A stretch of DNA of 64,000 nt. Origin: Natrinema saccharevitans (GTDB taxonomy: Archaea > Halobacteriota > Halobacteria > Halobacteriales > Natrialbaceae). This document shows positions 1-64,000 of this stretch, in pieces. The stretch's first letter is position 1, and each line of letters opens with the position of its first letter. Under the pieces are notes generated by a model. The model worked only from the letters and a program-made list of their open reading frames with translations, was not told the origin of the DNA and did not search any database. Location: NCBI RefSeq assembly GCF_001953745.1, contig NZ_LWLN01000002.1, positions 124,001 to 188,000 on the forward strand. The letters are read 5' to 3'. The translations under genes and the position numbers were made by a program.

Positions 1-1
1 C

Positions 2-943
2 GCCGGCGACGATTCGGTCACCGTCCAGACGATCCACTCGGTCAAGGGCCTCGAGTATCCGATCGTGATCCTCGGGAACATGAACAGCGGGACGTTCCCG
101 CCCGATGGCGGCACCGAGGGCACGATCGCGTACTCCGAGACGACGGGGCTCCGCCAGCGGAAGTGTTACGCCGACGCCCACGGTGTCCCCCACGTCTACG
201 ACAACTGGCGAACCGACGTCCTCCGCAAGTGCCGACCGACCGACCACGACGAGGAACGGCGGCTCCTCTACGTGGCGATGACGCGGGCGGAAGATCACCT
301 CCTGTTCGCCGGGGGCGACGAACCGAACACCTTCCTCGAGGAGTTGCCGGTCGAGGTCGCCTCGGTCGAGCCGGCCGTTTCGGCGGTCGACGTCGACGAG
401 GAGCGTCACACGCGACTCGAGGCCGACGTTCCCGATCCGGCGGGGCCGGAGGGGTACTCGCCGCACTCGCTGATGGACGACAGCGTCTTCGAGGACGGTC
501 CGAGTGGGAGAGGAACGGAGTTCGGCTCGCGGGTTCACGCGTTCGCCGAAGACTACGCACACGACAAGGACGTGACGCCCGCCAGTGCCGACGAAGAACA
601 CGTGGAAGCGTTCCTCGACGGGCTCTCGGGCGAACTGCGCGTCGAGGAGCGGGCGTACCTCCCGCTCGCGGTCGACGGCGAACGGGTCACGCTCTCCGGC
701 GTTATCGACCTGGTTCACGTAACCGACGACGCCGTCGAGATCGTCGACTTCAAAACGGATCGCAGTCGGCACGCCGAATCCGAGTATCGAATCCAGCTCA
801 GCGTCTACTACCACGTTCTCCGAGAGTGGTTCAGTGATCGTCCCGTCGCTGCGTCGCTCTTCTATACGGACGCGGACGCTCGAGTCCCGATCGACCCGCT
901 GTCGAAAGCGAAACTCGTTGCGATAGCTGAGAGACGATCGTAA
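2..943 (+). CDS. UvrD/RecB-family DNA helicase-nuclease, C-terminal part
   Basis: The reading frame is open from the window edge, so the start lies upstream; 313 residues are visible. It begins with UvrD-type motif V (TIHSVKGLEYP, about residues 9-20), followed by motif VI (LLYVAMTRAEDHL, about 88-100). The C-terminal third has a RecB-like PD-(D/E)XK nuclease signature: GVIDL, then VEIVDFKTD about 15 residues later (about 233-253), followed by QLSVYYHVL as in RecB/AddB nucleases. The family unwinds DNA and degrades it in recombination and repair. The fusion of a superfamily 1 helicase to a C-terminal nuclease is seen directly. The biological role (repair or defence) is inferred and cannot be settled without the N-terminal part. 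Confidence 0.9.
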   Translation, partial: AGDDSVTVQTIHSVKGLEYPIVILGNMNSGTFPPDGGTEGTIAYSETTGLRQRKCYADAHGVPHVYDNWRTDVLRKCRPTDHDEERRLLYVAMTRAEDHLLFAGGDEPNTFLEELPVEVASVEPAVSAVDVDEERHTRLEADVPDPAGPEGYSPHSLMDDSVFEDGPSGRGTEFGSRVHAFAEDYAHDKDVTPASADEEHVEAFLDGLSGELRVEERAYLPLAVDGERVTLSGVIDLVHVTDDAVEIVDFKTDRSRHAESEYRIQLSVYYHVLREWFSDRPVAASLFYTDADARVPIDPLSKAKLVAIAERRS

Positions 944-1028
944 CAGACAACGGGCGATCCACCCCCTTCCAAGCGGGGTGAAGCCGGTCGGTTACGTCAC
1001 GAGCGAGGATGCTTCGGTCGACGGCGAA

Positions 1029-1691
1029 CTACTCCTGTGGTACCGTCTGGCTGTGATCGCTGTGGAGGTTTTCCGGGACGTCCGCGACAGGGACTTCGAT
1101 CTCGTTGGTTCGCATAAACGGCGGCGTCCACGGATCGTTGTACTGGAGTAACGCCGACTCGCCGTCCATCTCGAGATCGCGTCGCGTGAGGTCCTCGCGG
1201 AGCCGCTCCCGTTCCCGACGGACGCGCTCGTCCGTCGCGTACCACGAGAACCGGCGAACTGCGACCGTCCGCGGCGGTTCGACGACGAGTCGAACGTCGG
1301 CATCGGTCGGCGTCGGCGCGGTTTCGAACGTGTACGTCTGCGGAAGGTAGAACGCCATCGTCACGTCGCCACCGTCGGACCCCGTTCGCACGGGCGCGGT
1401 CATCGGGATCGAGGTCCCGCGGACCGTCACCGGCGCGGTCATCGCCACCTCCTCGCTGCGCGCGTTCGCGCCCGAGATGTAGCGAAAGAGGCGTCCGAAC
1501 GCCGTCCGCGCGTCCCTCGCCGTCGTTTCGGCGAGAACCGTCCTGGGATAGCGACGGATCTCAACGCCGTCGAAGCGGCCCAGCGTCTCCGACGGGACGC
1601 GTTCGGTCGTTCGATCGACGTACACGCCCCACCCGATCCACAAGACGAGCAGGCCGCCGATACCGAGTAGTGCCTTTCGTGCCGATTGCAT
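1029..1691 (-). CDS. SOUL-family heme-binding-like protein, membrane anchored
   Basis: This 220-residue protein starts with a hydrophobic segment (about residues 8-25, LLGIGGLLVLWIGWGVY) that should anchor it in the membrane or act as a signal. The rest matches the SOUL/HBP fold family: VEIRRYPRTVLAETT near residue 45, FGRLFRYISG, and the duplicated MTAPV motif (about 83-101). Eukaryotic SOUL proteins bind heme or act in stress; haloarchaeal members are uncharacterised, so heme binding is only a family inference. It lies convergent to the helicase gene and divergent from the ABC ATPase, with about 165 nt to that start. No operon partner is visible. Confidence 0.85.
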   Translation of the reverse strand: MQSARKALLGIGGLLVLWIGWGVYVDRTTERVPSETLGRFDGVEIRRYPRTVLAETTARDARTAFGRLFRYISGANARSEEVAMTAPVTVRGTSIPMTAPVRTGSDGGDVTMAFYLPQTYTFETAPTPTDADVRLVVEPPRTVAVRRFSWYATDERVRRERERLREDLTRRDLEMDGESALLQYNDPWTPPFMRTNEIEVPVADVPENLHSDHSQTVPQE

Positions 1692-1822
1692 AGGGCCCGT
1701 ACACCGTCCCGGTCAATAGTCCCACGGGGTCGCTTCGAGGGATTTCACATCGGTCGTCGATCGCGCAGACTGCCTCGAAGTGACGCCGTGTACCCGACGC
1801 GGGGCGACGACGGTTCGCCTGC

Positions 1823-1832
1823 TACGTATAAG
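1823..1832 (+). promoter_or_regulatory. TATA box of ABC ATPase gene
   Basis: The sequence TACGTATAAG is centred about 29 nt upstream of a GTG codon at 1857. This spacing fits an archaeal TATA box with transcription starting at or just before the start codon (leaderless mRNA), and it decides the start chosen for the downstream gene. Confidence 0.6.
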
Positions 1833-1856
1833 TCACGAGACGTCGTCGCTCATTGC

Positions 1857-2798
1857 GTGGGCAGCGACAGTCCGGACCCGATCGAACTCGATTCCCTGAC
1901 GAAATACTACGGCGACGTTCGGGGCGTCGAATCCCTCTCGTTCACCGTCGAGCGCGGGGAGAGCTTCGGCTTTCTCGGTCCGAACGGCGCGGGTAAGTCG
2001 ACGGCGATCCGCGTCCTCCTCGGCCTGTTGAAGCCCACTGAGGGCACGGCGTCGTTGATGGGGCGCGACGTTACGGACCGAAACGAACTGCGCGATGCGA
2101 AACGACACCTCGGCTACCTCCCGAGCGACGTCGCCTTTTACGATCGCGTGACGGGTGCGGACGTCCTCGACCACTTCGGTCGGCTGCGTGGCGACGTACG
2201 ACGCGAGGAACTCCTCGAGCGCTTTCCCGTTCCCCTCGATCGGAACGTGAAGGCCTACTCGAGCGGCAACAGGCAAAAGCTCGCCATCGTCGCGGCGTTC
2301 ATGCACGAACCCGACCTGGCGATCATGGACGAGCCGACGGCCGGACTGGATCCGCTCGTTCAGAACGAGTTCTACGAACTGCTCGCGGAGCGGCGGGACG
2401 CGGGCCGGACGAGCTTCTTCTCCTCGCACATTCTGAGCGAGGTCCGTCGCGTCTGCGATCGCGTCGGCATCATCAGGAACGGTCGCTTGATCGAACTCGA
2501 CACGGTCGAGAACATCCTCGCGGAAGGCGGGACGATCGCGACCGTTCGATTGGCCGAGGAGCCGCCGGCGGCGGCGCTCGAGTTCGAGGGAGTCGCACGC
2601 GTCGACCGACGGGACGGCGAGTACAGGCTCGTTCTCGCACGAGAGTTCGACGCCTTGATCGATCGGTTGCACGAGTACACCGTCCTCGAGATGGAGGTCC
2701 GTGAGGCGTCCATCGAGGACGTGTTCATGCACTTTTACGGAGGCGGTGACGAAGGGGGAGCCGATTTCGAAGCGACCGAGGGCGATACCGAACCGTGA
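1857..2798 (+). CDS. ABC-2 type exporter ATP-binding protein
   Basis: The protein has 313 residues from the GTG at 1857; the frame is open further upstream but that part looks non-coding and the TATA box supports this start. Walker A (GPNGAGKST, about 41-49), Q-loop region, a divergent signature (YSSGNRQKL rather than LSGGQ, about 135), Walker B with AIMDEPTAGLDP, and an SSHILSE H-loop are all present. The last about 90 residues form the usual DrrA/NatA-type C-terminal extension. It should power export by the permease encoded at 4163. In this window the two genes are separated by an opposite-strand surface protein gene, so they are not one simple transcript. The substrate is unknown. Confidence 0.9.
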   Translation: MGSDSPDPIELDSLTKYYGDVRGVESLSFTVERGESFGFLGPNGAGKSTAIRVLLGLLKPTEGTASLMGRDVTDRNELRDAKRHLGYLPSDVAFYDRVTGADVLDHFGRLRGDVRREELLERFPVPLDRNVKAYSSGNRQKLAIVAAFMHEPDLAIMDEPTAGLDPLVQNEFYELLAERRDAGRTSFFSSHILSEVRRVCDRVGIIRNGRLIELDTVENILAEGGTIATVRLAEEPPAAALEFEGVARVDRRDGEYRLVLAREFDALIDRLHEYTVLEMEVREASIEDVFMHFYGGGDEGGADFEATEGDTEP

Positions 2799-2825
2799 TT
2801 CGACCACGCGCGATGGACCCACCTC

Positions 2826-3998
2826 TCAGCGCCTGCGGACCCACCAGATCGCCGCGAGTACGAACACGAGCGCGACGGCAGCGAACGGCCCAGCGGCGTC
2901 GACGTCGGTGTCCTCGTCGTCGACGATCGTGACGGGGACCGGAACCGGTTCCGCACTCGTGCGGCCGTCGGTGTCAGTGTCGTGCGAAAGCGTGATCGTG
3001 ACGCTGGTGGTCGTCTCGACCGCGTCCGGCGACGATTCGAGAGCGAACCGCGCCGTTTTCGAGTCGCCCGGCTCGAGCGTTCCGACGTACGCCGTCGGCG
3101 AGTCGCTCGACAGCGGTGGCTGGGCCTCGACCGTGGCGACGACGCCGGTTACTGTCGCCTCGCCCTCGTTCGCGATTCGAACCTCGTAGGTCCCCGTGCT
3201 ATCGACGGGGATTCCGTCGTCGACGGGAGTCACATCGAACGACCGGGACTCGGTGACCGCGATCCCGAGTAGCGTCGGACCGCCGGTTCGAACGGTTTTG
3301 TCCTCCTCGTCGTCGTTCAGTTCGTCGGCGTCGTCGCGGTCGGCCCCGTCGGCAGCGGACTCGGCGTCGACGCGGTACTGAACGCTGGCAAACAGCGGAT
3401 ACGTCCCCGGATCGACCCGTGCGGCCGCGACCTCGACGTCGACGGTCTCGGTGTCACCGGACCCGAGTTCGGCGATAGCGATCGACCGGGTCGTCTGCGG
3501 CGCGGTTGACGGGCCGAACGTCACGGCACCGTCCGCTGTCCGCACCGTCACGACGACATCAGTCGCCTGTCGGTCGCCGTCGTTGGTTACCTCGAGCGCG
3601 ATCGGCGTCGCATCGCCGGCTCGAACTGACTGGTTCTCTGCGACGGCAACGGTGACGTTTCCGTCAGGACCCTGTACGAGCTGCGGGTCCGTCGCTGGCG
3701 GCGCGGCTGCCGGCGGTGCGGACGTGTCGTTCTCGGCGAACGATTGCGCCGCGGTCCCGTTTTCGGCCGCCGTGTCGGTCGGCCGTTCGCTCTCGTTTTC
3801 CATCGGTCCGGCGACCGGGCCGGTCGTGTTCGTGTCGTCCTGTGGAAACACGTCCCGTTTCGGTGTGGCCGCTTCGGAGGTGAACGTCGCCGTAGCTGCG
3901 ACGAGTCCGGTCGCCAGCAGTCCGGCGAGCAAGAGAGAACACGCCGCGATGGCCGTTTGTCGCCGCTGTCGACTCGGTGACCCCTCCCGGCCCTCCAT
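2826..3998 (-). CDS. Secreted CARDB-like surface protein with C-terminal anchor
   Basis: The product has 390 residues. Its N-terminal hydrophobic segment (about 16-40) is signal-like, then a low-complexity Asp/Asn/Thr/Pro-rich linker rich in N-glycosylation sequons (NTTGP, NESER, NGTAA, NDTSA). Two beta-sandwich repeats follow (about 110-210 and 250-345), with TPIALEVTNDGDRQATDVVVT and TGTYEVRIANEGEATVTGVV, typical of CARDB/COG1361 S-layer-like domains. It ends with a transmembrane helix and RRR, placing the bulk outside the cell. It lies between the ATPase and permease genes of an ABC exporter and converges on the ATPase gene with 27 nt between stops. An accessory role for the exporter is inferred from position only. 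Confidence 0.75.
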   Translation of the reverse strand: MEGREGSPSRQRRQTAIAACSLLLAGLLATGLVAATATFTSEAATPKRDVFPQDDTNTTGPVAGPMENESERPTDTAAENGTAAQSFAENDTSAPPAAAPPATDPQLVQGPDGNVTVAVAENQSVRAGDATPIALEVTNDGDRQATDVVVTVRTADGAVTFGPSTAPQTTRSIAIAELGSGDTETVDVEVAAARVDPGTYPLFASVQYRVDAESAADGADRDDADELNDDEEDKTVRTGGPTLLGIAVTESRSFDVTPVDDGIPVDSTGTYEVRIANEGEATVTGVVATVEAQPPLSSDSPTAYVGTLEPGDSKTARFALESSPDAVETTTSVTITLSHDTDTDGRTSAEPVPVPVTIVDDEDTDVDAAGPFAAVALVFVLAAIWWVRRR

Positions 3999-4111
3999 GT
4001 CGCTTCGAGACGGACGAACGGCGATAAATCACGTCGCCCGTTCCACGTCCGAACCGTCGGTTACCGAACTGTTCCCGTGACAACTGGTCGTTACCTCGAA
4101 CGGACGCAGTG

Positions 4112-4121
4112 TAGTTATAAG
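4112..4121 (+). promoter_or_regulatory. TATA box of ABC permease gene
   Basis: TAGTTATAAG lies about 45 nt before the ATG at 4163, giving a short untranslated leader of roughly 20 nt if transcription starts 25-27 nt downstream. It shows that the permease can be transcribed independently of the ATPase. Confidence 0.45.
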
Positions 4122-4162
4122 GCGACGTCTCCCGTCGGAAACCGGCGACGGTTCGATATCCG

Positions 4163-4963
4163 ATGCTCGAGATCACTTCGTTCGAAGCCGGTCGTCGACT
4201 TCGGGGCACCCTGTTGCTCGCCGGTGCGATGGTTGCGCTGATCGCCCTCACCGTCGCACTCTTTCCGTCGATTCGGGACAGCGGTGCCGATCTCGACGCG
4301 TATCTCGAGTCGCTGCCGCCCGAAGCGACGCGCGCGTTCGTCGGGAACGTGACGACGCTGACCACGATCGAAGGCTACCTCGTTTCCCAGCTCTACCAGT
4401 TCGGGTGGGTGTTGCTGCTCGCGGTCTACTACGCGTACGCCGCGGCCTCGACGGTCGCGGGGGAGGTCGAACGCGGAACGGTAGGACTGACGCTGTCGGT
4501 ACCGGTGACGCGGACGCGGGTGGTAGTCGGCAAGTTCCTGTCGCTCGTCCCGGGCGTCGTCCTCGTGAACGCGACCACGTTCATCGCGGTCGTTCTCGGC
4601 GTCGAATTCGTCGGCGAATCGATCGACGTCGGCCGCCTGTTTGCCGTCCACGCGTATTCGATCGTCTATCTGCTCGCCTGCGCCGGCGTCGGGCTCGTAG
4701 CCTCCGTCGCGTTCGATTCCGTGCGACGCGCACAGACCGTCGGTGCCGGGTCGGTCTTCGGTCTGTTCTTGCTCGATACGTTCACGTTCGATACCGACTA
4801 CGAGTGGCTGGGGGACGTCGCGTTCTCCAGGCACTTCGATCCCGGTGCGATTCTCGTCGACGGCGACCTCTCGTGGTCCGATCTCTCCGTCCTCCTGGTC
4901 GCCGTCGTCGTCCTCGTCGTCGTCAGCGGCGAGTACTTCGAACGGCGCGACCTCACCGGGTGA
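4163..4963 (+). CDS. ABC-2 type exporter permease
   Basis: This 266-residue protein has about six hydrophobic helices: near residues 14-34, 85-105 (WVLLLAVYYAYAAASTV), 130-150, 165-190, 197-215 and 240-257. The segment EVERGTVGLTLSVPVTRTRVVVGK is the typical ABC-2 permease loop between helices 2 and 3. It should form the membrane part of the exporter energised by the ATPase at 1857. The gene has its own TATA box and is followed by a small membrane protein gene. The substrate cannot be told from sequence. Confidence 0.85.
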   Translation: MLEITSFEAGRRLRGTLLLAGAMVALIALTVALFPSIRDSGADLDAYLESLPPEATRAFVGNVTTLTTIEGYLVSQLYQFGWVLLLAVYYAYAAASTVAGEVERGTVGLTLSVPVTRTRVVVGKFLSLVPGVVLVNATTFIAVVLGVEFVGESIDVGRLFAVHAYSIVYLLACAGVGLVASVAFDSVRRAQTVGAGSVFGLFLLDTFTFDTDYEWLGDVAFSRHFDPGAILVDGDLSWSDLSVLLVAVVVLVVVSGEYFERRDLTG

Positions 4964-5117
4964 CTCGCGGCGTCCGAGAAAGGTATTGTGATCCGACTCG
5001 AGAAGGTCAGGCGTGGCGACCTCCTCGACCGAGGCGACGCGTGGAAGATTCACGGAGACCGCACTATCGCTCGTGGGAGAAAAGCGCTATTTGTGATAGT
5101 GCGTGGCAGAGCGGTGT

Positions 5118-5306
5118 ATGGAACCGCAGGCAGAGCGCTGGTGTCACGTGTTGGTCGGCGTGTCATTGCTTCTCCTGACAGTCGGTATCGGATACGATTT
5201 CGTTTTCGGAACGAAGTTAGCGGACTTCCTGGTGATAATCGCCGGACTCTTCGTCGGGTGGGTGGCGTTTCTCTACTGCTTGGGGAACGCTTCGTTCTGG
5301 GAATAG
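5118..5306 (+). CDS. Small two-helix membrane protein
   Basis: The gene encodes 62 residues from the ATG at 5118 (MEPQAERW). A second in-frame ATG lies 15 nt upstream, but the chosen one follows an AT-rich TATA-like stretch (GCTATTTGTGATAG) at about the right distance. Two hydrophobic helices (about 11-28 and 36-56) are separated by a short loop, with a charged N-terminus. No family is recognised. It lies 155 nt after the ABC permease on the same strand and may be co-expressed with it. Confidence 0.6.
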   Translation: MEPQAERWCHVLVGVSLLLLTVGIGYDFVFGTKLADFLVIIAGLFVGWVAFLYCLGNASFWE

Positions 5307-5644
5307 TCCGCCCAACCATCAGGGAACACCCCCAAATAACGATTTTGGGCGTAGAACCCGTCTACCTGTCGGTGTGTACCGGTTCACAAGAGGTAGCGAA
5401 TACATCACTTGAACGCCCGGGTTCGATGGGTGCCGTCAAACACAGCCTGCTGATGGGTGAGTTAGGGGCTCCGGCATTTCGAGTCAACAATCCGATACAA
5501 TTCGTTCCTGTGGCTCAGAATTACCCCAGTATTCAGAAACACATCAGATATAGCACATAGTCTATATTCACGACATTACTCTGAATGAGATTATTTCCTA
5601 GCAAGGATTTATCCCGCACCAAGCTAACAATCTCATATGAACGA
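5307..5644. other. Intergenic region left of transposase remnant
   Basis: No convincing gene was found. The GC content falls towards the right, and GGATTTATCC near 5605 looks like the TATA box of the transposase remnant starting at 5645. The left end of that insertion sequence should lie here, but no clear terminal inverted repeat was identified by eye. Confidence 0.4.
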
Positions 5645-7686
5645 ATGTCCAAAACCTCACAATTCGAGTTTCAGGACGCTATTCGCCCGGATAACGAGCG
5701 AGTAGACGAAGAGTACACAGCGCCAATAGAGTACGAGAACCATCCGAACGAAGAATCCTATGGGCCCATCCAGTTACGCGGGATCGAAGTTGAGTACTCA
5801 ACTGCAGTCGAGTCTGTCGAAACGTTACACAGCAAGAAGCACTTAGCTGACCAACTCCATCAGCGGAACCGATCCAAGTGGGCTGACCTCGATCATCCTA
5901 ACGATGGGTCAACGCTTTACAGCGTAGCCGTGCTTGAGGTCGCGGAGACGGCTCTTGCTGAAGAAAACCTCGAACTTCTCCCGTGATCAATACTCAACCG
6001 ACAGTTCAAGGTCGCATTTCTTGAAAAATGTCAGTTTGTGTCGAATCAAAGTCAGTACTACAGGCATTTGCAAAATAGTCCTGCGGTCTGTGAAGCGCTT
6101 GGGTATGATACACCACAGGCCCTTCCGAGTTACAGCACCGTCAGCAATCTTCACTCGGAGATTCCGCCGGAAGTCTTCGACGAGGAGCAGGAGTTCGAAG
6201 CAGCGTTCGAGAACGCGGCTGTGCGCGCGGCGTACGCAGCGTATCGAAACGGTCTCGTTCCTCCGGAATCAGTTCGAGAAGCGTACGGGCTGAACGCGTT
6301 AATCCCGACATTCTCGGAGAAGACGCTTACGCGGGCTGATGAGCGTGAAGCACTCCGTAACTGGGTTCGATTATTGAAGCGAGAGACACTTGATCCGCTA
6401 ACGTTCGGACGGGACGACCCACAGTTCACCGTGTTTGATTTCATCAGCTTGCTTGCGGCCTCGGCACGTGACGGCGCTGGTCTGGAAACTGCAGCCGACG
6501 TCGCCTTGTGGGATTACGATTACGAACAAGTCCCGAAGGGAACTGCCCTCCCGAAATACATCGCAAACGAGTTGCCCAATCCGACGTGGTTCGATTCGTA
6601 CACCGATACTGCTGTGCCGACTGTCGATGAACAGTTCGCCGCGGTCCATCAGCAGACGCTGAGCTTGGCAAACGACATGGGGTTCTTTACCGATCCGGTT
6701 CCGATTGCATCAGATATTCTTGAAATCGAGTGGATTGGTGGTGAGGCACCGACCATTAGCCGGTACGGGAAACGGATGAACGATGTTACGGAAGAGTGGA
6801 CGTTCTCGATCGTCAGTATCATCAACAACGAGAATCGGTTCACCCTGGGAGTCAGGTTCCTCGAAGAGAAGTCCGAGTACCAAAGTAGTGTGAGAGACAT
6901 TCTGTCAGGACCAACTCAACTCTTGGACGTCGAGATGATGCTAGCAGATGCAGGGATGGTTCCCGGGGAACTCCTTGGCGTTGCCCGGTGCGCCGCTGAT
7001 GGGGACTGGATAATTAGCGCACCTGATAGACCCCCAGTCAAGACGTTGAAAGGACTTACTCCGGAAGGATACGTCGGGTACACTGAGGGGGTGAAGGCAG
7101 GGGTAGTCCCGAAACCGAATTTGGTGGTGTATCCGAAAGAGGCGACAAACCCGGAAGTAGTTGAGGTTACCGCTACCGAGATCGAAAACCCGGAGATCGA
7201 TGAGGAGACGATCAAGACTTACCAAAACCCCGAGGAAGCGGAGTTGCAGACACGCACCCTGAATGACTGGGAGCGGGATTCTGACGCGGACGATTCCTCA
7301 GGTTCCTCACTCACGAGCGCGTTTCCTCTCCCGTCATTCCGGGGAAAATCTCGAATCCTGCAGCAATGAAGGGCGTTGGGGTAATGGACACGCACGTTGC
7401 GTTTTTGACGGGGCGGGCACTACCAGCTCGGTCAGCAGACGGGGTTCGTGCCGATTACTTCCAGCGATGGGCGATTGAGGAGTCGATCAACCAGATTTCG
7501 AACGACTTTATGCCCGTATTAGGCGGGTCCAACCCGAAGATTCGTCGGTACGGCATCAACATCGCTGTACTCTTCCAGAACTGGCACACCATGATCAATC
7601 GGGCTCGGTCGCCAGAACTCGGGTATCGGCTGGACGGAACCCACACGGAACTACTCAAAGCGATTCAGGATGTGGCCTTCTCTTGA
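5645..7686 (+). pseudogene. Large DDE-type transposase, broken by a stop and a frameshift
   Basis: One gene of about 680 codons can be followed across three segments. It starts at the ATG at 5645. A TGA at 5984-5986 interrupts it, but the same frame continues without a gap (SILNRQFKVAFLEKCQF joins to the protein starting near 6038). Near 7300-7365 the frame shifts to a segment with RWAIEESINQISNDFMP and NIAVLFQNWHTMINRA, the usual C-terminal end of large haloarchaeal DDE transposases, where the Glu of IEESIN is probably the last catalytic acid. The middle contains a helix-rich DNA-binding region. The IS family was not assigned. With two lesions it is very unlikely to be active. Confidence 0.75.
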
Positions 7687-7740
7687 CGTTCTCACCACCC
7701 TGAAGCGGCATGACGAGACGCGTTGCATCTCGTTGCACCC

Positions 7741-7781
7741 GAAAACGCGAAGCGTTTTCCAGGACGAGGATTCTCACATTG
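7741..7781 (+). repeat. Orphan IS200/IS605-type end (hairpin)
   Basis: A perfect 8-bp stem, GAAAACGC-GAA-GCGTTTTC (7741-7759), is followed by GGACGAGGATTCTCAC. The tail resembles that after the right-end hairpin of the intact TnpB element in this window (GGGCGAGGATGTCACAC at 43267-43283). No tnpB gene is attached, so it looks like a solo right end left by an excision or deletion. Confidence 0.55.
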
Positions 7782-8343
7782 GGATATTGTAGTTTATGAC
7801 GTGACTTGTTCTCGAGGCTCGAGTTCGCCAGTTCCAGGTTGTGATAGCTCGAAAGACGGTGGTGTTGAGGGACCGTAACTCGATGTCAGGGGTAATCGCG
7901 TCGCGGACATTCGAGTTGATACCATCCGCACCGACGAGAATATCAGGCTGGATCCGTGTCCCGTCTTCGAATTGGGCGACCGGTGACTTCGTGTCCTCAA
8001 CCGCTGCACAGACCTTGCCTGTCTTGATTGGGGAGTCAAGTTCGTCAAGAAGTATTTGTTGAAGATCACCGCGGTGGATGGCGACGTAGCCGTAGTCGAA
8101 GTGCGTTCGTTCGACATCGTCGAGATCAAATCGCTTCAGAGTGCGGCCACTCGCCGAGAGGATCCGAGTGTCGTCGAGTGAGACTCCAACTGATAAAATT
8201 CGGTCTGCGATACCAAGGCGTTCGAACACCAGTAACGCGTTCGTCTGGAGGAGAATACCGGCACCGACTGGGCGGTATTCGGACGCTGCTTCGTACACTG
8301 TCGGCGAGAACCCTCGTCGTTCAAGCGCGAGCGCGGTCGTCAG
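7774..8343 (-). pseudogene. FAD-dependent monooxygenase, internal fragment
   Basis: About 180 residues of a UbiH/salicylate-hydroxylase-like flavoprotein are preserved. The fragment begins at LTTALALERRGFSPTVYEAA, i.e. just after the expected GxGxxG dinucleotide-binding loop, which is missing. It continues through GAGILLQTNALLVFERLG and reaches DILVGADGINSNVRDAI, the second FAD-binding motif. Soon after FRAITTW the homology stops, so the C-terminal half is lost as well. The upstream break coincides with the right end of the TnpB element at about 8346 and the downstream break with an orphan IS end near 7781. It is thus a gene remnant trapped between mobile elements; no function is expected. 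Confidence 0.75.
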
Positions 8344-8353
8344 GTACCCACCC

Positions 8354-9607
8354 CTAAAGGGGTTGGCTTGTCAGTGGACTCCCGCTCTGGCCACGAGACG
8401 TGGCAGACGTAAACTCGCCATTCGCGTTCAACATCCCTGACTTCAGGGCCACCCGACAGTTGGCCCGTCCAGCACCAGACTTGAGCCAGTACTGGACAAG
8501 ACGCCACCCGATATTCCGAGCGGCGTTGTAATCCGCGTGCAGTTGCTTCCCGCACTTCAGGCACTCGAACTCGTCACCATCACGGTTGTCTTCATGGGTG
8601 AACCCACATTTGCCGTGACTACATCGCTGACTCGTGTATGCTGGTTGTACTGTATCAACTAGAATGCCGTCTTCTTCGGCTTTGTACTCGGTGTACTCCA
8701 GTATCGTGCGGAATGCCCACTGCTGGAATTTCAAGGCGTTCGAGATACGCTTACGGATGTTCTCCAAGTTCTCGAACGCGGTTGCAGGACAGTCGTGGCG
8801 GCGAGATTCCCGCACGATGGCTTTCGAGACACGGTGCAGGTAGTCTTCGCTCCATCGGGCGAACGTGTCCCCGAGACTCTGGATGGTGAGGTGTGCCGAG
8901 CGAGTGCCTGTTTGTTGGAGGCGGCCCCTCCGCCGTTCGTACTCGTCGCGTTTGTGGTTGAGGTAGTCGGCGTTGCCGAGGAATGCACCTGTACTGGTGA
9001 CGGCGAGGTAGCCGTCTACGTTGAGGTCAACGCCGAGAACCGCTCCGTTCTCGACTGTTGACGCATCCGTCGCAGGCTCTTTCTCTACGGCGATGTGAAG
9101 GTAGTACTCGCCGTCACGCTTGTGAAGTGTGGCTTCTTTGCGTTCCCACTCGTTACACTCCCAATACTCCTCGAACGGTGTTCCTTCGCTGTCCTCTGGC
9201 GTGATGTATTCGGCTCGGATGCGGCCATCGACAGTGGCGATCGTGCAGTGGTCGTCGTTGTACGTGATGGTACGCGTGCCGTACACGACGACTGTGCCAC
9301 GGAACGTGGGTTCACTTGCGTTGCCGCCGTCGAAGAGACGGTTCTGGCAGTTTGAGAGCGGGTCAGCAGCGAGACTCCGAGCTGATTGGACGTGGTCCGA
9401 GTGGAGGCCGGTGTTTTCGCGTACGTCGTCGTAGGTGGCAGCGTTGAGGTCTTGCTTGTCGGTGACGATTTCAGTCGGGTCGTTGGCCCATCCGTAGTCC
9501 GCTACGTATTGTGCAGCGTAGCGGAACTACTCGAACGTCTCGTCAAGGACGGTTTGAGCGTCCTTTGGCACGTTGAGCTTGACTTGGATGTTCCGAACGA
9601 CTGCCAC
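8354..9607 (-). pseudogene. tnpB: TnpB RNA-guided nuclease gene with one amber codon
   Basis: Starting from GTG at 9607 the frame covers 417 codons, normal for haloarchaeal TnpB, but codon 27 is TAG (9527-9529) where related proteins have Gln before FRYAAQYVADYGW. The rest is intact: beta-barrel N-terminal part, RuvC-I Asp in GVDLNVDGYLAV, RuvC-II Glu in FENLENIRKRI, a zinc finger (CSHGKC, then CLKCG) and RuvC-III Asp in LHADYNAARNI. TnpB proteins use an omega-RNA from the element's right end to cut DNA and keep the element in the genome. A restart at the ATG at 9286 would lose the N-terminal domain. One nonsense mutation suggests recent decay, or readthrough. Confidence 0.85.
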
Positions 9608-9610
9608 ACC

Positions 9611-9660
<50 letters not shown>

Positions 9661-9775
9661 ACTTGAATATGGAGGCCGTGTTGGGAGTCGCCCTTGCTCT
9701 CGTCGGCGGATTGTGGGCTGGAGTGTACGCGCTTCTTCCCACGGCTAAAGCCGTGGGTTTCCGCGCTGCATCTGT

Positions 9776-9943
9776 ATGAAGAGCGACAGACGGGCGGTCA
9801 CGGTCGGATACTACGAAATACCCCGAGATGGAACTATCGCGGATATCGCAGCCGTTCTGGACTGCTCTCAGGGTACGGCGGGTGAACTAGTGCGGAAGGC
9901 AGAAGCAGCCGTGATTCACGACTACATGGGGACGGAGAGATAG
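9776..9943 (+). pseudogene. HTH_10 (Bat-type) regulator, C-terminal fragment
   Basis: A 55-codon frame from ATG 9776 to TAG 9941-9943 encodes GYYEIPRDGTIADIAAVLD followed by CSQGTAGELVRKAEAAVI, which matches the C-terminal helix-turn-helix domain (HTH_10) of haloarchaeal bacterio-opsin-activator-like regulators. A normal member has a sensor domain of 150 or more residues in front. Here the coding sequence starts only 18 nt after the left hairpin of the TnpB element, so the front part was probably lost on element insertion. It could still be expressed as a free DNA-binding domain, but that is speculation. Confidence 0.65.
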
Positions 9944-10012
9944 CACGATACTGGACCGATCGTCCGTTCGGGTTCGCACCGTCATCCGGAAACAGCGAGC
10001 AACCGGAGAGGG

Positions 10013-11158
10013 CTACCTGAGACGGGCCGCTCCGGAAGCGGCTTCGACAGCGATCTCGATGCGCGTCTCGGCGACGGCAGTCACTTCGCCGTCGACGGAA
10101 GCGTGGTGGGGAATGCCGATCCCCTTCGACGGCGACGTCGCAACGGCCGTACCGGCCTCAACGCGATCACCGGGTTCGACAGCGGGTATCCCGGGACTGA
10201 CTGTCCCTTCGAAGTCCGGATTCGTGAGAAGTGGGATGCGAACAATGTCCGGTTCGATCGTCGCCGTCGGTTCGGTCTCCATCGGTCCGGCCGTCCAGTC
10301 ACGCGATTCGAGAACGTCAATCCGGCCGTCGCCGAGCGTGTTGTCCGCGACAGTCGATTCGTCCAGCACCAACAGCCCGTTCGTTGACTTATCGACCACG
10401 AACTCGTCCGGCGGCGTCTCAGTCTCGAAGCACCAGCCGGGGCCGCCCGAGACGAGTACTGCGTCCGACGGAAGCTCGTCCGGCGGGCGACCTGCGGCCG
10501 ACAGGAGCGCACTCGCAGACGTCCCGATCGGAACCTTGAGGAATCGATGCTTCGGGACAGCCCCGTCAACGTGGACGTATGTGTGCGTAACCGGGGTCCC
10601 GTCAGTCAACGCCCGGTAGATGTTAGCCATCGTTTCGGTGTTCTGGACGAGCCAGCCGTGATCGGTCGGGAGGTCGCTGCCAACCACGGTGTCGGCGACG
10701 ACGTTAAGAAGGACGCTTTCCATCCCGTACTGGTATTGAGCGTCCGTGTATGCGAACACGACACCGGATTCGCTCTCGATGTCAAGCGGCAGATCATCCG
10801 GCGGAACCACCGTCCCGTTGGTCTCGGCTTCCAGTTCGGTCATGTATTCGTCCCGGTCCGTCCACTTGGCGCTGACCACCACGGCTTCGAACGTGTCCTC
10901 GAGTAAGGCGTCGAAGAGCGCCGCGAACTCAGTCGCACGTGACTTCCCGAGCCACTTGTCAACGAAGAAGTTCGGTTCGCTTTCCTGGTGATTCACCAGC
11001 AAATAGTCCGTCGAAGCCACCTGCTCCCACTTCGCGTAGGACGGGAACCCGGCGCCGCCCGCACCCGCGATACCGGCGTTTCGAATGCGTTCGACACCGT
11101 CGCCTCGCATTGACGGCCAGTCAGACAACCGGTCGGGCTGAAGCACCTCTTGTGTCAT
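10013..11158 (-). CDS. RnfC/PduS-like protein (SLBB-type), no Fe-S cluster motifs
   Basis: This 381-residue protein begins with a region (about 20-170) like the NAD/FMN-binding part of RnfC and NuoF: RNAGIAGAGGAGFPSYAKW, then LLVNHQESEPNFFVDKW. A SLBB-like ubiquitin-fold segment follows (VPIGTSASALLSAAGRPP, about 220), then a C-terminal barrel-sandwich hybrid (GDRVEAGTAVATSPSKGIGIPHHA). It resembles RnfC, PrdC and the cobalamin reductase PduS, which pass electrons from NADH. Unlike those, it has one cysteine only (GWCFET) and no CxxCxxC ferredoxin module. It may bind flavin/NADH and hand electrons to an unknown partner. It stands alone on its strand. Confidence 0.7.
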   Translation of the reverse strand: MTQEVLQPDRLSDWPSMRGDGVERIRNAGIAGAGGAGFPSYAKWEQVASTDYLLVNHQESEPNFFVDKWLGKSRATEFAALFDALLEDTFEAVVVSAKWTDRDEYMTELEAETNGTVVPPDDLPLDIESESGVVFAYTDAQYQYGMESVLLNVVADTVVGSDLPTDHGWLVQNTETMANIYRALTDGTPVTHTYVHVDGAVPKHRFLKVPIGTSASALLSAAGRPPDELPSDAVLVSGGPGWCFETETPPDEFVVDKSTNGLLVLDESTVADNTLGDGRIDVLESRDWTAGPMETEPTATIEPDIVRIPLLTNPDFEGTVSPGIPAVEPGDRVEAGTAVATSPSKGIGIPHHASVDGEVTAVAETRIEIAVEAASGAARLR

Positions 11159-11404
11159 GACGATCAGTACTACACGTCGATCGTGAGTACGAATTCTGCC
11201 GCATTAGAGAGGCTATTTTTATACCGTTCGTTGAGATACTGTGACAACATCGCAAACAGAGACAACGGACACTGTATTTCGCGCGAGCAGACTCACCATA
11301 TCCCGTCAGCTACTGCCTCCACCACTCACGCGCTGCAAACCTCATGGCTCTCGGCAACTGAGCAGCATGTCTCTCCGACCGTGGGCGTGGACGCCATCCT
11401 CGTT

Positions 11405-11728
11405 TCAGGTTGCCTGTGGTGACCACACGTTCACTCGGCAAACCATTCGCAGCACGTCCAACACAATCACAGCGCCAGCTAGAATACCGAGATACGAGGG
11501 AAGGGGCATCACAGACACCAGGATGCCGAACACCAAGGCAGCAATGCCGACGCGAAGAACGGTGTTTCCTACCGCGTCCTGCACTACATCGTCTGGAACG
11601 GTCGAAGTCTCGTCGTAGCCCGCGATGAGGCCCGTCCACCCGCGAAATTTGATCAGTCCTCCCGCGACTATCAGGAGGCCATCGACTGCGAGCCACTCCA
11701 ACGCATCGGCGGACAATTCCATCATCAT
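11405..11728 (-). CDS. DUF3784-like small membrane protein
   Basis: The 107-residue product has an N-terminal helix (about 12-25), the GWTGLIAGYDE motif at about 30-40 that is characteristic of DUF3784 proteins, and two C-terminal helices (about 57-75 and 79-97). The family has no known function. Its ATG overlaps the TGA of a degraded upstream frame (GAATGATGATGG), which suggests former translational coupling. The first three codons include ATG-ATG-ATG; the first is used here. No signal for regulation is visible. Confidence 0.7.
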   Translation of the reverse strand: MMMELSADALEWLAVDGLLIVAGGLIKFRGWTGLIAGYDETSTVPDDVVQDAVGNTVLRVGIAALVFGILVSVMPLPSYLGILAGAVIVLDVLRMVCRVNVWSPQAT

Positions 11729-12026
11729 TCATCACCCCGGTCGAAGAGCATCTCGACGATGGTGATTGTGTCGACGAGTCCGGTACTACTGTCCTGACCC
11801 AGAGACCCGCCGCGTAGCGACGCAGCCAGACGGTCCTCCAGACCTGGTCAGCCCAGCGTACGACCGCAGAGGCGTGTTCGTGCGATTCACGGCCGCGGTA
11901 GTGTCGTCAGGAAGGGCACTGACTTCCGTGTCCATGAGCAGGTCGGCGGTTGAGTGGTGTTGCTGTTGCATCGTCCACAGGCAGACAGTTTCCGGTATCG
12001 TTCAGTAGGCGCTCTGCCTCACCCAT
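11725..12026 (-). pseudogene. Degraded coding remnant upstream of DUF3784-like gene
   Basis: Three protein-like stretches in different frames follow one another from an ATG at 12026 (MGEAERLLNDTGNC) through AAVNRTNTPLRSYAGLT to LEDRLAASLRGGSLGQ and a final TGA overlapping the next gene's start. The composition looks coding, but two or more frameshifts would be needed to join them. No family is recognised, so this is a tentative call. Confidence 0.3.
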
Positions 12027-12033
12027 GGTGGAG

Positions 12034-12041
12034 TTTAAATA
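12034..12041 (+). promoter_or_regulatory. TATA box of HTH_10 regulator
   Basis: TTTAAATA lies 44-51 nt before the ATG at 12085, so a leader of about 20 nt is expected. The motif is palindromic and could also serve the opposite strand. Confidence 0.45.
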
Positions 12042-12084
12042 CAATAGCCGTAGCTGTTTAACTACGCACACTCTAGGCTAGTGT

Positions 12085-12741
12085 ATGCGATATCTCACGG
12101 TCCTAGTCAAACCAAAGGGAGAGGGCGCTTTCCATCCACTTGGGGAGAAACTGACAGATGAACCTTCCATCAAGCGAAGGGCCATTCATCGTGTCGAACT
12201 TCTTGGCGATGATACCGTGTTGCTATTTGCTGAAGCAAGCGGTAGCCAAGAACGGTACAAGCAAATTATGGAGACATCTCCTGCCGTTCTCGAATATCTT
12301 ACCGCCGGAGAAGATCAATGGATGGCTGTCAGTCAGTTTGAACCGACAGAAGAGGTCCGCCGAGCACTAGAACTCCAGCGAGAATCACTCTTGGTAGTTG
12401 ATACACCTATCCGTTTCACTTCCGAGGATTACCTGAAGATAACGTACCTAGGGACTGATGAGACATTCAGAAAACTGTCTAAATATGTTGAAGAGAGGGA
12501 ATCGATAACGTTTGATATTCTCGACATGGGTGATTTTGAGACTGGCGAATCATCGTTTAACAGGCTGATCACCCCTCGGCAAGAAGAAGTGCTTGAAGCA
12601 GCAGTTGAGCTAGGATATTATAGTGAGCCTCGCCAAGCATCACTTGAGGACATTGGCGCAGTTGTCGGAATCTCTCCTGGAACGGTTGGTGAGCACCTTC
12701 GAAAAGTCGAAGCACGCGTGTTTAGCGAAATCGTTCACTGA
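12085..12741 (+). CDS. HTH_10 (Bat-like) transcriptional regulator
   Basis: The 218-residue protein has an N-terminal alpha/beta sensor-like domain (about 1-150; MRYLTVLVKPKGEGAFHPL) typical of short Bat-like regulators. A C-terminal HTH_10 domain follows: LITPRQEEVLEAAVELGYY (about 160-180), then ASLEDIGAVVGISPGTVGEHLRKVEA. Such proteins bind promoters in haloarchaea, the best known being Bat, which activates bop. Targets here are unknown. The gene's lower GC content and its isolation between remnants suggest an accessory origin. It is intact, in contrast to the homologous fragment at 9776. Confidence 0.85.
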   Translation: MRYLTVLVKPKGEGAFHPLGEKLTDEPSIKRRAIHRVELLGDDTVLLFAEASGSQERYKQIMETSPAVLEYLTAGEDQWMAVSQFEPTEEVRRALELQRESLLVVDTPIRFTSEDYLKITYLGTDETFRKLSKYVEERESITFDILDMGDFETGESSFNRLITPRQEEVLEAAVELGYYSEPRQASLEDIGAVVGISPGTVGEHLRKVEARVFSEIVH

Positions 12742-12747
12742 GTGGCC

Positions 12748-13020
12748 TTAAATATCCCTGTCGGAGAGCAGCAACCGATCCGCGATGTCAGCCGGATCGA
12801 ACCCGTGTTGCTCAACTAGACTTCACGCGAGACACAGTGCCTGCTCAGTATCGTCGGTAATCGTTCCCGCCGGCTGACTCCATGTCCCGTACCCGACCAT
12901 CTCGTTGAGTTCTCCGTACTCCGCGGTGATTCCCGACGCTAATTCGAACTCGACCGGTCGTCCGAGCGCATCCCCACACGCAAGCCCGAGCAGAACATCG
13001 CGGGCATCATTCGAATCCAT
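12748..13020 (-). pseudogene. ADP-ribosylglycohydrolase, N-terminal remnant with stop
   Basis: The frame starts MDSNDARDVLLGLACGDALG, the classic start of ADP-ribosylglycohydrolase/dinitrogenase-reductase-activating hydrolase family proteins. It contains the metal-binding stretch ITDDTEQALCLA. A TGA (12823-12825) stands where an Arg codon is expected, and the frame then continues as SLVEQHGFDPADIADRLLL before ending at 12748. Only about 90 of some 300 residues remain. The family removes ADP-ribose from proteins; this copy cannot. Confidence 0.75.
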
Positions 13021-13127
13021 ACCTCACCCAACGAATACGTTCAAGAAAAATGTAATGTCGCGGTCACTTGCTAGCTTCGTATCCGTCCAGAGATTCTCCA
13101 GAACGGCACGTCTGTCCGTGAATGCAG

Positions 13128-13967
13128 CTATTCGTCTTGGAACATTCCTACGTTAAATTCAGTTTCCCACCGCGGGCGTTCTGGCCCCGGCATCTCATCA
13201 GCACGATCGCGCAGTTCAGCCATCGTCGTCCAAGAATGACACTGGCTCATCGCCTCAAACCGTTTGAAGAAGTTCAGGTGGACCCAGCTATATTCGGCGG
13301 GCGACTCATCAATATCGCTTTGACGCTCTTTGATGAGGTCGGTGAGTTCTCTCTCGGTGATCTCAATGCCTTCCTCTTGTGCTACTGTGAGCAGTGATGC
13401 AATTTCCTCTTTCTTCTTCTCGGCGACTCGCTGCTTACTCTCAATATGATCAAAGTCAGCATAGTATACCGCCAGAGCAGCTTGGATGATATCTTCTCGT
13501 GTCTCTAGGCTATCGCGGGTGAGACCAGTATAGTCGCGTGGGAACGCGACTGTCTTATTTACGAAGAGTGCTCTGACAACACCGAGTTCCGGGCTCTCAC
13601 CACCGCTTTCCTTCTCATAGACGCCAGCGATGTAATCTGCCGCCTCACTGAGGAGGTTGATCTTGATATCGAATTCGGGGACAACCGCGGTATCCAAGTC
13701 GATCGTATCCCCGAGAACGATTGATTCCGCGTTCGTTGGCATGTTGAGGCAGTTCGCGAACTCCCGCAGACGTCGTCCGTACGCGTCGCGGTAGCTGCCA
13801 AGAATCAGGTAGCTACTATCGACTTGCTCGAACCGGGGAAGCTCTTCGTTCATATACCGGACGACTTCGTGATAGTCCCCCTGCGGTGGAGAGCTAATAC
13901 CTTCGAAAATACGGTTGACAGCCCGGTAAATGGCGTGTGAATTGCGTGGAATCCGTGGGCCGCTCAT
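13128..13967 (-). CDS. Deoxyribosyltransferase/TIR-like Rossmannoid protein of unknown function
   Basis: The protein has 279 residues. In the first half, SSYLILGSYRD (about 51-61) is a beta-strand/loop like the start of nucleoside 2-deoxyribosyltransferase or SLOG-type folds. About 60 residues later comes INLLSEAADYIAGVYEKESG followed by GESPELGVV, matching the D/E-rich, SPELG-type helix start where such enzymes keep a catalytic Glu. The C-terminal part is a charged helical region (EKKKEEIASLLTVAQEEG, about 185-215). No exact family was recognised. The gene is divergent from a winged-helix regulator, with a 32-bp palindrome between them. A TTTAAG box lies about 25 nt before the start (minus strand). 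A nucleotide- or NAD-cleaving effector is inferred, not shown. Confidence 0.55.
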   Translation of the reverse strand: MSGPRIPRNSHAIYRAVNRIFEGISSPPQGDYHEVVRYMNEELPRFEQVDSSYLILGSYRDAYGRRLREFANCLNMPTNAESIVLGDTIDLDTAVVPEFDIKINLLSEAADYIAGVYEKESGGESPELGVVRALFVNKTVAFPRDYTGLTRDSLETREDIIQAALAVYYADFDHIESKQRVAEKKKEEIASLLTVAQEEGIEITERELTDLIKERQSDIDESPAEYSWVHLNFFKRFEAMSQCHSWTTMAELRDRADEMPGPERPRWETEFNVGMFQDE

Positions 13968-14007
13968 GTTCCTGGCTACAGAAGTATGTGGCTTAAACGT
14001 TCATACA

Positions 14008-14039
14008 CAAGTTGGGATAATCGATATTATCCCAACTTG
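14008..14039. promoter_or_regulatory. 32-bp palindrome between divergent genes (operator candidate)
   Basis: Two perfect 14-bp arms, CAAGTTGGGATAAT and its complement ATTATCCCAACTTG, are separated by CGAT. The palindrome lies 41 nt upstream of the 13967 start and 44 nt upstream of the 14083 start, where a dimeric regulator could control both promoters. It is more AT-rich than its surroundings. It could instead be a plasmid- or element-type site. Confidence 0.7.
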
Positions 14040-14082
14040 CCTATTCCGAACAGTTACATGAGTAGAGACGGAATAGACACCC

Positions 14083-14721
14083 ATGAGCAATACGGCGGGG
14101 GGTCAACGAAATCCGGTCGGCGACGAGGCAGACCCATTCGGTGGTGACGACGTCCTGCCAATCGAGAAACAGCGACGGGCACACCGATTCCTCACGCAAG
14201 AAACCCGCTACCACATCATCCAAGCCGTGCTTGGGCATCCAAAGTACCTGGCGACGCTCGACGAACTTGAATATCTGGTGCCCAAGAATCGCTCCACGAT
14301 CCGGGAGCATCTTGACCGGCTTGCAGAGAAGCAGGTAATGGCGAAGTACAAATACCGTGGAGATGAGGCCGGACAGAATGATCCACGGGAGTTCTGGGGA
14401 GTTACCAGTTACGGGATCACCCTCTTAGATGAGTACAGCTACCTCCGGTACGTCCCGGTTCTGCGCGCCTTACAGGAAAATCTCTATCTCACCGAAAAAA
14501 TCGAACGGCATCAGGATGCGCTGCGACCAAACCTGCCAGAAGACGTTAGTGACCCCCTCAAAATCCCGGAAATAGACGACGAAACAGAGGCAATCATCGA
14601 AGACGCGCTCGCTGCCCGAGAACACGGTAGCGGCCGACTCTTCGATGCACCCCCTATTGAGCCGGTTGAAGATGTCGAGACCGAAGACGGTGCAGACCGC
14701 CCTCTCGACGAACTCTTCTAG
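14083..14721 (+). CDS. Winged-helix (ArsR/MarR-like) DNA-binding protein
   Basis: This 212-residue protein has a winged-helix domain at about 25-110: RRAHRFLTQETRYHIIQAVL, then ATLDELEYLVPKNRSTIREH (recognition helix) and the wing AKYKYRGDEAG. A helical segment follows (about 115-160) that may dimerise, and an acidic tail ends with PLDELF. Proteins with this FLTQETRY start are frequent on haloarchaeal accessory DNA. It is divergent from the deoxyribosyltransferase-like gene and probably binds the palindrome between them, an inference from arrangement. The ligand, if any, is unknown. Confidence 0.75.
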   Translation: MSNTAGGQRNPVGDEADPFGGDDVLPIEKQRRAHRFLTQETRYHIIQAVLGHPKYLATLDELEYLVPKNRSTIREHLDRLAEKQVMAKYKYRGDEAGQNDPREFWGVTSYGITLLDEYSYLRYVPVLRALQENLYLTEKIERHQDALRPNLPEDVSDPLKIPEIDDETEAIIEDALAAREHGSGRLFDAPPIEPVEDVETEDGADRPLDELF

Positions 14722-14854
14722 CTCTTTGTCTACTGTCGAATTATTGCTCGCCAGAAATGCCTTAGCAGAACACTGCGGGGTCGATCCGAACCTATGCGTC
14801 AGCCAAACGTCTGACAAAATCGTATGGGGGGGTTGCGGAAATCCAAGGAGAAAG

Positions 14855-14874
14855 CCCCGTGCTTTAGCGCGGGG
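14855..14874. repeat. Orphan IS200/IS605-type hairpin
   Basis: CCCCGTGC-TTTA-GCGCGGGG forms an 8-bp stem with one G-T pair and a TTTA loop, as at the ends of the TnpB elements in this window. It is flanked by GAGAAAG on the left and GGTAAATCCGACAC on the right. There is no transposase gene next to it, so it is probably a solo end. Confidence 0.5.
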
Positions 14875-14876
14875 GT

Positions 14877-15139
14877 AAATCCGACACAACCCTTCGCAGT
14901 CCACTGTCGGCTGGCATAGCAGGATATTCCACGCTTCCCAAGCCATACTTTCAAGTAGAGGTAAAATCCTTAGCCGTTGGTAGTTTTCAATCCCTTTTGA
15001 TCGGTACCGGAGATAGACGTGCCACTCACTACAGTACGGTTTTTCCGGTGCTGCCTCGAAAGAAGTGGTGACTACCACCGCTCAAACTGGGCGGATTTGA
15101 AGGCCGAGATATTTTGTTAGCAATCGTTGTAGGTCAGGT
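14877..15139. other. Non-coding stretch with IS-like remnants
   Basis: No plausible gene was found here. The reverse strand has a stretch (YPRAKARGFLLG read across the hairpin) often met in decayed IS605 ends, but it lacks any recognisable transposase motif. Confidence 0.3.
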
Positions 15140-15213
15140 ATGGCAAACGACAACCAAGGTCCGACACTGAGGCAGAATCGGCAACTAATGAGACGGAACG
15201 TGAAGGTGAGCGG

Positions 15214-15432
15214 GTGATGAGTCGGACAGACGGCGCGGAGATCATCCGTGAAGTCGCCGATGGTGTCGAGAACGGGACAATCGACGGCGAAGGAGAGGAC
15301 GGCTTCACGGTGGCGGCGCCAGAGCAATTCGAACTGGAAGTCGAATACGAGGTAACCGACGGCGAGGCTGAGTTCGAAGTCGAACTCGAATGGCAGATGG
15401 AAGACGGCGAACCGGTATCAGCAGACGAATGA
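15214..15432 (+). CDS. Amphi-Trp domain protein, possibly frameshifted at its start
   Basis: The frame encodes an acidic protein of up to 72 residues. Its EVADGVENGTI, FTVAAPEQFELEVEYEV and VELEWQMEDG follow the pattern of the amphi-Trp domain, a small beta-rich haloarchaeal domain of unknown function. The frame is open further upstream (DTEAESATNETEREGERV), and a good ATG at 15140 with MANDNQG lies one base out of frame. The gene may therefore have lost one base near 15159-15163, and the true protein would be about 97 residues. Otherwise translation starts at 15214 or 15217. Confidence 0.55.
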   Translation: MMSRTDGAEIIREVADGVENGTIDGEGEDGFTVAAPEQFELEVEYEVTDGEAEFEVELEWQMEDGEPVSADE

Positions 15433-15787
15433 TACGGTCGCCGGCCTTTATTTCAGCCAATATTGTGGGAATCTTACCCGTTCAATACTCGGACGGTGGA
15501 GTGGCCTCCGAACCTAACAAGAACCGAATTAAGATGTAGCGGTTCCTGTCTGCTGCACCACCGACTGGGTAAGGAGTCTGTACGATGGCTTACACGCCCT
15601 CGAGTGATGCCCGATCTGGGAGTGAATCGCCGCCAGTTTTGCAGGTTCGGCGGTAGAAATGTTGGTCGATAATCACGTCGCCGGACCGTCGGAAAGAGTG
15701 TGTGGATGGTGAAGCATCTACAGCGTACAGACCGCCCGGGTCGACACGCACGGTGGATTAATAGCTCTCTCACCCGAATACACGGCC
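15433..15787. other. Intergenic region before carotenoid oxygenase gene
   Basis: No gene is supported. GGATTAATAG near 15752 is a possible TATA box for the carotenoid oxygenase gene, about 32 nt before its start. Confidence 0.4.
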
Positions 15788-17191
15788 GTGACAGTATCCG
15801 GCGCCGGCTTTCACTCGTTGACCACCGAAGTCCACGACCATTACCCGACGGTCGAGGGCACCATCCCCAACTGGCTCTCTGGAACGCTGGTTCGCAACGG
15901 GCCCGCCTGTTTCGAGGCAGGCGATCGCCGCGTCAACCACTGGTTTGACGGGCTGGCAATGCTCCGGCGCTATGCGTTTACCGACGGCCGGCTCCGCTAC
16001 TCGAACCGATTTCTCCGTACCGATGCCTACGAGGAGGCGATGGACGGGCGGCTGATCGGCCAGTTTGGCACCGACACGCGTGGCTGGCGTCGTCTCCTCG
16101 AGACGGTAACTTCTCTGGGAGTCCCCGAACCGACAGACAACGCGAACGTCCACGTCGCCCGCATCGACGGCGAGTACGTCGCGCTCACGGAGGCCCCGCG
16201 CCGGGTCGCCTTTGATCCCGAGACGCTCGAGACACGTGGGCACTTTCGATTCCACGACGACCTACCCGAGCACATCACGGCTGCGCATCTCGTCGACGAC
16301 CCTCATCGGGACGAACTGGTCGGCTTCGCCACGCAGTTCGGTCGGACGCCACAGTATCATCTCTATCGTCTCCCACAGAAGAGTCGGACGCGAGAGGTTA
16401 TCGCCTCCATCGACGCGAACGGGCCGGCGTACATCCACGACTGCAGCGTCACCACTGACCACGTCATCATCGTGGAGTCGCCGCTCGTCCTCTCGGTACT
16501 CCGGGCACTGAATCCGTTAACCGAGGGTGCGATCGACATGCTCGACTGGCAACCGGAACGCGACACGCGCGTACTCGTCGTCGACCGCGATACCGGTGAC
16601 CTCGTGGCCGACCCAACGCTCGATCCGGCCTTCACCTTCCATCACGTCAACGCCTACGTCGACGGCGGAACGATTGTCCTCGACCTCGTGGAGTTCCCGG
16701 ACGCCGACATCGTCGACACGATGGCGCTGTCCGAACTCGACGGTGACGGTTTTCCTGCCGTGCCCGACGCTCACCTAATGCGGTACCGTATCGATCCCGA
16801 TGCGAACACGGTCAGTCGAACGCGACGCTACGATGGCGCGATGGAGATGCCACGCGTCGCTCGTTCGGTCGTCGGTCGACATCACCGCTACGCGTACGGC
16901 CAAGCGACCGATCGCACAGGGGCGAACGGACTGGTCAAAGTGGACTGTGAGACGGGCACCGCCAGGGAGTGGTGGGAGCGGTCGGTCTACGTCGAAGAAC
17001 CAGTTCCCGTCCAGCATCCCGATGCCGACGCCGAGGATGCGGGAGTCGTACTCGCGACGGCGCTAGACACCCAACGTGAGCGGACGATGCTTATGATTTT
17101 TGATGCAGCGACGCTCGCTGTCCAGGCGCGGGCAGTTCTCCCACACCCGGAACCCTTCGGCTTCCACGGCCGGTTCTTCCAGGGCGTGTAG
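15788..17191 (+). CDS. Carotenoid oxygenase (RPE65/CCD family)
   Basis: At 467 residues this is a complete seven-bladed-propeller dioxygenase-type protein. Near the start GTIPNWLSGTLVRNGPACFE and NHWFDGLAMLRRY match the family opening. Expected iron-ligand histidines appear in ITAAHLV, YIHDCSV, FTFHHVNAY and the final PFGFHGRFF. The family splits carotenoids at a double bond with O2, giving apocarotenoids or retinal. In haloarchaea, retinal supply for rhodopsins is one possible role, although Brp/Blh is the usual retinal-forming enzyme there. Start GTG 15788 is used. The stop codon directly abuts a truncated PemK/MazF toxin gene on the other strand, suggesting that this gene arrived by insertion. 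Confidence 0.9.
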   Translation: MTVSGAGFHSLTTEVHDHYPTVEGTIPNWLSGTLVRNGPACFEAGDRRVNHWFDGLAMLRRYAFTDGRLRYSNRFLRTDAYEEAMDGRLIGQFGTDTRGWRRLLETVTSLGVPEPTDNANVHVARIDGEYVALTEAPRRVAFDPETLETRGHFRFHDDLPEHITAAHLVDDPHRDELVGFATQFGRTPQYHLYRLPQKSRTREVIASIDANGPAYIHDCSVTTDHVIIVESPLVLSVLRALNPLTEGAIDMLDWQPERDTRVLVVDRDTGDLVADPTLDPAFTFHHVNAYVDGGTIVLDLVEFPDADIVDTMALSELDGDGFPAVPDAHLMRYRIDPDANTVSRTRRYDGAMEMPRVARSVVGRHHRYAYGQATDRTGANGLVKVDCETGTAREWWERSVYVEEPVPVQHPDADAEDAGVVLATALDTQRERTMLMIFDAATLAVQARAVLPHPEPFGFHGRFFQGV

Positions 17192-17273
17192 CTAAAACGA
17201 CGATCGGTCTCTGAGGATGGGCACCTGTTGGGTCTTGTGCCCAGCAAACATCTCCTGCCGATAGGTTACTCAT
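17192..17273 (-). pseudogene. PemK/MazF-family toxin, N-terminal stub
   Basis: From ATG 17273 the frame reads MSNLSAGDVCWAQDPTGAHP, then QRPIVVLA, matching the opening beta-strands of PemK/MazF toxins, which are RNA endonucleases. After about 27 residues homology ends exactly where the carotenoid oxygenase gene ends. The start overlaps the stop of the upstream HTH gene by 8 nt, the arrangement of an antitoxin-toxin operon. The catalytic part is missing, so no toxin can be made. Confidence 0.65.
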
Positions 17274-17709
17274 TCAAATCTCCCATATCGTCTTCCAACT
17301 CTGCGAGTTCTGCATCGAGTTTCTCGTCAGTGCGACCCTCACCGATTTGTTTCTCTGGTTCTTCGGGGGTAGCGTCCGCATCGCGGTGGTGACCGAACAT
17401 CCGATCGACTTGGTTGAGACTAGAGATGTACCGTCGGATGTCTTCCCGTTCGCTCAGCGCATAGTAGTACCCATCGTCCGTTTTCCCGATGTAGCCGTCG
17501 TCGTAGAGTCGTTTGAGTGTGGTTGTCGCGGTTCCGCGGGGAATGTTGAGGGTTTCCTTGAGGTCCTGCGGGGAGTATCCCCACTTGGGATTTTGGTACA
17601 GGTACGCTACGATGTCTGACTTTGTGGTTCCTGGCCGAAGGTTGAGATCGGGGTCGTGGTCTTCGAGGAGCACTGGCATGTAGTACCCAAATGTAGTCGA
17701 TTGTGTCAT
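17266..17709 (-). CDS. Winged-helix regulator, probable orphan antitoxin
   Basis: The 147-residue protein from ATG 17709 (an upstream ATG at 17739 is possible) has a MarR-like winged helix: GTTKSDIVAYLYQNPKWGYS, PQDLKETLNIPRGTATTTLK, RLYDDGYIGKTDDGYYYAL (about 30-90). An acidic helical tail follows. Such proteins precede PemK/MazF-type toxin genes in haloarchaea, where they are presumed to be antitoxins; here the toxin is cut to a stub. It may persist as a plain repressor. Assignment as antitoxin rests on the overlapping stub and family custom. Confidence 0.7.
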   Translation of the reverse strand: MTQSTTFGYYMPVLLEDHDPDLNLRPGTTKSDIVAYLYQNPKWGYSPQDLKETLNIPRGTATTTLKRLYDDGYIGKTDDGYYYALSEREDIRRYISSLNQVDRMFGHHRDADATPEEPEKQIGEGRTDEKLDAELAELEDDMGDLNE

Positions 17710-17764
17710 GAGTGTGTTTCGGTCAGCTCGCACGTGCAACGATCAGTAGTTTCACGAGATCAGA

Positions 17765-17793
17765 CATCTGAAGAAGAGGGTTGCAACAGAGCC
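17765..17793 (+). repeat. Solo terminal repeat of the GGCTCTGTTGAA-type element
   Basis: CATCTGAAGAAGAGGGTTGC followed by AACAGAGCC closely matches the inner end of the MITE at 34902-35023 (CATCTGAAGAAGATGGTTTC followed by AACAGGGCC). No partner end lies nearby. Confidence 0.6.
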
Positions 17794-17969
17794 GAATCAC
17801 TGGACATACTGCCCAGTCAGGGAGTAGTCTGTCAAGATGGGTCTACGGACGGCGACGCTATCCGATCACGCCGCTGCCCGCCGCCATCGGCCGGATCGAC
17901 GTCGTCCTTCCGTCGGGACCTACACCGTCTCCTCAGTTGCAGAGAGATCGTCGCGAATCGTAGCCATCA

Positions 17970-18488
17970 CATCATCCCCTCAGACCCAGTGTCGGCAGCA
18001 GTTCCCCCACTTCGTCCGGTTCGCCGAGCGTCAGTTCCGCATCGGCCACCTCCGACGAGTTCCCCTGCTCGAACTGCTCGAGCGGGACAGTCGTACGCCT
18101 GCGCGCGGTATTTTTTGTTCCACGTCGCCCGTCGAGAGATTCCGAACACGTCCATCACCGCTTTCCGGTCACAGCCACGCACCAGAGCTCGGCGCACGCG
18201 CTCATCATAGGCCCGTTGCAACAGCGTCCGCGGATCGTCCGGAATACGACCACGCACCGAGTTCGTGATCTGCTCGACCAGTCTCCACTCACCGGTGACG
18301 GCATCCTGATCGACCAGTGGGTGGTCACGTGACGCTACCTCGTAATCGAACCCCATCAAACGATAGACGTGTTCTCGAACCGCTGACGGCGACAACAAAA
18401 TCGCCATTCGGTCCTGTACCGTCCGCATCGAACACGGCCCCACGTCGTGCAACACCTTCAAAATCAAGTAATCGACCGGCTGCAACAC
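17970..18488 (-). pseudogene. Winged-helix protein gene with a one-base frameshift
   Basis: The start MLQPVDYLILKVLHDVGPCS and IAILLSPSAVREHVYRLMGF show a winged-helix domain (about 1-60), followed by a helical region with RTLLQRAYDERVRRAL and VMDVFGISRRATWNKKY. After that the same frame turns basic and unlike a haloarchaeal protein, whereas the adjacent frame is strongly acidic (VPLEQFEQGNSSEVADAELT, then GEPDEVGELLPTLGLRG) and stops at 17970. The switch lies at a run of six T (18111-18116; AAAAAA on the coding strand). Removing one base restores an about 172-residue protein. It may be a real mutation, slippage during expression, or a sequencing error. Function is otherwise unknown. Confidence 0.6.
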
Positions 18489-18519
18489 ACGCTCATCAGC
18501 CGCACTGAACTCGATCGGG

Positions 18520-18677
18520 ACGATATCACTCGTCGGTTTCTTGTGAATCTCTCCTTCGAGACGGAGACGGCGGGACGCACGCTCACCTTGAACGCCGCGC
18601 GTGCGGAGTGGACGATCGTCGAGAAACGGGTCGCGGGCGAGTACCGGCCGACGTGGGACGACCTCCGCGACGCCTAA
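18520..18677 (+). pseudogene. Unidentified C-terminal gene fragment
   Basis: The stretch FLVNLSFETETAGRTLTLNA and VEKRVAGEYRPTWDDLRDA before a stop at 18675-18677 has haloarchaeal codon and residue use. It has no start codon outside the gene overlapping it on the other strand. It looks like the tail of a gene cut by rearrangement. No family was recognised. Confidence 0.35.
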
Positions 18678-18678
18678 C

Positions 18679-20439
18679 TCAGTCAGCCGTCATCTCCATC
18701 AGGTCGGTCAGGTCCATGTCGGGATCGGCATGCAACATCTCCATGACCTCGAAGATGCTGAGGTCCGGGGTGTCGCCCGCCTGCCCGAGGTCATCGAGCG
18801 AGTTCGCGAGCATGTACCCCTCGTATCCCTTCTCCTTGACCTCGCGGATGATGTCGTGGTACATGTCGACACCGCCGGGGTACGGCGTGAAAACCGTCGG
18901 TTTGTCCGGAATGTTCTCGTTCATGTACCACGAGTCGACGGTGGTGTACAGCGTCTGCTCGGCGAGGTCCATGTTGTGCTCGGTCCAGTCCTCCTCGGCG
19001 GCCCGCGTCGGCTCGATATACCGCGTCCCCTCCTCACGCAGGTCGGCGATGGTGCCGGAGATCCACTCGACGTGGTGTTCAATGGGGACTGGCATGTTGC
19101 TGAGTACCGACGGGCTCTGCGGGCCGGTGACCGTGAACATGTTGGGGAACCCGTGGACGCCCAGGCCGAGGTAGGTGTTCGGCCCGTCGGCCCACTTCTC
19201 ATCGAGTGTCACACCGTTGCGGCCCTCGATGTCCATCTGCAGCAGCGTGCCGGTCATCGCGTCGAATCCCGTGGCGAAGATGACCATGTCGAACTCGTGG
19301 ACCTGGCCGTCACCGGTCTGGATGCCCTTGGGCGTGAACCGCTCGATGGGGGTCTCTGTGACGTCGACGAGGCTCACGTAGTCCTCGTTGAAGGTGGCGT
19401 AGTAGTCGGTGTGCAGCGGCGGGCGCTTGGTCCCGTAGTAGTGGTCGGTTGGGACGAGCTTCTCGGCGGTCTCGGGGTCGTCGACGGCTTCGCGGATCTT
19501 CTCGCGGAGGTATTGGGAAATCTTCTCGTTGGTGTCGCGGTTGATGAGCAGGTCCTCGAAGGCGGCGAGAAACCGCCAGCCCCCCTCCTTCCAGCGGGGC
19601 TCGAGGATCTCCTCGACCTCCTCCATGGTGAGGTCCTCGGCCGTCTGTCGGATGGAATCGAACGGGAAGCCCGCCCTGTCGTCGTGGGCGTCGGCCATGA
19701 TCTCCTCGTAGTTGCGCTGGATTTCCGCCCACGTCTCGTCGTCGAGCGGGCTGTTCCGCGCCGGGACGGCGTAGTTCGGCGTCCGCTGGAATACCGTCAG
19801 GTGTTCGATGTCCTCCTTGCCGACCTCCGGGATGACCTGGATGCCGCTTGCCCCGGTGCCGATGACCGCGACCCGCTTGTCGTCGAAGTCAACGCCGTCG
19901 TGGGGCCACTTCCCGGTGTGGTAGGTCTCGCCCTCGTAGGCGTCGATGTCATCGAAGTCCGGGACGTACGGCGTCGAGAGACAGCCGACGGCGGTGATGA
20001 AGAACTGCGAGCTGACGGTCTCACCGTCGTCGGTCTCAATCACCCATGTGCCTGTCTCCTCCTCGAAGGTCGCCGACGTGACCTCGGTTTCGAACTCGAT
20101 GTCCTTCCGCAGGTCGAGGTTGTCGGCGACGAACCGGAGGTACTCCAAGACCTCCGGCTGCTCGGGGTAACGCTCCGACCACTGCCACTCCTCCATGATC
20201 CCCTCATTGAAGGAGTAACAGTAGATGTGGCTCTCGCTGTCGCAGCGGGCGCCGGGGTATCGGTTCCAATACCACGTCCCACCGACATCGTCGGCCTTCT
20301 CGATCACTTTCACGGACAGTCCCAGCTCGTCGCGCAGACGATGGAGCTGGTACAGCCCGGAGAAGCCCGCCCCCACGACGACGGCGTCGTAGTCTGTTCC
20401 CTCGGTCGCAGTCTGTGAATTAGTATTGGACACTGTCAC
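18679..20439 (-). CDS. Baeyer-Villiger monooxygenase (type I, FAD/NADPH)
   Basis: The full-length protein has 586 residues. The first dinucleotide fold has GAGFSG (23-28) and VGGTWYWNRYPGARCD (52-67), standard for cyclohexanone/phenylacetone monooxygenases. The fingerprint FxGxxxHTxxWP appears as YEGETYHTGKWP (168-179), and the NADPH fold as GTGASGIQV (194-202). These cytoplasmic enzymes insert oxygen next to a carbonyl, turning ketones into esters or lactones. A few hundred bases upstream, on the other strand, is an alpha/beta-hydrolase gene that could cleave the ester. A TATA-like ATTTAAC lies about 30 nt before the start on the minus strand. The true substrate is unknown. Confidence 0.92.
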   Translation of the reverse strand: MTVSNTNSQTATEGTDYDAVVVGAGFSGLYQLHRLRDELGLSVKVIEKADDVGGTWYWNRYPGARCDSESHIYCYSFNEGIMEEWQWSERYPEQPEVLEYLRFVADNLDLRKDIEFETEVTSATFEEETGTWVIETDDGETVSSQFFITAVGCLSTPYVPDFDDIDAYEGETYHTGKWPHDGVDFDDKRVAVIGTGASGIQVIPEVGKEDIEHLTVFQRTPNYAVPARNSPLDDETWAEIQRNYEEIMADAHDDRAGFPFDSIRQTAEDLTMEEVEEILEPRWKEGGWRFLAAFEDLLINRDTNEKISQYLREKIREAVDDPETAEKLVPTDHYYGTKRPPLHTDYYATFNEDYVSLVDVTETPIERFTPKGIQTGDGQVHEFDMVIFATGFDAMTGTLLQMDIEGRNGVTLDEKWADGPNTYLGLGVHGFPNMFTVTGPQSPSVLSNMPVPIEHHVEWISGTIADLREEGTRYIEPTRAAEEDWTEHNMDLAEQTLYTTVDSWYMNENIPDKPTVFTPYPGGVDMYHDIIREVKEKGYEGYMLANSLDDLGQAGDTPDLSIFEVMEMLHADPDMDLTDLMEMTAD

Positions 20440-20486
20440 TTATGCGCTAACAATGAACAAACAGTTAAATGTTACTCGACTGACGG

Positions 20487-20591
20487 TCATCCCCGACACT
20501 GCTGGCAGTGGTCGGTCGATCGGGCAACGCCGATCGATTTACAGTCCCGACATACCGGGTTTCCACAATCAGCGCACTCGAATCCTCGACC
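20487..20591 (-). pseudogene. Zinc-ribbon micro-protein, decayed paralogue
   Basis: Reading the minus strand gives GRGFECADCGNPVCRDCKSI then GVARSTDHCQQCRG and a TGA, nearly parallel to the C-terminal 35 residues of the intact zinc-ribbon protein at 20788-20958. Three CxxC pairs remain; the first CxxC and the start codon are missing. Confidence 0.6.
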
Positions 20592-20613
20592 GTCCCCTCG
20601 CGGAGGCGGCTCC

Positions 20614-20713
20614 TGTTGACGAGGTGCACCCGGACACGAAAGGGCTCGGGCTGTCGGTCCACGGCTTCCCTAACGTGTTTACGATTACTGGTTCACGGGG
20701 TCGTCAGTACTGA
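20614..20713 (+). pseudogene. Second Baeyer-Villiger monooxygenase, short fragment
   Basis: The plus strand encodes LGLSVHGFPNVFTITGSRG, which matches LGLGVHGFPNMFTVTGPQS of the intact enzyme encoded at 18679-20439 on the opposite strand. About 30 codons remain. It indicates that a second copy of this enzyme once lay here in the other orientation. Confidence 0.65.
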
Positions 20714-20787
20714 GTCACATGCCCGTTTCTGATACCAATCCGTGGTTGACGCAGTGGGTTAGTCTCCACTACTGTGTACTGACACAC

Positions 20788-20958
20788 TTAGCCACGACAG
20801 CGTTGACAGTGGTCGGAATTCGTCGCGATTCCAAGTGATTTACACTCAAGACAGGTTACTTTGCCGCAATCTGCACATTTGAAGCCGTCAGTGCTTTCCG
20901 TAATTGCACCGCCGTTTTCGAGAACAGTACTACTACAGATGTGGCAGGATACTACCAT
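20788..20958 (-). CDS. Zinc-ribbon micro-protein
   Basis: The 56-residue frame starts MVVSCHICSSTVLENGG and has four CxxC pairs (CHIC, CADC, CLEC, CQRC), enough for two zinc sites. The start is supported by a TATA-like AAGATATATATG about 25 nt upstream on the minus strand, giving a leaderless mRNA. Small zinc-finger proteins are common in haloarchaea and a few affect motility and biofilm, but none can be equated with this one. A decayed relative lies just downstream at 20487, with a fragment of a BVMO between them. Confidence 0.7.
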   Translation of the reverse strand: MVVSCHICSSTVLENGGAITESTDGFKCADCGKVTCLECKSLGIATNSDHCQRCRG

Positions 20959-21168
20959 ATTCTGACACCATTATGGATTCATATATATCTTATCCTGACA
21001 CTCGCCTAGTGAACGCGTGACTCTGACAGTGACCGTGAATCGAACTAGTTGCCATCAACAGTTCTCCTGCGACTCGACGCTGGTATCTATCAAGCGAGGG
21101 CACAGCGGCGATTAGTGTATTATCTGATAGATCAACACGTTTATTGTGGGGTATGTTGACAATCGACG

Positions 21169-22140
21169 ATGATGTCCTCAAAGAAACCGACAGAAGTGAC
21201 GGCTGCGGACGAACCACACCCGGAAATTTCGGGACTCCTGCAGCAAATGGGTGCGGCCCCGGCACCTACGTTTAACTCGCTCTCACCCGAGGGAGCGAGG
21301 GAACTGTTCAATACGATGTTCCCAAGGCCTGAGGAGCCAGAACCGGTTAGAGACACGATAGATCTGGCAATCGGTGATGAGGGAATTCCGATCCGCGTAT
21401 ACATTCCAGAAGGGGAGGGTCCCTACCCAACGCTCCTGTATCTCCACGGTGGCGGCTGGGTCGTTGGCAATATCGACCTATACGATGCTACCTGTCGGGC
21501 GATTACCAACGAAGCCGACTGCATGGTCGTTTCGGTTGACTACCGACTCGCACCCGAATACGAATTCCCGACGCCGCTGGAAGACTGTTACACTGCCGCA
21601 GAGTGGGTATTCGAGACCGCAGAGGCGATGCAGATCGATACGGACAATGTTGCAATCGGTGGCGACAGCGCCGGCGGAAACCTGGCGGCAGCTGTTACAC
21701 TGCTCGCTCGCGAACGGGATGGGCCCACGTTTGACCAGCAGCTACTCATTTACCCGGTCACAGACCACGAATTCGACACCACATCCTATCAGGAAAATGC
21801 AGAGGGATATCTCCTCACGAAAGCCGACATGGAGTGGTTCTGGGATCACTATCTCAGAGATGATCTCGACGGGATGAATCCATACGCATCGCCATTGAAA
21901 GCCGAGAGCCTCGAGGGTCTCCCCTCTGCAACCGTCACCACCTGTGGGTTCGATCCGCTCTGTGACGAAGGTGCTGCCTATGCCGCTCGCCTCGAAAACG
22001 CCGGCATTGACGTCACGCATTACCACTATGACGATGCGATCCATGGTATCGCACAAATGCTAGTTGAACCGATGGATCTGACCCGAGGACGTGAACTCAT
22101 CGACGACGTTGCAACTGATCTGCAGCGAGTGTTCGATTGA
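21169..22140 (+). CDS. Alpha/beta-hydrolase, HSL-type esterase
   Basis: The 323-residue protein shows the hormone-sensitive-lipase family signature: oxyanion-hole HGGGW (93-97), YRLAPE (125-130), nucleophile Ser167 in GGDSAGG, Asp262 in GFDPLCDEG and His292 in AIHGI. It should hydrolyse short-chain esters in the cytoplasm. A CGTTTATTG box about 28 nt before the ATG supports leaderless expression. With the Baeyer-Villiger monooxygenase next door it suggests a ketone-to-ester-to-acid-plus-alcohol route, inferred from adjacency alone. The second ATG (21172) is an alternative start. Confidence 0.92.
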   Translation: MMSSKKPTEVTAADEPHPEISGLLQQMGAAPAPTFNSLSPEGARELFNTMFPRPEEPEPVRDTIDLAIGDEGIPIRVYIPEGEGPYPTLLYLHGGGWVVGNIDLYDATCRAITNEADCMVVSVDYRLAPEYEFPTPLEDCYTAAEWVFETAEAMQIDTDNVAIGGDSAGGNLAAAVTLLARERDGPTFDQQLLIYPVTDHEFDTTSYQENAEGYLLTKADMEWFWDHYLRDDLDGMNPYASPLKAESLEGLPSATVTTCGFDPLCDEGAAYAARLENAGIDVTHYHYDDAIHGIAQMLVEPMDLTRGRELIDDVATDLQRVFD

Positions 22141-22209
22141 GTCACTGTCGACGACGAGCAATCTTTGGCCATTCGGCTGTTCCAGCTATTTTAGGTGTTA
22201 GAAACCATG

Positions 22210-22640
22210 TCACTGTCTAGTTCTCACCTCCTCGACCGGCGTCTTTCCATCGAGAGCTTGATACGGTCTCTGACGGTTGTCGTAATGCACGAATTGTTCA
22301 AGCCACTCTCGGACGCTCGCTCGACTGCCCACCCATGAATTATGGAAGCGGTCGGTCCGCATCGTGAGGGTGTAAACCCACTGTTCGATGTGGTTTCGTG
22401 CAGTATCGTTGATCCGACCCCTTAGTTCTATTCGAGCGACGGGAGTCCGATAGACAAATTGATCGACGAGAAACGCAGCATCGGAGAGATCGTGTCTCTC
22501 ACGGCGTTTCTGGAGGAACGCAGCTGCTGGATCAGTGCCGCGGCGACCAAATAACGCGACATCGAGAATCAAGTTTGAGTCGAGGTCTATTGTAGCATAT
22601 AACCAAGACCACCCGCTGTTGATCTCGACGGCGGTATCGA
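22210..22640 (-). pseudogene. IS6-family transposase, C-terminal part
   Basis: About 140 residues are readable: EINSGWSWLYATIDLDSNLI, LILDVALFGRRGTDPAAAFL, HDLSDAAFLVDQFVYRTPV, then RNHIEQWVYTLTMRTDRFHN and PYQALDGKTPVEEV. This is the catalytic-core second half of haloarchaeal IS6-like transposases. The N-terminal DNA-binding part and first catalytic Asp region are missing, and the frame closes upstream with a stop near 22640. It is inactive. Confidence 0.7.
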
Positions 22641-22793
22641 CCTCTTATCCTCTAAAACATGGACAGAGCTGCTGATCTACAATGATTTGTCTAAATTCCC
22701 GTGACAGGACATCAGTAGCAGTCACACTCTCCACAGAAAAGGAACCATAGCAATCAAAACCACTGTATTCCCCTTCTCTGCCTATGGGCAGTT

Positions 22794-23222
22794 GGCTCTG
22801 TTGAAACCCTATTCTTCAGATAGATTCTCGACTGGAACAGCTGTTCGCTGAATCCTGCGAACTTATCGAAACCCATTTTTTGACAGAGATCCATCTACTA
22901 TTGCATGCAAAATTTATTAGTTGGAAAATTAATCGGAACCAAGATGTGGAACAATAGGTGGTACGTCTATGTAGGTTCACCCGTTTTTGCGTTTCTCGGT
23001 GCCCTACTTTACTGGTTCTTTGGCGTTCACTTAGTTTCATCACCATTAGCGGAAACCGTATTAATGATTCTATCTCCAGGGGTTACAGTCATAATTGGTT
23101 GTGCGATACTCGCTGTAATTGATGAGATGTGATTCAAACATCTGATGTTCTGATATGTATTTCATCTGTACTGAGCGATTGGGGGTGCAAAACTATCAAT
23201 TTATGAGGGATTCAACAGAACC
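22794..23222. mobile_element. 429-bp segment bounded by GGCTCTGTTGAA-type ends, with cargo gene
   Basis: The left boundary GGCTCTGTTGAAACCC and the next about 50 bases are repeated at 34902-34967. The right boundary, about 58 bases ending GGGATTCAACAGAACC, is repeated at 35690-35747. The ends are inverted (GGCTCTGTTGAA against TTCAACAGAACC). Between them is no transposase, only a gene for a small membrane protein. This looks like a non-autonomous element that carries a passenger. No target duplication was recognised. Confidence 0.55.
22944..23132 (+). CDS. Small two-helix membrane protein inside IS-bounded segment
   Basis: From ATG 22944 the product has 62 residues starting MWNNRWYVYVG. It has two hydrophobic helices (about 8-25 and 32-58). 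An AAATTTATTAG box near 22910 is about 30 nt upstream, so the mRNA would be leaderless; this start is preferred over the ATG at 22905. The GC content is much lower than in the neighbouring enzyme genes. No family is known. The gene is the only content of the segment between the IS-like ends. Confidence 0.6.
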   Translation: MWNNRWYVYVGSPVFAFLGALLYWFFGVHLVSSPLAETVLMILSPGVTVIIGCAILAVIDEM

Positions 23223-23329
23223 GCTCTTTTCACTGATGACGCAGCGACTCAGCTATTCTGACAAAACACACAATGGGGTTCCTTCACAAAAGAACGGCGC
23301 CTTTATGTAACTATATTAATATATTGGGT

Positions 23330-23890
23330 ATGCCCTCCCGACGTGATGTTCTTGCAAGCGCAGTAGCAGGTGCTGCTGGATTGGCAGGTTGTCAGGCATC
23401 CGCCTTCGAGAGTTCCGGTTCCGTGAGTGGATATGTTCAACTAAAGAGTATTGAAAGTTGGCCAGCGGACGGTGCCAACGAGACCGTACTGGATGTTTCC
23501 TTTGATGATCGTGGAGAAAAAGTGGACGGCTATGTTTCCGAACAGTGGAGAGATTACATTGATGACCCCGACCAACCGACGATCTCGGAGACATTTCACG
23601 ACGAATTACACCAGACATACGATCAGGTTTGGTATGTGATCGGTGTCTGTAGTGAGCAATGGGAAACTGGTGCTTCCACGGGTTGTCATAACGATTTCAC
23701 GGACCGTGGAAATTTCAATCAAGCACAGGTCTACGACCGGGTGGAAGCGTCCTATTTGGAAGAAAAGAAACACATAGAAATCCATGATGTCATTGGTATA
23801 AGACAAGATCATCTGCGGAATAACCACCATAACCAACTCGTTGGCTCTGGTGAATCGCCAGACAGCATCGAGTTGAACCGTCACAACTAG
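23330..23890 (+). CDS. Tat-exported lipoprotein of unknown function
   Basis: The 186-residue protein starts MPSRRDVLASAVAGAAGLAG followed by C: a twin-arginine signal with lipobox (LAGC), so it should be exported folded and lipid-anchored outside the cell. The mature part (about 22-186) has two cysteines (GVCSEQWETGASTGCHNDF) that may form a disulfide, and a repeated SEQW motif. No family was recognised. The gene is AT-rich and follows the right end of the 429-bp segment. TATATTAATATATTG lies directly before the ATG. Confidence 0.7.
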   Translation: MPSRRDVLASAVAGAAGLAGCQASAFESSGSVSGYVQLKSIESWPADGANETVLDVSFDDRGEKVDGYVSEQWRDYIDDPDQPTISETFHDELHQTYDQVWYVIGVCSEQWETGASTGCHNDFTDRGNFNQAQVYDRVEASYLEEKKHIEIHDVIGIRQDHLRNNHHNQLVGSGESPDSIELNRHN

Positions 23891-24125
23891 GGAGTTGAAG
23901 CGGGAAACGGCGGATGGTTCATGTCCAAAATTTCCCGCTTCACTTGGAAAGTGGTGACGTTGGCTAAAAGTGCTGTTGGTGGCCGAGGAGAATCCGCCGC
24001 CCCGCAGGGTGGCGGCGGATTCGCCGACTAGGCCGTCGTTTCGCTCCATTGTCTGCGGATTTACTTGGAGAAATCCTACCGCGAAGCGCTTGATCTCCTG
24101 AGCGAGATGTCACAAATACTTGGGA

Positions 24126-25127
24126 CGCTCTTGCGTAGTTCATTGTTGATTTCAGAGTGTTGCTCGAATAGCGTGTTTGAGTGCGTCTCGTCCCGGTTTT
24201 CGATATAGTTCTCGGCGAAGCTGGAACGCTCTGAGATACTGTGTCAGCTTATCTTTCGAGATACCTCGATGCGGCGAGAGCCACCGTCGCGTCAGCGACG
24301 CGTGGCTCTCGCAGGTATTGACGTGGACCTCTTCGTCGGCGTATTCACCGTCACCGTGGACGACGTATTCACGGGTGAATGCGTCGTCTTCTTCGAGTGG
24401 CTCGTACGCTCGAAAGCCGTCAGTATAGACAGTCAACGACTCCTCTTGGCGGTCTGCCAAGAGGAGTCGAATCGTCGATTCGTCGGCGGCTTTCGCTGGG
24501 ATTACGTACCGCTGTCCAGTGCCGCGATCAGCGAGAATGAACACGGGTGGCTTGTCGCCGTTGTATGAACCTCGCCCACGCGTGGACAGGCCACGCGAGC
24601 GCGACTCCTGGTCGCGCTTGCGGCCTTTCTTCCCGGCAGAAACGTACACTTCATCGATTTCGACCGGGCCGACAAGATCGAGAGAGGGCGCATCGAGCGC
24701 TCTGGCGAAGCGCTCGATGCGCCGGTGCATCGTTTTGTGTGTGACCTCGATTTCGCACTGGAGTTGTCGGAGACTCGTGTTAAACCGGAGAAACGCGTAG
24801 ATCGAGAACAGCCACCGGCGGAGTGCAACCTTCGAGTGAGCGAAAATCGTGCCTGTCTTGTCGTTGAACGTGCGGTCGCAATCCTTACAGAGATACCGTT
24901 GGAACTCTCTGTAGCTGCCGTTTCTGACTGTTCGGTCAGAACGGCAGCGGGGACAGGTAACACCGTCACACCAGCGAACCTGCTGCAACAGGTCCGCTGC
25001 GACCGATTCCGACCCAAACACATCGAGTGGAATCATTCGTGTCGGGCACCGCTGACGCGGTGCCCTTGTCCTCTTTGACTTCACAGCGACCGTTCAGCAG
25101 TATCAACAATCTCCTACGGATGAGCGT
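24126..25127 (-). mobile_element. ISH4-like (IS1595-family) element with 8-bp target duplication
   Basis: The element lies inside an IS5 transposase gene. ACTTGGGA occurs directly outside both ends (24118-24125 and 25128-25135), an 8-bp target duplication as expected for IS1595-type transposition. Ends are imperfect inverted repeats: CGCTCTTGCGTAG on the left against CGCTCATCCGTAG read inward from the right, both followed by ATTGTTGAT. It carries one transposase gene. Confidence 0.85.
24152..25084 (-). CDS. IS1595-family (ISH4-like) transposase
   Basis: The protein has 310 residues. An N-terminal zinc ribbon is visible (CPRCRSDRTVRNG, then YLCKDCDRTFND, about 45-80), followed by a helical region (LRRWLFSIYAFLRFNTSL) and the catalytic core with VEIDEVYV (about 145), ILADRGTG, VYTDGFRAY (second acid) and VNTCESHASLTRRWL near the end. 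This is the ISXO2-like DDE fold. It is complete, and the flanking target duplication is intact, so the element may still be mobile. Confidence 0.9.
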   Translation of the reverse strand: MKSKRTRAPRQRCPTRMIPLDVFGSESVAADLLQQVRWCDGVTCPRCRSDRTVRNGSYREFQRYLCKDCDRTFNDKTGTIFAHSKVALRRWLFSIYAFLRFNTSLRQLQCEIEVTHKTMHRRIERFARALDAPSLDLVGPVEIDEVYVSAGKKGRKRDQESRSRGLSTRGRGSYNGDKPPVFILADRGTGQRYVIPAKAADESTIRLLLADRQEESLTVYTDGFRAYEPLEEDDAFTREYVVHGDGEYADEEVHVNTCESHASLTRRWLSPHRGISKDKLTQYLRAFQLRRELYRKPGRDALKHAIRATL

Positions 25128-25755
25128 ACTTGGGAAGATCGGCCTTCTCAAGGCCGATCTCCCTGACCACTCGACGCTAGTGAAGGCGTTTGACAGGATT
25201 AAGATGGCGGTCTGGCGAGTGCTGCTGCGCCTGTCGGCGCAGCTGCACGAACCATCTGGTCATGCAGCGATGGACGCGACGTTTTTCGACCGCGAAAACG
25301 CCAGCAAACACTATTGCGGGCGGACGAGTTACCGCGTGCAGACGCTCAAAACAGCTGCTCTCGTCGATACAGAGTCACAAGCTGTCCTCGACGTTCACTG
25401 TACGACCGAGAAACGTCACGACACCCAGTTCGGCTGGCAACTCGCCCGCCGCAACGCGGGCGAGTTGCACAGCCTCGCCGCCGACAAAGGTTACGATTGG
25501 CAGCAATTACGCGATAAGCTGAGGAAAGAAGGCATGAGACCGCTAATCAAGCATCGTGAGTTCCGTCCCATCGATCACGCGCATAACGCGCGGATCGATG
25601 GAACTCTCTACGGTCAGAGAGCGTTGTCTGAAACTGTCTTCTCGGTGATCAAGCGCACGCTCGGCGACGCCGTGCGTGCGCGACCCTGGTATCGAGAGCT
25701 CCGTGAAATCGTGCTGATGTGTACCGTCTACAACATCAAGCGTGCTGTGAGCTAG

Positions 25756-26121
25756 ACAAATCCAACGCCGTATGGCGATTCACCACGGCCCATCCAACGG
25801 AATCGCGGTACGGGCTCGATTCGATGACGCTCGAGGACTCATGACTCGATCCGAGCAACCGGGACAGAAACCAACTCCCACAGGGAAACAACGACCGCAT
25901 TCTGCCGGCGTGTGAAACTAATCACTGCCACTCCTGTACCAAACTTCGTCGAAGCCGTGAACAGGAGCTTCGATCGACTGGACGGGTTCAGTGTTCGTTC
26001 CCCACAGTCGATTTTCTCTGCATCTTCGTCGGCACCTAAATGCTCCGCCGTCCGTGCATGGGCGCGCTCACTGATGCAGCCACTACTCGTTCGTGCCGGA
26101 CCGTCATATCTAAATAATGAT
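25756..26121. other. Intergenic region before DMT transporter
   Basis: No convincing gene was seen. Short frames lack protein-like composition. The right end of the IS5 element should lie just after 25755, but its inverted repeat was not identified. Confidence 0.35.
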
Positions 26122-26153
26122 TAACACGGTCACACAACAATTGATCCGTGTTA
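26122..26153. promoter_or_regulatory. Inverted repeat upstream of DMT transporter
   Basis: TAACACGG and CCGTGTTA are perfect 8-bp arms separated by 16 nt. They lie about 35 nt before a TATA-like CTTATAGAG (near 26185) that precedes the transporter gene. The position fits an operator or activator site; no cognate regulator is adjacent. Confidence 0.45.
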
Positions 26154-26237
26154 TCACCATCCCCACAAATCGTTTACTTGAGCCGCTTATAGAGACTACA
26201 TCGACTTTGAAGCAATCACATACTACGCAATGATAAC

Positions 26238-27245
26238 ATGACAAAGGCAGGAGACGTGCTGTTGTTCGGTGCGCTTGCACTCGTCTGGGGAACAGCGTTC
26301 ACGGCGATCGAGATCGGGCTCGAAACGCTCCCACCGCTCCTCTTCGCAGCGGCCCGGTTAGATATCGCTGCGGTCATTTTTATCGGAGCGGTGCTACTCG
26401 GTCGGCTTCGGTGGCGCCCCCGGACGAAAGCGGACCTCGCCCTCATTCTCTCGAACGGCATCCTCGTCATCGGAGCGCACTTCGCGTTCTCGTTCATCGG
26501 CCAGAGATACGTCACGAGCGGTGTCGCTGCGATCGTCCTCAGTTTCACACCGATCATCACGCCGATCATCGCCATCCGCGTCCTCTCGACGGAACGGATC
26601 TACGCCACGGATGTCATCGGGCTCTGTACTGGGCTCGCCGGCGTAATCGCGATTGCGGTTGCTAGTGGATCCTTTGACGGACAACTCCTCGGCATGGGGC
26701 TTCTCTTGGCGTCCGCAGTCGTCTTCGCACTCGGCTCCGTACTGACGGAACGCTGGTCGGCGGGCCTCCCGACGACGGCACTCCACGCGTGGTCGATGGT
26801 TACCGGTGCAGTGTTCCTCCACGCGACGGCGTACGCCTATTCTGGAGCAACGCTTCGAACCGTGACGTGGACGGCGTCAGCGGCCGCTGCGCTCACATAC
26901 CTCGGGATTTTCGCGACGGCAGGTGGATTCCTCCTGTATTTCACGTTGTTGAACAGGCTCGGCGCAACGAACGTTAGCCTCATCAACTATGCATCGCCCG
27001 TCGTCGCGACGGTCTTCGGTGCGGCCCTGCTCGGGGAGCAAATCACGACGGCGACCGTCGCTGGATTCGCGCTCATCGTCGTCGGGTTCGTGCTTTGCAA
27101 TATCCGGCCGCTCTGGCGGCTGACCCACTCTATTTGGAACACGGACGAACGCGATCGGTTGCTCGAGCGGGATGAAGTCCGTATCCAAGGAAACGTGTAT
27201 AAAACGGAAACTGACTCACGGAACTCACTGCAACCGGGAGATTAA
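26238..27245 (+). CDS. DMT-superfamily (EamA) permease
   Basis: At 335 residues with ten hydrophobic helices in two EamA repeats, this is a typical drug/metabolite transporter. The start LLFGALALVWGTAFTAIEIG is diagnostic, and the second repeat begins near GLLLASAVVFALGSVLTE (about 155). FFTPI-type helix ends and the conserved glutamate in LLGEQITTATVAG (about 270) are present. The last about 45 residues form a charged cytoplasmic tail. Such proteins export metabolites or toxic compounds; the substrate is unknown. An inverted repeat upstream suggests regulation. Confidence 0.9.
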   Translation: MTKAGDVLLFGALALVWGTAFTAIEIGLETLPPLLFAAARLDIAAVIFIGAVLLGRLRWRPRTKADLALILSNGILVIGAHFAFSFIGQRYVTSGVAAIVLSFTPIITPIIAIRVLSTERIYATDVIGLCTGLAGVIAIAVASGSFDGQLLGMGLLLASAVVFALGSVLTERWSAGLPTTALHAWSMVTGAVFLHATAYAYSGATLRTVTWTASAAAALTYLGIFATAGGFLLYFTLLNRLGATNVSLINYASPVVATVFGAALLGEQITTATVAGFALIVVGFVLCNIRPLWRLTHSIWNTDERDRLLERDEVRIQGNVYKTETDSRNSLQPGD

Positions 27246-27498
27246 CTGCCGTTCAGTAGTCCGCTCGGGACCGACTTCGCGCCCGCTCCGAACGCGCTCA
27301 ACGGTCGGCCGAAGCGTACGTGACGTCCCTCTCGTGAACGCCTCACGGTGTGTCTTGGGTCCGGTCACGGTCCGACGTTCGACAGGTTCACAGACCAGTT
27401 CTCGGCCGGGCCGTATCGGCCCACACGAACAGAGCGCGTGGTAGTACAACGGTTTCTCAGCCCTTCCACGTTCTGCCCGTCGCACGCTGGAGACGGTC

Positions 27499-27974
27499 AT
27501 GGACGATATTACGGAACTACCGATCCTCGCGTCACTGATCGTTTCCATCGTCGGTGGGACAGTGATCACAATCCTCTCCTATTTGGGGATTCCCGCGAGT
27601 CTCGCGGTAAGTACGATGTCGACGATCATCGGGCTCGGATGGGGTCGAGCGAGTCGAGCGGCGACACTGGCGGAGTTCGCGATCCCAGCTCCCGAGCGTC
27701 CAGAAGTAGATGTCGGGACAGGGGCATTGGTCACCTCCCGCGCCGAGGAGGCTCCTGCTGGCCCGACCATCGGGACATTGCTCGCCAGGAGGAGCCGGCA
27801 GAGAAACCAGCGGAAGTCCCGGACGCACCGGATGTCGGCGCGGAAGGGCCGGCGGATCTCGACGAGCGGAGTCTCTTCGATCCGGGCGCGGCCAAGCGCA
27901 TCGTAACGATGTGGGTGTTGACGCCGGCGCTGGCGATTGCCACCTCGTACCCGGTGTTCGCGTTCCTGCTGTGA
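27499..27974 (+). pseudogene. PiT-family phosphate permease, C-terminal remnant
   Basis: MDDITELPILASLIVSIVGG and ILSYLGIPASLAVSTMSTII with LGWGRASRA match the C-terminal helices of haloarchaeal PiT transporters. Near 27770 the frame shifts; the following frame gives EEPAEKPAEVPDAPDVG, LFDPGAAKRIVTMWVLTPAL and the last helix TSYPVFAFLL before the stop. The N-terminal two thirds, including the first phosphate-permease signature, are missing. It cannot be functional. Confidence 0.65.
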
Positions 27975-28084
27975 GTGGCACGCTCCGAGACAACGCCCTC
28001 CACGTGGGACGGAGCCGGTCCCAGTGCGATGTCGAACGAGTCTAAACGGATGTCAGCTATCAAAAAAATAGCTCACCTGACGAT

Positions 28085-28900
28085 CTACGATTTGTAATTG
28101 CGACTGCTGATTTGATCACCAGCGTGATATTTTCGTGATGGGGTAATTGCCTGTGTTATCCTCCGGAAAAAGCGTAAATACAGTAAGTACAAAACGGTAA
28201 GAAGTGTTGGTAGTAATCCACCGAGTGCATAGATAATAAAGAGCGCAGATAGCTTTAATATCCAGACAAGATATTTAGTCAGATTTGGACCAAGAATAGA
28301 AGCTACTGTCGTTCGGTCGACTTCATCATCTCCAGCGACATCACTAATATTTCGAGACTCGACTCCCGCAAAGACGATAAGAAACCAAGACACAAACATC
28401 CCTACTGTTGAGGGGGTGATTTGTTGGGGAGTACTGAGAAAGACAGGAAATAAAATTAGCACCGCCCAAGTTATTGCAACGTATGAAGAGTCAATAACCG
28501 GATAGCGTTTTGAATAGTCATAGGTGTATATAAATATAAGTGGCAGTTGAGCAACAAGAACTGCAATTAAGACATATGATATTGATGACTGTTTGATCGC
28601 AAAGAAGAGAGTGAGAGTTTGGTATATAGAAACAGCAGTGAGGCTCGTATAGAACAGCGGTTTATTAAACTGTTCAACAAGCGCTGTCCTGTATGTGTTG
28701 TTGATGCGGTCTTCTGGACTGGTTTGTCTCCTGTCCTCTACATAGATAAAGTATACAGCCAGTGCAGGAAGAAGGAGTCCAATACCAATAGTTGAAAACG
28801 GAATACCAACTGCCAAAATAGTAATGACCAGCATCAAGACAGCACCAATGCAGAGCCAGAGATTAAGCAAGAGTGCAACATGAGTGGTCCGAGTATTCAT
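28085..28900 (-). CDS. UbiA-like polytopic membrane protein
   Basis: The 271-residue protein has about eight hydrophobic helices. One loop contains SRNISDVAGDDEVDRTTVAS (about 180-200), resembling the second Asp-rich motif of UbiA prenyltransferases (DxxGDxxxGxxT). The first motif (NDxxD) is represented only by YVEDRRQTSPEDRINN near 50-70, which is atypical. A prenyltransferase or a derived non-catalytic homologue is possible. A strong TATA box, AAATATAAATCG (minus strand, about 28925-28936), precedes the start. Its GC content is far below the surrounding average, as for the kinase upstream, so both may have been acquired together. Confidence 0.55.
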   Translation of the reverse strand: MNTRTTHVALLLNLWLCIGAVLMLVITILAVGIPFSTIGIGLLLPALAVYFIYVEDRRQTSPEDRINNTYRTALVEQFNKPLFYTSLTAVSIYQTLTLFFAIKQSSISYVLIAVLVAQLPLIFIYTYDYSKRYPVIDSSYVAITWAVLILFPVFLSTPQQITPSTVGMFVSWFLIVFAGVESRNISDVAGDDEVDRTTVASILGPNLTKYLVWILKLSALFIIYALGGLLPTLLTVLYLLYLRFFRRITQAITPSRKYHAGDQISSRNYKS

Positions 28901-28994
28901 AACATTCGTCCTGATATACTAGAACGATTTATATTTTCGGATAACACGCCAAACCGATCAAAATAACAGATAGATACTACATCAAATTATATGA

Positions 28995-30704
28995 TCAATT
29001 ATCTGAAACAGGCGAATCTAAAAAAGCCGATACTGACTCGTCATGCTGATCGGAATAGGGGAGTGTAATCCGTATCCGCGTACCTCCATTGCTTATATTG
29101 CTACATTCGAAAACGCCGTCTGCTTTTTCAATCAGGTGCTTCACTATCCAGAGTCCGATTCCGCTAAGATGATCCAGTTGACTTTCTCCTTCTCGTCTCA
29201 GGACATCAAGTTCATTTTCAGGTATGCCTTCTCCATTATCTTCTACGAATAATGCTACAGACTCGTTCCCCATTTCAGTCCGGAGGATAATACGAATCTG
29301 GTCATCCGGCCCATGATGTTCAACCGCGTTTTCAATCAATTCTTGCACCGCAAAAGCAAATTTCGAATGACACATCACTTCAGTATCGTCAATAGAGACG
29401 TCAACAACAGCATTAGAAGGGATACTTGCCTTTTCAATACCGTCCTCAACCATCTTTGGAAGACTGGCAACCACTGTCTCATCTTCACCGAATACACTAT
29501 CAATAAGCCTGATTTTATGAGCCTTATTCACGATGTCTTCAGACGCACTAATAATATTGGACAATTCTGTCGCAGTCTCATCTGAAAGGTCATTTTGCAG
29601 ATTCTCTGATTGACCTAGAATAACTTGCATCGAAGTGCGGATATCATGTCTAAATAATCTGATCAAGACATTTTTGACCAATTCAAGTTCCTCTTCCCGC
29701 TTTTTTAGTTTGGTTATTTCAGCTGCGACAACTAATTTGCCAACTAGTCCTCGACCGTACACAAACGACTGCGTTTGGGTTGTATAATATTTAGATTCTC
29801 TTCCTTCTGTTCGGGAAAATGTCTCTTTAATCTCCCCTGTGTTGGAGGTCATGGGGAGAATATCTTCAATTTGTTCTCGGGCACTTCGATCCACGTCAAA
29901 GACTGTAGCAGCAGCGCTGTTCCCATCAATAACTTCATTTTCTGAGTTGAGAATGAAAACCGCTTCATCGATCATATTAAAGGCCTGATCTCGAGCTACA
30001 GGCGAGAATTGTATGAACCCATGCTGGATCACAGAATGAGAAAAATAAACTCCTGCAATGCCGTACATAAGTGATGTTAAGTCATAATATGACGGGAAAT
30101 AATCGATTATTGTCAATGTAGTGGCAACTAGCACCCCTATAAAAAAGATTACGAGGATAGCTGCTCGACGGCGGCGCTTTCCAGTGGCATGAATAGCTTC
30201 TGCGAAGAAAAGCGAAGTACTGGCCACTGTCATCAAATATCCGTAACCTTGGACAATAGTAAAAAACAGAATCCCTTGTGGAAAGCCAATCTGAAGAATT
30301 CCTTGGTCAGTAACAGTGTATTCAGCAGTATAGATAATTCCGCCTGGATTGACCCAACTAAGCGCGAAAAGTATGATTGCAGGCACAAAAAAGAGAAAGG
30401 CAATCCTGTTCGATACCGGCTGCTTGTATGTGAACTCATAGGCAAACAGAAAAAATGCCCCTGCTGTGGCAGGAACAACTGTCCAGAATATATTTGCGAT
30501 TGCATACGTGAGTTGTTCAGATGTAACAAAATTCATTGTAGCGTAAAGAAACGCCCATGCAGCCGCAAAAACCATAAAAATGATAAACCACTGAATTGCT
30601 GGTTTTCTCCGGTCACTGAACACTATGTAGGCACTGTATAGTGCTGGAAGGGCACTCAAGTATAGCAAAAGTATTGCACTTGTATAAGTTAGCAAAGTTA
30701 TCAT
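28995..30704 (-). CDS. Histidine kinase with 7TM sensor and PAS domain
   Basis: The product has 569 residues. Seven N-terminal helices (about 1-225) form the haloarchaeal 7TM sensor domain, followed by a PAS domain (AVFILNSENEVIDGNSAAAT, about 245-340). A HisKA-like helix follows with the phospho-acceptor His in RLFRHDIRTSMQVIL (about 352), then HATPase_c: N-box ELIENAVEHH, G1 VEDNGEGIP and G2 SGIGLWIVKHL. It should autophosphorylate in response to a membrane or redox signal. No receiver gene is adjacent. The UbiA-like gene follows 94 nt downstream on the same strand, and both are AT-rich. Confidence 0.9.
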   Translation of the reverse strand: MITLLTYTSAILLLYLSALPALYSAYIVFSDRRKPAIQWFIIFMVFAAAWAFLYATMNFVTSEQLTYAIANIFWTVVPATAGAFFLFAYEFTYKQPVSNRIAFLFFVPAIILFALSWVNPGGIIYTAEYTVTDQGILQIGFPQGILFFTIVQGYGYLMTVASTSLFFAEAIHATGKRRRRAAILVIFFIGVLVATTLTIIDYFPSYYDLTSLMYGIAGVYFSHSVIQHGFIQFSPVARDQAFNMIDEAVFILNSENEVIDGNSAAATVFDVDRSAREQIEDILPMTSNTGEIKETFSRTEGRESKYYTTQTQSFVYGRGLVGKLVVAAEITKLKKREEELELVKNVLIRLFRHDIRTSMQVILGQSENLQNDLSDETATELSNIISASEDIVNKAHKIRLIDSVFGEDETVVASLPKMVEDGIEKASIPSNAVVDVSIDDTEVMCHSKFAFAVQELIENAVEHHGPDDQIRIILRTEMGNESVALFVEDNGEGIPENELDVLRREGESQLDHLSGIGLWIVKHLIEKADGVFECSNISNGGTRIRITLPYSDQHDESVSAFLDSPVSDN

Positions 30705-30960
30705 CCAGTCTTATAGTGAGCTAGTTCGCTCCTTGTTAAAAAATACTCTTATTTAGGTGTATAGAGCTACCTTAATTATAGAGACTGAACAAGATATGTG
30801 GAAGCAATAGCTATTGCATTAGCCAAATGAAGGGTTCGAAAGCTCAATTACCAAATGTAATATATTGATAGAAGAACCATATTCTTTCATAATTATTTAT
30901 TCGAATGGGTATAGAAATCAGGAATAATAGTCAGTATACGATTGAGAGTTCTAAGTCACT

Positions 30961-31085
30961 GCTGTGTTGAATAGATGCTGAGTCACGGTTACAGTGGTTC
31001 ACACAGCGATTCTATGTTGATAATGGCAAACATCAAAACGATCTCACGGAACTGCCGATACCAGCCTAGCGCTCTCACGGCGTCG
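30961..31085 (-). pseudogene. IS5-family transposase, C-terminal end fused to a membrane gene
   Basis: Reading the minus strand gives GDAVRALGWYRQFREIVLMF then AIINIESLCEPL and a stop, the same C-terminus as the IS5 copy at 32707. The outer end GCTGTGTTGAATAG (30961-30974) is that element's terminal repeat. The inner side breaks at about 31085 inside the 3' end of the 31075-32472 gene. The region 30705-30960 to the left is AT-rich with no gene seen. Confidence 0.75.
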
Positions 31086-32472
31086 CCGGGAGCGCCCGCT
31101 GCCACGCCGATTCGAGGGCGAGGACGCCGAACGGGGCGCCGAACCCAGCGGCGACCGCCGCGACGGAGGGAGCGTAGTAGGCGAGGCCCGCCACGACGGC
31201 GATGCCACAGGCTCCGACTGCGGCCGCCACCCCGGCCACGCGTCGGTCGAGTGGGCCGAACTCCGGCGTCTCGACCGGAAGTTCGAACACCTCGACGGCC
31301 CGGCCATACTCCCGGAGGTGTGCGACACTGAGTTCGTACTCTCCCGCGGACGGCATGAGCGAGAACGTTCGGGTGTCGCAGACGCGGTCGACAAACTTTC
31401 CCTCGCACAGTTCGGCGTCCCGAAGATCATCGACGGGGGTCGCCCACTGGACCGCCCCGGTGAAGTCATCGTATGCGACTACCGCATCGTCGCGGCGCTG
31501 GTACGCCAGTGTACCGTGAGTGAGGGTATACTCAACGGCCTTCAGCCCGCCGATACCGGCCGGCAGGAGGCCGAAACAGACCACCGTGGCAGCGACCGAC
31601 CCTGTCGATCCGCCGGTGAGCCCAACCCACGCGAGGAGGTACACCGGGCCGCTGCCGACTGCGGACTTCGCGCCCCGCCAGAGCGCGGCGCCGCGGACGG
31701 CGCGCCGGTCAGGACGGACCTCAGCCGTCGGCGACGCGTCCGGAGCCGCCACAGGCGGGAGCGTCCCCATCCCCTTGTCGGTGTTGGGCGACTGCCCGCC
31801 GCGGTAGCCCCACCACTCCGCGAATAGCTTCACCGTGACGAACGCGACCAGCGCGCCGGTCGGACCACCGGCGGCCGCGAACCAGAGTACCACCACGGCT
31901 ACCCCAGCCTCGTTCTTCGCGCTTCCGATCACGTCCCGGGGGGTACTCGTCTCGTGGCGCCTCTTCCGGAAGTACTCGCGGTTGATGACGCCGACTTGAG
32001 AGACGATCAGGGAGAGGGCGCTCGCCGCCACAATCGGATCGGCGAGCGTCGCCGGCACGTCGATGAAACGGCTCAGTACGAAGAGGAACATCCCGACGAG
32101 CGCCACGGCAGCCCCGACCGCTCGCAAGACGAACGGGAAGTTCCGGAGGTAGATCGGCGGGAGCGGGTCGACGACCGTGACGTTCCCACGCCGGCGGTTG
32201 AGGTCGCTCGGTCCGACGGAGACCCCGCCCCACTCGTCGGGCTTGAGCAGGTTACCCTCCTTTGGGCGCTCCAGTTCGTCGTAGTTCGGCGGGCGGCGCG
32301 CGAACAATGCCTTCAACCCGGCGAACGGGACAGCGACGACCAGTTCCATCGCGTAGACGACCGCGAACCTCTGTGCGCTCCACCCGAGGTGGAACACGCC
32401 GACCAGCGGGACGACGTTCGTCGCGACAGTCACCAGAAACACGGCAGACGAATCGTTTGATGCTGGCTCCAT
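31075..32472 (-). CDS. Polytopic membrane protein (DUF6498-like), 3' end altered by IS5
   Basis: From ATG 32472 the protein has 465 residues. TTTTATT about 27 nt upstream favours this start over an ATG at 32562. Helices occur near 13-30, 35-50, 115-150, 180-205 and 265-300. A cytoplasmic-looking region follows (VVAYDDFTGAVQWATPV, about 310-400) and two more helices near the end. The first part resembles DUF6498 membrane proteins of haloarchaea (function unknown). The last codons (ALPATP and TGA) coincide with an IS5 fragment read out of frame, so the native C-terminus is probably lost and the insertion sequence provides the stop. Confidence 0.65.
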   Translation of the reverse strand: MEPASNDSSAVFLVTVATNVVPLVGVFHLGWSAQRFAVVYAMELVVAVPFAGLKALFARRPPNYDELERPKEGNLLKPDEWGGVSVGPSDLNRRRGNVTVVDPLPPIYLRNFPFVLRAVGAAVALVGMFLFVLSRFIDVPATLADPIVAASALSLIVSQVGVINREYFRKRRHETSTPRDVIGSAKNEAGVAVVVLWFAAAGGPTGALVAFVTVKLFAEWWGYRGGQSPNTDKGMGTLPPVAAPDASPTAEVRPDRRAVRGAALWRGAKSAVGSGPVYLLAWVGLTGGSTGSVAATVVCFGLLPAGIGGLKAVEYTLTHGTLAYQRRDDAVVAYDDFTGAVQWATPVDDLRDAELCEGKFVDRVCDTRTFSLMPSAGEYELSVAHLREYGRAVEVFELPVETPEFGPLDRRVAGVAAAVGACGIAVVAGLAYYAPSVAAVAAGFGAPFGVLALESAWQRALPATP

Positions 32473-32562
32473 CGATTCATCATCTATATTTAGTGAATAA
32501 AAGTTGTTGGTGTGGGGCCGACGGCCGTGTTTAATCGCCATAATTCTTGGGAGTAGAGGCAC

Positions 32563-32655
32563 TAAATCAGAGGAGTTAGCCCGAGAAACTTCAGTTGTTC
32601 ATGACCCAGATCTCCCGCTTCACCGGGGAGGTTGTGCCGATTATCGTATAATTGA
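32563..32655 (+). pseudogene. IS5-type transposase, 5' end remnant
   Basis: MTQISRFTGEVVPI from ATG 32601 and the bases before it resemble the start region of the IS5 transposase at 23921 (MSKISRFTWKVVTL). The frame ends after a few codons at the left boundary of another IS5 element. Only the 5' end is left. Confidence 0.55.
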
Positions 32656-32706
32656 TAGTTTCCCAGTCCGTTCGAATTGCTGTATTAAATAGATTCTGAG
32701 TCACGG

Positions 32707-33594
32707 TTACAGCATTTCTATGTTGATAATGGCAAACGTCAAAACGATTTCACGGAACTACCGATACCAGCCGAGCGCTCGCACGGCGTCGCCGAGCGAG
32801 CGCTTCGTTGTCGAGTAAGATGTTTCGGCCATCCATCGCTGGGAGTAGCCGTTTGCTCGGTTGAGCGCGTTGTTTGCGGCTGCGTTCGCTGACGAGTCGC
32901 GGTAGTGAACAAGGTACTTAATGTCGTGTGCGGCGATTTCGCACTCGGTGAGCCAGTCTTGGAAGCCGTTGTCGGCGCCGACGGACTGCAGGTCGTCCGC
33001 ATTTCGGCGGACGACCTGCGATCCGGTCTTCGTATCGTGCTTCCACCGCGTTGTGATGTGAACATCAAGAACAGCCAGCGATTCCACATCAGTCAATGTC
33101 GTCACTTTTAGTGTCTGTACCGTCCGTCCTGACCGCTTGCGGAAGTACGACGACGCACGTCGGCGGTCGAAGAACGTGCTGTCAAGAGCGGCGTGACCAG
33201 ACTGCGGGTGCTGCTGCGCGGAAACGCGCAGCAGCGCCCGCCACACCCACATTTTCAGTCGATCAAACGACTTGTAGAGCGTGGTATGATCGGGGAGATC
33301 GCCCCCATCAAGATTGAGAGCGTCACGTACCTCGGTCATGGATTTCAGCCTATTCGGCGTTTCACGGTAGCTGTGGCCCTCTTCGAGCCGAAAACAGTGG
33401 AGTACAACGTGGGCCCAGCGGGCGAACCCGCCGCTGGCGGACTCGCCCGCGTACTTTCCTGTTTAGCTATAGTAGCTCTTGAAAGTCAATGCACACCCGA
33501 TCGCAGGACAGCGTTGTGATCGGTGTGTAAATCGTTTCAAGAGCTACTATAGGTCACGGCACTGCTCAGTGAAGCGGAGGATATCGATTTCCAT
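32707..33594 (-). pseudogene. IS5-family transposase, interrupted three ways
   Basis: The gene starts MEIDILRFTEQCRDL at 33594. It is broken first by the MITE (33467-33552), then by a small deletion (the frame resumes GKYAGESASGGFARWAHVVL). The core is preserved: LPDHTTLYKSFDRLKMWVW, ALDSTFFDRRRAS, LAVLDVHITTRWKHD and ETSYSTTKRSLGDAV. A TAG at 32758-32760 replaces Gln in GWYRQFREIV, after which the frame runs on to TAA at 32707. It is inactive but not old, as the core is well kept. Confidence 0.8.
33467..33552. repeat. 86-bp palindromic MITE, copy 1
   Basis: CTATAGTAGCTCTTGAAA at the left is mirrored by TTTCAAGAGCTACTATAG at the right. A second copy of exactly the same length lies at 61421-61506. 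If the element proper starts TAGTAGC, both copies are flanked by TA, the target duplication of IS630/mariner-type transposition. This copy sits in the 5' part of an IS5 transposase gene. Confidence 0.85.
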
Positions 33595-33672
33595 GCCAGG
33601 TTCGATCCCCCCCCCCGGCCTCATCCTCCTAAACCGGTGAAATCGGGAGCTAAGATCGCTATTCAACACAGC

Positions 33673-33912
33673 ACAAGTCACCAATATCAATCCCATTGTC
33701 AACAACGCAGTACACTACTGACGTTTGTGTTGCTGGAGTTGCGTGGTCAAAAAGTAACGATTCAAGAAGGTCTCAAAATAGTCGGGAATTCTTCTTGAAC
33801 CAGTGTAACACAAGCATGTCAAACTTTATTATAGTGCTTAATTTAATTATTTGTTTTAGTAAACGGCTATAAAGAAATTCAAATAGCTTTAATAGATGCT
33901 ACGTATTACATA
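33673..33912. other. AT-rich intergenic region
   Basis: No gene was seen. The right part (AATAGCTTTAATAGATGC near 33883) supplies the TATA box of the kinase gene, about 28 nt before its GTG codon at 33919. Confidence 0.4.
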
Positions 33913-33918
33913 TTGACT

Positions 33919-34893
33919 GTGAACGACGTATCTCTTTCAAACAAACACCGAAGTTTAGTGGATAATTTTCCGAACGGTGTCTTGGCCCTGTTTGACGCTA
34001 ACCTCTACTATCGGATAGTCGGCCCGGAAACACTCCCATTTTCGGGTCAAAAAGCAGCAGATATAGCTGGCAAGCAAATTTATGATCTTTTTCCTGAAGA
34101 GACGGCAGCTAAACTCGAACCGAAACTCGAAGCCACAATCGATGGCGAACCACGTTCATTTGATATTGAACATGAGGAGTTGACTCACCACATCGAGACG
34201 AAATCGGTTAGTATCGGGGGTGAACCGTATGGCGTCTTGGTAAGCCAAGACGTGACTGATGTCCGGCAGAATGCGGAGAGAATCGAGCAACAGAACGAGC
34301 GTCTAGATCAGTTCGCGAGTATGGTCTCACATGATCTTCGAAATCCGCTTTCGATTGCCTATGGAGAACTTGAACTATATCGCGAAACGATGGAGGAGGC
34401 TCATTTGGATGAAGTTGAAAACGCACTAGGTAGAATAGAGAATCTGATCGTCGATCTTACGGCACTTGCTCAGAATTCTACCTCAGATGAGTATCGACCT
34501 GTCTCGTTGACCGCCGTTGCTGAGGACGCATGGGAATTGATCGATACACGAACAGCTAGCCTTGAGACGAACGAGAATGTAATCGTCGGTGATCAAAGCC
34601 AACTCCAAGCGCTTTTCGAGAACTTATTCCGAAACGCAGTCGGTCACGGCGGAGAGAGCGTTACTGTCCGGGTCACTCCCTTAGACAACGGCTTCTACGT
34701 TGAGGATACGGGAGATGGTATTCCACCCGAGAAACGAGATCAGATATTCGAACACGGATTCACGACAGGGTACGGCGGTAGTGGAGTCGGGTTGACGATC
34801 GTCAAGCGCATTGCTTCGGACCACGGTCTGGAGGTTTCCGTCTCTGAGAGTCCTGAAGGCGGTGCCCGGTTCGAGTTCCACGCTGTTCAATAA
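33919..34893 (+). CDS. Soluble PAS histidine kinase
   Basis: With GTG 33919 as start (324 residues; TTG two codons earlier is possible) the TATA-like TTTAATAG sits at the leaderless distance. The protein has an N-terminal PAS domain (about 10-115; GVLALFDANLYYRIVG), then HisKA with SMVSHDLRNPLSIAYGEL (His near 138) and HATPase_c (FENLFRNAVGHGG, VEDTGDGIPP, GSGVGLTIVKRIA). No membrane helix is present, so it senses an internal signal. It stands alone, followed by a MITE. A partner regulator is not apparent nearby. Confidence 0.88.
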   Translation: MNDVSLSNKHRSLVDNFPNGVLALFDANLYYRIVGPETLPFSGQKAADIAGKQIYDLFPEETAAKLEPKLEATIDGEPRSFDIEHEELTHHIETKSVSIGGEPYGVLVSQDVTDVRQNAERIEQQNERLDQFASMVSHDLRNPLSIAYGELELYRETMEEAHLDEVENALGRIENLIVDLTALAQNSTSDEYRPVSLTAVAEDAWELIDTRTASLETNENVIVGDQSQLQALFENLFRNAVGHGGESVTVRVTPLDNGFYVEDTGDGIPPEKRDQIFEHGFTTGYGGSGVGLTIVKRIASDHGLEVSVSESPEGGARFEFHAVQ

Positions 34894-34901
34894 TTAGTGG
34901 T

Positions 34902-35023
34902 GGCTCTGTTGAAACCCTATTCTTCAGATAGATTCTCGACTGGAACAGCTGTTCGCTGAATCCTGCGTACTGAGCGGCTGTTTCACGCGAGAAACCATCT
35001 GAAGAAGATGGTTTCAACAGGGC
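34902..35023. repeat. 122-bp MITE with GGCTCTGTTGAAACC terminal repeats
   Basis: GGCTCTGTTGAAACCCTATT followed by CTTCAGAT on the left pairs with ATCTGAAGAAGATGGTTTC followed by AACAGGGCC on the right, about 29-bp imperfect inverted ends. The first about 66 bases are the same as the left boundary of the 429-bp segment at 22794. There is no coding capacity. It borders the GNAT gene. Confidence 0.7.
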
Positions 35024-35056
35024 CAAATTAGCTTATATTGTAACCGGTGACAGTCA

Positions 35057-35575
35057 TCACTTCTCGACGCTGGCAACCATGTGATACTGCGTGATTTCGA
35101 AGCCGAGTTTCTCGTAGAAGGCAATGGCTCGCTCGTTGTCCACATGGGGATCGAGACTGAACTCTTCACAGCCAGCTGCCCGGGCCCACGTTCGAAGTCG
35201 GTCAAAGAGGTTCTCGGCCAATCCCGTTCTGCGGTAGGGCTCGCGAACATAGATGTCACAGATAAATAGCCGGTCGGGACGGTCAAACACACTCGGGGCG
35301 TCGTCGATCTCGGCTGCGATGTACCCGGTAAACTCTCCCTCCATCTCGGCTAACGAGGAAGCATCGGTGGGCCCGTCAACGGCAATCCACTTCCGGTAAC
35401 CGTCCATCGCGACGCGGTCAAGCCGGAATGGGAGTTCCTCGGCGACCAGATCCACATCGTCGGCAAGCGCGAACTGGTCACTGATCGTTTCGAGTTCACG
35501 GTTGTACGGCAGCCAGAGGTCCTCGATGAAGCGACGGACTGCAGCCTCTTCAGCGGAGAGTTCCACGATGTCCAT
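35057..35575 (-). CDS. GNAT-family N-acetyltransferase
   Basis: From ATG 35575 the enzyme has 172 residues. The acetyl-CoA-binding motif A appears as ICDIYVREPYRRTGLAENLF (R-R-x-G-x-A, about 112-131), followed by SLDPHVDNERAIAFYEKLGF (motif B, about 146-165). These enzymes move an acetyl group from acetyl-CoA to an amine. The substrate is unknown. The gene lies between a MITE (34902-35023) and an IS-like right end (35690-35747), so it may be a passenger of a transposable segment. Confidence 0.85.
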   Translation of the reverse strand: MDIVELSAEEAAVRRFIEDLWLPYNRELETISDQFALADDVDLVAEELPFRLDRVAMDGYRKWIAVDGPTDASSLAEMEGEFTGYIAAEIDDAPSVFDRPDRLFICDIYVREPYRRTGLAENLFDRLRTWARAAGCEEFSLDPHVDNERAIAFYEKLGFEITQYHMVASVEK

Positions 35576-35689
35576 AGCTGTCCGGATTCGTACCAAACAC
35601 TTTCGTCTGTCGCTCTTGGGAGAGTGATAGTAAAGGGAGCATTCTAGTTGTTTTACCGACACCTTCAGACTTGGTTGGTAAGTTCTTCA

Positions 35690-35747
35690 CCTGTACTGAG
35701 CGATTGGGGGTGCAAAACTATCAATTTATGAGGGATTCAACAGAGCC
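35690..35747 (-). repeat. IS-like terminal sequence, second copy
   Basis: About 58 bases (CTGTACTGAGCGATTGGGGG through GGGATTCAACAGAGCC) repeat the right boundary of the 429-bp segment (23163-23222) with two or three changes. Read inward from the right it starts GGCTCTGTTGAATCCC. Confidence 0.8.
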
Positions 35748-35888
35748 TTAGGGGGTCGCAGAGCAGACTCACAGCATCTCGTTTCGACAATGTATCTCAC
35801 TTCTTGCGCACTAATTGGGCCTATTTTCTCCCTGACTCAATTAGTGTTAGAAGGATTGCGGCTACCCTCGAGCGAATCGGCCTAAGGC

Positions 35889-36584
35889 TCAATCAGCAGT
35901 ATACTCGAGTTCAGTCGGCGGCTTCACAACGACCTCGGTTTTCGGTTCGTCTTCGGCTTCCTGGATCGCGTGATCGACGGACGCTTTGTTTGAGGGGAGA
36001 TCACGCTCCCGTTCGGCTACCATCAGCACGAACGAGCGTCGGAGGTCAGGAACCTTCTTCCGGTACTTGCGGAGCTGGGAGAGTAATCGTTCACGGCTAC
36101 TGTAGTTACCCGCGAGTTTGGCTTCGATGAGGTAATTACGGTCCTCGTGATCGTGAGAGACGAGGAGATCCACACTGCTGCGGCCGAAAGACGCCTCCTG
36201 CTGGATTGCGTAGGGAAGGTCCGCAAGTTCGTAGTGCAGCGCCTGGTAGAGTTCCGAGCAGATCCAGCGTTCTCTGACGGCTCGACTATCTTTGTATCCA
36301 GCACAGGGAGAAACTGAGAGGTTCTGCAGTGTCTGTCGGATGCAGGTCGTTGCTCGTTCTGGCCCGTTCGATTCGAACTCGCTCCGGAGGAAGGCAACGA
36401 GATCCTCGTACGTGAGGTCGCCGTCATCGATCGAGCGTTTCAGCGAGTTACGGAGACGATCGACGAACGCGTCTTTATCGCCGTCGTATTCAGTGACCTG
36501 TGGGCAGTGAGTGCGGCGCAGGGAACGGAGTTCGGCGACTGTGAGTCCGCGGAGAAGCTGTTTGAGTGGGCCGGCTCGAGGCAT
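35889..36584 (-). CDS. SAP-like plus PD-(D/E)XK nuclease-like protein
   Basis: The 231-residue protein has an N-terminal helical region (LLRGLTVAELRSLRRTHCPQ, DAFVDRLRNSL) resembling a SAP DNA-binding motif. A C-terminal part carries SSVDLLVSHDHEDRNYLIEA followed by KL, i.e. Asp, then Glu-x-Lys after about 12 residues, the signature of PD-(D/E)XK nucleases. A conserved-looking QLRKYRKKV helix follows. Such a protein would bind and cut DNA or repair/restrict it. No methylase or partner is next to it. A TCTTATATTCC box (minus strand) lies about 30 nt upstream of the start. Confidence 0.6.
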   Translation of the reverse strand: MPRAGPLKQLLRGLTVAELRSLRRTHCPQVTEYDGDKDAFVDRLRNSLKRSIDDGDLTYEDLVAFLRSEFESNGPERATTCIRQTLQNLSVSPCAGYKDSRAVRERWICSELYQALHYELADLPYAIQQEASFGRSSVDLLVSHDHEDRNYLIEAKLAGNYSSRERLLSQLRKYRKKVPDLRRSFVLMVAERERDLPSNKASVDHAIQEAEDEPKTEVVVKPPTELEYTAD

Positions 36585-37296
36585 CTGGTATGTGGATGGC
36601 TGTGGTTGGAAAAAGTAGGTGTCGGAATATAAGAGAGGGCGGTGTGAGACATGGTCTCTTAGATGATTGTATAGTACGCAGAACGCGCACCGCGCTGAAA
36701 GAAGATTGATACCAACGGAGACCTTGCCGTGTCTCTAGAAGAGAGAACGCGGATTCGTCACTGCCGATTTTGTTCGCGTCTTCAGTGTCGATGGTGAACT
36801 GCATAACTGCCCATCGTGTACTAGTTATCGGGAACTCACGGACGCACCAGACGACCACGGGAGTTGAACATCGAGATTGACGAGGTTGACAGCCGGCTAC
36901 CACGCCCTCTCGAGCGTTCACAGCTGTCGTTCTCGCGATGGATCGAGAACACGGTGCAGGCAAGAGCTGTTGCTTCGAGATTATCTAGTACAGAAACGCC
37001 GGCCAGAAACCGGCGTCGGAGCCCCCATCTTTCCCCTGGTGATGGTCACAGGTGGGTTCGGGGTGGATGCAAGGGGATCCGAGATCGATGGACAATATGG
37101 CTATTGAGTCTGACCGATCTCGTCCTTGGCGAGACGGCTCGGATGTCTCGGGTCGGATTCAGCAGCGGCGGAATCCGTGCCTGCTCTCGCCGATAGCAAC
37201 TTTGAAGCAACCCTATATTAAACTACTGGGCGATAGTATTGGGAAATAATTGAATTTAGTTTCTTTTGTGGGTGCGATTCCGAACCCAATTCAGCA
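36585..37296. other. Intergenic region, no clear gene
   Basis: Several short open frames exist but none has convincing composition or motifs. The minus strand has one protein-like start (MQFTIDTEDANKIGSDES near 36803) that loses character after about 40 codons, possibly a remnant. Confidence 0.35.
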
Positions 37297-37653
37297 TCAG
37301 GTCCCATCCGTAACCGCGTTTGCCTCGCTCACAAGCGGGACCTCGACTTCGTCGAGAACGAGTCCGAACGCCTTCCGGCGTTGTCCGCCGGGGGAAGGGA
37401 CCATCGTCGTCTCGAGGGCCCCGATCGCCTCGAGTCGGTTGAGGCGCCGGTACACGGTCGGACGAGAGGCACCCGTCTCGTCGGCGACCTCGCGGGCAGG
37501 TACGGGTTCGTTGCCCACTACCGCAAGGATCTCGGTCGTGTATTCTTCGGCCAACACTGCGAGGAGGGCGTCGATATCGATCGATCGCTCCGTATCGCTC
37601 GAGGCGGTCCCGATCGCGGGACCGGATCGTGACTCGGATTCGGTATCGGACAT
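37297..37653 (-). CDS. Winged-helix (ArsR-like) regulator
   Basis: The 118-residue protein has an acidic N-terminal tail (1-25) and a winged helix: DALLAVLAEEYTTEILAVVG, VPAREVADETGASRPTVYRR (recognition helix, about 53-72), LNRLEAIGALETTMV and the wing. Similar small regulators in haloarchaea control single operons. A related regulator gene follows upstream on the same strand (37731-38138) with 77 nt between. Targets are unknown. Confidence 0.8.
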   Translation of the reverse strand: MSDTESESRSGPAIGTASSDTERSIDIDALLAVLAEEYTTEILAVVGNEPVPAREVADETGASRPTVYRRLNRLEAIGALETTMVPSPGGQRRKAFGLVLDEVEVPLVSEANAVTDGT

Positions 37654-37730
37654 CAGGTACGTCGTTCGTACCAGTTGGACGGTTGTGTAGTGTCTCGCTA
37701 CTATTCGGCACTCCCAGTCGGTAACACCCT

Positions 37731-38138
37731 CTAGCTATGCAGAGGCGGGTGGATATCGCGTTCGCACTCGACACGGTCGCTCGCTTCGATCGTGAGCCCG
37801 TCGCTGCCGAACTCGAGTCGCACTCGATCGACTACGACGCGGTATCGCCGTCGGTGGTGCCCGTCCGCCCGAACGCTCATCGCACTCCGGACGAGCCCCG
37901 CGTCCTCGAGACTGTCCAGCCGCCGGTAGACGGTCGCACGGGAACTGTCCAAGCGCGCTGCCAACTCCGTTGCGGAGAGCGGCTCCCCGTCGAGTTCGTC
38001 CAGCAACCGCCGGGCGTGGTCGTCGCTCAGGAGTTCGAGCGTCGCATCCGCGTCTATCGCCGCCTCGTCGTTCTCGGACGGATCCGTCCATCGTCCGTTC
38101 GGTAGTCCCTCGTGCTGGGTGAGATTTGCCTGCGACAT
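37731..38138 (-). CDS. Winged-helix (ArsR-like) regulator, paralogue
   Basis: The 135-residue protein is built like its downstream neighbour: DATLELLSDDHARRLLDELD, PLSATELAARLDSSRATVYR (about 55-75), RLDSLEDAGLVRSAM and a basic wing (GHHRRRYRVVVDRV). It has extended N- and C-terminal tails. The two genes could be transcribed together and their products may form heterodimers; both ideas are inferences from the tandem arrangement. Confidence 0.8.
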   Translation of the reverse strand: MSQANLTQHEGLPNGRWTDPSENDEAAIDADATLELLSDDHARRLLDELDGEPLSATELAARLDSSRATVYRRLDSLEDAGLVRSAMSVRADGHHRRRYRVVVDRVRLEFGSDGLTIEASDRVECERDIHPPLHS

Positions 38139-38355
38139 CGATAGTCGTTGATTCGACGGGATGGTCCCTGTACGATGGTGCTACTAGTCGCGACGGACTC
38201 ATCGCGCGACTCTAGCTATCAGCAGAGACGCGCGTCCGACCGTGTTCCGGTGTGCAGTATCCGGGCAGCATGGGGGTCGCCGTTCGTCTCACGCACGTGA
38301 CCGCGGTCCGCTCGTGCCGGGATATTAGTACGGTGACGGATTACCGACCTGTAGG

Positions 38356-38940
38356 ATGGGAAACGAGATGCGCGTAGCAGAGCCCCGGGTCCTGATGGTC
38401 GACGACGAGAAGAAGGTGGCCGACGCGTACGCCCTCCGTCTCGAGGACGTCGCCGACGTGACCGTCGTATACGGTGGCGAGGAGGCGCTCGCCGCCGTCG
38501 ACGATCATCCGGTGCCCGATGTCGTCCTGCTCGATCGACATATGCCCGGCCTCTCGGGGGACGAGGTACTCGATCGCCTTCGGGATCGGGATCTCAGAAC
38601 GCGGGTCGTCATGGTGACGGCGATCGACCCCGGACTGGACATCGTCGATATGCCGTTCGACGACTACCTCTCGAAGCCCGTCGAGCGCGAAGACCTCCGG
38701 GCGGTCATCGACCAGCAGTGTCAGGTCCTCGCGTACGAACTCCTCGGCGAGTACTTCCGGCTGGAGTCGACGCGAGCGGTCATCGACGCCGAACTCACCG
38801 CCGACGAGATCGAAAGCGACGAGCGACTCGACGAAATCGAGGCGCGTCGGGCCGCGATCGAGGAGCGGGTTCTCGGACTCCTTCCCGACGCCGAGGCGTT
38901 GCTGGCCGAGTTCTCGGGTATCGACCGCGGCCGGTACTGA
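38356..38940 (+). CDS. HalX-domain response regulator
   Basis: This 194-residue protein has a receiver domain (1-125): acidic pair VDDEK (15-19), phospho-acceptor Asp60 in PDVVLLDRHMPGL, Thr in MVTAID and Lys in YLSKPV. It is followed by a HalX domain, a helical haloarchaeal output module of unknown role (ELLGEYFRLESTRAVIDAEL, then EIESDERLDEIEARRAAIEE). GATATTAG at 38321-38328 is about 30 nt before the ATG, so the mRNA is leaderless. It converges on the Bat-kinase operon, whose kinase is a natural partner candidate. Confidence 0.9.
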   Translation: MGNEMRVAEPRVLMVDDEKKVADAYALRLEDVADVTVVYGGEEALAAVDDHPVPDVVLLDRHMPGLSGDEVLDRLRDRDLRTRVVMVTAIDPGLDIVDMPFDDYLSKPVEREDLRAVIDQQCQVLAYELLGEYFRLESTRAVIDAELTADEIESDERLDEIEARRAAIEERVLGLLPDAEALLAEFSGIDRGRY

Positions 38941-38946
38941 CTCGAG

Positions 38947-40596
38947 CTACGTTCCGTCGGTCGTACTCGGTCCTCCCTCGTCGATACCCGTCTCCGAAGT
39001 CCCTGCGTTCGCCGCCGAGTCGGCGTCGAAAAAGGCCTCAACGAGTTTCTGCTCCGCCCGTCGGAGGTGATACAGCATCGTCGAGCCGGCGATGTCGAGC
39101 GTCTCCGCCACCTCTGCCGAACTGCTCCCGCGTGGCGACGTGAAGTAGTCCGACAGGTGGGCAGTCCGAAGCACCGTCCGTTGCCTGTCGGTCAGGCGCT
39201 CGTCGAGGGTCTCCTGAAACCCCCCGGTCGACCCGGGCGTCCGAGTCGTCTCCCGTTTGGCGACGAGTTGCGTCTCCGAAACGACGGCGTCGACGGCCTC
39301 GAGCAGCCGTCGGACGTCGCCGTCGGACGGGACTTCGGCGACGAGTCGAGCCGACTCGGCACCGTACTCGCCGCCTTCGATCGTCGCACCCCACGCCGCG
39401 AGCGCGGTGACCGGTGTGTCGCCGGTGACGGTTGCCTGGAGGAGCGGCTCCGTTTCGGCCCGTATCTGTCGCACGTCGGCGACGGCTGCGCGGTCCGTCA
39501 GTACGTCGTCGACGCCCTCGATCGGGCCGTCGGCAGTGAGATAGCAGACGACGGCGCCGTCGCCGCGAGGGACCGCCCCCTCCACGGACAGGACGCGGTC
39601 GGCCTCGCGGGCGGCATCGACGAACGGCACCGTCTCGTCGCGGACTTCGACGGTCACCTCGGTACCCGTATCGGCGACCAGCAGGTCCTCCTGCTGTCCG
39701 GCCTTGATCGCGAACCCCGCGAGGCTTCCCAGCGTCTCGAGGGCGACTCGCTCCTGGTCGCTGAATCCGTCTTCCCGGCCGGAGTATACCGTTACGACGC
39801 CGTAGACGGTCCCCTGGTATGCAAGCGGGATCGCCAGACACGACTGGAGTCCGTGACCGAACGCCGCGCGACGGATACCGCGGGGAACGGTATCGTCTTC
39901 GGCGATCCTCTCGTGACGTTGCGTCTCGCCGGACGCGACGGCGGCTTGACCGGGGACGGTGCGCTCGTCCTCGAGGCTCTCGTCGATCCGCTCGCGCAGG
40001 TCGGCTGCGTCGCCCGCCGCGGCGAGTACCCGGAGACGCTCCTCGGAGAACGACCGGTCGCCGACCCACGCGAACCTGTAGAGGTCGGTCCCGCCCAACT
40101 GCTCGCAGACCGTCCGGGCGATGTCCGACCGGTCCGACGTGCCGATCACCTGCTGCAACACGGTCGCGACCAACGAGTTGATCCGCTGGATCCGGTCGAG
40201 TCGCTGGTCGACCCGATCGACGGTCTGCTCGAGTTCCTTGCGGGGCGTGCGGTCCCGAACGTAGACGAGCGCACCCCCGTCGACGTGGACGTCGACCGCG
40301 AGCCACCGGTCGATCAGCGGGTAGTACTCCTCGAAGGACGCGGGCGTCGGTGACGAGCCGTCGAAGGCCTCCCGTAGCGTCCCGACGGCCGACTTCGGGA
40401 AACTCTCACCGATCGCCGTCCCGCGTAGCGCGGACGGATCGGTCTCCAGTACCGTCGCAGCGGCGTCGTTGACGTCGACGACGTGACCGTCCGCCGTCGT
40501 TTCGATGATCCCGATGGGTGCCCGTCGTAATCGATCGTCCATCGTGTCCGAATCGCTGCCACCCGCCGCCGTCTCGTCATCAGATCGGTCAGTCAT
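38947..40596 (-). CDS. Bat-type regulator (PAS, GAF, HTH_10)
   Basis: From ATG 40596 the protein has 549 residues. A PAS domain (about 15-115; IGIIETTADGHVVDVNDAAA) is followed by a GAF domain (about 130-295; CLAIPLAYQGTVYGVVTVYS), a bacterio-opsin-activator-specific middle domain, and the HTH_10 domain (LTDRQRTVLRTAHLSDYF, AEVAETLDIAGSTMLYHLRR, about 465-520). Such proteins turn light, oxygen or redox signals into gene activation. Its ATG overlaps the kinase stop by 8 nt (ATGACTGA), so both are translated in a coupled way from one mRNA. Confidence 0.9.
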   Translation of the reverse strand: MTDRSDDETAAGGSDSDTMDDRLRRAPIGIIETTADGHVVDVNDAAATVLETDPSALRGTAIGESFPKSAVGTLREAFDGSSPTPASFEEYYPLIDRWLAVDVHVDGGALVYVRDRTPRKELEQTVDRVDQRLDRIQRINSLVATVLQQVIGTSDRSDIARTVCEQLGGTDLYRFAWVGDRSFSEERLRVLAAAGDAADLRERIDESLEDERTVPGQAAVASGETQRHERIAEDDTVPRGIRRAAFGHGLQSCLAIPLAYQGTVYGVVTVYSGREDGFSDQERVALETLGSLAGFAIKAGQQEDLLVADTGTEVTVEVRDETVPFVDAAREADRVLSVEGAVPRGDGAVVCYLTADGPIEGVDDVLTDRAAVADVRQIRAETEPLLQATVTGDTPVTALAAWGATIEGGEYGAESARLVAEVPSDGDVRRLLEAVDAVVSETQLVAKRETTRTPGSTGGFQETLDERLTDRQRTVLRTAHLSDYFTSPRGSSSAEVAETLDIAGSTMLYHLRRAEQKLVEAFFDADSAANAGTSETGIDEGGPSTTDGT

Positions 40597-41710
40597 CGTC
40601 TGTGATCGGGCGAAACTCGAACTTCGCACCACCGCGTGATCCTTCGGCGACCGAGACGGTCCAGTCGTGCGCGTGGGCGATCCGCTCGACGATCGTCAAT
40701 CCGAGACCGGTTCCGCCCCCTGCGTCGGTCGACGAGTACCCGGGCTCGAACACTCGCTCACGCTCGGCAGCTGGAATCCCGGGTCCGTCGTCGACGACGG
40801 AGAACCCACGGTCGGCGCTTTCGACCCGGACATGGACCGGTTCGTCACGGGCCGATTCGGTCGCGTCGGGGCCGTCTGTCGAACTGTGCTCAGTATCTCG
40901 ACGAGCGGCCGAGTCAGGGCTCGTCGAACCGTGTTCGACGGCGTTCCGGAACAGGTTCTCGAACAGCCGCTGGAGCCGGTCGGGATCGGCATCGAGCCGC
41001 GGGAGGTCCTCGGCGACCTCGAGCGACGCGGCCTCCGTCTCGACGGTCGCCCAGGCGTCCGATGCGACGGCAGCGATCGCGACGTTCTCGGAAGCATCGA
41101 TCGCGCGGTCCCCGCGGGCCAGCGTGAGCGCGTCTCGAATGATCCGCTCCATCCGGTCGTGGGCCTCTTCGACCTGATCGAAGTGGTCCGTCTCGCCGGT
41201 CTCCCGCGCCGCCCGGAGGTGTGCCTTCGCGACGTCGAGCGGGTTCCGCAGGTCGTGCGTGATGACGCTCGCGACGCGGTCGAACTCGACGGGATCGGCG
41301 CTCGTCGGTTTCAGTTCGGTTATCAGGACGTACCCGTCAACCGCGTCCCCGCCGTCCGCTCCGTCGCTGGTATCGTCGTCGCTCGAGCGACCGGCGCTGC
41401 GAAGCCGGAGCGATCGGCGTTCAGCGTCGTCCGTGCGGACGCCGATCTCCATATCGATCGCGTTCCCGGCGGCGAGCTGATCGCAGGCGGTCGCGATCGT
41501 CGAGTCGTCGACTGCGCGGTTCCGACGCAGCCAGTCGCCGACGCTCGTTCCGGTCGACGCCGCGTCGAAGGTCGCATCGAACGCATCGTTCGTCGCTGCG
41601 ATCTCCGGCGTTCCGGCCGAAGCGTCGTACCCCATGACCGGCACCGGAACGGCATCGATCGTGATGGTCTCGGACTCGTCCGTCCGATCGTCATCGCGGC
41701 GGTCCGTCAT
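40589..41710 (-). CDS. Histidine kinase coupled to Bat-type regulator
   Basis: The 373-residue protein lacks membrane helices. An N-terminal PAS-like region (about 15-130) is followed by HisKA with SVITHDLRNPLDVAKAHL (His near 151) and HATPase_c (FENLFRNAVEHG, VDDGPGIPAA, GTGLGLTIVERIA), with an insertion rich in Asp/Ser between N- and G1-boxes. It is the first gene of a two-gene operon with the Bat-type regulator. The convergent HalX regulator may receive its phosphate. The start lies next to the left end of a TnpB element (41729), so upstream control sequences may come from that element. Confidence 0.9.
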   Translation of the reverse strand: MTDRRDDDRTDESETITIDAVPVPVMGYDASAGTPEIAATNDAFDATFDAASTGTSVGDWLRRNRAVDDSTIATACDQLAAGNAIDMEIGVRTDDAERRSLRLRSAGRSSDDDTSDGADGGDAVDGYVLITELKPTSADPVEFDRVASVITHDLRNPLDVAKAHLRAARETGETDHFDQVEEAHDRMERIIRDALTLARGDRAIDASENVAIAAVASDAWATVETEAASLEVAEDLPRLDADPDRLQRLFENLFRNAVEHGSTSPDSAARRDTEHSSTDGPDATESARDEPVHVRVESADRGFSVVDDGPGIPAAERERVFEPGYSSTDAGGGTGLGLTIVERIAHAHDWTVSVAEGSRGGAKFEFRPITDDD

Positions 41711-41783
41711 CTTGCGGTAGCGAGGAAACCCCGCTCCTTGGGGCGGGGAGGAATCGCGTTCGTTCGTGTCTCAACTCGCCCTG

Positions 41784-41918
41784 CTACGGCTCCCCGGTGT
41801 CCAACGCTTCCGCGCCTTCGAGCATCAGCCCCTTCCAGGTGTAGCCGCGCTTGTCTTTGATTTCTTTCAACCGCTCGTACTGTTCGTCGTCTACTTCGAA
41901 TCGGATTGATTTGCTCAC
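41784..41918 (-). CDS. Small ribbon-helix-helix-like protein of TnpB element
   Basis: From GTG 41918 the gene encodes 44 residues, starting MSKSIRFEVDDEQYERLKEI and continuing with KDKRGYTWKGLMLEGAEAL. The pattern, a short strand followed by two helices, is that of ribbon-helix-helix DNA-binding proteins. It is divergent from tnpB with about 58 nt between start codons, so it could repress the tnpB promoter. It is too short for routine gene callers. That such genes travel with haloarchaeal TnpB elements is my recollection and should be checked. Confidence 0.6.
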   Translation of the reverse strand: MSKSIRFEVDDEQYERLKEIKDKRGYTWKGLMLEGAEALDTGEP

Positions 41919-41976
41919 ACATGATTATCGTATCCGTGCAGTTTATGTGCATCGATTGCGTAGACTGTCCTGTCGA

Positions 41977-43215
41977 ATGGCCACTGAAACGACCGCCACG
42001 AAAACGCTCGAAGCCACACTTGCTCCGCCCACCACGGACAAAGAGCAACGGCTCGAGCGGACCGTGGCGACCTACCGCCGTGCGCTCTCGGCCGCCTTCG
42101 AGAGCGGTGCGGACACGCAGTCGGCGGTCAACGATGTCGTCACCGGCTACTCGCTCACGTCCTACGCGAAAGACGCGCTCAAGAACTACGTCCCGCAACT
42201 CCGACGGACGTACAACGCCTCGGAAATTGAGGACGGTCACCCAGTTCGGTTCACGAGCCGTGGCTTCCGGATCGATCATTCCGGCGATCGTATGCACGAG
42301 TTCTGTTGGCGCGTTCCTCAGGCCGGGCGTGGTAACGCGTTCTGGATTCCACTTCGGATCAACCCCGAACAGGAATCGCTCTGGTTCGACCTGCTCGACG
42401 AAAGCGTGAGCGTCGGCGAGTTCCGACTGCAGCAACACCGAACGAGCTGGGTGCTGCACGTCACTGTCGAGTACGAGATCGTCGAACCTGAGACGCCAGA
42501 CGACCCGACTCGAATCGGGTTCGATATCGGTGAGTCCAAGCTTCTGACGGGCTGTGCCTGTCAGAACGATACTCCGACCCAACCGTATATCTACGACGGC
42601 GGTCGTGCAAGAGCACTCCGCAAAGAGATGCACACGACACTGAAGCGCCTCCAAGACCGTGACGCCGACTGGCGCGTGGACGAACGGTTCGACCACTTCC
42701 AGAACGCCTTGACGGATATCATCGAAAAGGCATCTCGCGAAGCCGTCAAATACGCTGAGTCCTTCGAGGACCCGGTAATCGTACTCGAGGACTTGTCGTA
42801 CATCCGTGAGAACTTGGACTACGGCAAGTACATGAACCGGCGACTCCACGCGTGGGCCTTTGCCCGACTCATCGACCGTATCGAAGACAAGGCTCTCGAA
42901 GTCGGTATTCCGGTCGAGTTCGTGAACCCGGGCTACACGTCCCAGACGTGCCACGCGTGTGGTCACATCGGTCGTCGAGGGTCGCAAGCCGAGTTCAAGT
43001 GTACGAACGCGGAGTGTTGGGTGACGGAGTATCAAGCGGATATCAACGCGGCCGCGAATATCGCCGGTCGCTTTGATCCGTGGGGAGAGAGCGTTCCTTG
43101 GAAACCGGAGCGCGATGACTCGCCACGGAATGGGAGCCGTTGTGACACGGCCACAGGACACCGCATGCCGAGTCGGCAATCCCGACAGACGACGCTTGCG
43201 GCCTTCGAGTCCTGA
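41977..43215 (+). CDS. tnpB: TnpB RNA-guided nuclease
   Basis: The 412-residue protein from ATG 41977 is full length. The N-terminal helical/beta-barrel region (1-175) is followed by the RuvC domain: Asp183 in RIGFDIGESKLL, Glu271 in VIVLEDLSYIREN and Asp355 in YQADINAAANIA. A zinc finger with Cys325, Cys328, Cys342 and Cys347 lies before the last motif. All catalytic residues are present, so DNA cleavage guided by omega-RNA is likely. The C-terminal tail (about 370-412) is basic and disordered. Unlike the copy at 8354, this gene has no lesion. Confidence 0.92.
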   Translation: MATETTATKTLEATLAPPTTDKEQRLERTVATYRRALSAAFESGADTQSAVNDVVTGYSLTSYAKDALKNYVPQLRRTYNASEIEDGHPVRFTSRGFRIDHSGDRMHEFCWRVPQAGRGNAFWIPLRINPEQESLWFDLLDESVSVGEFRLQQHRTSWVLHVTVEYEIVEPETPDDPTRIGFDIGESKLLTGCACQNDTPTQPYIYDGGRARALRKEMHTTLKRLQDRDADWRVDERFDHFQNALTDIIEKASREAVKYAESFEDPVIVLEDLSYIRENLDYGKYMNRRLHAWAFARLIDRIEDKALEVGIPVEFVNPGYTSQTCHACGHIGRRGSQAEFKCTNAECWVTEYQADINAAANIAGRFDPWGESVPWKPERDDSPRNGSRCDTATGHRMPSRQSRQTTLAAFES

Positions 43216-43283
43216 AACCTCCCTCAACGCGAGGCTTCCCTTGTAGGAAGCCCCGCCGTTTACGGCGGGCGAGGATGTCACAC
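43130..43283 (+). ncRNA. Predicted omega-RNA 3' region of TnpB element
   Basis: The element's right end holds two stable hairpins: GGCTTCC-CTTGTA-GGAAGCC (43233-43252) and CCCGCCG-TTTA-CGGCGGG (43252-43269). In characterised TnpB systems the guide scaffold is transcribed from the 3' end of tnpB through the right end, and the guide lies just outside. The 5' limit here is a guess. Confidence 0.35.
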
Positions 43284-43457
43284 GTTCATCGTTGCGACCC
43301 TGACCCATAGACGAACACTCTAGTAATAGCGAAAACCCCGTTGAAACATGTTTCGACCGTCCGACACGACGACCGACGGCCGGCGTCCTGCGAACGGTGT
43401 TTCTCGGCGTGACACACGGCGGCGACCGTTTTCTCTCCCGTCTTCGAAGCCGCGGCT

Positions 43458-44372
43458 ATGACGGCGATCACCGCCGACGGAGTATCGAAGCGGTACGGAA
43501 CGGTCACGGCACTGGATCGCGTCTCCCTCTCGGTCGAGGAAGGTGAAATATTCGGGTTCCTCGGCCCGAACGGCGCCGGCAAGTCGACGTTTATCAACGT
43601 CCTGCTGGACTTCGTCCGGCCGACCGACGGTTCGGTCGAACTGTTCGGTCACGACTGCCAGGGCGAAGGGGTCGCGGCGCGCGAGCGCGTCGGCGTCCTC
43701 CCAGACGGCTACTCGGTGTTCGACCGACTCACCGGTCGCCAACACCTCGAGTACGCCGTCCGGTCGAAGGCCGCCGCCGACGATCCCGCCGAGATCCTCG
43801 ACCGCGTCGGGATTTCGGAGGCGGCCGACCGCCCGGCCAGCGACTACTCCACGGGGATGAAACAGCGCCTCATACTGGGCATGTCACTGGTCGGCGACCC
43901 CGACCTCCTCCTCCTCGACGAGCCGACGACGGGGCTCGACCCGAACGGGGCCGCCGAGATCCGATCGATCCTGCGCGAGGAGCGCGACCGCGGCGCTGCG
44001 ATCTTCTTCTCGAGTCACATCCTCGAGCAGGTCGAGGCGATCTGTGACCGCGTCGGTATCCTGCAGGACGGCGAACTGGTCGCCGTCGACACGATCGACG
44101 GGCTCCGCCAATCGATCGGCGGCGGTACCAAGCTCCTGATCGACGTCGACGAACTGGACGACGCGACGACCGAGACAGTCCGCAGCGTCGACGGGGTCGA
44201 GACGGCGACGGCCAGCGACGGGACGACGCTCGAGGTCACGTGTACGAACGACGCGAAGATGGACGTCGTGGTCGAACTCCAGCGCCTCGGTGCGGACGTG
44301 GTGAACTTCCGAACCGAGGAAGCCTCTCTGGAGGAAATGTTCGCCGCATACACGCGGGGCGGCAGAGCATGA
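43458..44372 (+). CDS. ABC-2 exporter ATP-binding protein
   Basis: The 304-residue ATPase has Walker A GPNGAGKST (about 37-45), a divergent signature YSTGMKQRL (about 134), Walker B LLLLDEPTTGLDP (about 152-164), an SSHILEQ H-loop and a C-terminal extension. Its stop overlaps the start of the first permease gene (ATGA at 44369), showing one operon: ATPase, permease, permease. It most resembles NosF/NatA-type ATPases. The likely role is export or membrane-protein assembly; the substrate is unknown. Confidence 0.9.
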   Translation: MTAITADGVSKRYGTVTALDRVSLSVEEGEIFGFLGPNGAGKSTFINVLLDFVRPTDGSVELFGHDCQGEGVAARERVGVLPDGYSVFDRLTGRQHLEYAVRSKAAADDPAEILDRVGISEAADRPASDYSTGMKQRLILGMSLVGDPDLLLLDEPTTGLDPNGAAEIRSILREERDRGAAIFFSSHILEQVEAICDRVGILQDGELVAVDTIDGLRQSIGGGTKLLIDVDELDDATTETVRSVDGVETATASDGTTLEVTCTNDAKMDVVVELQRLGADVVNFRTEEASLEEMFAAYTRGGRA

Positions 44373-45178
44373 ACTGGCGGGTCATCGCCCGGACGGACGC
44401 CGCGCTCGCTTCGACGCCGCGCTCGACTCGTCTGGTACTGGGGCTGCCGGCCGTCACGATCCTCGCGGCCGCGTACCTCTATCCGGTGTTCGGATCCGAG
44501 CCGATCACGACCGCTCGCTTCGCCGGGTTCGTGGACGGCTGGCTCGCGACCGTCGTTCCCCTGACCGGCGTCTTGCTGGGCCACGACGCGGTCGTCAGCG
44601 AGCGCGAGTCCGGCTCGCTGTTGCTCTCGCTGTCGCTGCCACACGGACGCGACGACTTCGTTCTCGGGAAAGTCATGAGCCGCGTCGGGCTGGTGAGCGG
44701 CGCCATCCTCGCCGCGATGGTCGTCGGTGCCGGACTCGTCGTCTACCCGTTCGGCCGACTCGAGGCCGTGCGGTTCTGTGGCTTCGTCGCGACGACCGTC
44801 GCGTTCGGCGCGATCTGGACCAACCTCGGGATCGCCGCATCGCTCTCGACCGCGACCAAACAGCGCGCGTTCGTGGTCGCGTTCGGGCTGTTCTTCCTGC
44901 TCGTCCTGGTCTGGGACGGTATCGCCGACGGACTCCGGTACGGGCTCGCTCGAGCCGGGCTCGTCGATGGGAGCCTTCCCGACCCCGTCCGGTTCGTCGT
45001 CGACCTCGATCCCGGTGCCGTCTTCCAGCGGGTCACCGCGGGCTTTTTCGATCCGAGTGCGACCGTCGACGGCCCGTGGTACCTCGGCGAGTGGGCCGCA
45101 CTGGCCGTCTTCCTCCTCTGGCTGATCGGCCCCGTGATGGTGACGTACAGCCGCTTTGCCGGGAGTGACCTCTCATGA
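44369..45178 (+). CDS. ABC-2 exporter permease 1
   Basis: This 269-residue protein begins MNWRVIARTDAALASTPRST and has six hydrophobic helices (near 24-42, 60-75, 105-130, 140-160, 168-190 and 240-260). SERESGSLLLSLSLPHGRDD is the ABC-2 loop also found in its sister permease. The start overlaps the ATPase stop by 4 nt, and its stop overlaps the next start by 4 nt, so all three are translationally coupled. It should form a heterodimeric channel with permease 2. Confidence 0.88.
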   Translation: MNWRVIARTDAALASTPRSTRLVLGLPAVTILAAAYLYPVFGSEPITTARFAGFVDGWLATVVPLTGVLLGHDAVVSERESGSLLLSLSLPHGRDDFVLGKVMSRVGLVSGAILAAMVVGAGLVVYPFGRLEAVRFCGFVATTVAFGAIWTNLGIAASLSTATKQRAFVVAFGLFFLLVLVWDGIADGLRYGLARAGLVDGSLPDPVRFVVDLDPGAVFQRVTAGFFDPSATVDGPWYLGEWAALAVFLLWLIGPVMVTYSRFAGSDLS

Positions 45179-45987
45179 GTTGGCGGGATATCGCACGCAA
45201 GGACGTTCACGATGCCAGCCGCTCTCGGACACTGTGGCTGCTGCTCGGGTTGCTATCGGTCCTGTCAGGCGGCTATGCCATCGCGTACGCCTCGGCGGGC
45301 GACGGGACGTTCGCGGGGTTCGTCACGGGTTCGGTCGGACTCGTCGACGGCTTCCTGCCGATACTCGGCATCTTGCTGGGCTATCGGTCGATCTCCGACG
45401 ACCGGACCGACGGGAGCCTCTTGCTCTCGCTGTCGCTGCCGCAGTCCCGCAGGGAGGTGCTCGTGGGAACGGCGGTCGGTCGGACGGTCACGTTGCTGGT
45501 ACCGACGCTGTTCGGGCTGTCGATCGCCGGACTGTACGCGGCGCTGCGGTACGGGACAACGGGCGCGATCGCGTATCCGTGGTTCCTGTTTGCGACCGCC
45601 CTCTACGGCGCGTCGTTCGTCGCGGTCGCCGTCGCGCTCTCGGCGTCGGTCACGGCGGATCGCCGGATCACCTACGGCGCGGTCGGGGGCTACCTGCTGT
45701 TGGTCGGTCTCTGGCGTCCCCTTAGCTCGTTCGCCGTGGCGTTTCTCCACCGCTTCGACACCAGTCTCGGGACGCCCGACTGGGCACTGTTCCTCCAGTT
45801 AGCTGAACCCGGTGAAGCGTACGCTCGCCTCCTCCACGCCGGGTTCGATATCGAGCGGGCGAATCGGTACGTCGGGGACGGCGTGCCGGCGTTCGTCGAC
45901 TGGTGGGTCGCGCTGGTGATCCTCGTCGGTTGGATTACGGTACCGCTGCTGATCGGCTCCCGTCAACTCGAGAGCGGAGATCTGTGA
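45175..45987 (+). CDS. ABC-2 exporter permease 2
   Basis: The 270-residue protein is a paralogue of permease 1: MSWRDIARKDVHDASRSRTL, the loop DDRTDGSLLLSLSLPQSRRE, and six helices with similar spacing. It ends with the pattern RQLESGDL, comparable to FAGSDLS in permease 1. It is the last gene of the operon; about 117 nt separate it from the 7TM kinase gene. Paired permeases with one ATPase suggest a heterodimeric exporter of the NosY/YhaP type. Confidence 0.88.
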   Translation: MSWRDIARKDVHDASRSRTLWLLLGLLSVLSGGYAIAYASAGDGTFAGFVTGSVGLVDGFLPILGILLGYRSISDDRTDGSLLLSLSLPQSRREVLVGTAVGRTVTLLVPTLFGLSIAGLYAALRYGTTGAIAYPWFLFATALYGASFVAVAVALSASVTADRRITYGAVGGYLLLVGLWRPLSSFAVAFLHRFDTSLGTPDWALFLQLAEPGEAYARLLHAGFDIERANRYVGDGVPAFVDWWVALVILVGWITVPLLIGSRQLESGDL

Positions 45988-46104
45988 TCCGTCGGTTCGT
46001 TTCTCCGCTGCTCCCTGGGGCCGCCGACGGACTGTCGCTCCGTCGTTGGACCGAGACCACTGCGTTCATTACATCCTGCTGTCAACACTGTACGAGAGCA
46101 ACCG

Positions 46105-47775
46105 ATGTCGCTCGTCGGGACGTCCGCGGCCGTCGCCCTCGACGTCACAGCGGTCGCGCTGCTTGGCTGGACGACGTGGCTGGCCGTCCAGTCACGCGAC
46201 CGACCCAGCGCGGCCCCGTTCATCGCCATACTGGCGATCCTCACGATCCTCGGGTCCCTGTCCGTCCTGGCGGAACTGCCGGGAACGTCGGCAGTTCCGT
46301 TGCTGCCGGCGGTCGTCGACCTCGGCCAGTTCGGCGTCGCGATCATCGTTCCGGGCGTCTGGGTCGTGTACGCGCTCAGCTACACCGGTCGGGGGACCGG
46401 TCTCACCCGGTGGCGTCTCGCCATGTTCCTCGTGATGGCGGCCCCGATCGCCCTGAGCGCTCTCGTCGTCGCCGTTCGGCCCCCGACCACCGTCGGCGAG
46501 CAACTGCTCGCATCGTTTATCGGGACGGAGATCATGCTGTTGCTGGGGCTGTTCACGTACGGTACCTATCTCCTGATCGGACACGGGTGGAACCACGCCC
46601 GTATCTCGAGGGGGCAGACCGCGATCGTGATCACGGCGGTCGCAGCACCGTATCTCGCCGGCGGGATGGGGAGTAGCGACCCCGTCGCGGACGGCGTCAC
46701 CGTCGGTCTCCTCGTCTCCGGCGGGCTGTTCGCAGTCGCAGTACGGCAGTATCCGGTGATGACCGGCTTTCCCAAGGCCGATTACGTCGCCCGAACACGC
46801 GTCGTCGAGGCGCTGCAAGAGGCCGTTATCGTACTCGACTGGGAAAATCACGTCCTCGACGCGAACGCGACGACCGCGGAGTTGTTCGGTCGGCCCCCGC
46901 AATCGATGATCGGTGATCCGATCAATTCGATCGTCTCCGGTCTCGAGGGCAGCGACCTCTCGGCGGGCGCTACAGGAACGATTCCGCTCCGAACGACGAA
47001 GGGACACCGACGGTTCCAGTTCAGCGTCTCAGCGGTCGGCGACGCCGAAAGCGATCCCGGTGGCGAGGCCGACCCAGTCGCTAGAATCGTGCTGTTACGT
47101 GACGTGACCGACCGCCAGACGCGCGAACAGCGACTCTCGGTACTCAACCGCGTTCTCCGACACAACGTCCGGAACGAACTGGATGTCGTCCTCGCATACG
47201 CCGACCGTATCGACGACGAGGACGTGCGGGACGGGATCCGCGACAGCGCGACCGACCTCGTCGAACTCAGCAGCAAGGCACGGGAGGCCGAGGACGTGAT
47301 GACCGCCAGTGCGGGTTCGCCTGAGCCGGTCGACCTCGCAGCCGTCGCGCGGGAAGTCGTCGAGCAGTACCGAACCGCCGAACGCCCGTGTGAGGTCTCG
47401 CTGTCCAGTCCGGACGAGTTACTCGTCTCGTCGCACCGGTCCGTCGTCCGACGCGTGCTGTCGGAACTCGTCGATAACGCGATCACGCACGCGGACCACT
47501 CGCCCCGAATCGAGATCACGGTCCGATCGAGTCCCGACGGTGCCGCCGAACTCGTCGTCGCGGACGACGGACCGGGGATCCCGACTCGAGAGCGAAAAAT
47601 ACTGGATAACGGAACGGAGACGCAACTCGAACACGGGAGCGGTATCGGGCTCTGGTTCGTCAACTGGGCCGTCACGCAACTGGGCGGGGACCTCTCCTTC
47701 CGTGAGAACGAGCCGACGGGGAGCGTCGTGACCGTTCGTCTCCACGACACCGAATATACGTCGCGACCGGGCTGA
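46105..47775 (+). CDS. Histidine kinase with 7TM sensor and PAS domain
   Basis: At 556 residues this protein has seven N-terminal helices (about 5-220, beginning LDVTAVALLGWTTWLAV). A PAS domain follows (VVEALQEAVIVLDWENHVLD, about 232-335), then HisKA-like RVLRHNVRNELDVVLAY (His near 354) and HATPase_c (SELVDNAITHADH, VADDGPGIPT, GSGIGLWFVNWAV). The sensor may detect a membrane-soluble or light-related signal. It follows the ABC exporter operon but has its own gap, so co-regulation is only possible. No receiver gene is adjacent. Confidence 0.9.
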   Translation: MSLVGTSAAVALDVTAVALLGWTTWLAVQSRDRPSAAPFIAILAILTILGSLSVLAELPGTSAVPLLPAVVDLGQFGVAIIVPGVWVVYALSYTGRGTGLTRWRLAMFLVMAAPIALSALVVAVRPPTTVGEQLLASFIGTEIMLLLGLFTYGTYLLIGHGWNHARISRGQTAIVITAVAAPYLAGGMGSSDPVADGVTVGLLVSGGLFAVAVRQYPVMTGFPKADYVARTRVVEALQEAVIVLDWENHVLDANATTAELFGRPPQSMIGDPINSIVSGLEGSDLSAGATGTIPLRTTKGHRRFQFSVSAVGDAESDPGGEADPVARIVLLRDVTDRQTREQRLSVLNRVLRHNVRNELDVVLAYADRIDDEDVRDGIRDSATDLVELSSKAREAEDVMTASAGSPEPVDLAAVAREVVEQYRTAERPCEVSLSSPDELLVSSHRSVVRRVLSELVDNAITHADHSPRIEITVRSSPDGAAELVVADDGPGIPTRERKILDNGTETQLEHGSGIGLWFVNWAVTQLGGDLSFRENEPTGSVVTVRLHDTEYTSRPG

Positions 47776-47871
47776 AAAGGAGAGTGTCGGCGGACGGATG
47801 GCGTGTTAACTGGCAGTGACTAACTCCGGCATTGCGGAGCGACAGGGGTCGGGCGAGCGGGATCGCCTTCC

Positions 47872-48132
47872 TCAACGGACTGTCGTCTGGTCACCTCGTT
47901 CGGCTTTGGCGTCACTGATGATCTTGTACACGTGCAGCGGAACGATGACGATACCCAGCAACAGGTAATTCAGCGTGAGGAAGTTGATCACCGCTAGCTT
48001 CGTCCGGCCGACGTAGTAGTACGCGGCCGGCGAGAGGACGAACGCTAACAGGATTGCCACGGGCGTGGACTTGTCTGCGAGCGGTTGTGCCTGTCGGCTG
48101 TCGTCGTCAGCGGGGGACCTATTCGTCGCCAT
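47872..48132 (-). CDS. Small two-helix membrane protein
   Basis: From ATG 48132 the protein has 86 residues: an acidic N-terminal tail, a helix (PVAILLAFVLSPAAYYYVG, about 24-42), a short KL turn and a second helix (VINFLTLNYLLLGIVIVPLH, about 48-67), with a charged tail. The GRTKLAVINF pattern recalls TM2-like proteins. The start overlaps the stop of a 37-codon frame upstream on the same strand, which suggests translational coupling. Confidence 0.65.
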   Translation of the reverse strand: MATNRSPADDDSRQAQPLADKSTPVAILLAFVLSPAAYYYVGRTKLAVINFLTLNYLLLGIVIVPLHVYKIISDAKAERGDQTTVR

Positions 48133-48232
48133 GGCTGTCAGAGGAATCGGTCGAGCGGCGCCGATGGAGCGCGTATCCGAGTGCGGTCGTGACCGCAACG
48201 ATGCTCGCTATCCTCGTCTTGCTCACCTCCAT
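48119..48232 (-). CDS. 37-residue peptide, possible single-helix protein
   Basis: ATG 48232 opens MEVSKTRIASIVAVTTALGY then ALHRRRSTDSSDSHGDE, one hydrophobic stretch (about 8-21) with a basic and then acidic tail. Its stop overlaps the start of the next gene by 14 nt. A CTATTTGT element lies about 25-30 nt upstream. This is only moderately supported because of its size. Confidence 0.4.
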   Translation of the reverse strand: MEVSKTRIASIVAVTTALGYALHRRRSTDSSDSHGDE

Positions 48233-48390
48233 GTCCGAACGATGGGACGGGAAACAAATAGACCCCGAGCCAGTGTCTCAACGCCGGAAACACCGGTGGG
48301 TTTCCGAAGTATAAGACTAACAACATGTATAGGGCAGGTGAAATAGATCACGTCCGTAGTATCGGCTGAAAGTAGGAAGTACTGGCGCAA

Positions 48391-48540
48391 CTACGATTCA
48401 TTCTGTGGTGACTCTTCCTGCCTTCCAAGGAGCCAGTAAAGCGCCAACCCCAATACAGCTTCGAGTGGCCCAATGAAAACTGCGCCAAGAAGAAACAGAA
48501 AATACGCCGCGAGACCATGGTTGGAACGGCTGGTATCCAT
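48391..48540 (-). CDS. Small membrane protein (49 residues)
   Basis: From ATG 48540 the frame gives MDTSRSNHGLAAYFLFLLGA then VFIGPLEAVLGLALYWLLGR and a polar tail to TAG at 48391. Two hydrophobic segments form a hairpin across the membrane. An in-frame GTG at 48567 would add nine residues. No family is known. The gene is one of a run of small membrane genes on this strand. Confidence 0.5.
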   Translation of the reverse strand: MDTSRSNHGLAAYFLFLLGAVFIGPLEAVLGLALYWLLGRQEESPQNES

Positions 48541-48587
48541 CCCGTTCTCGTATTCCGTTGATTCCACAAAAAGTTCTTCGCTCAGTT

Positions 48588-48694
48588 CGCAGACGTAGTT
48601 ACCGCAAGGACGGTGTCCGAGAATTGGAACAGAGTCGGGACAGGAGAGCGTGAATCGCGGTAAGTACAGCTACTTCAGTTATCACTCAGTCCAG
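48588..48694 (+). repeat. Imperfect repeat A, copy 1
   Basis: About 105 bases starting CGCAGACGTAGTT and containing TGTCCGAGAA, AGAGTCGG, AGGAGA, GGTAAGTACAG, CAGTTATCA and CCAG in this order match a second copy at 49841-49943 with roughly 70 percent identity by eye. This copy overlaps the last codons of the gene at 48675. Confidence 0.65.
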
Positions 48695-48857
48695 TAACTA
48701 AGACGATGAGGAGAAAGAGTGGAAGAGCAAATACGAGGATAATTGCGAAGAGAGAGATAGCGGTGAATAACGGCCCTGAGTTTCCAGAACCCGTCTGAAG
48801 GAAAATCAGGATGACAAACCACAGTGTCAGAGTCTGAAAGAAATCCATCACGTCCAT
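48675..48857 (-). CDS. Small membrane protein (60 residues)
   Basis: The frame from ATG 48857 encodes MDVMDFFQTLTLWFVILIFL, a short polar loop (QTGSGNSG) and a second long helix (LFTAISLFAIILVFALPLFL), ending GLSDN. GATTTAATAA about 30 nt upstream on the minus strand would serve as the TATA box. There are no charged residues inside the helices. No family was recognised. Confidence 0.6.
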   Translation of the reverse strand: MDVMDFFQTLTLWFVILIFLQTGSGNSGPLFTAISLFAIILVFALPLFLLIVLVTGLSDN

Positions 48858-48908
48858 GTTATTAACGCATTCAAATGAATGAATTATTAAATCGGTTTTG
48901 ATACGTTG

Positions 48909-48935
48909 GCACCTGTAGTTGCTGTTCAGTACAGG
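48909..48935 (+). repeat. 27-bp direct repeat B, copy 1
   Basis: GCACCTGTAGTTGCTGTTCA followed by GTACAGG is repeated at 49345-49371 with a single change. The two copies flank the membrane protein gene at 48944-49261. Confidence 0.85.
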
Positions 48936-48943
48936 GCGTGTAT

Positions 48944-49261
48944 TCAGCACCCCGGGCCGCACAGCATAAAGAACTGAATTGTGAACGTTGAGACGATAGC
49001 ACTCGCAACGAACACGACTCCGCCTGTGATGAGAGACCATTTCTGTGTGTATAAATAATGGGCAGCAACAGTGGGGATGAGGGCAAGAGTGAATGCTGGG
49101 AGGATGTGCATAAAGAGCAAGTCTGGCGCGTACACGTCCAGTCCCGAGGAATCGATGATGACCATCCACACAAACTGTGCAATGAGGGTGAGCGCAACCG
49201 CAACAAGACTTAGGAGACCAAACCTGAGGTCTCGAACTCCAATACTACTATTGGCGGCCAT
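48944..49261 (-). CDS. Three-helix membrane protein
   Basis: This 105-residue protein has helices at about 15-36 (LLSLVAVALTLIAQFVWMVI), 48-68 (LLFMHILPAFTLALIPTVAA) and 76-98, and ends CGPGC. No family was recognised. AT content is above the local average. It lies between two copies of a 27-bp repeat, which could allow deletion or amplification of the gene by recombination. It shares strand and style with the small membrane genes to its left. Confidence 0.6.
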   Translation of the reverse strand: MAANSSIGVRDLRFGLLSLVAVALTLIAQFVWMVIIDSSGLDVYAPDLLFMHILPAFTLALIPTVAAHYLYTQKWSLITGGVVFVASAIVSTFTIQFFMLCGPGC

Positions 49262-49344
49262 ACGAGGATTTTTATCAGTGATTCACATGAATATTTTGAC
49301 TGTATTGTGACTTCAATAGATGATGCACATTGCGTGCTGACTAC

Positions 49345-49371
49345 GCACCTGTAGTTGCTGTTCAGTATAGG
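49345..49371 (+). repeat. 27-bp direct repeat B, copy 2
   Basis: GCACCTGTAGTTGCTGTTCA followed by GTATAGG; the partner copy is at 48909-48935. This copy lies 15 nt before the start of the following lipoprotein gene. Confidence 0.85.
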
Positions 49372-49385
49372 AAACAGACTTACCA

Positions 49386-49814
49386 GTGCCGGGCGTGTCC
49401 CGAGGTGTGCAACGTCGCCAAGTTCTTCTCGGCGCGACCGCTGTGGTATCCGGCTTCACTGGCTGTATAGGCTCGTTCACGTCTGCCGGCTCCCTCAGAG
49501 AAGTGAACGTCGAACTTCGGAATGCGGACGATAGAGCACGGACGTTCCACCTTACGCTCGAAACCGAAGCTGGTGTGCTGGACTGGGAATCACACCACAT
49601 CGACGCGGACGTTGACAAGCGAGTGACGATGACGCCGAACGAAGAAGTCTCTCCCGTCGCGTTACACGGAGCCGTCGAGGATTTCGCAGGGAGTGTGGAC
49701 ATTCTAGGCGTTGACGACCTCGACGAGGACTACTGTCTTCGGTTCCATTTCTGGTCTGCACATCCCAGCGACGAGCGCCCGCAGATGGGGCAGGTCGCTG
49801 ACATCGAATGCTGA
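49386..49814 (+). CDS. Exported lipoprotein (Tat-like signal)
   Basis: From GTG 49386 the protein has 142 residues (GTG at 49407 is an alternative). RRQVLLGATAVVSGFTGC is a twin-arginine signal with lipobox, so the mature protein starts at the Cys near residue 27. The rest (about 28-142) looks like a small beta-sandwich: REVNVELRNADDRARTFHLT, then ITMTPNEEV-type strands and a C-terminal Cys. Similar two-signal architecture occurs in the lipoprotein at 51499. Function unknown. Confidence 0.65.
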   Translation: MPGVSRGVQRRQVLLGATAVVSGFTGCIGSFTSAGSLREVNVELRNADDRARTFHLTLETEAGVLDWESHHIDADVDKRVTMTPNEEVSPVALHGAVEDFAGSVDILGVDDLDEDYCLRFHFWSAHPSDERPQMGQVADIEC

Positions 49815-49840
49815 CTATGAACACGTTCTGCCGATAGATA

Positions 49841-49943
49841 CGCAGACGTAGTTCCTCCAGACACGATGTCCGAGAAGAACGGTAGAGTCGGTCAGGAGAT
49901 CGTGAGCCAATGGTAAGTACAGGTAGGACAGTTATCAAGCCAG
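49841..49943 (+). repeat. Imperfect repeat A, copy 2
   Basis: This is the partner of the copy at 48588-48694, in the same orientation. It is non-coding here and follows the lipoprotein gene. From its end to 50108 no gene is seen. Confidence 0.65.
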
Positions 49944-50108
49944 CACCGGTCACTCTGATTGTTGTCAATAACGGTGTGCTGTATTGAGAGGATGAATTTA
50001 GCAGAAGTATCGTCTATTGGGTTCTCTGAGTGTGAGGCCCCATATCTGCCAGTACCACAGCACTGATTTCAGTCTGCGAGGATTTTCAAAATCACATATA
50101 GATGTACA

Positions 50109-50585
50109 ATGCCAGTCGAACGTTCATTCGATGAGGACGAATTTAACCTTCCACTGAACTTCTCGACTCACGAGCGGTGCACAACGTGTGCGGAGTTCAG
50201 AGACAAGTTCAATCAATGTGTGGAATTCGAATCTATTGGGATGTGGGGTGGTCCAAGAATCGAAACAAAACAAGGCGAAACGATCGCTGAAGGTCACGAA
50301 AGCGTCCGGATGATACTCAACGCGGTGCTTGGAGAAGAATCAGACGACATAACGTCTTGTCGTATGTACGACTGTGACTCCGAAGCAACGCATACGGTTG
50401 AGATTGAGTTTACTGACCCTGAGGAATGGTTCACAACTTACTATTGTACTGATTGCGCAGACAAGGATAACTCCAATATCCAATCGGTATACGAGAATCT
50501 CTCTACCAAATTCTGTGATTATCGCCGGTGCTATAATTTGGTCCATGAATCACGGGACTACTGTCCGTCGCATCAGTACGAGTAG
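50109..50585 (+). CDS. Cysteine-rich, probably zinc-binding protein
   Basis: The 158-residue acidic protein has cysteine pairs suggestive of zinc sites: CTTCAEF (about 24-30), SCRMYDCDSEATHTV (about 83-97), YYCTDCADK (about 111-119) and FCDYRRCYNL with YCPSHQ at the end. No known family was recognised. GC content is lower than in the neighbouring genes to the right. Protein or nucleic-acid binding is possible. It has no clear operon partner. Confidence 0.6.
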   Translation: MPVERSFDEDEFNLPLNFSTHERCTTCAEFRDKFNQCVEFESIGMWGGPRIETKQGETIAEGHESVRMILNAVLGEESDDITSCRMYDCDSEATHTVEIEFTDPEEWFTTYYCTDCADKDNSNIQSVYENLSTKFCDYRRCYNLVHESRDYCPSHQYE

Positions 50586-50904
50586 TAGCGCCAGACATTC
50601 AAAGCATTCATAATGAAACTTTGTTTTCATTTCCAAGTAACCGATAGATGCCTATATTTCGCACGAGTACCGAAACTCCCCTCGCAAGTGGCAGAACCCT
50701 GGCGATCCGTTTGCAGTCCTGCATAACGGCCTTTTCACCGAGGACAGTGTCTAACAAATGGGTTTCAGCAGAGCCGAACGCTTTGCGACAGCGCACGAGG
50801 AACGACGGCGACGGCGGATACAGTCGCTGGTGCGGAGACGGGACTGTTTCGGAGCGAGAGACACCGCAACCGGGTTCTTGCTTCCGTGGCCACAGGGACT
50901 GTCC
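50586..50904. other. Intergenic region before LURP-one-like gene
   Basis: The frame upstream of 50905 is open but basic, unlike a haloarchaeal protein, so it is taken as non-coding. GGGTTTCAGCAGAGCC at 50761-50776 resembles the GGTTTCAACAGAGCC ends of the MITE-like repeats and may be another remnant. Confidence 0.35.
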
Positions 50905-51489
50905 ATGGAGGCGTCGAACTACGATATCGAGGGGCTCGACCTCTCGGCCGACCGGTACACCGTCGAACAGAACCTGATACGAAATAAGTACACGGCCCTC
51001 GATGACCGCGGTAATACGGTTCTCGAGGGGAAGCAAAAGACGTTCAAACTCAAAGAGGAATTCCCGTTCGTCGACGCGGACGGCGAAGACGTGTTCACGG
51101 TGAAGGCACAGCAGATCCGAGACTACGAGGGCCAGTACGTTCTCACGGACGCTCGGAGCGGCGATGACGTCGTCGTCCTCGACCACGAGTACTCGCTCCT
51201 CGAGCAGGTCACGGGAGCGAGCTGGACGATCCGCGACCCCGAGACCGACGCCGAACTGGCGGCGATCACATCTCGAAAGTTCGTCGGACTGTTCCGAACG
51301 GGGCTCTTGGGGAACGTGATTCCGCACCGCTACGAAATCACCGACGCCGACGGCGGGCACGTGGGTTCGATCTCGGGTCACCTCTCGATGAAAGACCGGT
51401 ACGACGTCGAGATCGACGACGCCAGTTCCGTCCCGCGGGCTCCGGTCGTGGCCGCCGCGATGGTCATCGATGCGATCGAGGGACACTGA
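50905..51489 (+). CDS. LURP-one-related protein (tubby-like fold)
   Basis: From ATG 50905 the protein has 194 residues. YTVEQNLIRNKYTALDDRGN, VLEGKQKTFKLKEEFPFVDA and the later YEITDADGGHVGSISG with KFVGLFRTGLLGNVI follow the LURP-one-related pattern, a 12-stranded barrel related to tubby and scramblase folds. Haloarchaeal members have no established role; lipid or membrane interaction is a guess from the fold. An 11-nt gap separates it from the next lipoprotein gene (51499), so the two are probably co-transcribed. Confidence 0.75.
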   Translation: MEASNYDIEGLDLSADRYTVEQNLIRNKYTALDDRGNTVLEGKQKTFKLKEEFPFVDADGEDVFTVKAQQIRDYEGQYVLTDARSGDDVVVLDHEYSLLEQVTGASWTIRDPETDAELAAITSRKFVGLFRTGLLGNVIPHRYEITDADGGHVGSISGHLSMKDRYDVEIDDASSVPRAPVVAAAMVIDAIEGH

Positions 51490-51498
51490 TCCCGAACC

Positions 51499-52047
51499 AT
51501 GGACGGACACGCTCCCTCGAGTGGCACCACTCGCTGCCGAGATGGTGGCCAGAAACGGACGTCTCGAGACGGCACCGACACCAGACGAGCGGTTCTCGCT
51601 TCGAGCGCAACGACACTGCTGGCGGTAACGGCTGGCTGTACGACCGTGATGGACTTCGTCGGGGATCGGTTGCTCGAACAGGTCAACGTGTTCAACGAAA
51701 CCGATCGGCGAGTCACCGGTTCCATTGCGGTCGTCGATCCCGCCGGTGAGACGGCCCTCGACGAGACGTTCGATCTCGCTCCGTCGGATTCGGGAGACGA
51801 CGAAGGGGCGGCCTCCGGAGACGACGAACAGTCCGTCGCAGTGTACGACGACGTGTGGGGCGAGGCCGGATCGTACGAAGCGAACGTCGAACTGACCGGG
51901 ACGGACATAGACGGGCAATCGCAGGCGAGCGAAATGGTGACGATCGACGATTCCGACGAGCAGTTGCTCGGCGTCGCACTCGGCTCCGAGGCGGTGGACG
52001 AACCGATCGGCTTCCGCGTCGGCGAGAGCCTCTCGGATCTGGCCTGA
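51499..52047 (+). CDS. Tat-exported lipoprotein
   Basis: The 182-residue protein has a long N-terminal region and a twin-arginine signal with lipobox (DTRRAVLASSATTLLAVTAG then C, about 27-47). The mature part begins TTVMDFVGDRLLEQVNVFNE and shows a small beta-sandwich with an Asp/Ser-rich insertion (SDSGDDEGAASGDDEQS). A later methionine in front of the signal is absent, so the start remains uncertain. Together with the LURP-one-like gene it may form a surface-related operon. Confidence 0.7.
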   Translation: MDGHAPSSGTTRCRDGGQKRTSRDGTDTRRAVLASSATTLLAVTAGCTTVMDFVGDRLLEQVNVFNETDRRVTGSIAVVDPAGETALDETFDLAPSDSGDDEGAASGDDEQSVAVYDDVWGEAGSYEANVELTGTDIDGQSQASEMVTIDDSDEQLLGVALGSEAVDEPIGFRVGESLSDLA

Positions 52048-52187
52048 CGGGAGACGGTCTCTCATACCTTCCACCCGATCCACCCCTTTCATCCGGACAG
52101 CCTCGAGACCGAGGACGCCCGAATGTGGCTGCTGAGAGACGAGCCGGTTTCCGACGTTGGGACCGAAATCGGTAATCGCGACGTCAC

Positions 52188-52341
52188 CTCCGAAACGGTC
52201 CGCTCGGCACCGGTCTTACGGCGGCAGGCGTCGAACGCGACGCCCTCGCCGACGCGCTCGAGGGCGAGCAGACGGCGGTGGTCGACGTCTCGGTGACGGA
52301 TGAAAGCGGCGAGACGACCGAGTTCAAGCCGAGTCCACGGA
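52188..52341 (+). pseudogene. Coding fragment cut by IS605-type end
   Basis: The frame reads GLTAAGVERDALADALEGEQ, then TAVVDVSVTDESGETTEFKP before running into IS sequence. The composition is clearly that of an exported or acidic haloarchaeal protein, but no start codon or family was found. Confidence 0.45.
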
Positions 52342-52388
52342 CAAGCCCCTCCCTCAAAGCGCCGAAGGCGCTTCGGGTGGGGTAGTTG
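52342..52388 (+). repeat. Orphan IS200/IS605-type right end
   Basis: The stem AAGCGCC-GAA-GGCGCTT (52357-52373) is followed by CGGGTGGGGTAGTTGAC, similar to the end of the first TnpB element (GGGTGGGTACCTGAC read on its coding strand at about 8352-8338). No tnpB remains next to it. Confidence 0.5.
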
Positions 52389-52535
52389 ACCGCGAGCGCT
52401 ATCAGCCATAGTCGAGATCCGTCCACGACCCGCGGGTCGGCGCTGTGACGATACTAAAACTGTTTCGCAGACTTACGGGCTCAACAACTGGGTTGTCACC
52501 TATACAACTACTCACGACACTCGTCCGAACAACAC

Positions 52536-53408
52536 ATGAAATTGCGACTGGAGAACATCGGCAAACAGTACGCGAAAGACGTATGGGGCGTCCGAGAGAT
52601 CGATCTCGAACTCGAGGCGGGGATTCACGGCCTGCTCGGGCCGAACGGCGCGGGGAAATCGACGCTGATGCGAATTCTCACGACCGTTTCGAAGCCGACG
52701 ACCGGGACCGCCCACTGGAACGGCACTGACATCGTCGAGACGCCGTCGGTCGTCAGAGACGGACTTGGCTATTTGCCCCAGAGTTTCGGCGTCTACCCGG
52801 ACCTCACCGCCGAAGAGTTTCTCGAGTACATCGCCGCGCTGCGGGGACTCGACGGGGAAACTGCCGATGCCAGGATCGACGAGCTGCTCGCGCTAACGAA
52901 CCTCGAACACGTTCGAGGCGACAAGCTTCGAACGTTCTCCGGCGGGATGCGACAGCGCGTCGGCATCGCCCAGGCGTTGGTGAACGACCCGGAGTTGCTG
53001 ATCGTCGACGAACCGACGGTCGGCCTCGACCCCGAAGAACGGGTCCGGTTTCGAAACGTCATCTCGTCGACCGCGAACGACCGCGTCGTGGTCCTCTCGA
53101 CGCACATCGTGCCGGACGTCGAGGCGACGGCGAACACGGTCGCACTCCTCGACGACGGTACGTTGGTGACACACACGGATCCGGAGACGCTCGTGGAGGC
53201 CACCGACGGGAAGGTCTACGAGTATCTCGTCCCCCGAGACGACCTCGAACGGGTCCGGGAACGATATCAGGTCTCGAGTACGGTCCAGCAAGCGGACGGC
53301 GTCAGCGTCAGAGTGATTGCCGACGAGCGACCGGCTCCCGACGCGACGCCGGTGACGCCGACGCTTGAGGACGCGTATCTCCACCGGATCGAACGGGGCG
53401 GTGTGTAG
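52536..53408 (+). CDS. ABC-2 exporter ATP-binding protein
   Basis: The 290-residue ATPase has Walker A GPNGAGKST (about 34-42), a standard signature FSGGMRQRVGIAQ (about 132-144), Walker B LLIVDEPTVGLDPEE (about 151-165), STHIVPD H-loop and a C-terminal regulatory part. It lies one base upstream of the permease gene (stop 53406-53408, next ATG 53410). The pair forms an exporter. The start MKLRLENIGKQYAKDVWGVR fits the family exactly. Confidence 0.92.
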   Translation: MKLRLENIGKQYAKDVWGVREIDLELEAGIHGLLGPNGAGKSTLMRILTTVSKPTTGTAHWNGTDIVETPSVVRDGLGYLPQSFGVYPDLTAEEFLEYIAALRGLDGETADARIDELLALTNLEHVRGDKLRTFSGGMRQRVGIAQALVNDPELLIVDEPTVGLDPEERVRFRNVISSTANDRVVVLSTHIVPDVEATANTVALLDDGTLVTHTDPETLVEATDGKVYEYLVPRDDLERVRERYQVSSTVQQADGVSVRVIADERPAPDATPVTPTLEDAYLHRIERGGV

Positions 53409-53409
53409 T

Positions 53410-55050
53410 ATGAGCATCGGACGCCGATCCTGGCGGCGGATCTATCACGTCGCGCGTGCGGACTTTCTCCAGCGAATCCGCTCCCGGAAGGTACTCGTCG
53501 TCCTGGCCGTGGTCGCATACTTCGGGTATCTGGTCACTGTCGGAAGCGTTGAAATCTTCTATCAGGACTCGAGCGGCGACCAGCTGGTCCAGTATACCGG
53601 CGAACCGACATCGGCGTACGTCGGTCTCACCGCTGGCGTGACCGGTGCAACGATCCTCTTTTTGGCCGGGTACGTCCTTCTGAGTGGATCACTCGAGCGT
53701 GATCGACGAACCGACGTCGATCGAGTCGTCGCGAGTACGGGGATTTCCACGCGAGAATTCCTCCTCGGAAAGTGGCTCAGCCACGTCGGATACGCCGGCG
53801 TCGTACTCGGGACGCTTGGGGTCGCAGCGGTCATCAACCACCTCGTTCAGGGAACGGGAGCGACGGAGCCAATCTGGATTCTCGGACCGATATTTCTGCT
53901 CGGCGGTCCGGTCGGCTGTTTGGTCGCCGGCGTCACGCTACTGTTCCAGTCGACCGATCGATTCAGTGGAACGGTCGGAAACGTGACGTACTTCTTCACA
54001 GCGACGATCGCGATGACGGCCGTCCTAGCCACATCCAATGAATATGCACGAACCGAAATCCCCCTCTGGCTTCGACTGGGCGATACGGTCGGCATGCTCG
54101 TCACCGCCGATCTGACCTACGACGCGTTGCTCTCGGTCTGGCCAGGCTATGACGGCATCGGGATCGCGAACTTCGGTACAGGAGCGTCCAGCGCGGAGAT
54201 CGTCCGGTTCCACTGGGACGGCGGCGCGTGGCCGCACTGGTTCTACGCAAACCGCGCCGGGTTGATCCTGCTCGGACTCGGACTGACGGCCGTCGCAGTC
54301 GTCCCGTACGATCGGTTCGAGTCCGAGAGTTCCTCGTCCGGCGAAGGAATCGTCGCCCGGGTCAGCCGTTTCCTTTCTGTTCTCCGGTCAGATTCGAGCG
54401 GAGAAGTTGTCGTCCAGAACGTCGAAAGCATCTCTCTGACACCCGTGACGGACCGGACCGCCGGTGGAATCGGACGGCTCGTTCGGCAGGAACTGCGGCT
54501 GCTGATTCGCGGCCAGCCGTGGTGGTGGTACGCCGGTGCAGCCGTGATCGGCATTATCGGACTCACCGGGTCTGTTGCCACCGAGGCGATCGTCTCGATC
54601 GCGGCGGTGTGGCCGATCTTCCTGTGGTCATCGATGGGAAGTCGGCCGATGCGACACCGGATGACGCCGTTTATCGTTTCGTCGAAACAACCTTACGGGC
54701 AGTTCGTTGCGGAGTGGATCGCCGGCGCACTCGTCGCGACGGCGTTTTTCGGCGTCTCTCTCTGGCCGACGGTGGCCGAAACGGAAGCAAGTGGTGCCGT
54801 CGTCCTCGTCAGTGCCATCCTCTTTGCTCCTTCCCTCGCACAGGCGTTGGGGTATTGGTCAGGAACGAGGCGACCGTTCGAACTCGTGTACTTACTGCTC
54901 TGGTACGCCGGTCCGCTCAACCAAGTTCCGACGCTTGATTTCGCCGGTGCCACGTCGGAGACGATCGGAACGACGACACCGCTGCTGTTTGGCGGGATCG
55001 GTCTGGTGGCGCTCGTAGCCACGTTCATATACCGGCGTCGTCAGATGTAG
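53410..55050 (+). CDS. Large ABC exporter permease
   Basis: The 546-residue protein has about 12 hydrophobic helices in two halves (about 27-235 and 380-540) joined by a cytoplasmic linker (about 305-365; FESESSSSGEGIVARVSRFL). LSGSLERDRRTDVDRVVAST and the second-half WSSMGSRPMRHRMTPFIVSS are equivalent ABC-2 loops, so it looks like a fusion of two six-helix permeases. With one ATPase gene just before it, a complete exporter would be one permease and two ATPase chains. Substrate unknown. Confidence 0.85.
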   Translation: MSIGRRSWRRIYHVARADFLQRIRSRKVLVVLAVVAYFGYLVTVGSVEIFYQDSSGDQLVQYTGEPTSAYVGLTAGVTGATILFLAGYVLLSGSLERDRRTDVDRVVASTGISTREFLLGKWLSHVGYAGVVLGTLGVAAVINHLVQGTGATEPIWILGPIFLLGGPVGCLVAGVTLLFQSTDRFSGTVGNVTYFFTATIAMTAVLATSNEYARTEIPLWLRLGDTVGMLVTADLTYDALLSVWPGYDGIGIANFGTGASSAEIVRFHWDGGAWPHWFYANRAGLILLGLGLTAVAVVPYDRFESESSSSGEGIVARVSRFLSVLRSDSSGEVVVQNVESISLTPVTDRTAGGIGRLVRQELRLLIRGQPWWWYAGAAVIGIIGLTGSVATEAIVSIAAVWPIFLWSSMGSRPMRHRMTPFIVSSKQPYGQFVAEWIAGALVATAFFGVSLWPTVAETEASGAVVLVSAILFAPSLAQALGYWSGTRRPFELVYLLLWYAGPLNQVPTLDFAGATSETIGTTTPLLFGGIGLVALVATFIYRRRQM

Positions 55051-55239
55051 GTCGTTGGAGACAGAATACCAACTGCTGACAGCGTTCGAGATTCGACCAG
55101 TGAGAGCCTGCTCGAATACGGGGCTGCGACAGCTGATGTTTGCGTCGATAATTTCTACTAACGATACCTGTAGTTGTCTCTGGTGAGAAAGAAAACCGCC
55201 TTCCTGACGCGGCACTCTGCAGGCGTCACGCCCGAAGGA

Positions 55240-55665
55240 GATTGATTTGGAGGTTGTTGAGCGTGAGTGGACGCCGTGTCAACTGCTGGATTAGATATTC
55301 GGCATCATTTGTCCGAGCTATCGCTTTCAAACACTGTTCGAGAGTTAGAATGGTTCGGTACCCAGCGATCGCGGGAGGCCGTTCATGATTGAGTTCACAA
55401 TGTGATCTACAGCCCGCCACTGATGCGTTATCGAACTGTGTGTCGTGGGTGGAGCAAAACATCTCCAACTGTACTCCGTCGTCCTGGGCTCCGATTTCGA
55501 TACGAAAAACATGGCAATCGGAACGCCGCTGAACGTGTTTTTCACGATAAGATTCGCTGTACTTTCTCGTTCCCAAACTGCTTCTGTCACGCAAACCCGT
55601 AACAACTGAATCCTGGCTCCAAACCTTCGCCGTCTGGTACAATGCTACAAACTAAACACGATCTA
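55240..55665 (+). pseudogene. IS6-type transposase remnant
   Basis: Pieces in different frames follow in order: EIDLEVVEREWTPCQLL, DIRHHLSELSLSNTVRELEW then FGTQRSREAVHD, GLRFRYEKHGNRNAAERVFH, FSFPNCFCHANP and ESWLQTFAVWYNATN. They match the haloarchaeal IS6-like transposase from its N-terminal recognition helices to its C-terminus, with the middle deleted and several frameshifts. The right end lies just before the kinase promoter. Confidence 0.7.
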
Positions 55666-55678
55666 CAGATTGGCCTTC

Positions 55679-55689
55679 AGATTTATATG
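55679..55689 (+). promoter_or_regulatory. TATA box of multi-PAS kinase gene
   Basis: AGATTTATATG is centred about 30 nt before the ATG at 55714, giving a leaderless mRNA. This decides the start among four in-frame ATG codons (55642, 55687, 55714, 55771). Confidence 0.55.
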
Positions 55690-55713
55690 TCCTCATCCGA
55701 TAATTGTTTGAGC

Positions 55714-58359
55714 ATGTGTACCCCTCGCCGCGAGAATACTACTTCCCTACGAAATGTTGGGACCAAAGATATGATTTCAATTCTTTACGTTGACGATCAA
55801 GCTAACGCCGCCGAGATGGCTGCCAAACTTCTCGAGAAGGAGCATGAGCAGTTCGCTGTTGTGACGGAACCCAGTGCCAGCGAGGGACTCGAGCGACTTT
55901 CCCAAGCGGAGTTCGACTGCGTCGTCAGCGAGTACCAGATGCCCGATATGGACGGGCTGGCATTTCTGCAGGCTGTACGCGAAGAGTATCCGGATCTGCC
56001 GTTCATTCTGTTTACCGGAAGTGAGGAAATCGCGGGTGAGGCTATCTCGGCCGGTGTCACCGATTATCTTCAAAAGAAGTCCGACGCTGACCAGTTTTCC
56101 GTCCTGGCCAATCGCATCGAAAACGCGGTCGACCGGACCAGAACGGACCACCGCCTCGAGGAAAGTCAGCGACGCTTCCGGACGTTGCTCAGCAACGTTC
56201 CGGGAATGGCCTACCGTTGTCGAAACGAACGTGGCTGGCCGATGCTCTTCGTCAGCGATGACTGTGTCGAACTCACGGGATATGAGCGATCGGTTCTCGT
56301 CGACGGCGACTGCAGTTACGGTCGAGACGTGATGCATCCAGACGACCGCGACCGAGTCTGGAACACCGTCCAAGACGCTCTGGAGGCCCGGGAGCCGTTC
56401 CGCGTCGAATATCGCATCCGGACCGCCGATGGCGCGAAGAAGTGGGTCCGTGAGCAGGGCCAGGGCGTGTTCGAAGACGGCGAAACCGTCGCTGTTGAGG
56501 GGGTCGTCACGGATATAACGGAGCGAACGGACGTTCAAGAACGACTCGAGTATCAGTCGTCGCTGCTGGAAGCCCAGATGGAGACCACGATCGACGGGCT
56601 CCTCGTCGTCGACGAGGACCGTACTGTTACGGCCTACAACGACCGGTTCGTCGAGATGTGGGAGGTTCCCGACGAGTTGGTCGAGACGGAATCGGACGAA
56701 GCGCTGTTGGACTGGGTCATCGAGCACAAGCTTGCGGAGCAGGAACCGTTCATGGAGTTAGTCGAGGAGCTCTACGAACGCCCCGAGGAAACGAGTCGCG
56801 ACGAGGTCCGGCTCACGGACGGCCGGGTCTTCGACCGCTATTCGGCTCCGGTTATCGGCGACGAGGGAACCCACTACGGCCGGTTGTGGATGTTCCGAGA
56901 TATCACTGAGCGCAAAAAGCGCGAGCGGGAACTCGAAAAACAGGAGTTCCTGTTCAGTCGGATCCAAGCAATTGCCGACGTCGGCATCTGGGAGTACGAC
57001 CCACGAACGGACGATCTCACGTGGTCCGACGGTGTCCGCCGCATTCACGGGGTTGCTGATGACTACGAGCCGGCCTTAGCGGACGGAATCGACTTTTATC
57101 ACCCCGACGACCGCGACGAGATTTCCGCTGCAGTCACCCGTACGATCGAGGACGGAGCGCAGTACGACCTCGAATTGCGTATCGTCCGCCCCGACGGCAC
57201 AGTCCGGAACGTCCGTACACAGGGGGAAGTTAGCACGGCCGAGAACGGGGAGACGGAACTCGTTCGTGGCGTCTTTCAGGACATCACTGACCGAAAGCGA
57301 CGCGAAGCGGAACTCGAAGAGGAGCGGGAAAAATACGCGACGCTGGTCGAACAGAGCCACGACGGCATCGCGATATTCCAGAACAGGAAGTGCGTCTTCG
57401 TCAACTCTCGACTGTCGGATATTACCGGCTACGAAACGGACGAACTCCAGGGGATGGCGCTCACCGAGATAATCGCGCCGAAGGACCACCAACTCGTCCG
57501 GGAGCGGTACGAACGACGACTCGATCCCACTGTCGACCCGCCGCCGTCGCGATATACCCTGGCCTTTGAGACCAAGGATGGACGCAAGCGAGTCGCTGAA
57601 GCAAGTTTCGCCGCCATCCAGTACGAGAATGCGCCGGCCGATCTCGTGTCAATTCGAGACGTAACCGAACGACAGCAGTACGAAGACGAGTTGGAACGTC
57701 TCAATGAGGAACTCGAGGTGCTGAATCGGGTCGTTCGCCACGACATCCGCAACGACATGGCGGTCATGCTCGGGTGGGGCGAACTGCTCGAAGATCACGT
57801 CACCGACGCGGGCGAAGAACACCTCGAGAACATTCTCACGAGCGGTGAACATATCGTCGAGCTCACGGAGATCGCCCGCGACTACGTCGAGACGCTGACG
57901 AACGACGGGGAGGTAGACGTCAAGCCGACGCGATTACAGCAGGTACTAACGAACGAAATCGCCCTTCGTCGAGATGCACACCCGGACGCGGAGCTCAGCA
58001 TCGACGGACAGATTCCGGATGTCACCGTTCGCGCGAACGAGATGCTTTCCTCGGTGTTTCGGAACCTCTTGAACAACGCCGTCCAGCACAACGACAAGGA
58101 CACGCCGATAGTCGAGATTGCCGTCGACGAACGGGAAGACGACGTGTACGTGGCGGTCGCCGATAACGGACCGGGGGTTCCTGAGACCCAGCGCGAGCGG
58201 ATATTCGGGAAAGGCGAGATGAGTCTCGAAAGCAGTGGCACGGGTATCGGACTCTATCTGGTGCAGACGCTTGTCGACCAGTACGGCGGTGCTGTCCGGG
58301 TCGAGGACAACGAACCGGAGGGTGCAGTGTTCGGCGTCACGCTTCCGAAAGCGGACTGA
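55714..58359 (+). CDS. Hybrid histidine kinase: receiver, four PAS, kinase; receiver Asp replaced by Glu
   Basis: The protein has 881 residues from ATG 55714. An N-terminal receiver domain (about 20-140; ILYVDDQANA) has FDCVVSEYQMPDMDG, where position 73 is Glu (GAG) instead of the phospho-acceptor Asp; the Lys (LQKKSD) is kept. Four PAS/PAC modules follow (about 150-270, 280-405, 410-530, 540-660; each ending in a DIT-type strand). HisKA has VVRHDIRNDMAVMLGWGEL (His near 679) and HATPase_c shows FRNLLNNAVQHND, VADNGPGVPE and GTGIGLYLVQTL. No membrane helices are seen. The receiver may be constitutively active-like or purely structural. Confidence 0.9.
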   Translation: MCTPRRENTTSLRNVGTKDMISILYVDDQANAAEMAAKLLEKEHEQFAVVTEPSASEGLERLSQAEFDCVVSEYQMPDMDGLAFLQAVREEYPDLPFILFTGSEEIAGEAISAGVTDYLQKKSDADQFSVLANRIENAVDRTRTDHRLEESQRRFRTLLSNVPGMAYRCRNERGWPMLFVSDDCVELTGYERSVLVDGDCSYGRDVMHPDDRDRVWNTVQDALEAREPFRVEYRIRTADGAKKWVREQGQGVFEDGETVAVEGVVTDITERTDVQERLEYQSSLLEAQMETTIDGLLVVDEDRTVTAYNDRFVEMWEVPDELVETESDEALLDWVIEHKLAEQEPFMELVEELYERPEETSRDEVRLTDGRVFDRYSAPVIGDEGTHYGRLWMFRDITERKKRERELEKQEFLFSRIQAIADVGIWEYDPRTDDLTWSDGVRRIHGVADDYEPALADGIDFYHPDDRDEISAAVTRTIEDGAQYDLELRIVRPDGTVRNVRTQGEVSTAENGETELVRGVFQDITDRKRREAELEEEREKYATLVEQSHDGIAIFQNRKCVFVNSRLSDITGYETDELQGMALTEIIAPKDHQLVRERYERRLDPTVDPPPSRYTLAFETKDGRKRVAEASFAAIQYENAPADLVSIRDVTERQQYEDELERLNEELEVLNRVVRHDIRNDMAVMLGWGELLEDHVTDAGEEHLENILTSGEHIVELTEIARDYVETLTNDGEVDVKPTRLQQVLTNEIALRRDAHPDAELSIDGQIPDVTVRANEMLSSVFRNLLNNAVQHNDKDTPIVEIAVDEREDDVYVAVADNGPGVPETQRERIFGKGEMSLESSGTGIGLYLVQTLVDQYGGAVRVEDNEPEGAVFGVTLPKAD

Positions 58360-58499
58360 GGCCGGCGGTACGTTCGCATCGATATTGGATTCAGCCCAGC
58401 CGAGAGACTGCTGGGAACGCCTTCGGAGGGACTGGCTCGCTGATCGAGCGAATATCCCAGCGGAACGCTGCCACGTTTGCGACCGAACTCGCTCTGCAG

Positions 58500-59043
58500 T
58501 CTGTCCCTCGCCGAGAACTATGATCCGTAGTCGGTGGTTCGGACGTTGGCAGTTTTCCGTGATCGAACAACTTTGAGAAACAGGATATCGTCTCCTTTTT
58601 ATAAAATATTATAGGTTTGACAGCGGTCCGATTCCACGGTTTTCGTATCGAAGCCCAACCCACCGAACCGATGGTGCGCAGTCTGGAGATGGATTGCACA
58701 CCGACGAGAAACACGGCAGCATCGAACTCGTGATTCGCAGTATGGTCGTGGATCTGTCGTTCCGTCAGCGCGGTCGTAGTCGTCGAATACAGCCGAATAC
58801 ATCGGATGTCGTTCGGATCCGGAGCGATAGTAGCGCCCAGCCGATAGCGATCGCCATCGAGTTGCAGCATCGTCCCCTCGAGCGTGACGTGTTCCGGGTT
58901 CCCCTCCGCTGTCGGCTGTCGATCACACGTGTGAGTCCAGCCGTGGACTGCCTCGCGACTTCGTTCGACACCAAATAATCAACATCTCGAGTAGTATCTG
59001 AAAGCGAGAGGTGGACAAACTGGAGCCGAATCTCGAGTGTCAA
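58500..59043 (-). pseudogene. IS6-type transposase remnant
   Basis: On the minus strand RLQFVHLSLSDTTRDVDYLV is followed in another frame by LQLDGDRYRLGATIAPDPND, CIRLYSTTTTALTERQIHDH and HEFDAAVFLVGVQS, then KRRRYPVSQSCSITENCQRP. These are diverged versions of the same transposase segments seen at 55240. Decay is advanced and the ends were not found. The 140 nt between 58360 and 58500 hold no gene. Confidence 0.55.
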
Positions 59044-59684
59044 CTACTGACGCGGTGTCCGCTCGCGTGAGACACCGTTCAACTTTCAGCTCGATCCAGT
59101 CGTTCACTCCATTGGGACGGTCGGTTTTGCCATGGCTAAAACCGGACCGACTCACTGTGATCTGGGGGTTGCCCGTCGGCTGGTGGTGTGCGTGACCATC
59201 GAGTGGCGGGTGTCTGCGATTCCAGTAGGACCGCGCTGTGGCTAGCCCACCGTCAGCCGCCGCCCAGTATTTACGATCATATGAATGTAAATCATAGATG
59301 GAACGACCGCTCGAGCATCGTCGCGTGGTCGGTTCGGAGCGGTCACACGACCGTCGTGTGCGGCTCTCGTTTCGGGAGAGCAGAATGGGGCAATTTCGGC
59401 AACGAGATGCTCTCAGGTATCGGTATCTGGAACGTGATCGCCGATATCCGGCTCACGACATTTCGTCACACTCGAAACCGAACGTAGCGCCCGGATGGCG
59501 CGTACGTAGCGGTGGCGTCACCAGTTACTGCCGGGACAGCATCCGGCAGAACCCGATGGCTCGAGTCCACGTTGGCTCTGCCAGCCGCGGTCGGTTCGCG
59601 ATCCCGGTCAGGATCGAACGGCGAAACTCGAAATACCGTTCAACAGAGCCGAAATATTTCTATGGGTTCGGTGGAATGGTGAGG
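59044..59684. other. Intergenic region with a solo TTCAACAGAGCC end
   Basis: No gene is supported in this 640-nt stretch. GTTCAACAGAGCC at 59638-59650 matches the outer ends of the MITE-like elements and lies directly before AAATATTT (59652-59659), the likely TATA box of the IclR gene. Confidence 0.45.
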
Positions 59685-60440
59685 ATGATGACGGGCTCAT
59701 CAAACCGATCGGTCGAACGGGCGTTCAGGATCGTCGACGAACTCGCGGAAAACGGCGGCGGGCGGGTCTCGGAACTCGCGGATCGCCTCGAGATGCCGGT
59801 CAGCACCGTCCACAACTATCTACAGGCGCTCGTCGAGACGGGCTACGTTACGGTCGAGAACAAGGAGTATTCGACGACGACCCGGTTTCTCGAAGTCGGT
59901 CACCGACAGCGCCATCGCTTAGAAGTGTTTCAGGCCGTCAGCGACGAACTCCAGGACATCGCAACCGAGACCGGCGAACACGTGACGCTGCTGGTCGAGG
60001 AAAACGACCAGTGCGTGATCGTCGCGGTCCAGGAGGGTCCCGACGCCGTGAATCTGTTCGCGTATCCCGGTGCGCGCATGCCGTTGCACGCGGCGGCTCC
60101 CGGGAAAGCGATTCTGGCACACATGCCCGAGGACCGCGTCCGGGGGATCATCGACCGGCAGGGCCTCGTGGAGATGACGAACCGGACCATCACCGACCCC
60201 GACGTCCTCTTCGACCAGCTCGCGGAGATCCGCGAGCAGGGGTACGCCGTCGACGAGGGCGAACGCATCGCCGGCATGGTCTGTATCTCCGCGCCGGTGC
60301 TGGACAAAAGCGACGAGATCCGTGGAGCGATCTGTGTCTGTGGCCCACAGAGTCGGATCGACGAGGGACGCCGCGAGGAAATCGCCGACGTCGTCAAGCG
60401 ATCGGCGAACGTGACGCAGGTCAATCTAGATTACGTCTAA
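59685..60440 (+). CDS. IclR-family transcriptional regulator
   Basis: From ATG 59685 the protein has 251 residues (ATG codons at 59676 and 59688 are alternatives; the TATA box favours 59685). The HTH is SVERAFRIVDELAENGGGRV with SELADRLEMPVSTVHNYLQA (about 10-55). The effector domain has LVEENDQCVIVAVQEGPDAV, HAAAPGKAILAHMPEDRV and a C-terminal GYAVDEGERIAGMVCISAPV. IclR proteins often control aromatic or acyl-CoA catabolism in response to a pathway intermediate. The neighbouring hydratase, CoA-transferase and dehydrogenase genes are natural targets. The promoter is next to a solo IS-like end. Confidence 0.92.
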   Translation: MMTGSSNRSVERAFRIVDELAENGGGRVSELADRLEMPVSTVHNYLQALVETGYVTVENKEYSTTTRFLEVGHRQRHRLEVFQAVSDELQDIATETGEHVTLLVEENDQCVIVAVQEGPDAVNLFAYPGARMPLHAAAPGKAILAHMPEDRVRGIIDRQGLVEMTNRTITDPDVLFDQLAEIREQGYAVDEGERIAGMVCISAPVLDKSDEIRGAICVCGPQSRIDEGRREEIADVVKRSANVTQVNLDYV

Positions 60441-60559
60441 CCCGGCTCCGGTCGACCGCCGTCAGCCGTCGCCGACCGGCTCCCGCGCCTGTCATCCCGT
60501 GTCCGCCGTCTCCGGATCACAGCCGGGCCAGCGACACCCCTGCCCACGATTCGATCCCT

Positions 60560-61348
60560 CTAGCGGCCGACGAACTCGGGCTCGCCGTCGTCGAAGAAGG
60601 CATCCAGACCGCGCTCGTAGTCCTCCGTTCGGGTCGCGTCTGCGATGCCGTCAGTCTCCGCCGCGAGCTGTTGCTCGAGCGAGCGCTCGTAGCTGTCGGT
60701 CAGCAGTCGGGTCGTCGTCCCGAACGCCGCGGTCGGCCCTGCCGCCAGCTCGGCGGCGAGTTCGGCCAGCCGGTCGTCGAACTCGTCGCCGGGGACGACC
60801 TCGTTTGCCAGTCCCAGCTCGCGGGCCTCCGCAGGGCTGATGGGATCGTCTTTCAGGACGAGTTCCTTGGCGGCTCGCAGCCCGACTAGCCGCGGCAGGA
60901 AAAAGGTCGCGCCGCCGTCGCCGGTCAGGCCGATTCCGGGATACGCGAATTTGAGCGTCGCGTCCTCGCCGAGGACGAGCAGGTCCGGAAACAGCGTCAG
61001 GCTAAAGCCGATCCCGGCGGCGATGCCGTTGACGCCGCCGACGACCGGCGTCTTCGTCCGGTGGAACTGGACGATCGCTTCGTGAGCCCGTCCGGCCAGC
61101 TCCCGGATGTGGGCCGCGTCGGACTCGTCACCGGAGAGCGCGCCGAGGTCCGCGCCGGAGCCGAAGAAATCGCCCGCGTGCGTGAGGACGATACACCGCG
61201 TGTCGGGGTCCTCACCGAGGGTCGCCGCCGCCGACACCAGTTCGTTGGCCATCTCGAGTGTGAGCGCGTTTCGCCCGGCGGTACTCTCGAGCGTCACCGC
61301 TGCGACGCCGTCGTCGTGATCGATCGAGAGGTTGTCGTATGCAACCAT
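60560..61348 (-). CDS. Enoyl-CoA hydratase/isomerase family protein
   Basis: From ATG 61348 the enzyme has 262 residues; a GTG at 61420 would add 24 residues, but that part overlaps no conserved sequence and ends at a MITE. RNALTLEMANELVSAAATLG, SGADLGALSG (first oxyanion loop) and VNGIAAGIGFSLTLFPDLLV (second loop, about 95-115) are typical of the crotonase fold. It lacks a clear pair of catalytic glutamates at both usual places, so it may be an isomerase or another crotonase rather than a classical hydratase. It should act on an acyl-CoA of the local degradation pathway. Confidence 0.85.
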   Translation of the reverse strand: MVAYDNLSIDHDDGVAAVTLESTAGRNALTLEMANELVSAAATLGEDPDTRCIVLTHAGDFFGSGADLGALSGDESDAAHIRELAGRAHEAIVQFHRTKTPVVGGVNGIAAGIGFSLTLFPDLLVLGEDATLKFAYPGIGLTGDGGATFFLPRLVGLRAAKELVLKDDPISPAEARELGLANEVVPGDEFDDRLAELAAELAAGPTAAFGTTTRLLTDSYERSLEQQLAAETDGIADATRTEDYERGLDAFFDDGEPEFVGR

Positions 61349-61420
61349 CGGATCGGTATTTGACGTAATCTCGCTTAACGGTTCCTGCTTTGTCGGTTCG
61401 AGAACGGGGCTCGGCCCCAC

Positions 61421-61506
61421 CTATAGTAGCCGCTGAACGTCATTGCACACCTGATCGCACGACGGCGCTGCGATCAGTGTGTGAATCGTTTCAGCGGCTA
61501 CTATAG
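61421..61506. repeat. 86-bp palindromic MITE, copy 2
   Basis: CTATAGTAGCCGCTGAA at the left is mirrored by TTTCAGCGGCTACTATAG at the right (inverted ends with one gap). Length equals copy 1 (33467-33552), and the interior is also similar (TTGCACACCTGATCGCA against ATGCACACCCGATCGCA). The right 16 bases form the last codons and stop of the CoA-transferase gene. Confidence 0.85.
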
Positions 61507-63059
61507 ATCGCGTCGGTCAGGTCGAGCGGCTCGTCGGCAAACAGTGCGGGGTTCATCTCCGCGAGATCGTCGGCCACGAGCGGCTCGAAGCCCAACTGAT
61601 CGATCACGTCGGCTTCGAGGTCGATCCCGGGCGCGACCTCCGTGAGCTCGAGGCCCTCGGGGGAGAGTTCGAAGACCGCGCGCTCGGTCACGTAGACGAT
61701 CGGCTGGTCGATTTCGACGGCGTACTCGCCGCTGAACGTGATCTGCTCGACCGAGTCGACGAACTTCGAACTCGAGCCGTCGCTCTCGATCGAGAGGTCA
61801 CCGTCGCCGGCCTCGATTTCGAGGCCGTCGGTCGTCAGCGTGCCACAGAAGACGACCTTCTCGGCGTTTTGCGTGATGTTGATGAAGCCGCCACAGCCGG
61901 GTAGCTGCGAGCCGAACCGGCTGACGTTGATATTGCCCATCGCGTCGACCTGTGCCATCCCCAGAAAGCCCATGTCGAGGCCACCGCCGTCGTAGAAGTC
62001 GAACTGCTGGGTCGAGGAGACCAGCGCCTCGTGATTGGCGGCGGTCCCGAAGCTGATGCCGCCGGAGGCAGCGCCGCCGACCGGTCCCGACTCGACGGTC
62101 TGGGTGATCTCGTCTGCGATGTCGCCTTCGGCTGCGACCACCGGGACGAGTTCCGGCACGCCCACGCCGAGGTTGATGACCGAATCCGGCTCGAGTTCCA
62201 TCGCCGCCCGGCGGGCGATGATCGTCCGCTCGTCGAGTGCAAGCGGCTCGCTGTCGTCGTCGGTCGGCTGCTTGATCTCGCCGCTGTAGGCGGGGTTGTA
62301 GTCTTCCGCGTACGTCTGCTGGTGGTGACTCGGCGGCGCTTCGACGACGGAATCGACCAGCACGCCGGGGACGGCCACGTCGCGGGCGGTGAGCGTGCCC
62401 GACTCCGTGACGCGCTCGACCTGGGCGATCACGGTGCCGCCGGAGTTGTGGGCGGCCTGGGCCATCGCCAGCACGTTCGAGTCGAGGGCTTCCCGCTCCA
62501 TGGTGATGTTTCCGTTCTCGTCGGCCGTCGTCCCCCGGATGATCGCCACGTCGATCGGCACCGACTGATAGAAGAGATACTCCTCGCCGTCGACGGTCAT
62601 GACCTCGACGATGTCCTCGTCGGTGACGTCGTTGGCCTTCGCGCCGTCCTGACGCGGATCGACGAACGTTCCCAGCCCGACGTGGCTGAGCGTGCCGGGT
62701 TTGCCCGCGGCGGTATCGCGAAGCAGGTGATCCATCACGCCGAAGGGGAGGTTGTAGGCCTCGATCTCGTCGTTGACGACCTTCTCCATCAGGTCGGGCG
62801 TAAAGCCCCAGTGGCTCGCGATCGTGCGCTCGAGCATCCCCTCTTGGACCAGATGCGAGAGCCCACGCCCCTGCCGGTCGCCTTCCGCGGCGGGATGATA
62901 GAGGGTGAGATCGCGCGGATGGCTCGTTTCGGCGTACCGCTCGCCGAGTGCCTCGAGAACGTATTCGGGAATCCCGACGGCGACGAAGCCGCCGACGCCG
63001 ACCGTATCGCCGTCGTCGATACGTTCGACTGCTGCCTCTCTGGACTGTCGAATCGTCAT
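61491..63059 (-). CDS. Family I CoA-transferase (acyl-CoA:acetate type)
   Basis: The 522-residue enzyme is a fusion of alpha and beta parts. Residues 1-260 hold the first domain (DDGDTVGVGGFVAVGIPEYV, HVGLGTFVDPRQDG), and 270-520 the second with NLGVGVPELVP and the catalytic Glu323 in TVESGPVGGAASGG, where the CoA thioester forms. It transfers CoA between carboxylic acids and probably activates acids for beta-oxidation-like breakdown. The last residues IYSSR and the TGA come from an inserted MITE, so the natural C-terminus was altered. Confidence 0.9.
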   Translation of the reverse strand: MTIRQSREAAVERIDDGDTVGVGGFVAVGIPEYVLEALGERYAETSHPRDLTLYHPAAEGDRQGRGLSHLVQEGMLERTIASHWGFTPDLMEKVVNDEIEAYNLPFGVMDHLLRDTAAGKPGTLSHVGLGTFVDPRQDGAKANDVTDEDIVEVMTVDGEEYLFYQSVPIDVAIIRGTTADENGNITMEREALDSNVLAMAQAAHNSGGTVIAQVERVTESGTLTARDVAVPGVLVDSVVEAPPSHHQQTYAEDYNPAYSGEIKQPTDDDSEPLALDERTIIARRAAMELEPDSVINLGVGVPELVPVVAAEGDIADEITQTVESGPVGGAASGGISFGTAANHEALVSSTQQFDFYDGGGLDMGFLGMAQVDAMGNINVSRFGSQLPGCGGFINITQNAEKVVFCGTLTTDGLEIEAGDGDLSIESDGSSSKFVDSVEQITFSGEYAVEIDQPIVYVTERAVFELSPEGLELTEVAPGIDLEADVIDQLGFEPLVADDLAEMNPALFADEPLDLTDAIYSSR

Positions 63060-63197
63060 ACCTCACTCTCGCGGGAGCCGCTACTTTTAGTTACCTATCT
63101 CAGCGCCACGCCGCCGTAACAAGCGCTCGCACCGGTATCGACGACGTTCCCACAGCTGAATCGTACGCTTTACTATCCCGCCCCCGAATCAGTGTGT

Positions 63198-64000
63198 ATG
63201 GAGCTAACAGACAGTCAGCAGCTGATACGGGACACCGTCCGTGAGTTCGTCGAGACGGAAGTCGTCGAGACGGTCGACGAGCACGACGCGGCCCAGACGT
63301 TTCCGGAAGACGTCTGGGACGGGCTCGCGGAACTCGACCTGACCGGGCTCACGGTCCCCGAGGAGTACGGCGGGTTCGACGCCGACGAAGTGACCTACAG
63401 CATCGTCAACGAAGAAGTGGCGCGGGGACATCTGGCGGTTGCGACGGCGCTGTCGGTCCACTGTCTGGCCACCTCGTGTATTCGCCAGTTCGGCACCGAA
63501 GAACACAAAGAAGAGTGGCTGCCGAAGATGGTCGACGGTCGCCCCGTCGGCGCGTTCGCGCTCTCGGAACCCGACGCCGGCTCGAACCCGGCCGAGATGA
63601 GCACCGAAGCCCGCCTCGAGGACGGCGAATACGTCATCAACGGGAAGAAACAGTGGATCACGAACGGCAAACGTGCGGGCGTCGTCATCCTGTTTGCGAA
63701 GACCGACCGCGACGATCCCGACACCGTGACCCAGTTCTTGGTGCCCAAGGACACGCCGGGACTCGAGATCGGCAAGAAAGAGGACAAGCTCGGGCTGCGT
63801 GCCAGCGACACCACGACGCTGCTCTTCGACGACGTGCGGATCCCCGAAGAGAACCGCCTGACTGAGGTCGGCGACGGGCTCAAGGCCGCGTTCTCGATCC
63901 TGACCGGCGGCCGAATCGCGATCGCCAGCCAGGCCGTCGGCGTCGCCCAGGCGGCTCTCGACGCCGCCGTAAGCTACGCCAACGAACGCGAACAGTTCGG
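63198..64000 (+). CDS. Acyl-CoA dehydrogenase, N-terminal part
   Basis: The gene starts at ATG 63198 (MELTDSQQLIRDTVREFVET) and runs off the window, so 267 residues are visible. They cover the N-terminal helical domain, the beta-sandwich and the start of the C-terminal helices: GAFALSEPDAGSNPAEM (FAD/substrate contact, about 117-133) and YVINGKKQWITNGKRAG (about 144-160). TTTACTAT about 27 nt upstream suits a leaderless start. The flavoenzyme oxidises acyl-CoA to enoyl-CoA. It is divergent from the CoA-transferase gene (138 nt between starts), consistent with shared control. Confidence 0.93.
   Translation, partial: MELTDSQQLIRDTVREFVETEVVETVDEHDAAQTFPEDVWDGLAELDLTGLTVPEEYGGFDADEVTYSIVNEEVARGHLAVATALSVHCLATSCIRQFGTEEHKEEWLPKMVDGRPVGAFALSEPDAGSNPAEMSTEARLEDGEYVINGKKQWITNGKRAGVVILFAKTDRDDPDTVTQFLVPKDTPGLEIGKKEDKLGLRASDTTTLLFDDVRIPEENRLTEVGDGLKAAFSILTGGRIAIASQAVGVAQAALDAAVSYANEREQF

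Follow-up and report, generated by a model that had tools for sequence, protein, structure and literature searches.

A candidate recombinase-less gene-cassette cluster in Natrinema saccharevitans, and a probable integron-like system with a non-IntI recombinase in haloarchaea

In integrons, the attC recombination site carries an R-box, with the consensus GTTRRRY, at the crossover. In the pdif/XerCD modules of Acinetobacter plasmids, the sites alternate in orientation and are served by the XerC and XerD of the host. Integrons and clusters of attC sites that have no integrase are present in bacteria and in nine archaeal phyla, according to a paper whose text has no match for haloarchaeal terms (PMC9668308). 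No prior description of a haloarchaeal cassette system was found in the literature within reach, beyond which lie most subscription papers and preprints, and none appears in passages of PMC8371274, PMC9668308, PMC4158269, and PMC7923331.

The repeats described here and an associated tyrosine recombinase are believed, on sequence comparison and with a probability of about three in four, to form a cassette system that resembles the integron but uses a recombinase outside the IntI family. As in integrons, the cassettes stand in directly oriented arrays with one recombination site per cassette and mostly unknown cargo; the tyrosine recombinase gene points outward from the array and has a platform site next to its start, and integrase-less clusters occur elsewhere. 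Unlike integron integrases, the haloarchaeal recombinase is without the N-terminal part of the integron-integrase model and scores 37 bits against a cut-off of 265 (TIGR02249, integrase_gron) and 14.3 bits against 435 (NF011946). Likewise, the sites differ from attC in keeping a conserved sequence core, and complementary pairs between the inner arms are near expectation at all ten arm positions of 119 sites; attC-like single-strand hairpin sites were rejected on this lack of covariation. The GTTRRRY motif is not apparent in the site consensus, as read by eye.

Other systems are similar in part. The 28-bp core with inverted arms and a short spacer, and the small mobile modules, recall pdif/XerCD, whereas only 2 of 56 neighbouring haloarchaeal pairs are inverted and a dedicated recombinase stands at the array end. 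A variable spacer, or coupling sequence, between conserved arms is also tolerated by Tn916-type integrases; unlike Tn916, no self-contained transposon was seen and the cassettes have no integrase. The best NCBIfam match of the recombinase is archaeal XerA (recomb_XerA_Arch, 41.9 bits, cut-off 220), from which it differs in being tied to cassette arrays, and its length of about 195 aa is like that of short FimB/FimE-like recombinases. Because it aligns only from position 86 of the XerA model, the N-terminal domain is missing.

Sites and candidate cassettes in the window

The window is the whole 64,000 nt stretch analysed (C2:124001-188000), from a genome of 3.98 Mb in three contigs. The region of interest, with 46-54 % GC where the surroundings have 60-69 %, is part of a low-GC island and was described in an earlier note as a run of small membrane genes and a lipoprotein gene with two kinds of local repeat. 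The gene content is supported by hydropathy: the ORFs of 58, ~60, and 105 aa have one to several membrane segments, and that of 142 aa has a single N-terminal one, which by eye resembles a haloarchaeal lipoprotein signal. Pfam gave no match for the four window proteins tested, among them those of 58, 142, and 158 aa.

Both repeats are real. The copies of the 27-bp direct repeat (48909-48935 and 49345-49371) are identical at 26 of 27 positions, flank the 105-aa membrane gene as had been noted, and are the only two in the genome at up to three mismatches. The longer imperfect repeat at the outer sides, previously put at about 105 bp, has direct copies at 48588-48684 and 49841-49937, which align over ~100 columns with small gaps; the local alignment score is 76, against a maximum of 30 across 200 dinucleotide shuffles. 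Its second copy is intergenic, as claimed, and so, contrary to the note, is essentially the first, whose overlap with the ~60-aa ORF is limited to about 10 nt at the end of that ORF. The long repeat is not local but dispersed, with matches in three further regions of contig C1 (four copies between genes that look by eye like mutS and mutL, another four near 2.77-2.78 Mb, and one near 0.447 Mb), and the two repeats look like one family, the 27-bp repeat resembling the outer arms minus the core. Gene duplication, which the note had already doubted, is ruled out as their origin, since they are intergenic and dispersed.

Each full site comprises a U arm, a core TGTCCGAGAA-7n-AGAGTCGGACA, in which inverted arms of ~10 bp enclose a variable 7-bp spacer, and a D arm. 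The outer arms read GTAnTTACCG (U) and CGGTAAGTACAG (D); in the aligned copies of this genome, where they are looser than the core, they read GTAnTTACCGCnAG and GGAGATCGTGAACCAGCGGTAAGTACAG.

A 108-aa membrane ORF (47872-48198) lies just outside the noted region, followed by the gene of a 58-aa small membrane protein (48391-48567, minus strand), which is supported by synteny and is common to the relatives G184, G047, and G154. The first full site, w1 (48588-48684, plus strand), has its U arm at 48595-48608, its core at 48614-48642, with one extra G in the right arm, and a D arm ending ...GTAAGTACAG at 48669. Between w1 and the first coreless site, r1 (the 27-bp repeat at 48909-48935, plus strand), is the gene of the ~60-aa small membrane protein (48675-48857, minus strand), which has a single 49 % match (L049) among the fetched loci. 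Site r1 is a U-like arm, CCTGTAGTTGC, fused to a D-like arm, TGTTCAGTACAGG. The 105-aa gene (48944-49261, minus strand) is followed by the second coreless site, r2 (49345-49371, plus strand), the gene of the 142-aa predicted lipoprotein (49386-49814, plus strand), and the second full site, w2 (49841-49937, plus strand), which has a U arm, a core at 49867-49894, and a D arm ending ...GTAAGTACAG. After w2, an ORF for a 158-aa cysteine-rich protein (50109-50585, plus strand) lies inside a variable segment, the right edge of which is at 50705-50714, where homology to the relatives restarts.

Four sites in the same direction, two full and two coreless, therefore divide the region into one-gene cassettes. 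There is no recombinase match on the window contig, all five in the genome being on another contig, and the cluster is thus recombinase-less. With the same confidence as for the system as a whole, and again from sequence, the segment at ~48.59-50.71 kb is probably a small gene-cassette cluster belonging to it.

Comparison with G184, G047, and G154 shows a common left flank with different cassettes. In G184 the left flank (44077-48669) is 95.8 % identical, 3.7 kb of unrelated sequence precedes the next match, the 105-aa cassette at 48928-49369 (95 %), and homology restarts at 50714 after 142 bp. In G047, 376 bp separate site w1 from the right block. The 105-aa cassette of G154 and a copy of the right block are 466 bp apart there, with the left flank at another place. 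The segment with the 158-aa gene is missing from this locus in G184 and G047. The 105-aa gene and r2 form a cassette (48928-49369) that stands between other neighbours in G184 and G154, at 95 % identity; its first base comes directly after ...AGTACAG and the 27-bp repeat closes it, the match to G184 and G154 stopping at the right edge of r2, ...AGTATA(G). Exchange at the coreless sites of the window appears to take place at their outer edge (TACAG), and a second exchange route is therefore likely there, perhaps homologous recombination. Coreless elements related to the 27-bp repeat are present in L084, L166, L184, L186, and L188. When the window segment was compared with 152 fetched loci (blastn and tblastn), mainly sites and one weak protein match were found.

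The block to the right (50705-52052), with a LURP-one-like gene (50758-51489, named by eye) and a further lipoprotein-like ORF, itself changes place; it has several copies in the relatives, with at least two positions in G154.

The site family and its recombinase

With sites called by mismatch count (up to three in the core), 26 of the 29 genus genomes carry the core, at 135 sites, and the other three have none; a reversed-pattern control gave 0 hits at the same threshold. Across the order, it was found in 54 of 293 genomes, with three control hits. Conservation per position in 119 cores is 84-100 % in the left arm and 69-97 % in the right arm, and these cores have 78 different spacers. Of neighbouring pairs within 4 kb, 54 out of 56 are in the same direction (p=4e-14), where ~0.57 pairs would be expected by chance placement. 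There are 29 clusters of at least two sites, the largest an array of nine (G255), which have the form by which integron arrays are defined (at least two sites <4 kb apart, same direction).

The last site at 2.78 Mb is followed downstream by a gene for a 195-aa protein of the Phage_integrase family (PF00589, 67.7 bits, cut-off 27.1). R46, K73, H140, R143, and Y176, which are taken to be the catalytic residues of a tyrosine recombinase (R, K, H-x-x-R, Y), are invariant in all 11 recombinases compared. AlphaFold prediction from 11 sequences was too poor for use (pLDDT 43.5). This genome has three near-identical copies, one paralogue at 47 %, and a fifth, weak match at 29 %; eight of the 29 genus genomes have no recombinase match.

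In 15 of 16 close copies (>=79 % identity, intact N-terminus), taken from 27 of the 31 recombinase loci with truncated or N-terminally incomplete ones excluded, a core with up to three mismatches lies 111-116 bp before the recombinase start, as an integron platform site lies beside the integrase gene. The 16th has a core with five mismatches at 111 bp. The 19 loci that come from named genomes contain 21 cores, every one of them on the recombinase strand and before its gene, with none elsewhere and a control of 0, and 12 of these loci have the core at 109-132 bp; they overlap the genome-set loci (for example L095 and L093), and the two distance counts are therefore not independent. Variant cores are present at 110-114 bp in L103, L104, L105, L109, and L110, and the exceptions to the fixed distance are L108, L112, and L129. 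Among the matches listed, nine full close copies share a module from the core to the recombinase stop codon and differ on the left. A weaker second palindrome, TGTCCGG...CCGGACG, stands just before the recombinase start codon (L035:14710-14750 and other modules) and could be an autoregulatory binding site.

The 45-47 % paralogue has its own palindromic core, TGTCCGCGAA-7n-TTCG(C/A)GGACA, at 114 bp in seven of eight cases. This type-2 core is present in 33 of 125 genomes of the family, several times near type-1 sites. Type-2 sites were seen within or beside type-1 arrays at G000:C1:2771653 and several others, and both recombinases may therefore share arrays. Among six loci taken from 44 matching plasmid records, distant relatives of the recombinase have inverted-arm cores upstream in Haladaptatus (126 bp) and Halorubrum lacusprofundi (144 bp), and one with weaker arms in Haloarcula (109 bp); the Haloterrigena and Halorubrum ezzemoulense loci have no convincing core at that distance. 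In H. lacusprofundi pHLAC01 (L193), a methyltransferase and MvaI/BcnI restriction gene pair is just upstream of the distant recombinase relative and its core-like palindrome.

Apparent cassette exchange and its possible explanations

When 58 segments were compared with all arrays, there were 24 matches, reciprocal ones included; both flanks had changed in 22 and one flank in two. By sequence comparison, cassettes are thus found in exchanged contexts, as in integrons. For example, L077:8075-8806 matches L149:6599-7302 end to end over 704 columns at 96 %, with both neighbours changed; the two loci are nearly identical up to TGTCCGAGAA and unrelated beyond it. The same cassette adjoins the recombinase module in G304 (platform position) and another cassette in G193 (internal position). 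Likewise, L079:6515-7246 matches L150:5018-5711 over 703 columns at 95 %. Among the matches listed, L034:8075-8863 and L084:7874-8667 are the same 0.8-kb segment (91 %), which in two genomes stands on opposite sides of the neighbouring site, as if inserted in the other orientation.

Junctions were compared excluding duplicates and any site closer than about 300-330 bp to the end of its locus. In 155 platform pairs, identity of the U arm (0.33) and of the spacer (0.38) is at background (0.33 and 0.34) and the right side is conserved. Of eight independent left-shared pairs from loci other than that of the window, two have a D arm that follows the left flank, and only four a spacer that does so; homology reaches the outer arm edge, rather than the core, in two of the eight and in the window cassette. 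Most junctions are therefore in the core, with some at the outer arm edge. That the spacer always moves with the upstream cassette was considered and failed (four of eight pairs, three of six in a smaller set).

It is possible that arrays arose by tandem accretion of small integrative elements, such as decayed proviruses or plasmids, at one attachment site, with the repeats as attL/attR scars and the recombinase as an ordinary element integrase. This is consistent with membership of the Phage_integrase family, with distant relatives on haloarchaeal plasmids and in one Haloferax phage (33 %), and with tandem integration, which is known in archaea (PMC8371274). It is nevertheless unlikely, as the 57 segments bounded by neighbouring sites on one strand, at spacings of 150-4000 bp, measure 776 bp at the median (49 % GC) and usually contain one or two ORFs, the segment proteins scanned include no identified recombinase (one has a transposase domain), the recombinase is at one array end only, and single cassettes recur alone between other neighbours.

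A mobile repeat, an IS end or MITE-like, scattered in low-GC islands, with arrays formed by homologous recombination between copies, would account for the repeat length of ~100 bp, for the inverted outer arms, and for outer-edge exchange in some pairs, the window included. A transposase-like gene between two sites in L034 (L034:6198-7130, IS1595-type by eye), in the mutS-mutL cluster, points the same way, and has DNA relatives in L043 and L079 among the matches listed. Set against this are the shared direction of neighbours (54 out of 56), the fixed distance of 111-116 bp between core and recombinase, the position of junctions within the core, whose spacer varies, and, among the matches listed, platform homology that spans core to recombinase stop; plain IS ends were rejected on these grounds, and the explanation as a whole is improbable. 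Of the two roles suggested in the note, RNA or recombination site, the second is favoured by the direct arrays, the recombinase gene at fixed distance, and neighbours that change at the sites, whereas a structured RNA or regulatory element common to small genes is very improbable, for although the arms are partly complementary and could fold and the sites are intergenic, Rfam gave no match for the window or for two arrays, the inner arms do not covary, predicted folds are inconsistent between copies, and gene orientation relative to the sites is mixed (68 versus 43 ORFs).

In the integron-like system, a cassette would be one or two genes with one recombination site, and the core before the ~195-aa tyrosine recombinase would be the platform (attI-like) site. 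The core would be the point at which the recombinase cuts, so that cassettes are released or captured as circles (D-genes-U), and incoming cassettes would be inserted beside the recombinase gene, giving U-core-I at the platform and U-core-D within the array. It may act on the window cluster from a distance, in trans. Classical tyrosine recombinases disfavour recombining sites with unlike spacers, and the integron-like reading is strained because sites with different spacers would need to recombine.

Cargo and significance

Of 60 segment ORFs of at least 125 aa, 40 were analysed with Pfam and/or PADLOC and 20 with neither. The scanned cargo includes a restriction enzyme (AspBHI/Mrr), an AbiLi/AriA-like ATPase, GIY-YIG and DUF6884 proteins, an acetyltransferase, a methyltransferase, and an alpha/beta hydrolase; many of the scanned proteins have no Pfam or PADLOC match.

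The chances are slightly better than even that haloarchaea evolved their own cassette-capture system, independent of IntI. It would comprise a catalytic-domain-only recombinase and cognate palindromic cores that change with the subfamily (TGTCCGAGAA and TGTCCGCGAA types, with variants in Haladaptatus, Halorubrum, Salinarchaeum, and Natronosalvus), mixed arrays, and heteroduplex-tolerant exchange over a variable 7-bp spacer, feeding low-GC islands with small membrane, restriction, abortive-infection-like, and unknown genes. If so, a minimal recombinase may tolerate unlike spacers, and recombinase, platform, and cassettes are short and could be tested in standard haloarchaeal hosts. The sites would provide a sequence signature with which to find cassettes and their cargo, including restriction enzymes, abortive-infection-like ATPases, and many unknown families. 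The logic of the integron would have arisen at least twice, haloarchaea would own a dedicated entry point for small genes, and the low-GC, orphan-rich islands in their genomes would have a mechanism that can be tested.
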